The position numbers and the translations under genes were made by a program. The notes beneath the pieces are model-generated. The model was not told the origin of the DNA and did not search any database. It saw only the letters and a list, made by a program, of their open reading frames with translations. This document shows, one piece after another, positions 1 through 33,460 of a stretch of DNA of 33,460 nt. The stretch covers positions 1 to 33,460 of the forward strand of contig JAEEVK010000024.1 of NCBI GenBank assembly GCA_016287095.1, given 5' to 3'. Position 1 is the stretch's first letter, and the number at the start of each line of letters is the position of its first letter. Origin of the DNA: Lachnospiraceae bacterium (GTDB lineage: Bacteria; Bacillota; Clostridia; Lachnospirales; Lachnospiraceae).

Positions 1-50
1 CGCTCGCTGCGTGTCTTAAAGATCCTGCGCCATAAACTCTTTTTTGCCAT
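1..50 (-). CDS. Partial second copy of the secA N-terminus
   Basis: Reading left from an ATG at 48-50 gives the same first 16 codons as the secA gene at 2467 ([16 protein letters not shown]), preceded by the same GAGGACTGAAGAA leader. The frame is open to the window edge, so it is either the start of a second secA-like gene, a gene fragment, or an artefact of assembly or amplification. The perfect nucleotide identity, synonymous sites included, argues for a very recent duplication, gene conversion or an artefact rather than an old secA2 paralogue. Confidence 0.4.
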   Translation of the reverse strand, partial: MAKKSLWRRIFKTRSE

Positions 51-113
51 TTCTTCAGTCCTCTTTTTTCCTTTGTTTTCCAATTTCAAACCATAGTAAA
101 CTATCATAGTATT
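1..113 (-). repeat. Inverted copy of the secA promoter/5' region (left arm)
   Basis: Bases 1-113 are the exact reverse complement of 2404-2516 (paired positions sum to 2517). The arm contains the secA -10 region, leader, ribosome binding site and first codons, pointing left off the window. Beyond base 113 identity drops, but a diverged copy of the secA -35/-10 region continues to about base 141. The arm may extend beyond the left edge. It could be a real inverted duplication or a chimeric/fold-back end of an assembled sequence; the window alone cannot decide. Confidence 0.9.
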
Positions 114-139
114 CTACCATCATTTGTCAAACTTGTCAA
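111..139 (-). promoter_or_regulatory. Leftward sigma-A promoter related to the secA promoter
   Basis: On the minus strand TTGACA (139-134) is followed after 17 bases by TAGAAT (116-111). The real secA promoter at 2378-2406 has TTGACA, 17 bases and TAAAAT, and the two 40-base stretches align without gaps with only a handful of differences. This promoter drives the leftward partial secA copy. Confidence 0.55.
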
Positions 140-176
140 ACAAATTTATGTGGGTATAACAACATAAAAAAATACA

Positions 177-205
177 TTGTAAACTAATATCCTTTGTGGT
201 ACGAT
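177..205 (+). promoter_or_regulatory. Probable sigma-A promoter of the DUF1858-ABC exporter operon
   Basis: TTGTAA (177-182) is separated by 17 bases from TACGAT (200-205), placing a start site near 212 and a short leader before the ribosome binding site at 233-238. An alternative rightward pair is TTGTCA (133-138) and TATAAC (155-160) with 16 bases between. Assigned by sequence match only. Confidence 0.4.
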
Positions 206-245
206 AGTGTGGATGAATACTCAAAGAAGTATAAGGAGACTATTT

Positions 246-443
246 ATGCGACTTAATGAGAATACAACTATCGGAGAGCTTCTTGATGCAGCGCCCGAAG
301 CAAAGGATATTTTGGCAAATATGGGGATGCATTGCAGCAGCTGTCCTACAGCAAGACGTGAGAGCCTGGCCCAGGCGGCTGAAGTACACGGCATGGATAT
401 AGATGACCTGCTTGAGGATTTAAAGGGCTTTTTGGAGGGATAA
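246..443 (+). CDS. DUF1858-type small protein (hybrid-cluster-associated disulfide domain)
   Basis: A 65-residue protein matching the DUF1858 / hybrid cluster protein-associated redox disulfide family: an N-terminal 'TIGELLDAAPEAKDIL' stretch resembling the family's opening helix, then a compact CSSC motif in 'MGMHCSSCPTARRESL' (about residues 26-41) and an acidic C-terminal helix. The paired cysteines suggest a thiol/disulfide role; the cellular partner is not known. The start at 246 is chosen because AAGGAG (233-238) sits 7 bases upstream; an in-frame ATG at 207 lacks a ribosome binding site and would lie on or ahead of the predicted transcription start. The stop codon abuts the ATG of the following exporter, so the two are very likely translated from one message. 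Confidence 0.85.
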   Translation: MRLNENTTIGELLDAAPEAKDILANMGMHCSSCPTARRESLAQAAEVHGMDIDDLLEDLKGFLEG

Positions 444-2240
444 ATGAAGGATAAGAAAGATTCCCAGCTAAAGGTATTAAAGAAGGTATTTCCCTTCATT
501 AAGCCTTACAGAGGATATTTCGCCCTTACTATAATGCTGGCATTGTTTTCGGTAATATCAGCGCTTTATCTGCCAATCCTTACAGGTGATGCGGTTGACC
601 TGATAAAGAAGCTGGCTGATGGTGGCGAAACGATAGGCGAAATATTTGTCCAATATACATCTGCGGATTTTTGGAGTGATTTTAAAAAAGTGCTTATTAC
701 CATGGCGGTAGTCATACTTATTGGAGCATTGGCTCAATGGGTTATGACTATGGTAAATAATAAGATAGTATTTTCTGTAACCGCTGATGTCAGAAGAAAA
801 GCCTTTAAACAGATACAGAAACTACCGTTGAGTTATCTTGACAAAACATCTTCGGGAGATATGGTCAGCCGTATGATAGCGGATGTCGACCAGTTTGCAG
901 ACGGACTGCTGATAGGATTTACACAACTTTTTACAGGCATTATCACGATTCTCGGAACCCTTATATTTATGTTTGCTGAGAATGTAATGATAGCACTCGT
1001 AGTATTCCTTGTTACACCTCTTTCACTGTTTGTTTCTTCATTCATTGCCAGAAAAACATACGGTATGTTTAAACTTCAGACCAAAACCCGTGGTGAGCAG
1101 ACAGCACTGATAAATGAAATGATAACAAATCAGAAGGTTGTACAGTCGTTCAATCGTGAAGAAGCTGTTATAGACCAGTTTGACGAAGTAAACGAGAGAT
1201 TAAAGAAGTGTTCCTTAAGAGCCACCTTCTTTTCATCACTTGTTAATCCGTCTACAAGAGTGGTCAACAATATAGTATATGCCGGAGTTGCCCTGACAGG
1301 CGGTCTGTCAGTTATAAAAGGAGCATTGACCATAGGTCAGCTTACGATTTTCCTCTCTTATGCCAACCAGTACACAAAGCCCTTCAATGAAATATCAGGC
1401 GTTATCACAGAACTGCAGAATGCATTGGCATGTGCTGACAGGACCTTCAGTATCATTGAGGCTGAACCTGAGGTGCCTGATGCAGACGACGCTGCAGAGT
1501 TAAAGGATGCTCAGGGTATAGTAGATATATCTAATGTAAGTTTTTCATATGTACCTGAGAAGAAGCTTATCGAAGGTCTGAATCTTCATGTGGATCCCGG
1601 TCAGAGGATAGCCATTGTAGGACCTACCGGATGCGGAAAGACCACTTTGATAAACCTTATCATGCGGTTTTATGATGTTAATGCCGGAGAAATCAGTGTT
1701 GATGGGCATCCTATAAAGAAACTCACCAGACATTCCTTAAGACGTAACTACGGTATGGTGCTCCAGGATACATGGCTTAAGAAAGGTACGATAAGAGACA
1801 ATATCATAGTGGGCAAACCTGATGCTACCGACGAAGAGATAATAGCTGCAGCAAAGAAATCACATGCACATAGCTTTATCAGGCGTTTGCCGCAAGGATA
1901 TGATACAGTTATAGCAGAAGACGGCGGATCGCTCTCAGGCGGTCAGAAACAGCTCCTGTGTATCACGAGAGTCGTGCTTTCACTTCCTCCTATGCTGATC
2001 CTCGATGAAGCAACTTCATCTATTGATACCCGAACGGAGTTAAAGATCAGAAAGGCCTTTGATACCATGATGGAAGGCCGTACAAGTTTTGTAGTGGCAC
2101 ACAGACTGTCCACTATCAAGAATGCTGATGTCATCCTGGTCATGAAGGATGGACATGTCATAGAGCAGGGTAACCATGATACGCTTCTTTCTAAGGGCGG
2201 ATTCTATGCAAACCTCTATAATAGTCAGTTTTCAGCATAG
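444..2240 (+). CDS. ABC exporter, fused permease and ATPase (type IV/MsbA-like half-transporter)
   Basis: A 598-residue half-transporter. The N-terminal 330 residues hold about six hydrophobic segments (starting near residues 25, 85, 160 and 185, with a pair near 275-310) typical of the ABC_membrane domain. The C-terminal ATPase shows Walker A GPTGCGKT (393-400), signature LSGGQ (497-501), Walker B 'MLILDEATS' and switch histidine in 'VAHRLST'. All catalytic motifs are intact, so it could work as a homodimer; in Clostridia such genes are often paired as heterodimers, but no partner gene follows. Substrate cannot be read from sequence. The ATG directly follows the stop of the DUF1858 gene, with GGAGG overlapping that gene's end. 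Rated high for family, low for substrate. Confidence 0.92.
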   Translation: MKDKKDSQLKVLKKVFPFIKPYRGYFALTIMLALFSVISALYLPILTGDAVDLIKKLADGGETIGEIFVQYTSADFWSDFKKVLITMAVVILIGALAQWVMTMVNNKIVFSVTADVRRKAFKQIQKLPLSYLDKTSSGDMVSRMIADVDQFADGLLIGFTQLFTGIITILGTLIFMFAENVMIALVVFLVTPLSLFVSSFIARKTYGMFKLQTKTRGEQTALINEMITNQKVVQSFNREEAVIDQFDEVNERLKKCSLRATFFSSLVNPSTRVVNNIVYAGVALTGGLSVIKGALTIGQLTIFLSYANQYTKPFNEISGVITELQNALACADRTFSIIEAEPEVPDADDAAELKDAQGIVDISNVSFSYVPEKKLIEGLNLHVDPGQRIAIVGPTGCGKTTLINLIMRFYDVNAGEISVDGHPIKKLTRHSLRRNYGMVLQDTWLKKGTIRDNIIVGKPDATDEEIIAAAKKSHAHSFIRRLPQGYDTVIAEDGGSLSGGQKQLLCITRVVLSLPPMLILDEATSSIDTRTELKIRKAFDTMMEGRTSFVVAHRLSTIKNADVILVMKDGHVIEQGNHDTLLSKGGFYANLYNSQFSA

Positions 2241-2279
2241 GCAAATATAATATTGAGAACATCATATAGTATTATCTTC

Positions 2280-2360
2280 GTGTCATCTTGAGCGAAGTAA
2301 AGAATCTAAAATTATTGAGTATATAGATTCTTCGCTTTGATCGGGGTGACACTGTTTTTT
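2280..2360. repeat. Palindromic intergenic repeat (TGTCATCTTGAGCGAAG type), likely also a terminator
   Basis: An imperfect inverted repeat starts with GTGTCA (2280-2285) and ends with TGACAC (2347-2352). The arms contain TTGAGCGAAGTAAAGAATCT and AGATTCTTCGCTTTGATCGG and enclose an AT-rich loop. A T-run (2355-2360) follows, so the stem could end transcription from the ABC exporter. The wording of the arms resembles short palindromic intergenic repeats scattered through many bacterial genomes (recalled, not searched). Confidence 0.75.
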
Positions 2361-2377
2361 AGACTTCAAAAAAGATT

Positions 2378-2406
2378 TTGACAAGTCTGACAAATAGTGA
2401 TAAAAT
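2378..2406 (+). promoter_or_regulatory. secA promoter (sigma-A)
   Basis: TTGACA (2378-2383), exactly 17 bases, then TAAAAT (2401-2406). The predicted start near 2413 leaves a leader of about 50 bases before the secA ATG at 2467. A diverged inverted copy lies at 111-139. Confidence 0.75.
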
Positions 2407-2516
2407 ACTATGATAGTTTACTATGGTTTGAAATTGGAAAACAAAGGAAAAAAGAGGACTGAAGAAATGGCAAAAAAGAGTTTATGGCGCAGGATCTTTA
2501 AGACACGCAGCGAGCG
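2404..2516 (+). repeat. Right arm of the 113-base perfect inverted repeat
   Basis: Exact reverse complement of bases 1-113. It spans the secA -10 box, leader, ribosome binding site and first 16 codons. The arms flank the DUF1858 and ABC exporter genes, so recombination between them would invert that segment. Confidence 0.9.
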
Positions 2517-5121
2517 TGAGATAAAGAGAATTGAGCCTATTGCACAGAAAATAGAGGATTTGGAGCCTACCATGCAGGCCAAGTCGGATGAAGAGCTGAG
2601 GGACATGACCCGTCAGTTCAAGGAGAGACTTGCGGGCGGGGAGACTCTGGACGATATACTGCCTGAGGCATTTGCAGCAGCAAGAGAGGCCGGTGTGAGG
2701 ACATTACATCAGAGAGCATTCCATGTACAGCTCCTTGGTGCTATTGTACTTTCACAGGGACGTATCTCCGAGATGTTTACCGGTGAAGGAAAAACACTTA
2801 CATCTTCACTGGCTATATACCTCAATGCACTTGAGGGCGAAGGCGTCCATGTAGTAACAGTAAATGATTACCTGGCAAAGCGTGATGCCGAGAACATGGG
2901 TCATATCTATGAGTTCATGGGACTTACATGCGGTTACATTCTCAACACCATGGACAATGATGAGAGACGTGAGGCATATAATTGCGACATCACCTATGGT
3001 ACAAACAATGAATTTGGTTTTGACTACCTCCGTGACAACAGAGTAGTGTATAAGGAGCAGATGGTTCAGCGTAAGCTTCACTTCGCCGTTATCGACGAGG
3101 TTGACTCCTGTTTGATAGATGAGGCACGTACTCCTCTTATCATATCGGGACCTTCCGGCAAATCCACAAAGCTTTACGAGATGTGTGATATCCTGGCATG
3201 TCAGATGCAGAAGGGTACCGAAAAAGAGCTCAGTAAGATGGAAACTGTTATGGCAGCAAAGTTCGGCGGTGAAGAGCCCGAGGAAACAGGTGATTTCGTA
3301 GTAAACGAAAAGGAAAAAGCCGTAAACCTTACTGCACAGGGTGTTGCAAAGGTAGAGCAGTTCTTCCATCTGGACAACTTTGCAGATGTAGAAAACCTTG
3401 AGATCCAGCATAATATCATCTTGGCATTAAAGGCTCATTACCTTATGTTTAAGGATAAAGATTACGTAGTAAAGGATAATGAAGTACTTATCGTAGATGA
3501 CTTTACCGGACGTATCCTGCCCGGCAGACGTTATTCGGATGGTCTTCATCAGGCGATAGAAGCTAAAGAGCATGTAAAGGTTAACAGGGAGTCAAAGACC
3601 CTTGCTACCATTACACTCCAGAACTACTTCAATAAATATCATAAGAAGTGCGGTATGACCGGTACAGCTATCACAGAGGACAAGGAATTCCGTGAGATCT
3701 ACGGCATGGATGTTGTTACCATCCCTCCGAACAAGCCTGTTATCCGTATAGACTATGAGGATGCCGTATACTGTACTCATCAGGAGAAAATTGAGGCTAT
3801 CATTGATGCGATAGTAGAGGCACATCAGAAGGGACAGCCCGTACTGGTAGGTACCATCACTATCGAATCCTCTGAAGAGATCAGTTCATACTTAAAAAAG
3901 AGAAATATCAAGCATAATGTCTTAAATGCAAAGTTCCATGAGATGGAAGCTCAGATAGTAGCGGAAGCCGGACGATATGGTGCCGTTACCATAGCTACCA
4001 ACATGGCAGGCCGTGGTACCGATATCAAGCTCGGCGGAACATTTGACGAGGGCATGGATGAGGCCGCTTACAATGCAGAGGTTGAAAAGGTAAAGGCAGC
4101 AGGCGGGTTAAGAATCATAGGTACAGAGCGTCATGAGTCCCGTCGTATCGATAACCAGCTGCGCGGACGTTCAGGACGTCAGGGTGATCCGGGTGAGTCC
4201 AAGTTCTTTATATCCCTTGAGGATGACCTGATGCGTCTCTTCGGTTCCGAGAGGATGATGTCAGTATTTAAGACCTTAGGTGTACAGCATGGTCAGGAAA
4301 TACATCATAAGATGCTGACAAACGCTATCGAGCGTGCTCAGAAGAAGATAGAAAATAACAACTTCGGTATCAGAAAGAATATCCTTGAGTACGATGAGGT
4401 AAATAACGAACAGCGTGAGATCATCTACGCTGAAAGAATGCGTGTACTCGACGGAGAAAACATGCGTGACACGATTCTCAGAATGCTTAACGATACTGTG
4501 GACGGCTGTGTAAATGCCTGCATCAGTGATGATCAGGTACCCGAGGAATGGGATATGAAGTCACTCAATGACATGATACTTCCCATTATCCCTATGGAGC
4601 ATATAGTTCTATCTGAGGATGAGCTTAAGAAGATAAAGAAGAAGGAACTTGAAGAGAGAATACAGAACCGTGCACTTGAATTATATGAAGCAAAGGAAGC
4701 AGAATTCAATGTGCCTGAAGAGTTCCGTGAGGTAGAACGTATCGTCCTGCTGAAGGCTATTGATACCAGGTGGATGAACCACATCGACGATATGGATCAG
4801 CTGCGCCAGAGCATCGGTCTCCAGTCATATGCTCAGCGTAATCCTATTGACTCATACAAGCTCCAGGGCTTTGATATGTTCCAGGAGATGACGGACGGCA
4901 TAGCTGAAGATACAGTTAGAATGCTGCTGAGGGTTCAGGTAGAGCGTAAAGTAGAACGTGAGCAGGTAGCTAAGGAGTCAGGTACCAACAAGGATGAATC
5001 CGTGGCAAATGCACCTAAGCGCCGAATCGCAAAGAAGATCATGCCCAATGATCCCTGCCCTTGCGGAAGCGGAAAGAAGTATAAATTCTGCTGTAAGGCC
5101 TCAGGTAAGTTTGAGAATTGA
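2467..5121 (+). CDS. secA: SecA preprotein translocase ATPase
   Basis: An 884-residue motor ATPase that drives unfolded secretory proteins through the SecYEG channel. Visible landmarks: Walker A 'TGEGKT' (about 105-110), DEVD box in '[16 protein letters not shown]' (about 209-212), helicase motif VI region '[13 protein letters not shown]', and a C-terminal zinc/SecB-type tail [13 protein letters not shown] (864-876) with all four metal ligands. Length is within the usual range. The start at 2467 follows GAGGACTGAAGAA and gives the normal N-terminus; an in-frame ATG at 2410 lies at the promoter start site and has no ribosome binding site. prfB follows after 19 bases, a common neighbour, and is probably co-transcribed. 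Its 5' region is duplicated in inverted orientation at the left window edge. Confidence 0.98.
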
Positions 5122-5140
5122 TAAAAAATAAGAGGATGAA

Positions 5141-6280
5141 ATGGTAGCATTAGATCAGGTAAAATACGAATTAAATCAATATACAGCACCCTTAAAGGAA
5201 GTCGGTGAGTCACTCGACCTCGAGAAGAAGTCCTTCAGGGTTGAGGAAATAGAAGGCATCATGGAAGAAGAAGGCTTCTGGAATGATGCTGACAAGGCTC
5301 AGAACTATATGAAGGAGCTCAAAAACCTCAAGGATACCATCCAGGAGTACAGGGACTTAGAGACCCAGTTCAAGGATCTTTATGATCTTATCGATATGGT
5401 AAATGAAGAAAACGATGAGTCCATGGTACCTGAGGTACAGGCAGAGTTTGAGAAATTTACCAACAACTTTGAAGAGGTAAGACTTGCAACGCTACTGGAT
5501 GGTGAGTTTGACAAGAACAACGCTATTGTAACCTTACATGCCGGAGCAGGCGGAACAGAGGCATGCGACTGGTGCAGCATGCTTTACAGAATGTATTCTA
5601 TGTGGGCACAGTCCAAGGGCTTTTCGCTTGAACTGCTTGATTTCTTGGAGGGTGATGAAGCAGGTTATAAGTCAGTGACATTACAGATAAACGGAATGAA
5701 TGCATATGGACATTTAAAGAGCGAGCATGGTGTACATAGACTTGTACGTATTTCTCCTTTCAATGCCCAGGCAAAGCGCCAGACTTCATTTGTATCCTGT
5801 GATGTAATGCCTGATATAGAAGAGGATCTGGATATAGATATCCCTGATGATGATATCCGTATAGATATATTCCGTTCATCGGGTGCCGGCGGACAGAAGG
5901 TCAACAAGACTTCATCTGCTATCCGTATCACCCACTTCCCGACAGGTATCGTTGTATCATGTCAGAATGAGCGTTCACAGTACCAGAACAAGGATAAGGC
6001 TATGCAGATATTAAAGTCAAAGCTCCTTATCTTAAAGCAGCAGGAAAATCTGGATAAGACAGCCGATATCCGTGGCGAAGTAAAGGATAACAACTTCGGC
6101 AGCCAGATAAGATCATATTTCTTACAGCCTTATAAGATGATAAAAGATCTTCGTACAGGTGTCAGTACGGCTAATGCAGATGCGGTATTAAACGGCGGTA
6201 TAGATTTGTTTATCAACGGATACTTAAAGTGGCTCAAGCAGGGCTGTCCTCCTTATAAGGGAGGAGACCTGACCGAGTAA
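5141..6280 (+). CDS. prfB: Peptide chain release factor 2 (no programmed frameshift)
   Basis: A 379-residue class-I release factor that reads UGA and UAA and triggers peptide release on the ribosome. The tripeptide stop-reading motif is SPF (about residue 204-206, in 'RISPFNAQ'), which marks RF2 rather than RF1, and the catalytic GGQ lies near 249-251 ('SSGAGGQKVNKTSS'). The programmed +1 frameshift of many prfB genes (CTTTGA near codon 25) is absent: the frame is open through 'GESLDLEKK'. The ATG is preceded by AGAGGATGAA. It sits 19 bases behind secA and presumably shares its message. Confidence 0.96.
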   Translation: MVALDQVKYELNQYTAPLKEVGESLDLEKKSFRVEEIEGIMEEEGFWNDADKAQNYMKELKNLKDTIQEYRDLETQFKDLYDLIDMVNEENDESMVPEVQAEFEKFTNNFEEVRLATLLDGEFDKNNAIVTLHAGAGGTEACDWCSMLYRMYSMWAQSKGFSLELLDFLEGDEAGYKSVTLQINGMNAYGHLKSEHGVHRLVRISPFNAQAKRQTSFVSCDVMPDIEEDLDIDIPDDDIRIDIFRSSGAGGQKVNKTSSAIRITHFPTGIVVSCQNERSQYQNKDKAMQILKSKLLILKQQENLDKTADIRGEVKDNNFGSQIRSYFLQPYKMIKDLRTGVSTANADAVLNGGIDLFINGYLKWLKQGCPPYKGGDLTE

Positions 6281-6329
6281 TAGTCTCAGATAAACAACCT
6301 TGTGGACTTTAGCTGATGGAGGAACCGGA

Positions 6330-7007
6330 ATGAACAAACAGGTTATTTGTGATATTGACGGACAGTTCTTCAGTATGGATAGTATGTGTGTCCGCAGTAT
6401 AGAAAACGGAAAAGCAGAGATGGTACTCGGGGGTGCTCCCGATTTTGTTGAAGGCATCAGAAAATTCAGGGGAGAATGGGTTCCGATAGTGAGACTGCGT
6501 ACCTTGCTCGGCATAGACAGGAGTGAAGAGCCGGTATTAAGCCAGTTGATTTACCTGCGTACCGAAAACGGGACAATGGCATTCAGGGTTGATAAGGTTG
6601 TCGAGATAGACCAGCTTGTCGAGGGTGAATTCCAGACTATCCCCATTATAGTTAATTCAGGAAAATCAGCCTATGTTTCGGGAGCCTGCAGTCACCATGG
6701 ACGTATAATAATTGTTGTTGATCATAATAAACTGTTATCCCATGACGAAGCGCTTCAGGTAAAGAACGGACTTAAAGCGGTTTATGAGGCTGAAGAAGCA
6801 GAAAAACGCCGCAAGGAAGAGGAAGAAGCAAAGCGTAAGGCTGAGGAAGAAGCTAAACGCAAAGCAGAGGAAGAGGCTAAGAGCAAAGCTGAGGAAAATA
6901 CCGGCGAGAATCCTTCGACTGAAGAAAATGATAAAAAGAATAACGAAGAAATAAAGGTTGAAAAGAAGTCTAAGAAAAAGAAAGAAAAAGCAGAAAAGTC
7001 AAAATAA
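6330..7007 (+). CDS. CheW-domain protein with a charged KAEEEAKRK tail
   Basis: A 225-residue protein. Residues 1-140 read as a CheW-like SH3-type fold ('IRKFRGEWVPIVRLRTLLGI', 'MAFRVDKVVEIDQL', 'SGACSHHGRIIIVVDHNKLL'), the adaptor that couples chemoreceptors to the CheA kinase. After it comes a long charged helix of near-repeats (KRKAEEEA) and a lysine-rich end, probably a coiled coil or linker. The start at 6330 follows GGAGGAA (6317-6323); an ATG at 6300 in frame lacks such a site. It is isolated from other chemotaxis genes, so the partner kinase must be encoded elsewhere. Family call is good; whether it acts in motility is inference. Confidence 0.82.
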   Translation: MNKQVICDIDGQFFSMDSMCVRSIENGKAEMVLGGAPDFVEGIRKFRGEWVPIVRLRTLLGIDRSEEPVLSQLIYLRTENGTMAFRVDKVVEIDQLVEGEFQTIPIIVNSGKSAYVSGACSHHGRIIIVVDHNKLLSHDEALQVKNGLKAVYEAEEAEKRRKEEEEAKRKAEEEAKRKAEEEAKSKAEENTGENPSTEENDKKNNEEIKVEKKSKKKKEKAEKSK

Positions 7008-7019
7008 ATTTTTTAGAGA

Positions 7020-7059
7020 AAAAGCGGGCGATGTAGTTTGTATATCTCCGCTTTTAATT
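7020..7059 (+). terminator. Rho-independent terminator after the CheW-domain gene
   Basis: AAAAGCGG (7020-7027) pairs with CCGCTTTT (7048-7055), with an inner helix GATGTA/TATATC and loop GTTTG, followed by TTTTAATTT. The stem covers the TTG codon at 7038, which argues against that codon as the uvrB start. Confidence 0.7.
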
Positions 7060-7073
7060 TACCGGGTAAGAAG

Positions 7074-9092
7074 ATGGATCATTTTGTATTACACAGCGAT
7101 TTTAAACCGACAGGCGACCAGCCGGAGGCGATAAAGACATTAGTGGACGGGTTTAAAAAAGGGAATCAGTTCGAAACCCTGCTCGGAGTCACAGGCTCCG
7201 GTAAGACATTTACCATGGCAAATGTCATAGCGGCACTCAATAAACCTACCATAGTCATAGCACATAATAAAACACTTGCAGCGCAGCTCTATGGTGAATT
7301 TAAGGAGTTTTTTCCTGAGAATGCGGTGGAGTATTTTGTATCATATTATGATTATTATCAGCCTGAAGCATATGTGCCTTCAACTGATACATACATAGAA
7401 AAGGATTCTGCGATAAACGACGAGATAGACAGATTGCGACACTCAGCTACGGCAGCTCTTGCAGAGAGGCGCGATGTCATAATAGTGGCCAGTGTATCAT
7501 GTATATATGGTATAGCGGCCCAGGAGGACTATACGGAGATGACACTGTCTCTGCGCCCCGGTATGACGGTGGACAGGGATGATATGATCAGGCGGCTCGT
7601 TGACATGCAGTACATAAGGGACGAGATAGATTTTCACCGAGGAACGTTTAGGGTACACGGTGATGTGGTAGAGGTTTATCCCATTGCGTCAGATGAATAC
7701 GCCTACCGTATAGAGTTTTTCGGTGACGAGGTGGACAGGATATCTCAGACTGAGGCTCTGACCGGCAAGGTAAAAGCCACACTGGAGCATATGATGCTTT
7801 TCCCTGCTTCACACTACGTAGTGCCTGAGGACAGGATGAAAAAAGCCATCACAAATATAGAGACAGAGCTGGTAGAGAGAGTAAAGTATTTCAAGGACAG
7901 GGAAAAACTTCTCGAAGCCCAGAGGATAAGCGAGAGGACAAATTTTGATATAGAGATGCTGAGAGAGACCGGCATCTGTTCAGGTATAGAGAATTATTCA
8001 AGGCATCTGGCAGGCCTGCCTGCGGGAGCAACTCCGCATACCCTTATCGAGCACTTTGGTGATGATTATCTGATGATAGTAGACGAGTCACATATGACGA
8101 TGCCACAGTTCAGAGGTATGTTCAACGGAGACAGAGCCAGAAAAACGGTGCTTGTGGACTATGGGTTCAGACTCCCTTCGGCACTTGATAACAGACCGTT
8201 AAAGTTTGATGAGTTTGAAGCAAGACTTGACCAGGTGATGTTTGTATCGGCTACTCCCGGACAGTATGAGGCAGACCATGAGCTGCTCCGTACAGAGCAG
8301 GTTATCCGGCCTACCGGGTTGCTTGATCCCGAGGTAGATGTGCGTCCGGCAGAGGGTCAGATAGATGACTTGATATCAGAGATAAGAAAAGAGATTAAAA
8401 AGGCACAGACACCTGATGAAAACGGTGAGAAACCGATTGCGGGCAAGGTACTTGTTACTACTTTGACCAAGAGGATGGCAGAAGAACTGACAGAATATCT
8501 CAGACAGGCAGGTATAAGAGTAAAATACCTGCATTCAGATGTTGATACATTGGAGCGTTCAAAGATAATCAGGGACATGAGAATGGATGTTTTTGATGTC
8601 CTGGTCGGCATTAACCTTTTACGAGAAGGACTTGATATCCCTGAGGTCAGCCTTGTGGCAATACTTGATGCTGACAAGGAAGGTTTCCTGCGTTCAGAGG
8701 TTTCACTCATACAGACCATAGGCCGTGCAGCGCGTAACGAGCACGGGCATGTTGTAATGTATGCTGATACCATGACTGATTCTATGAAAAATGCCATAGA
8801 TGAGACCAACAGAAGAAGGAAAATCCAGTCAGAATACAACGAGAAAAACGGTATAACGCCAAAGACCATAGTTAAAAAAGTCAGAGAGCTTATCAGTATA
8901 TCCAAGAAAGTGGATAAGGATTACTATGGCATCAAGAAGGATCCGGAGTCAATGAGTGTACATGAGCTTGAGGCAGCAGCCGATAAGCTTATGAAGGAGA
9001 TGCAGAAAGCCGCCGCTGAGCTCGAGTTTGAAAAGGCAGCAGAACTCCGTGACAAGATGATGGAAATACGCCGCAAGCTGGCGGAGAAATAA
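7074..9092 (+). CDS. uvrB: Excinuclease ABC subunit B
   Basis: A 672-residue UvrB: the helicase-like damage-verification subunit of nucleotide excision repair that receives lesions from UvrA and recruits UvrC. Visible: '[13 protein letters not shown]' N-terminal signature, Walker A 'GVTGSGKT' (about 38-45), the DNA-clamping beta-hairpin '[12 protein letters not shown]', the DESH box in 'IVDESHMTM', helicase motif 'QTIGRAARN', and a C-terminal UVR helix pair '[16 protein letters not shown]' that contacts UvrC. ATG at 7074 gives the standard N-terminus; a TTG at 7038 would extend it but lies inside a terminator stem. uvrA follows after 23 bases, forming a two-gene repair unit. Confidence 0.98.
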
Positions 9093-9115
9093 AATCAGAA
9101 ACAGGAAACAAAAAA

Positions 9116-12025
9116 ATGAAAAACGATATGGTAAAAAATTACATAAAAATCAGAGGAGCAAAGGAGAATAACCTCAAAAACCTGAGTGTGGACATACCCC
9201 GTGACAGCTTTGTAGTCCTCACGGGACTTTCGGGCTCCGGTAAATCTTCACTTGCTTTTGATACGATATATGCGGAGGGACAGAGGAGATATATGGAGTC
9301 GCTCTCTTCATATGCCCGTCAGTTCCTGGGCATGATGGAAAAACCTGATGTTGAGTCCATAGAGGGTCTTCCACCGGCTATATCCATAGACCAGAAATCA
9401 ACAAACCATAACCCTCGTTCCACTGTAGGCACGGTTACGGAAATATATGACTATTTCCGTCTGCTTTATGCAAGGATAGGGATACCTCATTGCCCCAATT
9501 GTGGGAAGGAGATAAAGCGTCAGACCGTGGACCAGATGGTGGATGAGATCATGGCACTGCCCGAAGGCACCAGGATACAGCTTTTATCCCCTGTTGTCAG
9601 AGGCCGAAAAGGTGAACATACAAAAGTATTTGAACAGGCCAGACGTAGCGGTTATGTCAGAGTATCGGTAGACGGACATATTTATGATCTAAATGAAGAG
9701 ATAAAGCTTGAAAAAAATAATAAGCACAATATTTCTGTGATCATCGACAGACTGGTAGTAAAGGAAGGTATAGAAAAGAGACTTTCAGATTCGCTGGAAA
9801 GCAGTTTGAAGCTGGGCGGCGGGCTTACTGTATGTGAGATTATGGGCACGAGCCCGAGAAATGCGGATGCTCTAGGAGACAAAGAAAAGACAAAATCAAG
9901 CAGCAGCAAATCAGAACTGCCCTCGGAAATCACTCTCAGTCAGAATTTCTCATGTCCTGACTGTGGTATAAGTGTTGAGGAATTTGAACCACGAACATTT
10001 TCATTTAATAACCCTTTTGGTGCCTGTCCGGATTGTGCGGGCCTCGGATCACGCCAGGAGTTTAGTCTGGATCTGATCATACCGAATCAAAATATGAGCA
10101 TCATAGAAAAGGACGCCATAACCATACCCGGCTGGAAGTCACTCCCGGACAAGAGCTCATACGGACGTGTGATACTCGATGCACTTGCAAAAGAATCTAA
10201 GATAGACCTTTCAAAGCCGTTTAATAAATTGAGTGAACGGGACAGAAACCTTATACTGTACGGTACGGATGGATACAGATTAAATATTTACTATAAGGGT
10301 GCTCATAGTGAAGGAACCTTTGATACTGCATTTGACGGTATCATGGGAAATATCAGACGCAGATACAGGGAAGCTTCGGAGTCTGCCAGACAGGAATATG
10401 AGCAGTACATGCAGATCATCCCATGTGAGACCTGTAAGGGTAAGAGGCTGAAAAAAGAGGCACTTGCCGTAACTGTCGGAGATAAAAACATATCCGAGGT
10501 TACTGATCTGTCCATAGTTGAGCTTTCAAAATTTATGAAGGCACTTGAACTGACAGAGATGCAGAAGAAAATCGGCGGATTGATATTAAAGGAAATAAAC
10601 GCACGTATCGGATTCCTGATCGAAGTAGGACTCGATTATCTGACTTTGTCCAGAGCCACAGCCTCTCTTTCGGGCGGTGAAGCACAGCGTATCAGATTGG
10701 CTACACAGATAGGTTCCGGTCTTGTAGGAGTAGCCTATATCCTGGATGAGCCCAGCATCGGACTGCATCAGAGGGATAACGGTAAACTCATAAAGGCGTT
10801 AAAAGACCTGAAAGACCTGGGTAATTCCCTTATAGTTGTCGAACATGATGAAGACACAATGAGGGCAGCAGACTGCATCATAGATATAGGTCCGGGAGCA
10901 GGCAGCAATGGTGGAGAAGTAGTAGCTATAGGCACTGCAGATGAAATATCGAAAAATAAAAAATCCATCACCGGCGCATACCTTAGCGGAAAATTAAAGA
11001 TACCGGTACCTGACAAGAGGAGAAAACCTAACGGATATCTCACGGTAAAAGGGGCACGGGAAAACAATCTGAAAAACATAGATGTAAATATTCCTCTCGG
11101 AGTGTTTACATGCATTACCGGTGTCTCGGGATCGGGAAAAAGTTCACTGATCACGGAGATATTGTATAAGAGACTGGCCAGGGACTTGAACAGAGCCCGC
11201 ACCATAATTCCCGGAGCGCACGATGATATATTAGGCATAGAGAAGCTTGATAAAGTAATCGATATAGACCAGTCACCTATCGGAAAAACACCCAGATCAA
11301 ACCCTGCAACATATACAGGAGCCTTTGATCTGATAAGAGACCTGTTTGCATCAACAGTAGATGCGAAAACCAAAGGATATTCCAAGGGACGTTTCAGCTT
11401 TAACGTAAAAGGCGGAAGATGTGAGGCCTGCTCGGGAGACGGTATCATAAAGATAGAGATGAATTTCCTGCCCGATATATATGTACCCTGCGAGGTTTGT
11501 CAGGGCAAGAGATATAACAGGGATACTCTGGACGTAAGATACAGGGGCAAAAATATTTACGAAGTGCTTGAGATGCCCATCGAAGAGGCAGTAAAATTCT
11601 TCGAAAATGTACCTTCGATCAAACGTAAAATAGAGACCTTGAATGAAGTGGGTTTGGGATACCTGAAACTCGGACATCCTTCCACATCCCTCTCGGGAGG
11701 CGAAGCACAGCGTGTCAAGCTGGCTACAGAGCTTAGCAAGAGGAGTACCGGTAAGACCATATATATTCTTGACGAGCCTACTACGGGACTCCATTTTGAT
11801 GATGTAAAGAAACTGATAGAAATACTTCAGAGACTGACTGACGGAGGCAATACCGTAGTCGTAATAGAGCATAATCTGGACGTGATAAAGAGTGCTGATT
11901 ACATTATAGATATCGGTCCTGAAGGAGGTGCAAGAGGCGGTACGATCGTAGCAGAGGGCACTCCTGAAGCAATAGCAAAAAACAAAAAATCATATACAGG
12001 CGAATATCTGAAGCCAATGCTTTGA
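9116..12025 (+). CDS. uvrA: Excinuclease ABC subunit A
   Basis: A 969-residue UvrA, the damage-sensing ATPase dimer of nucleotide excision repair. It carries two ABC ATPase modules (Walker A 'GLSGSGKSS' near residue 38 and 'GVSGSGKSS' near 670; signatures '[13 protein letters not shown]' and '[13 protein letters not shown]'; Walker B '[10 protein letters not shown]' and '[10 protein letters not shown]'), a CPNC zinc-binding segment in the N-terminal half, a second CPDC...CPDC pair and the CEAC...CEVC zinc module of the second ATPase, so the metal sites look complete. Start follows AGGAAA; a second ATG four codons in (9128) is an alternative. Ends at a strong bidirectional terminator. Confidence 0.98.
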
Positions 12026-12037
12026 TATTTATAAAAC

Positions 12038-12076
12038 AAATCCCGTCCCGGGCAAAAACCGGAGGACGGGATTTTT
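12038..12076. terminator. Bidirectional terminator between uvrA and the FliD-like gene
   Basis: AAATCCCGTCC (12038-12048) pairs with GGACGGGATTT (12064-12074) and is flanked by an A-rich start and TTTTT end, serving convergent transcripts from both strands. A closely similar stem recurs at 13528-13564. Confidence 0.85.
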
Positions 12077-12093
12077 ACATTCAAGTGTTAAGA

Positions 12094-12864
12094 TTACATC
12101 CACACACTAAAACTTGACTGACCTAACCCGGAATAGGAGTATCCTCCGGTTCTGGTGTAGGCAGAAGGACCTGCGGCGGAAGCAATAGCGTTTGACCTGT
12201 TCAGAAGCTGTGAAGCGTAAGAGCCATAGCCTTTGAAAAGTGTCTTAACGGCGGAAATATCTGCCTTGTCAAGCTTATCCTGGTCAAAGGACAGTTTATT
12301 GTCTTCACCGACAGCTATCCCCGCTTCTGAAAGCAGCTTGGAATTTATGGAAGTGGTTTTAGTCATCCAGGCACCGTTCCTCAATACTGACATGGTGTTT
12401 GAGTTACCTGCGCCTTCAACAACTTTATTGTAATCTTCGGTAAATTTCTTTAGAGCTTTCCCTATTGCCTCGCGGTCATAATCCTGTTTAACGGTCTTTT
12501 CACCTGTCTTTTCATCCGTCTCTGTAAATTCCTTCTTTTCCCAGAGAGAATCCTTCATGACATCCTTTATGGTACTGCCCATAGTAGTAGCAGTCTGGGA
12601 TGTGAGTGCTGAAGGGTTATCTTTGGCTTTTAAAGTGCTTTTTGCAGAGGAGTCATTGGAATAGTAGGCATTCATCAGTTTACGATATGTACCGCTTGAA
12701 ATGATACTGTAATCTGAAAAATTGATGCCACTAAGTCCTGACAGAGATGAAAGATTTGAGTTCTTGGAACTGTTTCCGTAGCTGTTATAGGAACTGAATA
12801 AATTGCTATAAGAGCTGTAGGAATTTGACCAAGGCTCTGATGCGTAACCTCTGATGTACGGCAT
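12094..12864 (-). CDS. Short FliD C-terminal-like protein, probably flagellar regulon
   Basis: A 256-residue protein with a Ser/Tyr/Asn-rich first 50 residues and no signal peptide. Its second half resembles the C-terminal domain of the flagellar filament cap FliD: 'KALKKFTEDYNKVVEGA' (the 'F.DAYN.LV' region), 'LLSEAGIAVGEDNKLSFD' and 'DKLDKADISAVKTLFKG' correspond in order to the family's 'L..IGI....G.L.LD..KL..AL......V..LF' pattern. Full FliD proteins are much longer, so this is a short relative and not fliD itself. The ATG is preceded by AAAGGAGGT, and a perfect sigma-28 promoter lies upstream, supporting membership of the flagellar regulon. Its exact job (secreted accessory, cap-like or chaperone-related) is unknown. 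A remnant of its 3' end lies at 13566-13589. Confidence 0.65.
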   Translation of the reverse strand: MPYIRGYASEPWSNSYSSYSNLFSSYNSYGNSSKNSNLSSLSGLSGINFSDYSIISSGTYRKLMNAYYSNDSSAKSTLKAKDNPSALTSQTATTMGSTIKDVMKDSLWEKKEFTETDEKTGEKTVKQDYDREAIGKALKKFTEDYNKVVEGAGNSNTMSVLRNGAWMTKTTSINSKLLSEAGIAVGEDNKLSFDQDKLDKADISAVKTLFKGYGSYASQLLNRSNAIASAAGPSAYTRTGGYSYSGLGQSSFSVWM

Positions 12865-12921
12865 AACGTTTACCTCCTTTCCTTGAATGTAGGGTAATAA
12901 ATGTATACTACCTCAATTCAT

Positions 12922-12948
12922 ATATCGGCATTTTAATCAAAAGATTTA
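12922..12948 (-). promoter_or_regulatory. Sigma-28 (FliA/SigD) promoter for the FliD-like gene
   Basis: On the minus strand TAAA (12948-12945), exactly 15 bases, then GCCGATAT (12929-12922). This equals the known B. subtilis SigD consensus at every defined position. It lies about 58 bases upstream of the ATG at 12864. Confidence 0.8.
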
Positions 12949-12983
12949 ACAGTCTTGGGTTGAAATACAATATTCGTTGTTTT

Positions 12984-12998
12984 TCAACGGAGCGTTGA
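12984..12998. promoter_or_regulatory. Dyad operator O1 upstream of the XRE gene
   Basis: TCAAC-GGAGC-GTTGA, a 5-5-5 perfect inverted repeat ending one base before the -35 box of the XRE gene promoter. The same arrangement (O3) occurs before the gene at 13766, and another dyad (O2) between them. Likely binding site of the neighbouring XRE regulator (inference). Confidence 0.6.
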
Positions 12999-13027
12999 AT
13001 GACAAATAGAAAATTATGTGGTATAAT
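12999..13027 (+). promoter_or_regulatory. Promoter of the XRE regulator gene
   Basis: ATGACA (12999-13004), 17 bases, TATAAT (13022-13027). Same -35 and same spacing as the promoter at 13683-13711. Confidence 0.7.
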
Positions 13028-13091
13028 CATTCTGATTAGAATATTGTCTATGTGAAAATCAGAATATTTAGCTTAAGGAGGGCTTTTTAAA

Positions 13092-13523
13092 ATGAGGGAT
13101 TTTATTTTACATCTAGCAGACGGATGCTGTGGAATTGATATTGAAGCCACAAGTAAACGCATCGGTAGTCTAATAGAAAGAAGCGGGCTAAATGATAAAG
13201 AACTTAGTGAGAGAATGAACGTATCAGTCCAAGCTATTAATAAATGGCGTCATGGAAAAGGTTTCCCAGACATAGAAAACCTTTGTATATTAAGCAGAAT
13301 ACTTGGATACACAGTTGATGATTTGCTTGTATTTCAATGGAAAGACAGAATAATACTGGATATTACTTTGGAAGAAAGAAAAAAGGCATACTTGGTATCA
13401 GAGATAATGAGAAAGTACTATTTTATGATAGCCGCTATTGTGCATTCATATAATAACGGACTAAGTGGAAAACAAGGATTTAAGTTGAAGCCGGAAATAC
13501 TCGCCGGAAATAATATTTCATAA
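13092..13523 (+). CDS. XRE/Cro-family helix-turn-helix regulator
   Basis: A 143-residue DNA-binding protein. Residues about 22-77 form a typical XRE HTH ('LIERSGLNDKELSERMNVS' then 'QAINKWRHGKGFPDIENLCI' and 'LSRILGYTVDDLLVF'). The C-terminal part ('LEERKKAYLVSEIMRKYYF') is helical and of unknown function, perhaps dimerising or sensing. AAGGAGG (13076-13082) precedes the ATG. A perfect TCAAC-N5-GTTGA dyad lies against its own -35 box and a near-identical module precedes the next gene, so it probably controls itself and the downstream coiled-coil/RNA ligase genes. Codons are AT-richer than in the flanking repair and secretion genes, in line with an accessory origin. It ends just before a terminator stem that resembles the one after uvrA. 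Confidence 0.85.
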   Translation: MRDFILHLADGCCGIDIEATSKRIGSLIERSGLNDKELSERMNVSVQAINKWRHGKGFPDIENLCILSRILGYTVDDLLVFQWKDRIILDITLEERKKAYLVSEIMRKYYFMIAAIVHSYNNGLSGKQGFKLKPEILAGNNIS

Positions 13524-13527
13524 ATAC

Positions 13528-13564
13528 AAACCCCGTCCTAAGAGAACTCATAGGACGGGGTTTT
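13528..13564. terminator. Terminator after the XRE gene, near-copy of the uvrA terminator
   Basis: AAACCCCGTCCTA (13528-13540) pairs with TAGGACGGGGTTT (13551-13563), with a T-run on the plus strand. The CCCGTCC/GGACGGG core is shared with 12038-12076, and both are followed by the same FliD-like 3' end sequence, indicating common descent by duplication. Confidence 0.85.
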
Positions 13565-13565
13565 G

Positions 13566-13589
13566 CATCCACACACTAAAACATGACTG
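13566..13589 (-). pseudogene. Remnant of a duplicated FliD-like gene 3' end
   Basis: Twenty-three of 24 bases match the 3' end of the FliD-like gene at 12097-12120. On the minus strand the segment would read through the equivalent of residues SCFSVWM, but the stop codon TAA has become CAA. Nothing else of the gene's body remains. Together with the duplicated terminator and promoter module, it marks a tandem duplication followed by deletion. Confidence 0.6.
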
Positions 13590-13615
13590 TACAAACTATG
13601 GATTTCTGCCACTTT

Positions 13616-13630
13616 TCAACGCTGAGTTGA
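13616..13630. promoter_or_regulatory. Dyad operator O2
   Basis: TCAAC-GCTGA-GTTGA, a perfect 5-5-5 inverted repeat 53 bases upstream of the -35 box of the coiled-coil gene. Same half-sites and spacing as O1. Confidence 0.55.
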
Positions 13631-13667
13631 AAATACGGCATTTTAGCAGCCTGTCAAACATGTTTTT

Positions 13668-13682
13668 TCAACTAAGCGTTAA
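13668..13682. promoter_or_regulatory. Dyad operator O3 upstream of the coiled-coil gene
   Basis: TCAAC-TAAGC-GTTAA: the O1 dyad with one changed base in the right half-site, ending one base before the -35 box exactly as O1 does. Predicted site for co-regulation with the XRE gene. Confidence 0.55.
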
Positions 13683-13711
13683 ATGACAAAAAATAGGAAC
13701 TGTGCTATAGT
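13683..13711 (+). promoter_or_regulatory. Promoter of the coiled-coil / RNA ligase genes
   Basis: ATGACA (13683-13688), 17 bases, TATAGT (13706-13711), giving a start near 13718 and a leader of about 48 bases before the ATG at 13766. Confidence 0.65.
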
Positions 13712-13765
13712 GGTTTGGCCAAGGGAAAAGGCAGTTTTAAATATGTCATAAGGAGGACAGATGAA

Positions 13766-14425
13766 ATGTCAGAGAAAATGTTAGTAACACAGGCTTTGGA
13801 TGAAAGGGACCTTCTTGTTAAAAAGATAAATGACAAGATTCAAAAAATGCAAGTGGTTGATACAAAGAAACATAATGAAATAAAAACTATAACAACACAT
13901 GTAAGTGTAGAGGAATTTGGTGATAATGCAATGTCAGCATATCAACAGATATTGGACCTGATTGACCGTTATCAGCGCATAGATGCAGCTATAGTTGCCT
14001 CTAATGCTTCGACAATGATCAAAACAAGTTATGGAGAGTATACTGTCGCAGGAGCTATAGCATTGAGAAACCGCTTAAAAGATAGCGGTATATATGATGA
14101 CAAGGCAGATTTTGAGGGACTACTTATAAAGCGTATGGAACATCAGTATAATATTAGTGTTGAATATGCAGAAAGCAAGAACAAAATGCTTGAGACACAG
14201 GCTGAAACCATGCGATTGAGTATTTTAGGAAAAGATAGTAAAGTAAAGGATGCAAAGCCACTTGAAGTGGTGGATGCATATATCAAGGAGAATACCACTG
14301 AAATTATTGATCCGCTTGAAAGTCAGAAGAAGGCACAGGAACTTAAAGAGAAGAAGGATGTGCTTTTAAGCGAATTGGACACTCAAATAAAGGTAAGTAA
14401 TGCTACAACAATGGTAGAGTTTTAA
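13766..14425 (+). CDS. Helical protein, DIP1984/septicolysin-like (DUF6847-type) by pattern
   Basis: A 219-residue, mostly helical, soluble protein. The first part ('LVTQALDERDLLVKKINDKI', 'YQQILDLIDRYQRIDAAIVA', 'YTVAGAIALRNRLK') follows the pattern I associate with the DIP1984/septicolysin-like family: leading A-L-ER helix, an I-L-DL-I-RI helix with a following NA[ST]-T, then a G-x-[YT]-T-[VL]-A-x-A-x-x-R motif. The last 60 residues are charged and probably coiled coil. The family has no firmly established activity. Start at 13766 follows AGGAGG (13751-13756); 13761 is out of frame and 13715 precedes the likely transcription start. It shares an operator/promoter module with the XRE gene and lies upstream of the tRNA-like RNA and RNA ligase, so a role in the same cassette is likely but unproven. 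Confidence 0.55.
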   Translation: MSEKMLVTQALDERDLLVKKINDKIQKMQVVDTKKHNEIKTITTHVSVEEFGDNAMSAYQQILDLIDRYQRIDAAIVASNASTMIKTSYGEYTVAGAIALRNRLKDSGIYDDKADFEGLLIKRMEHQYNISVEYAESKNKMLETQAETMRLSILGKDSKVKDAKPLEVVDAYIKENTTEIIDPLESQKKAQELKEKKDVLLSELDTQIKVSNATTMVEF

Positions 14426-14453
14426 GAAATTGGCCTGCCATATGAAAGCCCTA

Positions 14454-14538
14454 AACCCGCTTTCCCTGCAGAGGGGTTATTCTGCTACTTGGTTGCCCGT
14501 CACCCCAGAACGGGCTCATTAAGGCTCAGAGTAGAGCC
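14454..14538 (+). ncRNA. Structured RNA segment: three hairpins and a possible pseudoknot
   Basis: Within the 428-base non-coding stretch 14426-14853, three helices lie one after another: GCAGA/TCTGC (14468-14472 with 14481-14485, loop GGGGTTAT), GCCCGT/ACGGGC (14495-14500 with 14510-14515) and GGCTC/GAGCC (14523-14527 with 14534-14538). The GGGTT in the first loop can pair with AACCC at 14454-14458, forming an H-type pseudoknot. The segment is GC-richer than the genes around it and has no open reading frame of note. It leads directly into the tRNA-like fold. Boundaries and transcription are unknown. Confidence 0.45.
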
Positions 14539-14549
14539 ACTACAAGCCG

Positions 14550-14622
14550 TTAACAGTAGTTCAGTGGATTGAACACATGACCGGAAATCATGAGGACGCA
14601 GGTTCAAATCCTGTCTGTGATG
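14550..14622 (+). ncRNA. tRNA-like RNA beside an RNA ligase gene (possible tRNA pseudogene or decoy)
   Basis: The sequence folds as a full cloverleaf: acceptor strands TTAACAG and CTGTGAT (5 of 7 pairs), TA at positions 8-9, D-arm GTTC/GAAC with GG in the loop, anticodon stem CATGA/TCATG (5 of 5), loop CCGGAAA, variable loop AGGAC, T-arm GCAGG/CCTGT with loop TTCAAAT, discriminator G. The three arms are well kept, the acceptor stem is not, and position 33 is C instead of the near-universal U. The nominal anticodon GGA means serine, but the short variable loop is not that of a serine tRNA. No CCA is encoded. It is therefore unlikely to be a working decoding tRNA; it may be a decoy, a substrate for the nearby ligase, an attachment-site remnant or a decaying tRNA gene. 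Confidence 0.55.
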
Positions 14623-14735
14623 AAAATGGCAGATAAAAGCTACTTAACTGTTTTATGTGAATTGTCTTTTATGAACCAGGAAATGTCATTTGTCAAAAAG
14701 GATCAACGGTAATAAGACAATGGACAACGGATAAG

Positions 14736-14806
14736 CAGGCATGGTAAACATGCTGAAATCCATGAGAATGGTTTGGTGATAAAGCGGTTGACCGAGGGTT
14801 ATCCAC
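14736..14806 (+). promoter_or_regulatory. Structured leader of the RNA ligase gene (three hairpins)
   Basis: Three hairpins precede the ligase: CAG(g)CATG/CATGCTG (14736-14743 with 14749-14755), CCAT-GAGA-ATGG with a GNRA-type loop (14760-14771), and GTGATAA/TTATCCAC with one bulge (14776-14782 with 14799-14806) enclosing CGG-TTGA-CCG. Further upstream ATTGTCTT and AAGACAAT can also pair. The remaining bases of 14623-14735 show no gene and no convincing promoter. Could be a 5' leader with regulatory structure or part of a larger non-coding RNA. Confidence 0.35.
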
Positions 14807-14853
14807 ATGGCTGTATGGCAGGCATTTTTTATAGAAAGAGTAAGGTGAGAATA

Positions 14854-15897
14854 ATGAGCAGAAAATTAGCAAGTATACAGAAAATAATTAGCATTGAACC
14901 TATAGAAGGTGCGGATCGTATAGAATTGGCGCATGTTCTTGGTTGGCAGTGTGTGGTCAACAAGGGGCAGTTTAAACCAGAGGATATGGCAGTTTATTTT
15001 GAAATAGACAGTTTTCTGCCGATTAGACCTGAGTATGAATTTCTTAGGGCATCAAGTTATAAGAAGAGCGATGTTTTGGGAGAAGGATTCCGCTTGCGTA
15101 CTATGAATTTTCGAGGACAAATATCACAGGGACTATTATTGCCGGTCAGCCAGTTTGAGGAGATTGCTGAAGGAGCACAGGTAGGTGATGATGTAACGGA
15201 AATCCTTGGAGTGTGTAAGTGGGAAATTGAAGAAAGAATAACATCAGGTGGGACTGTTATTGGAACTCTACCTAGTGATATACCCCATACAGATGAGACT
15301 AGGGTTCAGGAAAATCCGGAGCTTATAAAGGCATTTTCAGGTCTTGAGTATTATATCAGTACAAAAATGGATGGAAGTTCGCATTCTATAGGAATAGATG
15401 AACATGGGTTCCATGTGACGGGTCACAATTATGAGTTTAAGAATGATGGTTCCAGTGCGTTTTATAACCTTGTAAATGATCGTGGCTATAAGGAGAAAAT
15501 GGAGCAATATATTACGGAGCAGGGCATAAAGACATTGACTATACAGGGAGAGTTATGTGCACCCGGTATACAGAAGAACCGCCTGAGATTAAAGAAACCT
15601 GAGTGGTATGTATTTACTGTCAGGGTAGATGGAAAGCGTGTGGGATTAAACAGAATGCTTGAGATATGTAAGAAGCTGAATATGACTTCTGTTCCTATTG
15701 AAGAGGTGGGAACAGATTTGCCCTTGAAGTATCCAACGGTTGAATCATTACTTAAAAGAGCTGATGGTGATTATCCTAATGGTGGAAAGAAAGAGGGCAT
15801 TGTTATAAGACCAACTGAACCGGTATTCTGTAGTCTTATATCAGCAGCACTTTCGATGAAGGTTGTTAGTAACAAATACTTGTTGAAAAATGAGTAA
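14854..15897 (+). CDS. ATP-dependent RNA ligase with N-terminal OB-like domain (Rnl5/DraRnl type)
   Basis: A 347-residue nucleotidyltransferase that would seal 3'-OH/5'-phosphate RNA ends through an AMP-lysine intermediate. Residues 1-120 ('RKLASIQKIISIEPIEGADR', 'VVNKGQFKPEDMAVYFEIDS') match the OB-like N-terminal module known from the Deinococcus DraRnl group. The catalytic half shows motif I K171-M-D-G174, motif III region G232-E-L, motif IV E314-G-I-V-I-R319 and motif V S334-M-K336 followed by SNKYL. All key residues are present. Start at 14854 follows AAGGTGAG; an in-frame upstream ATG at 14773 would add 27 residues encoded by the structured leader and has no family support. Immediate neighbours are the tRNA-like RNA upstream and a small membrane protein gene 25 bases downstream. 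The substrate is unknown; RNA repair after an RNase-type toxin or phage attack is a reasonable inference. Confidence 0.85.
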   Translation: MSRKLASIQKIISIEPIEGADRIELAHVLGWQCVVNKGQFKPEDMAVYFEIDSFLPIRPEYEFLRASSYKKSDVLGEGFRLRTMNFRGQISQGLLLPVSQFEEIAEGAQVGDDVTEILGVCKWEIEERITSGGTVIGTLPSDIPHTDETRVQENPELIKAFSGLEYYISTKMDGSSHSIGIDEHGFHVTGHNYEFKNDGSSAFYNLVNDRGYKEKMEQYITEQGIKTLTIQGELCAPGIQKNRLRLKKPEWYVFTVRVDGKRVGLNRMLEICKKLNMTSVPIEEVGTDLPLKYPTVESLLKRADGDYPNGGKKEGIVIRPTEPVFCSLISAALSMKVVSNKYLLKNE

Positions 15898-15922
15898 AAG
15901 AAGATTAGCAGGGGTGGATATA

Positions 15923-16144
15923 ATGAGGAAGATATTCGATATAGGAATGTTGATAGGTTGGTCGATCATCGGCATCATTTGCCTGGTTACAGAACATAAG
16001 CCTACGAAAATGGAATATGCATGCATATGGGTTTGTTATCTGGCTGAACTGGGCATAAAAGTGTTTACTAATCGTTATGATGATAATGACAACAACCAAA
16101 ATAATCATAACTTTAGAAACAATAACAAAATGCTGTCAGTTTAA
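15923..16144 (+). CDS. Small membrane protein of unknown function
   Basis: A 73-residue protein with a hydrophobic segment at about residues 5-24 ('IGMLIGWSIIGIICLVTE'), a second, weaker one ('YACIWVCYLAELGIKVF') and an Asn-rich, polar end. AGGGGTGG (15909-15916) supports the ATG at 15923; an upstream ATG at 15890 overlaps the stop of the ligase gene and would permit coupled translation with 11 more residues. Not recognised. Position directly behind the ligase suggests co-transcription. Confidence 0.55.
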   Translation: MRKIFDIGMLIGWSIIGIICLVTEHKPTKMEYACIWVCYLAELGIKVFTNRYDDNDNNQNNHNFRNNNKMLSV

Positions 16145-16160
16145 AAGAGGATAGATAATT

Positions 16161-16592
16161 ATGGGCACTCGTAGTACTATAAGGTTTATTGAAAAGTATG
16201 AAAATAGAGAAACACAGTTAGTAAATATTTACCAACAATTTGATGGCTATATTGAAGGTGTTGGATATGAATTGGCTAAGTGGTTAATAAATAAAACTAT
16301 AGTTAATGGATTTGTCAGCAATGACGAGAAAAACAATGCCAATGGAATAGGATGTTTAGCTGCACAGTTTATAAAAGATTTTAAAAAGCATATTGGCGGA
16401 TTATATATTGTTGGCTCAACCAACGCACAAGAATATAATTATGATGTGATAATTGATGCGAGGCAAATCGGAAGGGTTAATGATATAGCATTAATCAGAA
16501 TATCCAAATATGATGAGAAAGCCCCTGTTTTTATCGGAAGACCAAGTGAGCTTTTAACTTTTAAAGAACCTGAGGATGATGATGCTGCATAA
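16161..16592 (+). CDS. Conserved 'MGTRST' protein of unknown function
   Basis: A 143-residue soluble protein beginning MGTRSTIRFIE and containing 'IYQQFDGYIEGVGYELAKWL'. This start and the YQQ-DGY-xxGxG-x-LA pattern recur in a family of unknown function that I associate with phages and accessory bacterial loci (recalled, not searched). The remainder is an alpha/beta-like sequence ending in an acidic tail. GAGGAT lies 8 bases upstream of the ATG. It is the third gene behind the RNA ligase with only short gaps between, so it may belong to the same transcript. AT-rich codon use matches the ligase and not the flanking housekeeping genes. Confidence 0.6.
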   Translation: MGTRSTIRFIEKYENRETQLVNIYQQFDGYIEGVGYELAKWLINKTIVNGFVSNDEKNNANGIGCLAAQFIKDFKKHIGGLYIVGSTNAQEYNYDVIIDARQIGRVNDIALIRISKYDEKAPVFIGRPSELLTFKEPEDDDAA

Positions 16593-16725
16593 ATAAAAAA
16601 TGAGTAAAAACAGCTTAAACGCAGGTATAGCTACGTTTTGCAAAACAGCTTTTTTGTGTTATTATAATTATAGAGGAGTGTTTATAAAAAGGATAAAGAC
16701 ATAATCTTGCTAGGCGGAGGTTATT

Positions 16726-16779
16726 ATGATTACTTTTATTGTAAAAAATGTTTCAGTATTGAAGGTTGTATATAAGTAG
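16726..16779 (+). CDS. 17-codon leader ORF ending in TAG, in frame with the next gene
   Basis: ATG at 16726 with a strong site (GGCGGAGG, 16714-16721) opens a hydrophobic 17-residue peptide, MITFIVKNVSVLKVVYK, ended by TAG at 16777-16779. The ATG of the following gene comes directly after, in the same frame. The leader may couple translation to the next gene, or the two may once have been one gene interrupted by an amber codon. A possible promoter upstream is the AT-rich stretch with TATAAT-like boxes near 16657-16670. Existence of the peptide is unproven. Confidence 0.35.
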   Translation: MITFIVKNVSVLKVVYK

Positions 16780-17019
16780 ATGATTAGTGATGAAAATAGG
16801 AAAAGGGTAATCGAAAAGATGTCGGCTTATCTTGTTGAAAGACTTATGTCAGAGAAAAATCTATCGAGAGATATTGCCGGAGAAACATTAAAGAAATCAT
16901 TGTTATACGAGATGTTATTGGATTCGGAAACGGATATGTATCTGGAATCCAGAGAATCTTTATGGGAATACTTAACGGATGAGATGAATGGACATCCGGA
17001 AAATTTGTTGATATTTTAA
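16780..17019 (+). CDS. Short acidic helical protein, unrecognised
   Basis: A 79-residue protein with one long amphipathic N-terminal helix ('RKRVIEKMSAYLVERLMSEK') and a C-terminal 'ETDMYLESRESLWEYL' segment. The layout is like small antitoxin-like proteins of Clostridia, but no family name is justified. Its own ribosome binding site is poor (GAAGG about 14 bases upstream), while the abutting leader ORF has a strong one, so coupled translation is likely. A terminator stem follows at 17059-17082. Confidence 0.5.
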   Translation: MISDENRKRVIEKMSAYLVERLMSEKNLSRDIAGETLKKSLLYEMLLDSETDMYLESRESLWEYLTDEMNGHPENLLIF

Positions 17020-17058
17020 TTTGATCACCTTGCTGTGGGATGAATTCATCGAAAGATG

Positions 17059-17082
17059 AACCTGCAACAGGGTTATTTTTTT
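17059..17082 (+). terminator. Rho-independent terminator
   Basis: AACCTG (17059-17064), loop CAA, CAGGGTT (17068-17074) with one bulged G, then ATTTTTTT. Closes the accessory segment before the next gene. A 12-base palindrome GATGAATTCATC lies just upstream (17039-17050). Confidence 0.6.
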
Positions 17083-17139
17083 ACGATACTGTGACGATAT
17101 AGATATTGGAGAAGTATGTGCATTAGCAAGGAGGCTAAC

Positions 17140-17982
17140 ATGATAACTGGAACTTTATATGAAGCCGGTAAGATGATGGTTATGCAGAATAAATGGGAAC
17201 AGAAAAAGTCTACCGGAAATATCAATAGAAAAGAGAAGAAAGAGCTGACACCGCAGGAGAAGGAGCTCCAAAGGTATAAGGAGCAGCTTGAAGAAACAAA
17301 GAAGGGCAATGAATACAGTGCTCTTTACAGTAAGATACAGAGCGGCCAGAAACTAAGTCCTGCCGAAGAGGATAAACTAAAAGCACAGGATATGAAAGCA
17401 TATCTGGATTATAAAGCAGACCAGGCAGAGCAGAAAGCATTTGAAGAGAAGCTTAAGCATTGCAAGACTAAGGATGAGGCTCAAAGGCTTAAGACTACAA
17501 AGATGCAGTCGAATTTAAGCAAGATTAAGAATGTTGAGAATGACCCCTATATTTCTGATTCTGAAAAATTGAGGATAGCCCGTCAGATACAGGGGGATAC
17601 AACTGCTACGGCTAAGATATTTGACAAATTTACTCAGTCCGAGGAATATGAGAAGATGCCTACTGAGGCAGAACTCCAGCAGATCAGAAAGATGCAAAAG
17701 GATGCCGAGAATGCTGCTATGTTGAGTGAAACTGAGGATACTTCGCAAGTTAATGAAGAAAATGTTTCGGAAGATATAGTTAATGAAAATATAGATGAAA
17801 CAGGAGCAAAAAATATTGTTTCTGATAAAAACGACAGAGCAGAAAATCTTGTATTGGATGCAAAATCAAAGGAAAAAGAAGCGATAAATGGCGATGATGC
17901 CGTTATGGCAGAGATGCAGGCCATAGTAAGTAAGCTTAATAAGGATAAAGAAACAGGTGGGACTATAGATGTTTTCGCATAG
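17140..17982 (+). CDS. Conserved helical hypothetical protein (Lachnospiraceae-type)
   Basis: A 280-residue, lysine- and glutamate-rich, strongly helical cytoplasmic protein with no membrane segment. Recognisable phrases are 'LSPAEEDKLKAQDMKAYLDY', 'HCKTKDEAQRLKTTKMQ' and 'ISDSEKLRIARQIQG', which I recall from hypothetical proteins of related genomes, function unknown. The last 90 residues are acidic and low in complexity, likely disordered. AAGGAGG precedes the ATG at 17140; an ATG at 17116 in frame overlaps that site. A box GACGATAT (17093-17100) upstream is one base off the sigma-28 -10 consensus, hinting at flagellar-regulon control, but the -35 is poor. Confidence 0.6.
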   Translation: MITGTLYEAGKMMVMQNKWEQKKSTGNINRKEKKELTPQEKELQRYKEQLEETKKGNEYSALYSKIQSGQKLSPAEEDKLKAQDMKAYLDYKADQAEQKAFEEKLKHCKTKDEAQRLKTTKMQSNLSKIKNVENDPYISDSEKLRIARQIQGDTTATAKIFDKFTQSEEYEKMPTEAELQQIRKMQKDAENAAMLSETEDTSQVNEENVSEDIVNENIDETGAKNIVSDKNDRAENLVLDAKSKEKEAINGDDAVMAEMQAIVSKLNKDKETGGTIDVFA

Positions 17983-18024
17983 AAGACCGGAAACTATAGG
18001 TGATTTAGGAGGAGTATATACGAA

Positions 18025-18354
18025 ATGAAAGATTATAGTGAAGAGGCTAAAAAGCTACATAGGGATGGAGAGAGATGTGCGGCAGCGGTATACAAGACTT
18101 TCGGCGACATTAATCAAAACAGTGACGGAGTAATCCCTCTGCCAAGAAGCGAAGAAGGTAAATGTGGAGCCGTTATAGCGGCTGAAAAGTTAATCAGAGA
18201 GATGCAGTTAGGTGATGTAGCTGATTTTGATGCCGAGTTCACAAAACAGTATGGCTCTTTGAAGTGCGCTGAACTTATCAAGCAGCACGGACGCAGATGT
18301 AATGAATTTGTCGGCTTCGCGGCCGGATATGTAGGCGGTAAGGTATCTAAATGA
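18025..18354 (+). CDS. C_GCAxxG_C_C-type putative redox protein
   Basis: A 109-residue protein of the family named for its cysteine pattern (putative redox-active, PF09719-like). Cysteines occur in 'GERCAAAVYKTFGD', 'GKCGAVIAAEKLI', 'LKCAELIKQHGRRC' and are followed by 'FVGFAAGYVGG'. The central GCAxxG motif is here G-K-C-G-A-V, a shifted variant. Family members are small helical proteins with conserved cysteines, without an established reaction. GGAGGAG sits about 11 bases before the ATG. A strong terminator follows. It is 42 bases behind the helical hypothetical gene and probably shares its message. Confidence 0.7.
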   Translation: MKDYSEEAKKLHRDGERCAAAVYKTFGDINQNSDGVIPLPRSEEGKCGAVIAAEKLIREMQLGDVADFDAEFTKQYGSLKCAELIKQHGRRCNEFVGFAAGYVGGKVSK

Positions 18355-18374
18355 AAAATCTGCCGAATCTGCTG

Positions 18375-18404
18375 AAACCGCCAATCGGCGGATTCGGCGG
18401 TTTT
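18375..18404 (+). terminator. Rho-independent terminator after the redox protein gene
   Basis: AAACCGCC (18375-18382) pairs with GGCGGTTT (18396-18403) followed by TTT; an alternative inner stem CCGCC-AATC-GGCGG overlaps it. Confidence 0.75.
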
Positions 18405-18497
18405 ATAAGAAAGGCATCAGCAGATACTATCAGTTATATTGCATGATTGTTGGTATTTGATATAACAAGATAAGCCATATTGAAGACAGAATAGTTC

Positions 18498-18525
18498 TTG
18501 ACAATTTCGATATTTTTTCTACAAT
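18498..18525 (+). promoter_or_regulatory. Orphan sigma-A-like promoter
   Basis: TTGACA (18498-18503), 16 bases, TACAAT (18520-18525). No gene follows on the plus strand before the hairpin at 18578-18608, so it might start a short RNA of about 75 nt, or be chance. The rest of 18410-18570 shows nothing else. Confidence 0.3.
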
Positions 18526-18574
18526 ATAGTTAGAAGAACGCAGATATTGGGACTTTACAACTACTTATGCGTAC

Positions 18575-18608
18575 AAAAAAGGACTTCAGCTTTTCACTGA
18601 AGTCCTTT
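18575..18608 (-). terminator. Terminator of the tRNA-Gln gene
   Basis: AAAGGACTTCAG (18578-18589) pairs with CTGAAGTCCTTT (18597-18608), a perfect 12-base stem; on the minus strand it is followed by a T-run (18580-18575). Confidence 0.85.
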
Positions 18609-18617
18609 AACCAAGAA

Positions 18618-18689
18618 CAGGGATAGCAGGATTCGAACCTACAGATGACGGAGTCAGAGTCCGTTGCCTTACCGTTTGGCGATATCCCT
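18618..18689 (-). tRNA. tRNA-Gln (anticodon CUG)
   Basis: A 72-nt cloverleaf on the minus strand: acceptor AGGGATA/TATCCCT with all seven pairs, anticodon stem ACGGA/TCCGT with loop CTCTGAC (anticodon CTG, reading CAG), T-loop TTCGAAT, discriminator G. No CCA is encoded, so the tail is added by CCA transferase. It has its own promoter and terminator. Confidence 0.93.
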
Positions 18690-18707
18690 ATCTGTTCAAC
18701 AGATGGT

Positions 18708-18736
18708 ATTATAACGCATAGTTTTAGGTTTTGCAA
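18708..18736 (-). promoter_or_regulatory. tRNA-Gln promoter
   Basis: On the minus strand TTGCAA (18736-18731), 17 bases, TATAAT (18713-18708). A 15-base palindrome ATCTGTTCAACAGAT lies between the start site and the tRNA 5' end. Confidence 0.75.
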
Positions 18737-18820
18737 GTCTAATTATTATATAAAATTACTTAAACAGTCTGTAAGTTATTTCATAATGATAGAATTTACA
18801 GATTGTTTTTACACTTTTGA

Positions 18821-18826
18821 TATAAT
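18821..18826 (+). promoter_or_regulatory. Extended -10 promoter of the small membrane protein gene
   Basis: TGATATAAT gives a TG-N-TATAAT extended -10 box (TATAAT at 18821-18826), which can work with a weak -35. The ATG is at 18865. Confidence 0.5.
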
Positions 18827-18864
18827 ATTCAGAAACGATACAAATAAAAAAGGACTGATATATA

Positions 18865-19272
18865 ATGAGAAAAAGAATTCTGGCATATATTAAGTATATG
18901 AATGAGCTTCTTGACCGTCTCGAAGCAGAACAAAAAACTAAAAAGGTTAGTTCTGACCCGGCAGAGGCCGAGAAACATAGGGCTGAGCTTGAAAGGATCA
19001 AGGCTGAGCACCTGACTCAGATTGCTTTCTTTCAGCATGAGCGCCTGATACATCTGATAGTGACAGTACTTTTTGCTGTACTCGAGTTTTTGTCACTTTT
19101 TATGTGCATGATGATTCCGAGTATCGGGACGATGCTGTTGACGTTTGCTGTACTGGTGCTCCTGGTACCTTATATCAGACACTATTACCTGTTGGAAAAT
19201 GAAGTTCAGAGGATGTACACCCAGTACGACAGGATGCTGGCACTGATAGGAAAAGGTTCATTTACCATGTAG
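18865..19272 (+). CDS. Small membrane protein of unknown function
   Basis: A 135-residue protein: a charged, coiled-coil-like N-terminal 60 residues ('NELLDRLEAEQKTKK', 'KHRAELERIKAEHL'), two adjacent hydrophobic segments at about residues 66-84 and 88-110 ('LIVTVLFAVLEFLSLFMCMM', 'MLLTFAVLVLLVPYI'), and a short C-terminal tail. Not recognised. AAAGGACTG precedes the ATG. It stands alone between the tRNA and the leucine-rich-repeat gene; 19273-19363 holds no gene. Confidence 0.7.
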   Translation: MRKRILAYIKYMNELLDRLEAEQKTKKVSSDPAEAEKHRAELERIKAEHLTQIAFFQHERLIHLIVTVLFAVLEFLSLFMCMMIPSIGTMLLTFAVLVLLVPYIRHYYLLENEVQRMYTQYDRMLALIGKGSFTM

Positions 19273-19363
19273 ACAATAACCTGAGTAATCGCTCGGTAAA
19301 ACCTTTGACAACACAGGTTACAAACCATAGAACAATCGTTAGTAAATCCTTTTACAATTTTAC

Positions 19364-19392
19364 TTGCCACATTTAAATTTATGTGATAGAAT
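19364..19392 (+). promoter_or_regulatory. Promoter of the leucine-rich-repeat protein gene
   Basis: TTGCCA (19364-19369), 17 bases, TAGAAT (19387-19392). The predicted start near 19399 supports translation from 19411 instead of the ATG at 19399. Confidence 0.6.
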
Positions 19393-19410
19393 AGTTTTAT
19401 GAGGTGTGGA

Positions 19411-20424
19411 ATGATAGGCAAAAACAATAAAATATATCGATTTTTATGTATACTGGTTATAGCTTGCATGATAGTGACCGTATCTCACGACATTTATGTA
19501 TCTGCGGATGAGATCGATGCTGCGGAAAGTTATGGGGAAGATACCGAGGTTACAGGCACAGAGTATACATTTAATGGCTTAGTATATTATGTAGATACCG
19601 CTAAAAAAACGGCTGTAGTTGCAGGCAGTGCTGAGTCGTCTGTTAAAACACTTGATATCCCTGATACGATCACTTATGAAGGAAGCAGTATCAAGGTAGT
19701 TGGGATTGGTGCTTATGCCTTTGAAGCAAGCAGTCTTACAAGTGTAAAAATCGGAGCAAATGTTTTAGAGATAGGTGATGGAGCATTTGCATTTTCTGAA
19801 GAAATAAAAAAAATAACTGTTCCAAAGAAGTGTACCAGGATAGGCAATGCCGCTTTCTTTATGTGCGACAGTTTAAGTAAAGTATCCTTTAATAAAAAGG
19901 CGAAGCTAAAGTCCATAGGGGACGGTGCATTTGCCGGGACTGCCATAACTGCTGTTACTATACCAAGCGCAACTACTAGTATCGGTGATGCTTCATTTGG
20001 TGAGTGCAGATCGTTACAGTCTGTAACCCTTGGTAAGAAACTGAAAAGCATTGGCGAGGGTGCATTCGCAGGATGCAGTGCACTTACCACGGTAAAGAAG
20101 GCTTCGGGCAACAACAGTTTTGTAATTGAAGATAACGTAATCTATTCTGCAGGGTATGCAGAGCTTGTATGCGGTACAGCTGCTAAAGGTAATTATAAGA
20201 TAAAAGAAGGCACACGGGTGATCAAAGCCAGGGCATTTGAGGGGAATGAAGCAGTGATTTCCGTCGAAATCCCTGATAGTGTGACCTTGATTGGGGAATG
20301 TGCATTTATTAACTGCCTTTCATTAGAGAAAGTGACGGTTTTGGGTGGTTTTAAAGAAACAGAAGCAAATATCTTTTATGGATGTGACAACTTAAAGATG
20401 ATTGTCTGCGGGGGAGAAGGTTAA
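19411..20424 (+). CDS. Secreted BspA-type leucine-rich-repeat protein
   Basis: A 337-residue exported protein. A basic start and hydrophobic segment ('FLCILVIACMIVTV') followed by 'YVSADEID' look like a signal peptide cleaved near residue 32. From about residue 85 several LRR_5/BspA repeats run through the protein ('IGAYAFEASSLTSVKIG', 'IGDGAFAFSEEIKKITVP', 'IGDASFGECRSLQSVTLG', 'IGEGAFAGCSALTTV'), a fold used for surface binding. No LPXTG or other anchor is seen. Start chosen at 19411 because GAGGTG lies a few bases upstream. The stop is one base from the ATG of the OLD nuclease gene, so the two are translationally linked although functionally unlike. Confidence 0.85.
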   Translation: MIGKNNKIYRFLCILVIACMIVTVSHDIYVSADEIDAAESYGEDTEVTGTEYTFNGLVYYVDTAKKTAVVAGSAESSVKTLDIPDTITYEGSSIKVVGIGAYAFEASSLTSVKIGANVLEIGDGAFAFSEEIKKITVPKKCTRIGNAAFFMCDSLSKVSFNKKAKLKSIGDGAFAGTAITAVTIPSATTSIGDASFGECRSLQSVTLGKKLKSIGEGAFAGCSALTTVKKASGNNSFVIEDNVIYSAGYAELVCGTAAKGNYKIKEGTRVIKARAFEGNEAVISVEIPDSVTLIGECAFINCLSLEKVTVLGGFKETEANIFYGCDNLKMIVCGGEG

Positions 20425-20425
20425 T

Positions 20426-22456
20426 ATGAAGATTAGCTCGCTTTTGATCAAAAATTTTAAGACTATAAAAGAACTGAACATAGACAGTATAGAGAGTGCA
20501 TTTATCATAGTCGGAAAAAACAGCACAGGTAAGACTACCATACTTAAGGCCATACTTGCGGTAGCCGGACAGTACGAGGTAAAGCAGACGGACTTTAATG
20601 ATCCGAACAGGAATATAGAGATCGCCATAAACCTCGAGATAACCAATGCGGATATCATAGAACTGCATTCAAAGGGCAAGATCAGTAAGTATAAGAACTT
20701 TGACATGTGGTACAAAGAGTTCTGCGAGGTATTGCCTACATTCGTGCGTGGCGGGAAAATGCCCGATGCATATGATCCCGAGGACCCGGCGGAAGGTATA
20801 GAGGAAATGTTCCCTTCTGAAGCGGAGCAGGATGCCAGCGATTTCGGCGGATTGCTTTCTTTCTCGTATGTTGTAGACACCGAGATGAATGTCAGATTCT
20901 CGGATGGCATAAACAAGAATAATTTGAACCTTAAAAAGATTTTCCCTAAAGTATATTTCTTTGATGTAACAAGAGATGTCAGGGAGATCCAGGACAGTAT
21001 ATTCATGGTCCAGACAAAGTCGGTGCTTAAGCGAGTAAGAGACACCGTCTGCATGTATGACGAGTCAAGACCGTGCAACAGATGCTTCAGGTGTATAAAG
21101 GATATATCACAGAAGGCACCTGATGAACTGAGCATACTTGAGACGACAAAGCTGCTTGAGTTTAAGCTTATGCAGCTCAACATGGATGAGTTTGTAAGCC
21201 GTCTCAACAGTTACTATATAAGAAACAGCGGCAGGCAGCAGGATATCGAATTCACGGTAAAGCTGAATACCAAGGATCTGTTTATCATGGATACCCTGGT
21301 TACCAACAGGGACCACTATGGTGCGGACTCTGTGGATACCTTGAGTGCCGGTGCCAAGAGTATATATATTCTGTCACTGCTTGAGGCTTATGTGGATGAG
21401 AACAGCAATATATCCAGTATTATCATGATAGAGGATCCAGAGATATATCTGCATCCGCAGCTGCAAAAGACAGCCAGTGAGATACTGTACAGGCTTTCAA
21501 AAAAGAACCAGGTTATTTTCTCGACGCATTCGCCGAATATGATCTTTAACTTTAAGTCTTCGCAGATTAACCAGGTGGTGCTTGACAAGGATTACAATAC
21601 GACCATATCTGAGAACTCGGATATAAACAAAATCCTTGATGACCTCGGATATTCCGCAGGGGACGTGATGAATGTAAACTTCGTATTCATCGTCGAAGGA
21701 AAACAGGATTCCAACAGATTGCCGCTTCTGCTTAAGAAGTACTATTCCGAGGTATACAATGATGACGGTACCTTACAGAGGATATCCATTATCACTACAA
21801 ACAGCTGTACGAACATTAAGACATATGCAAATCTGAAATATATTAATCAGCTTTACCTAAAGGACCAGTTCCTAATGATAAGGGACAGCGACGGTAAGAA
21901 ACCTGAGACTCTGGCTAAACAGCTCTGTTCATACTATAGCGACAGAGCCAGGGAGGATCCGGCAAACATCCCGAGGATCACAAGGAAAAATGTGCTGATC
22001 TTAAAGTACTATTCGTTTGAAAACTATTTCCTTGATCCAAAGGTCATGGTCAAGATAGGAGTCCTTAACAACGAAGAGGAGTTTTATAATATCCTTCTTT
22101 CTAAGTTTAGATCCTATCTGTACAGGCTGCCGTGTGCAAGGCGTATGAAGGAAGTGACGGGTCTTGTGGTCAGGTCCAAGGAAGATCTGAAGCGCAATAT
22201 GGAAACCATCAAGATCTATATGCGCGGGCACAATCTCTTTGATATTTTCTATGGCAGGTATAAGGGCGAAGAAGAGAATAATATCCTTATGAAGTACATC
22301 GAGGCAGCTCCGAGGAGCGAATTTGCCGATATCTTAAACGCCATAGATAACTTCATCTATTTCATGAACAGAAAACGTGAGGATGAATCCTTAAATGAGG
22401 AAGTGGCCCCCAGAAACGAAAAGCATAAGCATAAGAACAAATATAACCGCAATTGA
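20426..22456 (+). CDS. OLD-family ATP-dependent nuclease (AAA ATPase plus TOPRIM)
   Basis: A 676-residue protein. The N-terminal SMC/RecF-like ATPase has Walker A GKNSTGKTT (30-38), a 'LSAGAKSIYILSLLEA' signature, Walker B 'IIMIEDPEIYLHP' and 'FSTHSPNMI'. The TOPRIM part shows 'VFIVEGKQDSNRLP' (catalytic Glu about 424) and 'MIRDSDGKK' (Asp pair about 488). OLD nucleases act in phage exclusion and DNA repair. Between the ATPase halves lies an insert with CNRCFRC (217-223), a CxxCxxC that could bind metal and is not a standard part of the family as I know it. No UvrD-like GajB partner follows, so it resembles stand-alone class 1 OLD proteins. ATG at 20426 follows GGGAGAAGG; a TTG at 20402 in frame is inside the upstream gene. 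The C-terminus is basic. Confidence 0.85.
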   Translation: MKISSLLIKNFKTIKELNIDSIESAFIIVGKNSTGKTTILKAILAVAGQYEVKQTDFNDPNRNIEIAINLEITNADIIELHSKGKISKYKNFDMWYKEFCEVLPTFVRGGKMPDAYDPEDPAEGIEEMFPSEAEQDASDFGGLLSFSYVVDTEMNVRFSDGINKNNLNLKKIFPKVYFFDVTRDVREIQDSIFMVQTKSVLKRVRDTVCMYDESRPCNRCFRCIKDISQKAPDELSILETTKLLEFKLMQLNMDEFVSRLNSYYIRNSGRQQDIEFTVKLNTKDLFIMDTLVTNRDHYGADSVDTLSAGAKSIYILSLLEAYVDENSNISSIIMIEDPEIYLHPQLQKTASEILYRLSKKNQVIFSTHSPNMIFNFKSSQINQVVLDKDYNTTISENSDINKILDDLGYSAGDVMNVNFVFIVEGKQDSNRLPLLLKKYYSEVYNDDGTLQRISIITTNSCTNIKTYANLKYINQLYLKDQFLMIRDSDGKKPETLAKQLCSYYSDRAREDPANIPRITRKNVLILKYYSFENYFLDPKVMVKIGVLNNEEEFYNILLSKFRSYLYRLPCARRMKEVTGLVVRSKEDLKRNMETIKIYMRGHNLFDIFYGRYKGEEENNILMKYIEAAPRSEFADILNAIDNFIYFMNRKREDESLNEEVAPRNEKHKHKNKYNRN

Positions 22457-22512
22457 AACTAGTAGAAGAAACCATAAAGAACATTATTAGAACAAAAATA
22501 TAGGAGGCATGT

Positions 22513-24006
22513 ATGTTTAAGCTGTTTATCAACCCAAACAATAAGAAAGGACACATCAATCCTGAACTCCAGGGACATTTCTCAGAGCATCTGGGACGCT
22601 GCATCTACGAGGGTATCTATGTAGGTGAAAAATCTGACATTCCCAATGTAAACGGTATGAGAAAGGATGTAGTTGATGCTTTAAAGGAAATGAAGATACC
22701 GGTACTACGCTGGCCGGGCGGATGCTTTGCAGATGAGTATCATTGGAAGGATGGTATCGGACCCAAGAAGGGCAGAAAAAAGATGATCAATACCCATTGG
22801 GGCGGAGTGCTGGAGGATAATAGCTTCGGTACCGATGAATTTATGGAGCTTGTACGCCAGTTAGGCTGTAAGTCATACATTAACGGTAATGTGGGCAGCG
22901 GCACAGTACAGGAGATGAGTGAGTGGGTTGAATACATGACCTTCGAGGGTGTTTCTCCCATGGCCGATATGAGAAAGAAGAACGGTCATAAGGATGCTTA
23001 TAAGGTTGATTATTTCGGCGTTGGTAACGAAAACTGGGGCTGTGGCGGAAATATGAACCCTGATTATTACGGAAATCTTTACAGACGTTATCAGACATAT
23101 ATCAGAAATTATAATCCCGAGCATAAGATCAATAAGATCTGCTGCGGTGCAAATGCAGGCGATTATGAGTGGACAGATGTAGTTATGAAGACCTGCTTCA
23201 AGAATGCAGAACATTTCCATGGATTCATGGAGGGCTTATCACTGCATTACTACACGGTTCCCAATGACTGGATGCATAAAGGCAGTGCCACAAAGTTTAC
23301 CGAGGATGACTGGTATAACACATTAAACAAGACCCTGTTTATGGATGAACTTATCAGCCGCCATACCGCTATCATGGACAAGTATGATAAGGATCATAAG
23401 GTTGGCCTGATGGTTGACGAATGGGGTACATGGTATGATGTTGAGCCCGGTACCAATCCGGGATTCCTGTATCAGCAGAACACCATGAGAGATGCTTTGG
23501 TTGCAGGTATCAACCTTAATATCTTCAACAAGCACTGCGATAGAGTAAAGATGGCTAATATCGCACAGCTTGTAAACGTTCTTCAGTCAGTTCTCCTTAC
23601 TGAGGGAGAGAAGATGATAAAGACACCTACTTATCATGTATTCAACATGTACAAGGTACATCAGGATGGTGAGCTGCTTGACAGTTATGTTGAGACCGAA
23701 CAAATCGGCTCTGAAAAGGATAAGGTTCCGAACTTAAGTGAGTCCGTATCTGTAGATAAGGATGGAAAGATCCATGTTACACTGTGTAACCTTTCATGCA
23801 AGGATGCTTACGATGTCAAAGTACTTATAGCTGATAAGAAGGTAAAGAGTGTCAGCGGTGAGATCCTTACAAACAAGATGGATGCTTATAATACCTTTGA
23901 TGCTCCTGAGAAGGTTAAGACCAAGAAGTTTAAGGCTACAGTTACTGATGACGGCGCAGAGTTTAATATCCCTGCATGTTCTGTAGTACATCTTGCAATC
24001 AAATAA
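22513..24006 (+). CDS. abfA: GH51 alpha-L-arabinofuranosidase
   Basis: A 497-residue glycoside hydrolase that removes arabinofuranosyl side chains from arabinoxylan or arabinan. The family 51 landmarks are clear: 'LRWPGGCFADEYHWKDGIGP' near the start, general acid/base E173 in 'GVGNENWGCGG' and nucleophile E303 in 'MVDEWGTWY', with a C-terminal beta domain. No signal peptide, so it is cytoplasmic and acts on imported oligosaccharides, as usual for GH51. AGGAGGCATGT places the ATG well. Length is standard. It follows the nuclease gene after 56 bases and the K+ channel gene follows after 9; neither is functionally linked in an obvious way. Confidence 0.95.
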   Translation: MFKLFINPNNKKGHINPELQGHFSEHLGRCIYEGIYVGEKSDIPNVNGMRKDVVDALKEMKIPVLRWPGGCFADEYHWKDGIGPKKGRKKMINTHWGGVLEDNSFGTDEFMELVRQLGCKSYINGNVGSGTVQEMSEWVEYMTFEGVSPMADMRKKNGHKDAYKVDYFGVGNENWGCGGNMNPDYYGNLYRRYQTYIRNYNPEHKINKICCGANAGDYEWTDVVMKTCFKNAEHFHGFMEGLSLHYYTVPNDWMHKGSATKFTEDDWYNTLNKTLFMDELISRHTAIMDKYDKDHKVGLMVDEWGTWYDVEPGTNPGFLYQQNTMRDALVAGINLNIFNKHCDRVKMANIAQLVNVLQSVLLTEGEKMIKTPTYHVFNMYKVHQDGELLDSYVETEQIGSEKDKVPNLSESVSVDKDGKIHVTLCNLSCKDAYDVKVLIADKKVKSVSGEILTNKMDAYNTFDAPEKVKTKKFKATVTDDGAEFNIPACSVVHLAIK

Positions 24007-24015
24007 TTTTTCAAT

Positions 24016-24996
24016 ATGAGAAAAAGAATCTTCAATATTATACAGATAGGAAACAGAGATGACTGGGTAAGCCGTGGCTTTGATATTCTGCTTACCTTTG
24101 TTATCATGCTGAATGTCATAGTTACCTTTATGGAAACCTTTGACGATCTTTCGGAACTTTTTGATGTATTTAAAGTTATAGAGATCGTTACAGTGGCATT
24201 CTTCTGCGTTGAATATGTACTGAGGATTATTACGGCGGACTATCTTTATCCTAATGAAGGTCCTGTTAAGTCCAGGCTGCATTTCCTGGTTTCGTTTGAC
24301 GGCATCGTGGATCTGCTGACTATTTTACCTTTCCTGTTTTTATCGGGCTTTATTGCATTCAGGATACTTAGGATATTCAGGATATTCCATTTGTTCAGGA
24401 TCAATACTCAGTATGATTCGTTTAATGTTATAACCCTTGTGTTAAAGGAAAAGTGGAAACAGATCGGTTCGTCACTTGTGATCATTGTGGTTATTATGCT
24501 GGCAGCTTCACTCGGCATGTATTCTGTAGAGCATAGTGCCCAGCCGGATAAGTTTACCAATGCTTTTTCCGGGATGTGGTGGAGCGTATCGGCGCTGCTT
24601 ACGGTCGGATATGGTGATATCTATCCTGTCACTGTGGTCGGAAAGATCATGGGAATACTTATAGCCTTCCTGGGAGTAGGAGTGGTGGCCATACCTACCG
24701 GTATTATCAGTGCGGGTTTCGTAGAACAGTTCAGGCTTAAGTCTAACTCGGCTTCACCTTTGAAGGATGTTGAACATATTGGAGAGATAGCTGTTACAGC
24801 CGATCATGAGTTTGTCGGAAAACGTGTTTCTGAAGCTTCTGACAAACAGGATATTGAGATCCTGCTTGTGCTGAGAGGCGAATTGAGCCTTTTCCCTACA
24901 GACAACCTGGTATTACAGAAGAATGATATAGTGGTGCTGAAATCAGGCAGGATTACCAGAAGACAGACAGAAAATAATATACGGAAGAAAAAATGA
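24016..24996 (+). CDS. Voltage-gated-type potassium channel with C-terminal TrkA-C domain
   Basis: A 326-residue six-segment channel. S1-S3 are hydrophobic, S4 is arginine-spaced ('FRILRIFRIFHLFRI', near residues 115-130), the pore has the K+ selectivity filter TVGYGD (196-201) and an S6 helix ending 'PTGIISAGFVEQF'. The last 70 residues ('DHEFVGKRVSEASDKQDIEI', 'DNLVLQKNDIVVLKSG') resemble a TrkA-C/RCK-C ligand-binding domain, so gating may depend on a bound ligand as well as voltage. The ATG lacks a good ribosome binding site and lies 9 bases behind abfA, so it may depend on coupled translation. Ends at a strong terminator. Confidence 0.9.
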   Translation: MRKRIFNIIQIGNRDDWVSRGFDILLTFVIMLNVIVTFMETFDDLSELFDVFKVIEIVTVAFFCVEYVLRIITADYLYPNEGPVKSRLHFLVSFDGIVDLLTILPFLFLSGFIAFRILRIFRIFHLFRINTQYDSFNVITLVLKEKWKQIGSSLVIIVVIMLAASLGMYSVEHSAQPDKFTNAFSGMWWSVSALLTVGYGDIYPVTVVGKIMGILIAFLGVGVVAIPTGIISAGFVEQFRLKSNSASPLKDVEHIGEIAVTADHEFVGKRVSEASDKQDIEILLVLRGELSLFPTDNLVLQKNDIVVLKSGRITRRQTENNIRKKK

Positions 24997-25002
24997 TAAC
25001 AA

Positions 25003-25038
25003 AAAACGAGGGATGTCCAAAAGGGCATCCCTCGTTTT
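25003..25038 (+). terminator. Rho-independent terminator after the K+ channel gene
   Basis: AAAACGAGGGATG (25003-25015) pairs with CATCCCTCGTTTT (25026-25038), a perfect 13-base stem around TCCAAAAGGG. Confidence 0.9.
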
Positions 25039-25207
25039 GTCAAGCAGTATCGAACCGGAAAGGACGCCAGCCGGACTGCCTGACTGCGGTCCCTGTCTCG
25101 GAATCTGTATGCGGGTCCTCCAAAGCAGAGACTTACAAAGTTACATCATACAGTTTTTATGTGCTTTTGTCAAGGAAGATTTTTACTTTTGGGACATAAA
25201 TTCACAC

Positions 25208-25236
25208 TTGATATTATATGAAAAATGTAGTAAAAT
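25208..25236 (+). promoter_or_regulatory. Promoter of the diguanylate cyclase gene
   Basis: TTGATA (25208-25213), 17 bases, TAAAAT (25231-25236). Upstream (25039-25207) holds no gene, only a GC-rich hairpin at 25073-25092. Confidence 0.6.
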
Positions 25237-25275
25237 ATTTGAGAATGTAACCAATAAGGAAGGAAGGTGCGGACA

Positions 25276-27189
25276 GTGAAAAAGAGGATCGCGGTTTTTG
25301 CAAACGGATGGAATGCTGAAAACCTGTCTAATTTCATGATGGGCCTTGAGAAAAGCGCAAAACCGGAAAGCATGGATTTCTTTGTTTTCCTGAGCTTTGC
25401 CTCATATGGATATAATGAACTCAATAGAAAAGCCGAAGCACTGGTTTATGAACTTCCTGATTTGAAGTCTTTTGACGCACTTATCATCTTCGGACCCGGT
25501 CTTAACTTTCAGGATGTTATAGAAAAGATCCAGAAAATGGCAGATGAAGCAGGTATACCTGTAATCAGCATAGGTTTGAAGCACCCTGGGCATTATTTCA
25601 TAGGTGCTGATAACTATGTCGGCATGAAAGAGCTTGTCGATCATATGATAGAAAAGCATGACTGTAAGAAACTGATGTTCATTGCCGGATCTAAAGAAAA
25701 TGATGACTCAAATGTAAGACTGAAGGCTATCAAGGATTCCATGAAGGAACACAAGCTTAAGTTTGGCGAAAGTGATGTTTTCTACTCTGAATGGGAATCA
25801 AGAAGAGCGATGGATCATATCCGTCAGACTTATAAGACACCTGCGGATTTCCCTGATGCTTTCCTGTGTGCAAACGACGGTTTGGCACTTGCTGCGAGCC
25901 AGCTAATGGAGGCTTATTATCATTTAAAGCCCACTGATGTTAAAATTTGCGGTTTTGATCATCTTGATCAGAGCATGATCTACTATCCTTCTGTGACTAC
26001 AGTAGATCAGGAGTATATTACTATCGGAAAGAAAGCAAACGAGATACTTGGAAAGGTATTTGCAGGCAAAAAGACCAAAGATAATGTACTTGTTCCGTGT
26101 AAGTGTGTGATCGGCGAAAGCTGTGGCTGCGGATACAGCAGAAAAGCCATGATGGAAAGAAAACACTTCATCAGACGTCAGCAGCTTGAGGAAAGGTTTG
26201 CTTCCAATAAAGAGGGAAGGCTTTTTGTACTGGAAAAAGCTATTTTCCAAGGTCAGAGTTTTGATGCTGTAAAGAAAAATGTTAGGACTCTTGTGTATGA
26301 GAGTGCCGGTTCTGAGGGTGATACCTTCTATATCTTGTTTGATCCTGTGATGGAGAAAATAGGTGAAAAGGAGGAGTCATTGCTTCCGAGATTTTCTCTT
26401 GACAGAGAGTATCTTGTAGTTTGCGGTAAGAAAGATAAGATACCGGTTGAATCTGAGAGGGTTAATCGCACTGAGATCATTCCGGATTATAAGGGGACCG
26501 GTGCCAACACTATTTATCTTATAGGCAATCTTCATTATGAAGATCTGATGTGCGGCTATTTCGCAATGGGGATAAACGCAAAGAATATCAGAAGTACTGA
26601 TTTTGCCAATTATCAGACACGACTTGACAGGGCATTCTTCCCGTATATTAAAAACCTGCAGCTTGTTACACTTAACAAAAAGCTGGCAGATCTTATGGAA
26701 CAGGATTCGCTCACACATGTTAAAAACAGGACAGCTTATGATAAATATATCAGAAACTTCCAGAAACAGGTTTTATCCGGTGAAAGAAAAGAGTATGCTA
26801 TAGCATATTTTGATGTAAATGATCTTAAGGTTATAAATGATAAATACGGTCATGAGGCCGGCGATGCATATATCAGAAATTCATGTAAGCTGATCTGTGA
26901 CACGTTTAAGCACAGTCCCGTATTCCGTATAGGCGGAGATGAGTTCCTGAGCATTGTTATAAACGATGACTTTAAGAACAGAGATGAATTGCTCGAAGGC
27001 ATGAAGGCAGAGATGGAAAGAAGAAAGCAGGAGCGTGAGAAGTATTCTCCGGCTGCTATAGTTTCCGTTGCATCCGGTATGGCGGTTTATGATCCTAATA
27101 CAGATACGGATATCATGACTGTGGTAAACAGGGCTGACGTGCATATGTACGAGGATAAAGCCAGGATGAAGAAGGGCAATATCAGATAA
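25276..27189 (+). CDS. Diguanylate cyclase with periplasmic-binding-like (LacI-type) sensor domain
   Basis: A 637-residue soluble protein. Residues 1-285 resemble the sugar-binding half of LacI-type regulators ('ALIIFGPGLNFQDVI', 'IPVISIGLKHPGHYFIGADN', 'DAFLCANDGLALAASQLM', 'VKICGFDHLDQSMIYYPSVT') but without the HTH; a short Cys segment 'ESCGCGY' follows, then a middle region and a GGDEF cyclase ('IAYFDVNDLKVINDKYGHEA', GGDEF at 553-557). The active-site motif is intact. The inhibitory RxxD site normally just before GGDEF is not there ('KHSPVFRIGGDEF'), so product inhibition at that site is probably lost. No membrane segment or signal peptide, so it senses an intracellular ligand, perhaps a sugar. 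The GTG at 25276 follows AGGAAGG with good spacing; GTG at 25267 overlaps the site. Confidence 0.87.
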   Translation: MKKRIAVFANGWNAENLSNFMMGLEKSAKPESMDFFVFLSFASYGYNELNRKAEALVYELPDLKSFDALIIFGPGLNFQDVIEKIQKMADEAGIPVISIGLKHPGHYFIGADNYVGMKELVDHMIEKHDCKKLMFIAGSKENDDSNVRLKAIKDSMKEHKLKFGESDVFYSEWESRRAMDHIRQTYKTPADFPDAFLCANDGLALAASQLMEAYYHLKPTDVKICGFDHLDQSMIYYPSVTTVDQEYITIGKKANEILGKVFAGKKTKDNVLVPCKCVIGESCGCGYSRKAMMERKHFIRRQQLEERFASNKEGRLFVLEKAIFQGQSFDAVKKNVRTLVYESAGSEGDTFYILFDPVMEKIGEKEESLLPRFSLDREYLVVCGKKDKIPVESERVNRTEIIPDYKGTGANTIYLIGNLHYEDLMCGYFAMGINAKNIRSTDFANYQTRLDRAFFPYIKNLQLVTLNKKLADLMEQDSLTHVKNRTAYDKYIRNFQKQVLSGERKEYAIAYFDVNDLKVINDKYGHEAGDAYIRNSCKLICDTFKHSPVFRIGGDEFLSIVINDDFKNRDELLEGMKAEMERRKQEREKYSPAAIVSVASGMAVYDPNTDTDIMTVVNRADVHMYEDKARMKKGNIR

Positions 27190-27218
27190 GAATAAATATG
27201 GAGTAAAAGATTTTTGTT

Positions 27219-28454
27219 ATGAAGGTAAATGCAGTTAAGGGTATGAACGATTATCTGCCGGGCGAGGTAGAACTTCGTGATTATATCCAGTCAACTATAC
27301 TCAGAGTATATGAGAAAAACGGTTTCAGACGCATTATGACTCCTGCTGTTGAGGATGCGGAAAACATCGACAAGAGCGAGGGAGGAGACAATCTGAACCT
27401 GGTGTTTAAGATTTTAAAGAGGGGGGACAAACTGGAAAAGGCCCTCGCCTCAGGCGATGAAAAAGAGCTTTCCGATCTGGGACTCAGATATGATCTGACA
27501 CTTCCTCTTTCAAGATATTATGCAGGACACAAGGAGATTCTTCCTTCGCCTATGAAGTGCATCCAGATAGATAAGGTGTACAGGGCTGAACGTCCCCAGA
27601 AGGGCAGGGACAGGGAATTTGTACAGTGCGATATCGATATCTTAGGTTCTTCATCTGCAAACTGTGAGGTAGAGCTTATATGTGTTACCGCGGAAGCTTT
27701 GCAGGCATTATCACTTAAAAATTTCAAGATCAAGATAAATGACAGAAGACTTTTGAAGTCCATGCTTTTAAAGTGCGGTTTTGAGGAGACACAGCTTGAC
27801 AGTGTATGTATTTCCTTTGATAAGCTGGATAAGATCGGTGTTGAGGGTGTTATAGGAGAGCTTACCGAAAAAGAGTTTTCTGCATCAGCTATAGAGAACT
27901 TTAATAAAGTACTTGAAAGACGTCCCTTTACTTTGGATATGATGCCGGAGCTCTGTGAGGATGCTTCTGCAGCAGAAAATCTTAAGTATATTGTAGATAC
28001 CGTTAAATCCGTATCTAAGGGTTCATTCGAGGTTGAGTTTGATATTTCCCTGGTTCGTGGACAGGGTTATTATACCGGCACCGTATTTGAAGTTGAAAGC
28101 ACAGATTTTAGAGGCGCCATCAGCGGCGGCGGAAGGTATGACAACCTGATAGGAAAGTTCATCGGACAGCAGGTGCCTGCGGTAGGTTTCTCCATCGGAT
28201 TTGAAAGAATCTTTGCCATCCTTAAGGAAAGCGGATTTAAGATCCCTGAGAAGCGTCAGAAGATTGCGCTGATCTATGATAATGATAAGTTTGCCGATGC
28301 GTATGTAAAAGCTACGGAGCTTAGAGCAGAGTATGATGTGTCCATGTTTGAGACTCCGAAAAAGACAGGCAAGTTCCTGAGCAAGCTTCAGGAAAACGGA
28401 TACAATGGTTTCTTTATACTGGGCCAGTCTGAAGAAGTAAACGAATTGAAATAA
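27219..28454 (+). CDS. hisS: Histidyl-tRNA synthetase
   Basis: A 411-residue class II synthetase that charges tRNA-His. Visible: 'KGMNDYLPGEVELRDYIQ' start, motif 2 'VYRAERPQKGRDREFVQCDI', histidine-binding 'LVRGQGYYTGTVFEVES', and motif 3 'AVGFSIGFERIFAIL'. The C-terminal anticodon-binding part is about 80 residues and stops at 'ILGQSEEVNELK', a little short of the usual final strands. A regulatory HisZ paralogue is the alternative, but the conserved motif 2 arginine and 'YRAERPQKGR' favour a true synthetase. It starts 30 bases behind the cyclase gene and has no T-box leader. Confidence 0.88.
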   Translation: MKVNAVKGMNDYLPGEVELRDYIQSTILRVYEKNGFRRIMTPAVEDAENIDKSEGGDNLNLVFKILKRGDKLEKALASGDEKELSDLGLRYDLTLPLSRYYAGHKEILPSPMKCIQIDKVYRAERPQKGRDREFVQCDIDILGSSSANCEVELICVTAEALQALSLKNFKIKINDRRLLKSMLLKCGFEETQLDSVCISFDKLDKIGVEGVIGELTEKEFSASAIENFNKVLERRPFTLDMMPELCEDASAAENLKYIVDTVKSVSKGSFEVEFDISLVRGQGYYTGTVFEVESTDFRGAISGGGRYDNLIGKFIGQQVPAVGFSIGFERIFAILKESGFKIPEKRQKIALIYDNDKFADAYVKATELRAEYDVSMFETPKKTGKFLSKLQENGYNGFFILGQSEEVNELK

Positions 28455-28523
28455 GAGATTAATATATTTGAAGAGCGGTCATGGATTCTTCGCATGGCCG
28501 GATAGTACAGAAAGATGAGAGTA

Positions 28524-28554
28524 TGTCAACGAGGAAGCTTGTTGACATATTTTT
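28524..28554 (+). terminator. Stem-loop between hisS and cysK, probable terminator
   Basis: TGTCAAC (28524-28530) pairs perfectly with GTTGACA (28541-28547) and is followed by TATTTTT. The right arm also contains TTGACA, so it could instead serve as a -35 box for cysK, though no good -10 follows at the right spacing. A second hairpin CGGTCATG/CATGGCCG lies at about 28476-28500. Confidence 0.5.
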
Positions 28555-28611
28555 ATGCGAAAATACTGATGGTTTAGGAAAGATATTCAACAATAAGGAA
28601 GGAATACAGAA

Positions 28612-29541
28612 ATGCTTCACGATAACATTTTATCAGCTGTAGGAAATACCCCGCTTATCAGGCTTAACAGATTAACCGGGGAGAATGACGCAGAGGTACT
28701 TGTAAAGTACGAAGGAGTAAATATAGGCGGTTCGGTAAAGACCAGGACTGCTTTAAATATGATAGAGGCAGCAGAGAAGGAAGGCAGATTAAAACCCGGC
28801 TCCACAATTGTTGAGCCAACCAGTGGTAATCAGGGCATAGGCCTTTCATTGGTAGGAGCCGTAAAGGGCTATAAGGTTGTTATAATCATGCCGGATTCGG
28901 TAAGCCGTGAGAGGAGACTCCTTATTACACAGTACGGAGCAGAGTTAAAGCTTGTACATGACAAGGGTGATATCGGAGAATGCATCGATAAGTGTATAAA
29001 AATAGCAAAGCAGATGGCTGCGGATGATCCTAATGTATTTCTTCCCGATCAGTTTTCAAACCCTGATAATGTAGCAGCACATCTAAAGAATACGGGTAAA
29101 GAAATCCTAAAGGATGCAGACGGTCCTATAGACGGATTCTGTTCAGGTATTGGTACCGGCGGAACCATAACAGGTATCGGTACAGTACTTAAGGGAGCAA
29201 ATCCCAATATGAAGATAGTAGCGGCAGAACCTGAAAATGCAGCGATACTTTCCGGTGGCGGTATAGGCTCTCATATCCAGATGGGTATCGGAGACGGTAT
29301 CATCCCTCCCATACTGGATCAGACTATAATAGACGAGATAGTAACAGTCAGTGATGAAGATGCACTGGATACGACGAGAAGACTCGCAAAGGAAGAGGGT
29401 ATTCTCTGCGGTATTTCCAGTGGGACCAATGTTTTCGTGGCATTGAAGATGGCTAAGGAGCTGGGTAAAGGTAAGAGAGTAGTTACAGTTTTGCCTGATA
29501 CAGGAGAGCGTTATTTCTCAACCATTCTTTTTGACAGATAA
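28612..29541 (+). CDS. cysK: Cysteine synthase-family PLP enzyme
   Basis: A 309-residue fold-type II PLP enzyme that would make L-cysteine from O-acetylserine and sulfide. The Schiff-base lysine is in 'GGSVKTRTALNMI' (about residue 44; the usual sequence is SVKDR), the substrate loop is 'PTSGNQGIG' (usual SGNTGIG), and the phosphate-binding glycines are 'GIGTGGTITGIG'. Both substitutions occur together in a clostridial subgroup as I recall, so it may differ in substrate from classic CysK (O-phosphoserine or homologues possible). AAGGAAGG sits upstream of the ATG. A hairpin separates it from hisS. Confidence 0.85.
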   Translation: MLHDNILSAVGNTPLIRLNRLTGENDAEVLVKYEGVNIGGSVKTRTALNMIEAAEKEGRLKPGSTIVEPTSGNQGIGLSLVGAVKGYKVVIIMPDSVSRERRLLITQYGAELKLVHDKGDIGECIDKCIKIAKQMAADDPNVFLPDQFSNPDNVAAHLKNTGKEILKDADGPIDGFCSGIGTGGTITGIGTVLKGANPNMKIVAAEPENAAILSGGGIGSHIQMGIGDGIIPPILDQTIIDEIVTVSDEDALDTTRRLAKEEGILCGISSGTNVFVALKMAKELGKGKRVVTVLPDTGERYFSTILFDR

Positions 29542-29573
29542 AGGAATTATCGGTGGGTTAATGGGGTGATAAA

Positions 29574-30575
29574 ATGGCAATGGAAAATTCGTTTTGCGGG
29601 AAAAGCTGTGTTCATTGCCCTGAAAAACAAAACGGGAAATGTCTGGGATGCAAGCCGGAGCTGGAGTTCGCTTATCAGAAATCGCTGAGTGAAGCCGCAA
29701 AGAGAGTTCCTGTATTGAGGGATGAATTTGCAGACGACGGTTTTAGCGATGATTATTTGAAACCTCTTGACTTAACCGAGGCTAAGGAAAAAGCCACGGA
29801 CCAAGGGAAAAACTTGGGTCAGGAAAAAAACTCGGAACAGATAAAAGGCGGGGCGGTCAGATACAGTGATTTCTGTAAGATAGCCATGTGCTGCCGCAAC
29901 AATAACTATGAACATTGCGGTATGTGTACCAAGTCCTTTGCATGTCCGGATTATGGGAAAAAAGGTACTATGAATGCCATCATTTCCGCTCAGATGGATG
30001 CCTGGGGCATGATAGACCATGGATTGAAAAATAGTGTGCCCTATCAATGGATACTTTTTGTGTGTCTCATTTTGGAGATAATAAGAGATTTGTCCTTGAC
30101 ACTTAACTTAGGGCTGGTTACACCGTTTATTGTAACTATAGGAGTAGCGATAGCGTCTGCTTATGCATATAATAAGCTGGGGGATTACAGTAAAATATTC
30201 ACGGTAGTCATGTTTTTGACCTTAGCAACTCTGACCTTAAAACTATTGGTTAGTTATGGAGGATTTGGACTTTTTTGGTCCTATCCTATGTATATACTTC
30301 AGTTGGTGGTTGCGGTCAGCTGCTATAAGATGACCTTTGACGCATATGCCGAAATGATAAGTCCTGTTGATCCGGTATTAGAGAAAAAATGGTTAAAGAT
30401 GTGGCCGCTTACACTAATACTGTATATACCATGCTTACTTATGGTATTTATACTTGAAGCTACAAGTAAGGCAGCCTGGTTGGCAGCAATATTGTACGTG
30501 GCACCGGCTATTATTTTAAACATAGTGACCCCTGTTCTGATGATAACGACTATCAATGTATGCAAGAAGAACTAA
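29574..30575 (+). CDS. Cysteine-rich (DUF3795-like) domain fused to a multi-pass membrane domain
   Basis: A 333-residue protein. The first 35 residues hold a cysteine cluster ('FCGKSCVHCPE', 'GKCLGCKPE') and a second cluster lies at about residues 100-125 ('FCKIAMCCRN', 'EHCGMC', 'FACPDYG'), similar to DUF3795-type putative metal-binding modules. From about residue 155 on there are five to six hydrophobic segments. The cysteines precede the membrane part, so they are probably cytoplasmic, but topology is not certain. Function unknown; metal or redox sensing in the membrane is a guess. GGGGTG precedes ATG 29574; a second ATG two codons later (29580) is equally possible. A mobile-type inverted repeat begins right after the stop codon. 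Confidence 0.65.
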   Translation: MAMENSFCGKSCVHCPEKQNGKCLGCKPELEFAYQKSLSEAAKRVPVLRDEFADDGFSDDYLKPLDLTEAKEKATDQGKNLGQEKNSEQIKGGAVRYSDFCKIAMCCRNNNYEHCGMCTKSFACPDYGKKGTMNAIISAQMDAWGMIDHGLKNSVPYQWILFVCLILEIIRDLSLTLNLGLVTPFIVTIGVAIASAYAYNKLGDYSKIFTVVMFLTLATLTLKLLVSYGGFGLFWSYPMYILQLVVAVSCYKMTFDAYAEMISPVDPVLEKKWLKMWPLTLILYIPCLLMVFILEATSKAAWLAAILYVAPAIILNIVTPVLMITTINVCKKN

Positions 30576-30727
30576 TGTGACAGAGGGGACGGTTCTTTTT
30601 GTCACATATTTCCTTAGGGAAATATGATGTGTTCCGCTTTGAGGTAGGGGGAAATCAAAGAAAATATTTATAAATGTGTCAATGGTGGTTGTAAAACGTG
30701 ACAGAAAGAACCGTCCCCATTGTCACA
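30576..30727. repeat. MITE/REP-like element with 31-base inverted ends
   Basis: A 152-base element bounded by near-identical inverted ends: TGTGACAGAGGGGACGGTTC... at 30576-30606 and its complement at 30697-30727, differing at about four positions. Each end is itself bracketed by TGTGACA/TGTCACA. An inner hairpin ATATTTCC-TTAG-GGAAATAT lies inside. No reading frame. Ends with GGGGACGGTTCTTT are familiar from Firmicutes repeats found beside REP-associated (RAYT) transposases (recalled, not searched); it is probably a non-autonomous copy. The stop codon of the membrane gene lies directly at its left edge. Confidence 0.8.
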
Positions 30728-30747
30728 AAATTCGTGAAAAATATACA

Positions 30748-30776
30748 TTGACAAAAATATGGAAAGCATTTATACT
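30748..30776 (+). promoter_or_regulatory. Promoter of the peptide ABC transporter operon
   Basis: TTGACA (30748-30753), 17 bases, TATACT (30771-30776), starting 20 bases beyond the MITE-like repeat. The leader to the ATG at 30841 is about 57 bases and contains an additional AAGGAGG at about 30809. Confidence 0.8.
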
Positions 30777-30840
30777 CAAAACGTAACTCAAAGAAAACAT
30801 CACTCTTTAAGGAGGATGTATTTTAGAAAAGGAGAACATC

Positions 30841-32400
30841 ATGAAAAAATCACTGTTTTTCATGATGCTGCTTGTCCTTGCGATCGCACTGTGTGCTTGC
30901 TCAGGCGATACGAAAAAGGATGACCCTGCAAATAACGTAAATGATCAGGGCCAGACGGCAAGCTCCGATTCAGTCAGTTACGGAGGAGAGATAGTAGTAG
31001 GAATCAGCCAGGATTTAGATAGTCTTGACCCACACAAAGCAGTTGCGGCAGGAACGAAGGAAGTTCTGTATAACATTTTTGAAGGCCTTATCAAGGTCGA
31101 CAAGGACGGAAATTTTGTTCCGGCTGTTGCAGCCTCGTATGAGATTACGGACGGAGGATTAAAGTATAAGTTTAAGCTCCGTGATAACGTAAAGTTCCAT
31201 AACGGAAAGGTTGTTACAGCTGATGACGTAATATATTCACTTAAACGCGCTGCCGGTAAGTTAGAGACTTCTGATCCAGAAGTAGTAACTGTATCGGCTT
31301 TTTCTATTATCTCCGAGATTAACAAGACTGATGACGGCATTGAAGTTGTTTTATCCGAGCCCAATACCGAGCTTATCGGATTTTTCACAAGCAGCATCAT
31401 ACCCAACGATTATGACGATCAGGCAAAGGCTCCTGTAGGTACAGGTCCCTTCAAATTCGTATCATTCGAGCCCTTAGTAAGCTTTGTAATGGCTAAGAAT
31501 GATGATTATTATGGCGAAAAAGCATATTTAGACAAGGTAACATTTAAGATCACCTCCGGCGGAGATTCTGCATTTATGGAACTCCTTGCAGGAAGTATCG
31601 ATATCTTCCCTTATCTTACCAATGAGCAGGCAGCTCAGTTAGAGGGTAAGATGGATGTACTTGACGGAACCATGAACCTTGTACAGGCTCTGTTCCTCAA
31701 CAATGCAGTAAAGCCTTTTGACGACGTGAGAGTACGTCAGGCTGTATGCTACGCACTTGACAGAAACGAGATCATCAACGTTACGGCAGGCGGCAGAGGC
31801 GATGTGATCGGAACAAATATGTTCCCCAGCTTCGCAAAATATTATGATGCATCACTTGTCGATAACTATAAGACAAATATTGACAAGGCTAAGGAGCTCT
31901 TAAAGGAAGCAGGATACGAGAACGGATTTACATTTACCATCAAGATCCCTTCAAACTATGACTTCCATGTAAAGACCGGTCAGGTTATAGTATCACAGCT
32001 TGCAAAGGTAGGCATCAAGGCTGAGATCCAGCTTATCGACTGGGGCACATGGCTTTCTGATGTATATAAGGGAAGACAGCATGATGCAACTATCATCGGT
32101 CTTGACTCACAGATGGCACCTTCGGATGTTTTAAGATTCTATCCTACAGATTCATCAAAGAACTTCATGAACTATTCAAATGCACAGTTTGATGAAGTAT
32201 TTGCAAAGGCTAAGGCAGCAGTCGATGAGACCGAAAAAGCAAATCTGTACAGAGAAGCTGAGAAGATATTAACAGAGGATGCCGCAGCAGCTTACATCCA
32301 GAGCCCCGCTCAGCTTGTAGCAGTAAATTCAAAGCTCGGCGGATACACATTCTATCCTATCTATGTACAGGATATGAGCACAGTATATTTTAAGAAGTAA
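30841..32400 (+). CDS. Peptide-type ABC transporter substrate-binding lipoprotein (SBP family 5)
   Basis: A 519-residue extracellular binding protein. The signal peptide ends in lipobox L-C-A-C20, so Cys20 is lipidated and anchors it outside the membrane. The SBP_bac_5 fold is plain: 'VGISQDLDSLDPHKA', 'LYNIFEGLIKVDKDG', 'YKFKLRDNVKFHNGKVVTAD', 'APVGTGPFKFVSFEP', 'FDDVRVRQAVCYALDRNEII'. Ligand is likely a di-/oligopeptide, but nickel, sugar or other ligands occur in the family. AAGGAG lies 6-7 bases before the ATG. It leads an operon with the two permease genes that follow. Confidence 0.93.
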   Translation: MKKSLFFMMLLVLAIALCACSGDTKKDDPANNVNDQGQTASSDSVSYGGEIVVGISQDLDSLDPHKAVAAGTKEVLYNIFEGLIKVDKDGNFVPAVAASYEITDGGLKYKFKLRDNVKFHNGKVVTADDVIYSLKRAAGKLETSDPEVVTVSAFSIISEINKTDDGIEVVLSEPNTELIGFFTSSIIPNDYDDQAKAPVGTGPFKFVSFEPLVSFVMAKNDDYYGEKAYLDKVTFKITSGGDSAFMELLAGSIDIFPYLTNEQAAQLEGKMDVLDGTMNLVQALFLNNAVKPFDDVRVRQAVCYALDRNEIINVTAGGRGDVIGTNMFPSFAKYYDASLVDNYKTNIDKAKELLKEAGYENGFTFTIKIPSNYDFHVKTGQVIVSQLAKVGIKAEIQLIDWGTWLSDVYKGRQHDATIIGLDSQMAPSDVLRFYPTDSSKNFMNYSNAQFDEVFAKAKAAVDETEKANLYREAEKILTEDAAAAYIQSPAQLVAVNSKLGGYTFYPIYVQDMSTVYFKK

Positions 32401-32442
32401 TTGAAAATATTTTAACAAAGTATAATCATGGGAGGGCAGCGC

Positions 32443-33393
32443 ATGAATTATTACATAAAGAAGCTGATATCATTTTTGATCACGCTTTTTTGTGTTGCGC
32501 TGCTTTCCTTTCTTTTATTCCAGATAATACCGGGTGATGCAGCTATGTCTAAACTCGGCATAGAGGCTACACCCGAGCAGGTAGAGGAACTGCGTGCACA
32601 GTACGGCTATGACCGTAATGTTTTTGCACGCTTTTTTTCGTGGTTCGGCGGGATTTTCACAGGTGACCTCGGAGTATCCATAAAGTACGGCCCTATGAAG
32701 GTGTCGGAGCTGATAGGAGCGAGACTTCCGGTTACTATCTGGCTGGGAGTTTTATCCATCATCCTGATAGTGGTGATATCCATACCTTTAGGTCTTATAT
32801 GTGCAAAGAAACCGGGCGGAGTGGTAGACATAGTATCCGACTGGGTGGCACAGCTTTTTATGGCTGTTCCTTCATTTGTACAGGGCATACTTATCTCGTT
32901 TGTATTCGGCATCATACTCAGCCTTTTTATACCCGGAAAATATGTATCACCTTTGACTGATTTTCCGGAGTTCCTGCAGTGCATGTTCTTCCCGGCACTG
33001 GCTGTGGCACTTCCCAAGATAGCCATGACCGTAAGGTTCATGAAGACCTCCGTAAAGAAGGAGCTTAAGTGCGACTACGTAAGAACTGCAAAGGCTAAGG
33101 GATGCTCGGTTAACAGGATCATGTGGAAGCATGTGCTTAAAAACTCAATGCTTCCCGTTATAACATTTATAGGTCTCATAGTGGCGGAAGTCATGGCCGG
33201 AAGTATCATGATCGAAAAGGTGTTTAACCTTCCCGGCATGGGCTTGCTGCTCGTTAATTCCATATCAAACAGGGATTATCCCGTGGTGCAGGCTATAGTT
33301 ATGTATATAGCTTTAATAGTCATCACCGTCAATTTCCTGGTTGATATCGCGTACAGGCTGCTCGATCCGAGGCAGACGGAGGAGGGCCTATGA
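32443..33393 (+). CDS. ABC transporter permease, DppB/OppB type
   Basis: A 316-residue inner permease with the family start 'YYIKKLISFLITLFCVALLS' and 'LLFQIIPGDAAMSKLG', about six membrane segments, and the cytoplasmic coupling (EAA-like) loop 'YVRTAKAKGCSVNRIMWKH'. It pairs with the next gene product to form the channel. GGGAGGGC precedes ATG 32443; an ATG at 32428 in frame would overlap that site. The stop overlaps the next start (ATGA). Confidence 0.93.
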   Translation: MNYYIKKLISFLITLFCVALLSFLLFQIIPGDAAMSKLGIEATPEQVEELRAQYGYDRNVFARFFSWFGGIFTGDLGVSIKYGPMKVSELIGARLPVTIWLGVLSIILIVVISIPLGLICAKKPGGVVDIVSDWVAQLFMAVPSFVQGILISFVFGIILSLFIPGKYVSPLTDFPEFLQCMFFPALAVALPKIAMTVRFMKTSVKKELKCDYVRTAKAKGCSVNRIMWKHVLKNSMLPVITFIGLIVAEVMAGSIMIEKVFNLPGMGLLLVNSISNRDYPVVQAIVMYIALIVITVNFLVDIAYRLLDPRQTEEGL

Positions 33394-33460
33394 ATAAGGA
33401 ATTAAAATACAACAATAAAAATATACGTTTGATCGTAGGTCTCATATTACTTGGCTTTGC
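33390..33460 (+). CDS. ABC transporter permease, DppC/OppC type (partial, runs off the window)
   Basis: ATG at 33390 overlaps the stop of the preceding permease (ATGA), with GGAGG upstream. Only the first 23 residues are present (MNKELKYNNKNIRL then a hydrophobic start), which fits the N-terminus of the second permease. The assignment rests mainly on operon position. Confidence 0.65.
   Translation, partial: MNKELKYNNKNIRLIVGLILLGF

Follow-up and report, generated by a model that had tools for sequence, protein, structure and literature searches.

What holds the genes of this locus together, and which of them belong to one system? Within the window (the whole 33,460-nt stretch of Lachnospiraceae DNA analyzed here), the initial annotation had singled out six parts, namely an XRE regulator, a DIP1984-like protein, a tRNA-like RNA, an RNA ligase, a small membrane protein and an MGTRST protein, and had proposed that the regulator switches on a set that would repair, protect or decoy tRNA. 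We found that the conserved unit is smaller and more widespread than this cassette: it consists of the gene for the DIP1984-fold protein and a structured RNA that immediately follows this gene on the same strand.

The genes, their strands and the 428-nt gap before the ligase gene match the earlier description (Table 1). The cassette genes lie on one strand and are, as claimed, AT-richer than their surroundings (GC 0.33-0.40 vs. 0.418 for the window), while the structured RNA, with a GC content of 0.444, is not. The regulator was recognized by its HTH_3 profile, and palindromes precede both its gene and the DIP1984-like gene, the best pair having 24 of 27 letters in common, which agrees with the proposal of an operator common to the two genes. 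Two of the palindromes extend to the -35 box of promoter-like sites; as 22 such sites were found vs. 15.7 in shuffled sequences, these promoters are suggestive at most. The one same-genus genome keeps uvrBA, but the 19 kb compared showed no copy of 15 further window genes tested, so no insertion boundary can be drawn beside uvrA.

Table 1. Coordinates of the features of the locus within the window.
Feature	Position	Strand	Remarks
Operator-like palindrome TTCAAC..GTTGAA, upstream of XRE gene	12983..12999		3′ end meets promoter-like site 12999-13027
XRE/Cro-type regulator	13092..13523	+	HTH_3 1.7e-8
Palindromic copy upstream of DIP1984-like gene	13615..13631
Second palindromic copy upstream of DIP1984-like gene	13667..13683		promoter-like site 13683-13711 (ATGACA-17-TATAGT) adjoins its 3′ end
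DIP1984-fold protein, phrog_1491 family	13766..14425	+	219 aa, predicted helical coiled coil
Structured RNA	14433..14823	+	starts 7 nt behind DIP1984-like stop codon; T6 run 14825-14830
P1, end-closing helix	14433-14444 / 14812-14823	+
P2	14448-14452 / 14795-14799	+
P3	14457-14463 / 14781-14787	+
P4 hairpin	14468..14485	+
tRNA-like cloverleaf insert	14550..14622	+	ARAGORN Ser-gga; short variable loop; 5/7 acceptor pairs
7-nt phased array	14642..14739	+	degenerate in window
Small conserved 3′ hairpin	14738..14754	+	GGCA..TGCT
Pseudoknot 5′ strand CCATG	14760..14764	+	partner 14806-14810 CATGG
Pseudoknot 3′ strand	14806..14810	+	GG opens conserved GGCTG junction before P1′
ATP-dependent RNA ligase, TIGR02306 / Naegleria type	14854..15897	+	separate, loosely linked module
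Small putative membrane protein	15923..16144	+	no family match; not found in other loci searched
MGTRST protein	16161..16592	+	weak phrog_1987, E 2.4e-4; not found in other loci searched

The protein half of the unit matched the phrog_1491 profile over its whole length (E 4.2e-33, residues 1-219), with no Pfam or NCBIfam match, PF20935 (DUF6847) included. The predicted model of the window protein had as its top PDB match 3kdq, a C. diphtheriae protein without a name (probability 1.00 but E 0.012, TM 0.41/0.57), and among 52 hand-chosen relatives (set A2) four matched DUF6847 weakly (best E 0.0033). DIP1984, 3kdq and DUF6847 we take to be one family, and the name "DIP1984-like" given earlier is upheld at the level of fold. 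Scanning viral contigs with the single protein returned nothing, while an alignment-based scan did find copies.

A search for matching frames gave 139, reduced to 107 distinct downstream regions once identical and short ones were dropped. An RNA scoring above 99% of the shuffled null was found in 89 of these regions (29/30 of the Clostridia type and 60/77 of the others), and 18 fell below the threshold. The 92 regions with a score of at least 9.5 were used further, 75 of them as representatives. The RNA is mostly 300-440 nt long across the family; in a search made downstream and on the same strand only, the median distance between its start and the stop codon's first base was 13 nt. Carriers of the unit include Clostridia, large phages (T5 among them), in which it often lies among tRNA genes, plasmids, some of which are probably phage-plasmids, and bacterial chromosomes.

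Such closeness to the stop codon could also mean that the RNA is simply a long 3′ untranslated region, through which the protein adjusts the level of its own mRNA by binding to array and core, without involvement in tRNA damage. In T5, where the RNA lies behind T5.085 (43142-43494, complementary strand) and is unannotated in the record, a promoter is annotated right behind the RNA, a point in favour of this explanation. However, the length, the pseudoknot and the optional cloverleaf are more than an autoregulatory site needs, and complete RNAs lie behind truncated protein genes at two loci (L065 and L319); we consider this explanation rather unlikely, if the most serious of the alternatives. 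Partial RNAs without an intact protein gene were seen at three further loci (L066, L012, and L316), and all these cases may represent debris or an RNA acting alone. The linkage was tested in one direction, from protein to RNA, since a protein or ligase gene served to select each locus and only the same-strand sequence downstream was searched for the RNA. A reverse search (blastn with the RNA of a relative, L112, in 260 genomes) matched 132 genomes, mostly via the tRNA-like part alone; among the matches listed, at least nine genomes have RNA beyond that part, seven with the protein and two without an intact one. This search missed the window's own RNA as well as three protein-bearing genomes (two of them with protein fragments only), so its sensitivity is low.

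The helices of the RNA covary, indicating that it is structured more than chance would produce. Covariation was detected in 41 of 61 pairs, with a score of 0.510 vs. 0.230 after shuffling and at most 0.116 in slid versions, over which the structure is favoured because it was derived from the same alignment. The 22 RNAs of set A3 were hand-chosen. Together with the folding energy of the window RNA (MFE z -3.1), this bears out the description of the gap as a structured non-coding stretch. P2 and P3 were rejected as universal helices, as a crude stem test found them in 1/27 Clostridia-type and 11/48 other RNAs at p ≤ 1/30, and the case for them is therefore the covariation within the Clostridia group alone. 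The pseudoknot was present in 73 of the 75 representatives, compared with 4.9% of shuffles filtered in the same way; the corresponding values were 72 and 1.7% with the strictest filter, and all 75 and 47.5% without the context filter. Mononucleotide shuffles served as nulls for stems and pseudoknot, and dinucleotide-preserving shuffles for the array. The latter has the consensus G-N-U-Y-A-A-R in strict 7-nt phasing (z 23.7 in 48 mostly viral RNAs and 14.6 in 27 Clostridia-type RNAs), and controls gave negative values (z -2.8 and -2.4). In the window, AA dinucleotides stand in phase at 14646, 14660, 14674, 14681, and 14695 and in a shifted phase at 14705, 14719, 14726, and 14733, with three more out of phase. 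Counting against an array model, predicted pairing in the array is only slightly lower than elsewhere (unpaired fraction 0.42 vs. 0.36 in 45 RNAs).

The claim of a tRNA-like RNA was confirmed: the window insert scored 54.1 bits against RF00005 (cut-off 29), with a cloverleaf, and tRNA-like features recur in 24 of the 30 Clostridia-type RNAs, the "anticodon" letters differing between copies. Serine tRNAs have a long variable arm and U33. A functional tRNA-Ser was discarded on account of the 5-nt variable loop and of C33 in the loop CCGGAAA. As the insert occurs in only 5 of 62 other copies, a tRNA-mimic role cannot be the general function of the family. It is highly improbable, in our estimate, that the inserts are genuine tRNA genes which a variable loop has captured and which RNase P and RNase Z excise, the unit serving only to carry them. 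The cloverleaf, ARAGORN matches in 22/92 RNAs, TTCRANT T loops in 21/22 and NCCA, NCCC or NCCG ends in several would fit such an origin, as would the L112 insert, which over 49 nt shares 80% identity with probable tRNA genes in many genomes of the family. However, the Ser and Leu types have no long variable arm, C33 is present in the window, acceptor stems are only 83.8% paired, and the window insert is closer to other inserts (0.75) than to the closest tRNA in 30 loci of its own genome (0.69).

The ligase is a neighbour of the conserved unit and not part of it. Its identification stands: it matched PF21189 (2.8e-36) and PF09414 (1.1e-14), has both the PHA02142 OB domain and the RNA_ligase domain, and matched the Naegleria gruberi RNA ligase in the PDB at 2.7e-51. 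Its score against NCBIfam TIGR02306, 150.0 bits, lies close to the cut-off of 151.15. All catalytic motifs had been claimed for it; in the alignment with the Naegleria enzyme, the stretches compared, K-x-D-G, EGIV, and SxK..SN, which we take to be catalytic motifs, are kept or nearly kept. A strict form of the original proposal, one regulated RNA-repair operon with the ligase acting on the tRNA-like RNA, appears very unlikely to us. In its favour, the RNA immediately precedes the ligase, in the order protein-RNA-ligase, in the window and at two other loci (L026 and L052), and lies behind the ligase at L012; of 79 ligase loci, 9 have the 3′ core of the RNA close by, in a whole RNA or a remnant, a count that includes one near-identical pair (L072 and L095); in the family sample, the ligase-bearing genomes G135 and G288 hold the RNA with a truncated or absent protein gene; and phosphoesterase genes are frequent in ligase loci. 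Against this, no RNA core was found in the flanks examined, some of them short, of the other 70 loci. Loci L103-L121 have no ligase within 1.5 kb of their protein genes, and among the 397 genomes of the family sample the ligase was found in 18, the protein in 19, and both in the window's genome only. Neighbourhoods in the 79 ligase loci and 397 genomes do not support the six-part cassette as one system, and we dropped it: the RNA goes with the DIP1984-like gene, mostly without the ligase, and a search of 100 other loci at E 1e-4 found neither the membrane nor the MGTRST gene. At L065, a Thg1 gene and a phosphoesterase-like frame were seen.

The T5-type RNA was found in 437 phage records, in 385 at 95% identity or more. 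Seventeen hand-chosen loci (16 on viral contigs, plus L124) were scanned for tRNA and Rfam matches, and 111 tRNA matches fell in 16 of them; in Dulem virus 39, RtcB lies 2.4 kb behind the copy. That many large tailed phages carry the unit, that many database records label its protein a tail fiber protein, and that the copy in Bacillus phage BM15 adjoins genes annotated as tail spike and portal might point to a virion scaffold or packaging RNA with a structural role. We give this little credence, since the unit also occurs on plasmids and in bacterial genomes, beside mixed cellular genes, and its neighbourhood differs between phages, often being a tRNA array.

We tentatively favour, at slightly less than an even chance, a ribonucleoprotein whose protein sits on the 7-nt array and which mobile elements use in conflicts over tRNA damage. 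The RNA would be co-transcribed with its protein and bound by it, the pseudoknotted core offering a specific landing site from which protomers would line up along the array, one per seven nucleotides, to form a small particle. Less certainly, the particle might help the mobile element withstand attacks by the host on tRNA, and the cloverleaf could then act as bait, or as a handle by which repair enzymes receive damaged tRNA. In the window, the XRE repressor might release the particle and the neighbouring ligase seal broken RNA. On its side we count the RNA in 89/107 regions, covariation, pseudoknot, 7-nt phase, tRNA neighbours, and ligase, Thg1 or RtcB nearby; on the other, the rarity of ligase and protein gene in one genome, the mixed cellular neighbours and the 18/107 regions below threshold. 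A broader reading, which we hold slightly more doubtfully, is that every DIP1984-fold protein pairs with its own cis-encoded structured RNA to form a ribonucleoprotein of an undescribed class, and that in the phage branch, T5 included, a pseudoknotted core and a 7-nt repeat ruler for protomers carry exchangeable payloads, here a tRNA mimic, for the war over tRNA. If this is true, a conserved RNA and its fixed partner gene would make up a new class of ribonucleoprotein in phages, and hundreds of genes that now carry the label "hypothetical" or "tail fiber" would acquire a meaning. From the 7-nt register follows a sharp prediction of the assembly mode, one that is easy to test in E. coli K-12, the classic host, while the tRNA-mimic inserts give experiments a way into how mobile elements counter tRNA-cleaving defences.

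The RNA does not belong to a known Rfam family; RAGATH-27 (RF03100) alone matches, at the 5′ end of some relatives. It covers the first 86 nt, from the 5′ strand of P1 onward, in three of 17 sources (L183, 88.0 bits; L124, 77.2; L134, 76.7), but ends after one hairpin, without pseudoknot or array, and the window RNA does not reach its gathering score. Literature searches, with subscription papers mostly outside their coverage, returned no paper that names RAGATH-27 and no description under DIP1984 with RNA ligase, under DIP1984/DUF6847/3KDQ/phrog_1491, or under T5 noncoding RNA. Burroughs and Aravind (NAR, 2016) reportedly described RNA-repair systems with "a novel tRNA-like molecule". The ligase has both domains and close PDB relatives in common with the Naegleria-type/TIGR02306 enzymes (Rnl5 in the initial annotation), but here it lies outside the conserved unit. 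GOLLD and ROOL are phage-associated, and we know of no 7-nt array or obligatory partner gene for them. Like the present RNA they are large structured RNAs (PMC12286853). Neither had an Rfam match in the window RNA or the relatives searched. Y RNAs, the partners of Ro60 (YrlA among them), mimic tRNA. A ROT/TROVE protein with a tRNA-like partner is mentioned in PMC7824862. The Ro60-Y RNA/YrlA system likewise sets a protein gene beside an RNA that has a tRNA-like module, occurs in RNA-repair neighbourhoods and is also found in phages, but its fold is different, and the present RNA has a pseudoknot and a 7-nt array; the scanned neighbours included no TROVE protein, and the window RNA gave no YrlA (RF02553) match. 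DIP1984/DUF6847 itself is linked by the fold match via 3kdq and the weak profile match, and its protein is shorter. The phage-type RNA was behind none of the 12 DUF6847 genes examined, one more locus having lacked a usable frame, but a conserved RNA-like element does follow these genes, about 200 nt long and of the form GGCGAGYRC..CUACCA..GYRCUGA..GUGAGGGUGGG.

The structured RNA of the window belongs to the DIP1984-like gene, as its distribution among relatives indicates. Relatives of this gene were found in 19 of 397 genomes of the same family (the window's own counted), 14 of 392 at the order level and 4 of 398 at the phylum level, as well as in viral contigs (172 relatives, of which 80 were kept), 11 plasmid records and phage records (160 with the window protein, 701 with the Av-05 protein). 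We searched 107 distinct downstream regions for a GGCTG junction, with a few variants permitted, and behind it a strand able to pair with the stretch 3′ of the stop codon. In this search 89 regions scored higher than 99% of shuffled sequences, comprising 29 of the 30 Clostridia-type regions and 60 of the 77 others. Of these 89, the inner end of the RNA 5′ strand reads CG in 75 and TG in the other 14, and RNA length ranged from 231 to 484 nt (median 362; middle 90%, 298-441 nt). Among the 18 sub-threshold regions, several (L117, L124, L199) have a GGCTG-type junction with weaker stems, while in some (e.g., L140, L145, L152) no convincing junction or stem was seen. By tblastn, the DIP1984-like gene is present in seven of 79 loci carrying the ligase (L026, L035, L037, L052, L072, L083, L095), and in all seven a tRNA-like or structured stretch lies 3′ of it, regardless of the side on which the ligase is found.

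The fold of the RNA was analyzed in 22 cloverleaf-bearing sequences of our choosing from the 30 Clostridia-type RNAs, omitting five short forms, two near-duplicates and one further RNA (L118). In their alignment, made with MAFFT and not structure-guided, the consensus fold had an energy of -68.4 kcal/mol, with compensatory changes in 34 of 53 predicted pairs. Adding the pseudoknot and the acceptor stem by hand gave a 61-pair structure with 96.6% standard pairs, both-side changes in 41 pairs (26.9 in shuffles) and a covariation of 0.510, compared with 0.230 when shuffled and at most 0.116 when slid. The pseudoknot, CC(AUG)/(CAU)GG, is 100% paired in this set but varies little; independent support for it comes from the wider set, where it was found in 73 of 75 representatives, with 18 different 5′ strands, versus 4.9% in shuffles under an identical filter.

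Within the RNA, AA dinucleotides repeat at a spacing of 7 nt. Between 185 and 75 nt upstream of the 3′ end, a set of 48 mostly viral RNAs gave z-scores of 23.7, 20.7 and 13.6 at 7, 14 and 21 nt, and a set of 27 Clostridia-type RNAs gave 14.6, 12.5 and 8.7, whereas the phase was absent from the last 400 nt of coding sequence (n = 75, z = -2.8) and from the 400 nt behind the RNA (n = 74, z = -2.4). Runs of at least four units, reaching up to eight consecutive units, gave the consensus G-N-U-Y-A-A-R, in which AA is fixed by construction. The window array is degenerate and partly in register, with five AA, a shift and four AA, and three AA out of phase. We infer that the array is occupied by a binder with a 7-nt footprint, the step of our proposal with the firmest structural basis; the most economical candidate for what would line up there is the partner protein.

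RNA length variation sits in the 5′ half, which we therefore read as a payload site. By ARAGORN or a T-arm signature, 24 of 30 Clostridia-type RNAs contain a tRNA-like insert, including one short RNA with the T-arm signature only (L115), and so do five of 62 others; ARAGORN alone detected it in 22 of 92. The T5-like and Clostridioides RNAs that were tested showed no insert. Across 22 aligned inserts, the D, anticodon and T arms were 94-99% paired and the acceptor stem 83.8%, and the T loop matched TTCRANT in all except that of L121 (21/22). Triplets at the anticodon position, some read by eye from the loop, include gga, gaa, taa, tgg, atg, gat, tct, cgt, tgt, caa, ttt and aat.

Coordinates of the features discussed
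Feature	Sequence	Position	Strand	Source
DIP1984-like gene	window	13766-14425	+	
Structured RNA	window	14433-14823	+	
RNA ligase gene	window	14854-15897	+	
tRNA-Gln call	window	25758-25833		ARAGORN
Thg1-type tRNA guanylyltransferase	locus L065	7046-7801		PF04446
T5 RNA	phage T5	43142-43494	complementary	
RNAX	AY543070.1 (T5)	40848-41566		
RAGATH-27	locus L183	4677-4762		Rfam
RAGATH-27	locus L124	3647-3730		Rfam
RAGATH-27	locus L134	4642-4723		Rfam
RAGATH-36	locus L197	2937-3064		Rfam
drum	locus L151	1521-1631		Rfam
int-alpA	locus L134	6639-6710		Rfam

The initial annotation had placed the ligase, which is of the Naegleria type, in one cassette with the DIP1984-like gene and the tRNA-like RNA. 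Co-occurrence was seen in part, with the RNA always 3′ of the DIP1984-like gene where that gene accompanies the ligase, but the arrangement does not seem to be that of a fixed operon. The RNA 3′ core occurs in nine of the 79 ligase loci, a partial copy lies directly behind the ligase in locus L012, and in loci L065 and L319 a complete RNA follows a protein gene reduced to its final codons, adjoined by differing upstream genes; ligase and RNA thus seem to be shuffled modules. They seem to co-occur more often than their rarity would suggest, in a comparison of elements that are related. The truncated protein genes hint that recombination may have occurred where the protein gene ends, or that the RNA may act alone. 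In L065, the guanylyltransferase gene lies between the ligase and the gene remnant with its complete RNA. Among the 79 loci and the window, one protein cluster of a small XRE-like gene spans 32 loci, and clusters of 23, 10 and 6 loci have calcineurin-like phosphoesterase members (three of four tested members match); RtcB is present in ligase locus L039.

Phage T5 carries a copy of the unit. T5.085 is a family member (148 bits), and the RNA lies between it and an annotated promoter, in a region without any feature in the phage record; T5-type RNA was found in 437 phage records, with at least 95% identity in 385. The T5 record also lists another stable RNA (RNAX), annotated without a function, approximately 1.6 kb further on. 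Rfam holds the 5′ end of this larger RNA as RAGATH-27 (RF03100), a model that covers the initial 86 nt in some members. Other Rfam RNAs near viral copies are RAGATH-36, drum and int-alpA. The literature searched, a scope excluding most subscription journals, yielded no description of the protein-RNA pair; a 2016 review by Burroughs and Aravind is the main route by which it could prove partly known. We selected 17 loci from the viral set, L124 among them, and found 111 tRNA matches, spread over 16 of these loci. Phages are described as countering host tRNA cleavage with tRNAs and RNA repair (PMC7824862; PMC10264068). These points, which are associations only, make a role in tRNA conflict our leading guess.

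The window is a single 33-kb contig from a 3.39-Mb draft genome. On its plus strand, 3′ of uvrA, lie an XRE regulator, the DIP1984-like gene, a 428-nt gap, the RNA ligase, a small putative membrane protein and an MGTRST protein. The operator proposed earlier as common to the regulator and the DIP1984-like gene was borne out at the sequence level, as a palindrome occurs once before the former and twice before the latter. The best pair shares 24 of 27 letters, and two of the copies each run up to the -35 box of a promoter-like site. Elsewhere in the window, the tRNA-Gln call lies within a long coding frame, is absent from the Rfam matches and is probably false.

An AlphaFold2 model of the DIP1984-like protein (mean pLDDT 89, pTM 0.68) predicts a helical coiled coil with short strands. 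A PDB sequence search gave no relative beyond E 0.06; the closest PDB fold to the model is 3kdq of C. diphtheriae, which supports the DIP1984 label, although Pfam makes no such assignment. Proteins of this family (phrog_1491) are frequently annotated as "tail fiber protein" in phage records, an annotation to which the predicted coiled-coil fold lends no support. DUF6847 genes, detected in 11 of 149 genomes at the phylum level, lacked the phage-type RNA behind them in the 12 loci examined. A different conserved RNA-like element, approximately 200 nt long and with no Rfam match, lies 3′ of their stop codons (L236-L248); its stem letters change together, as judged by eye, and some copies contain T-arm-like pieces.
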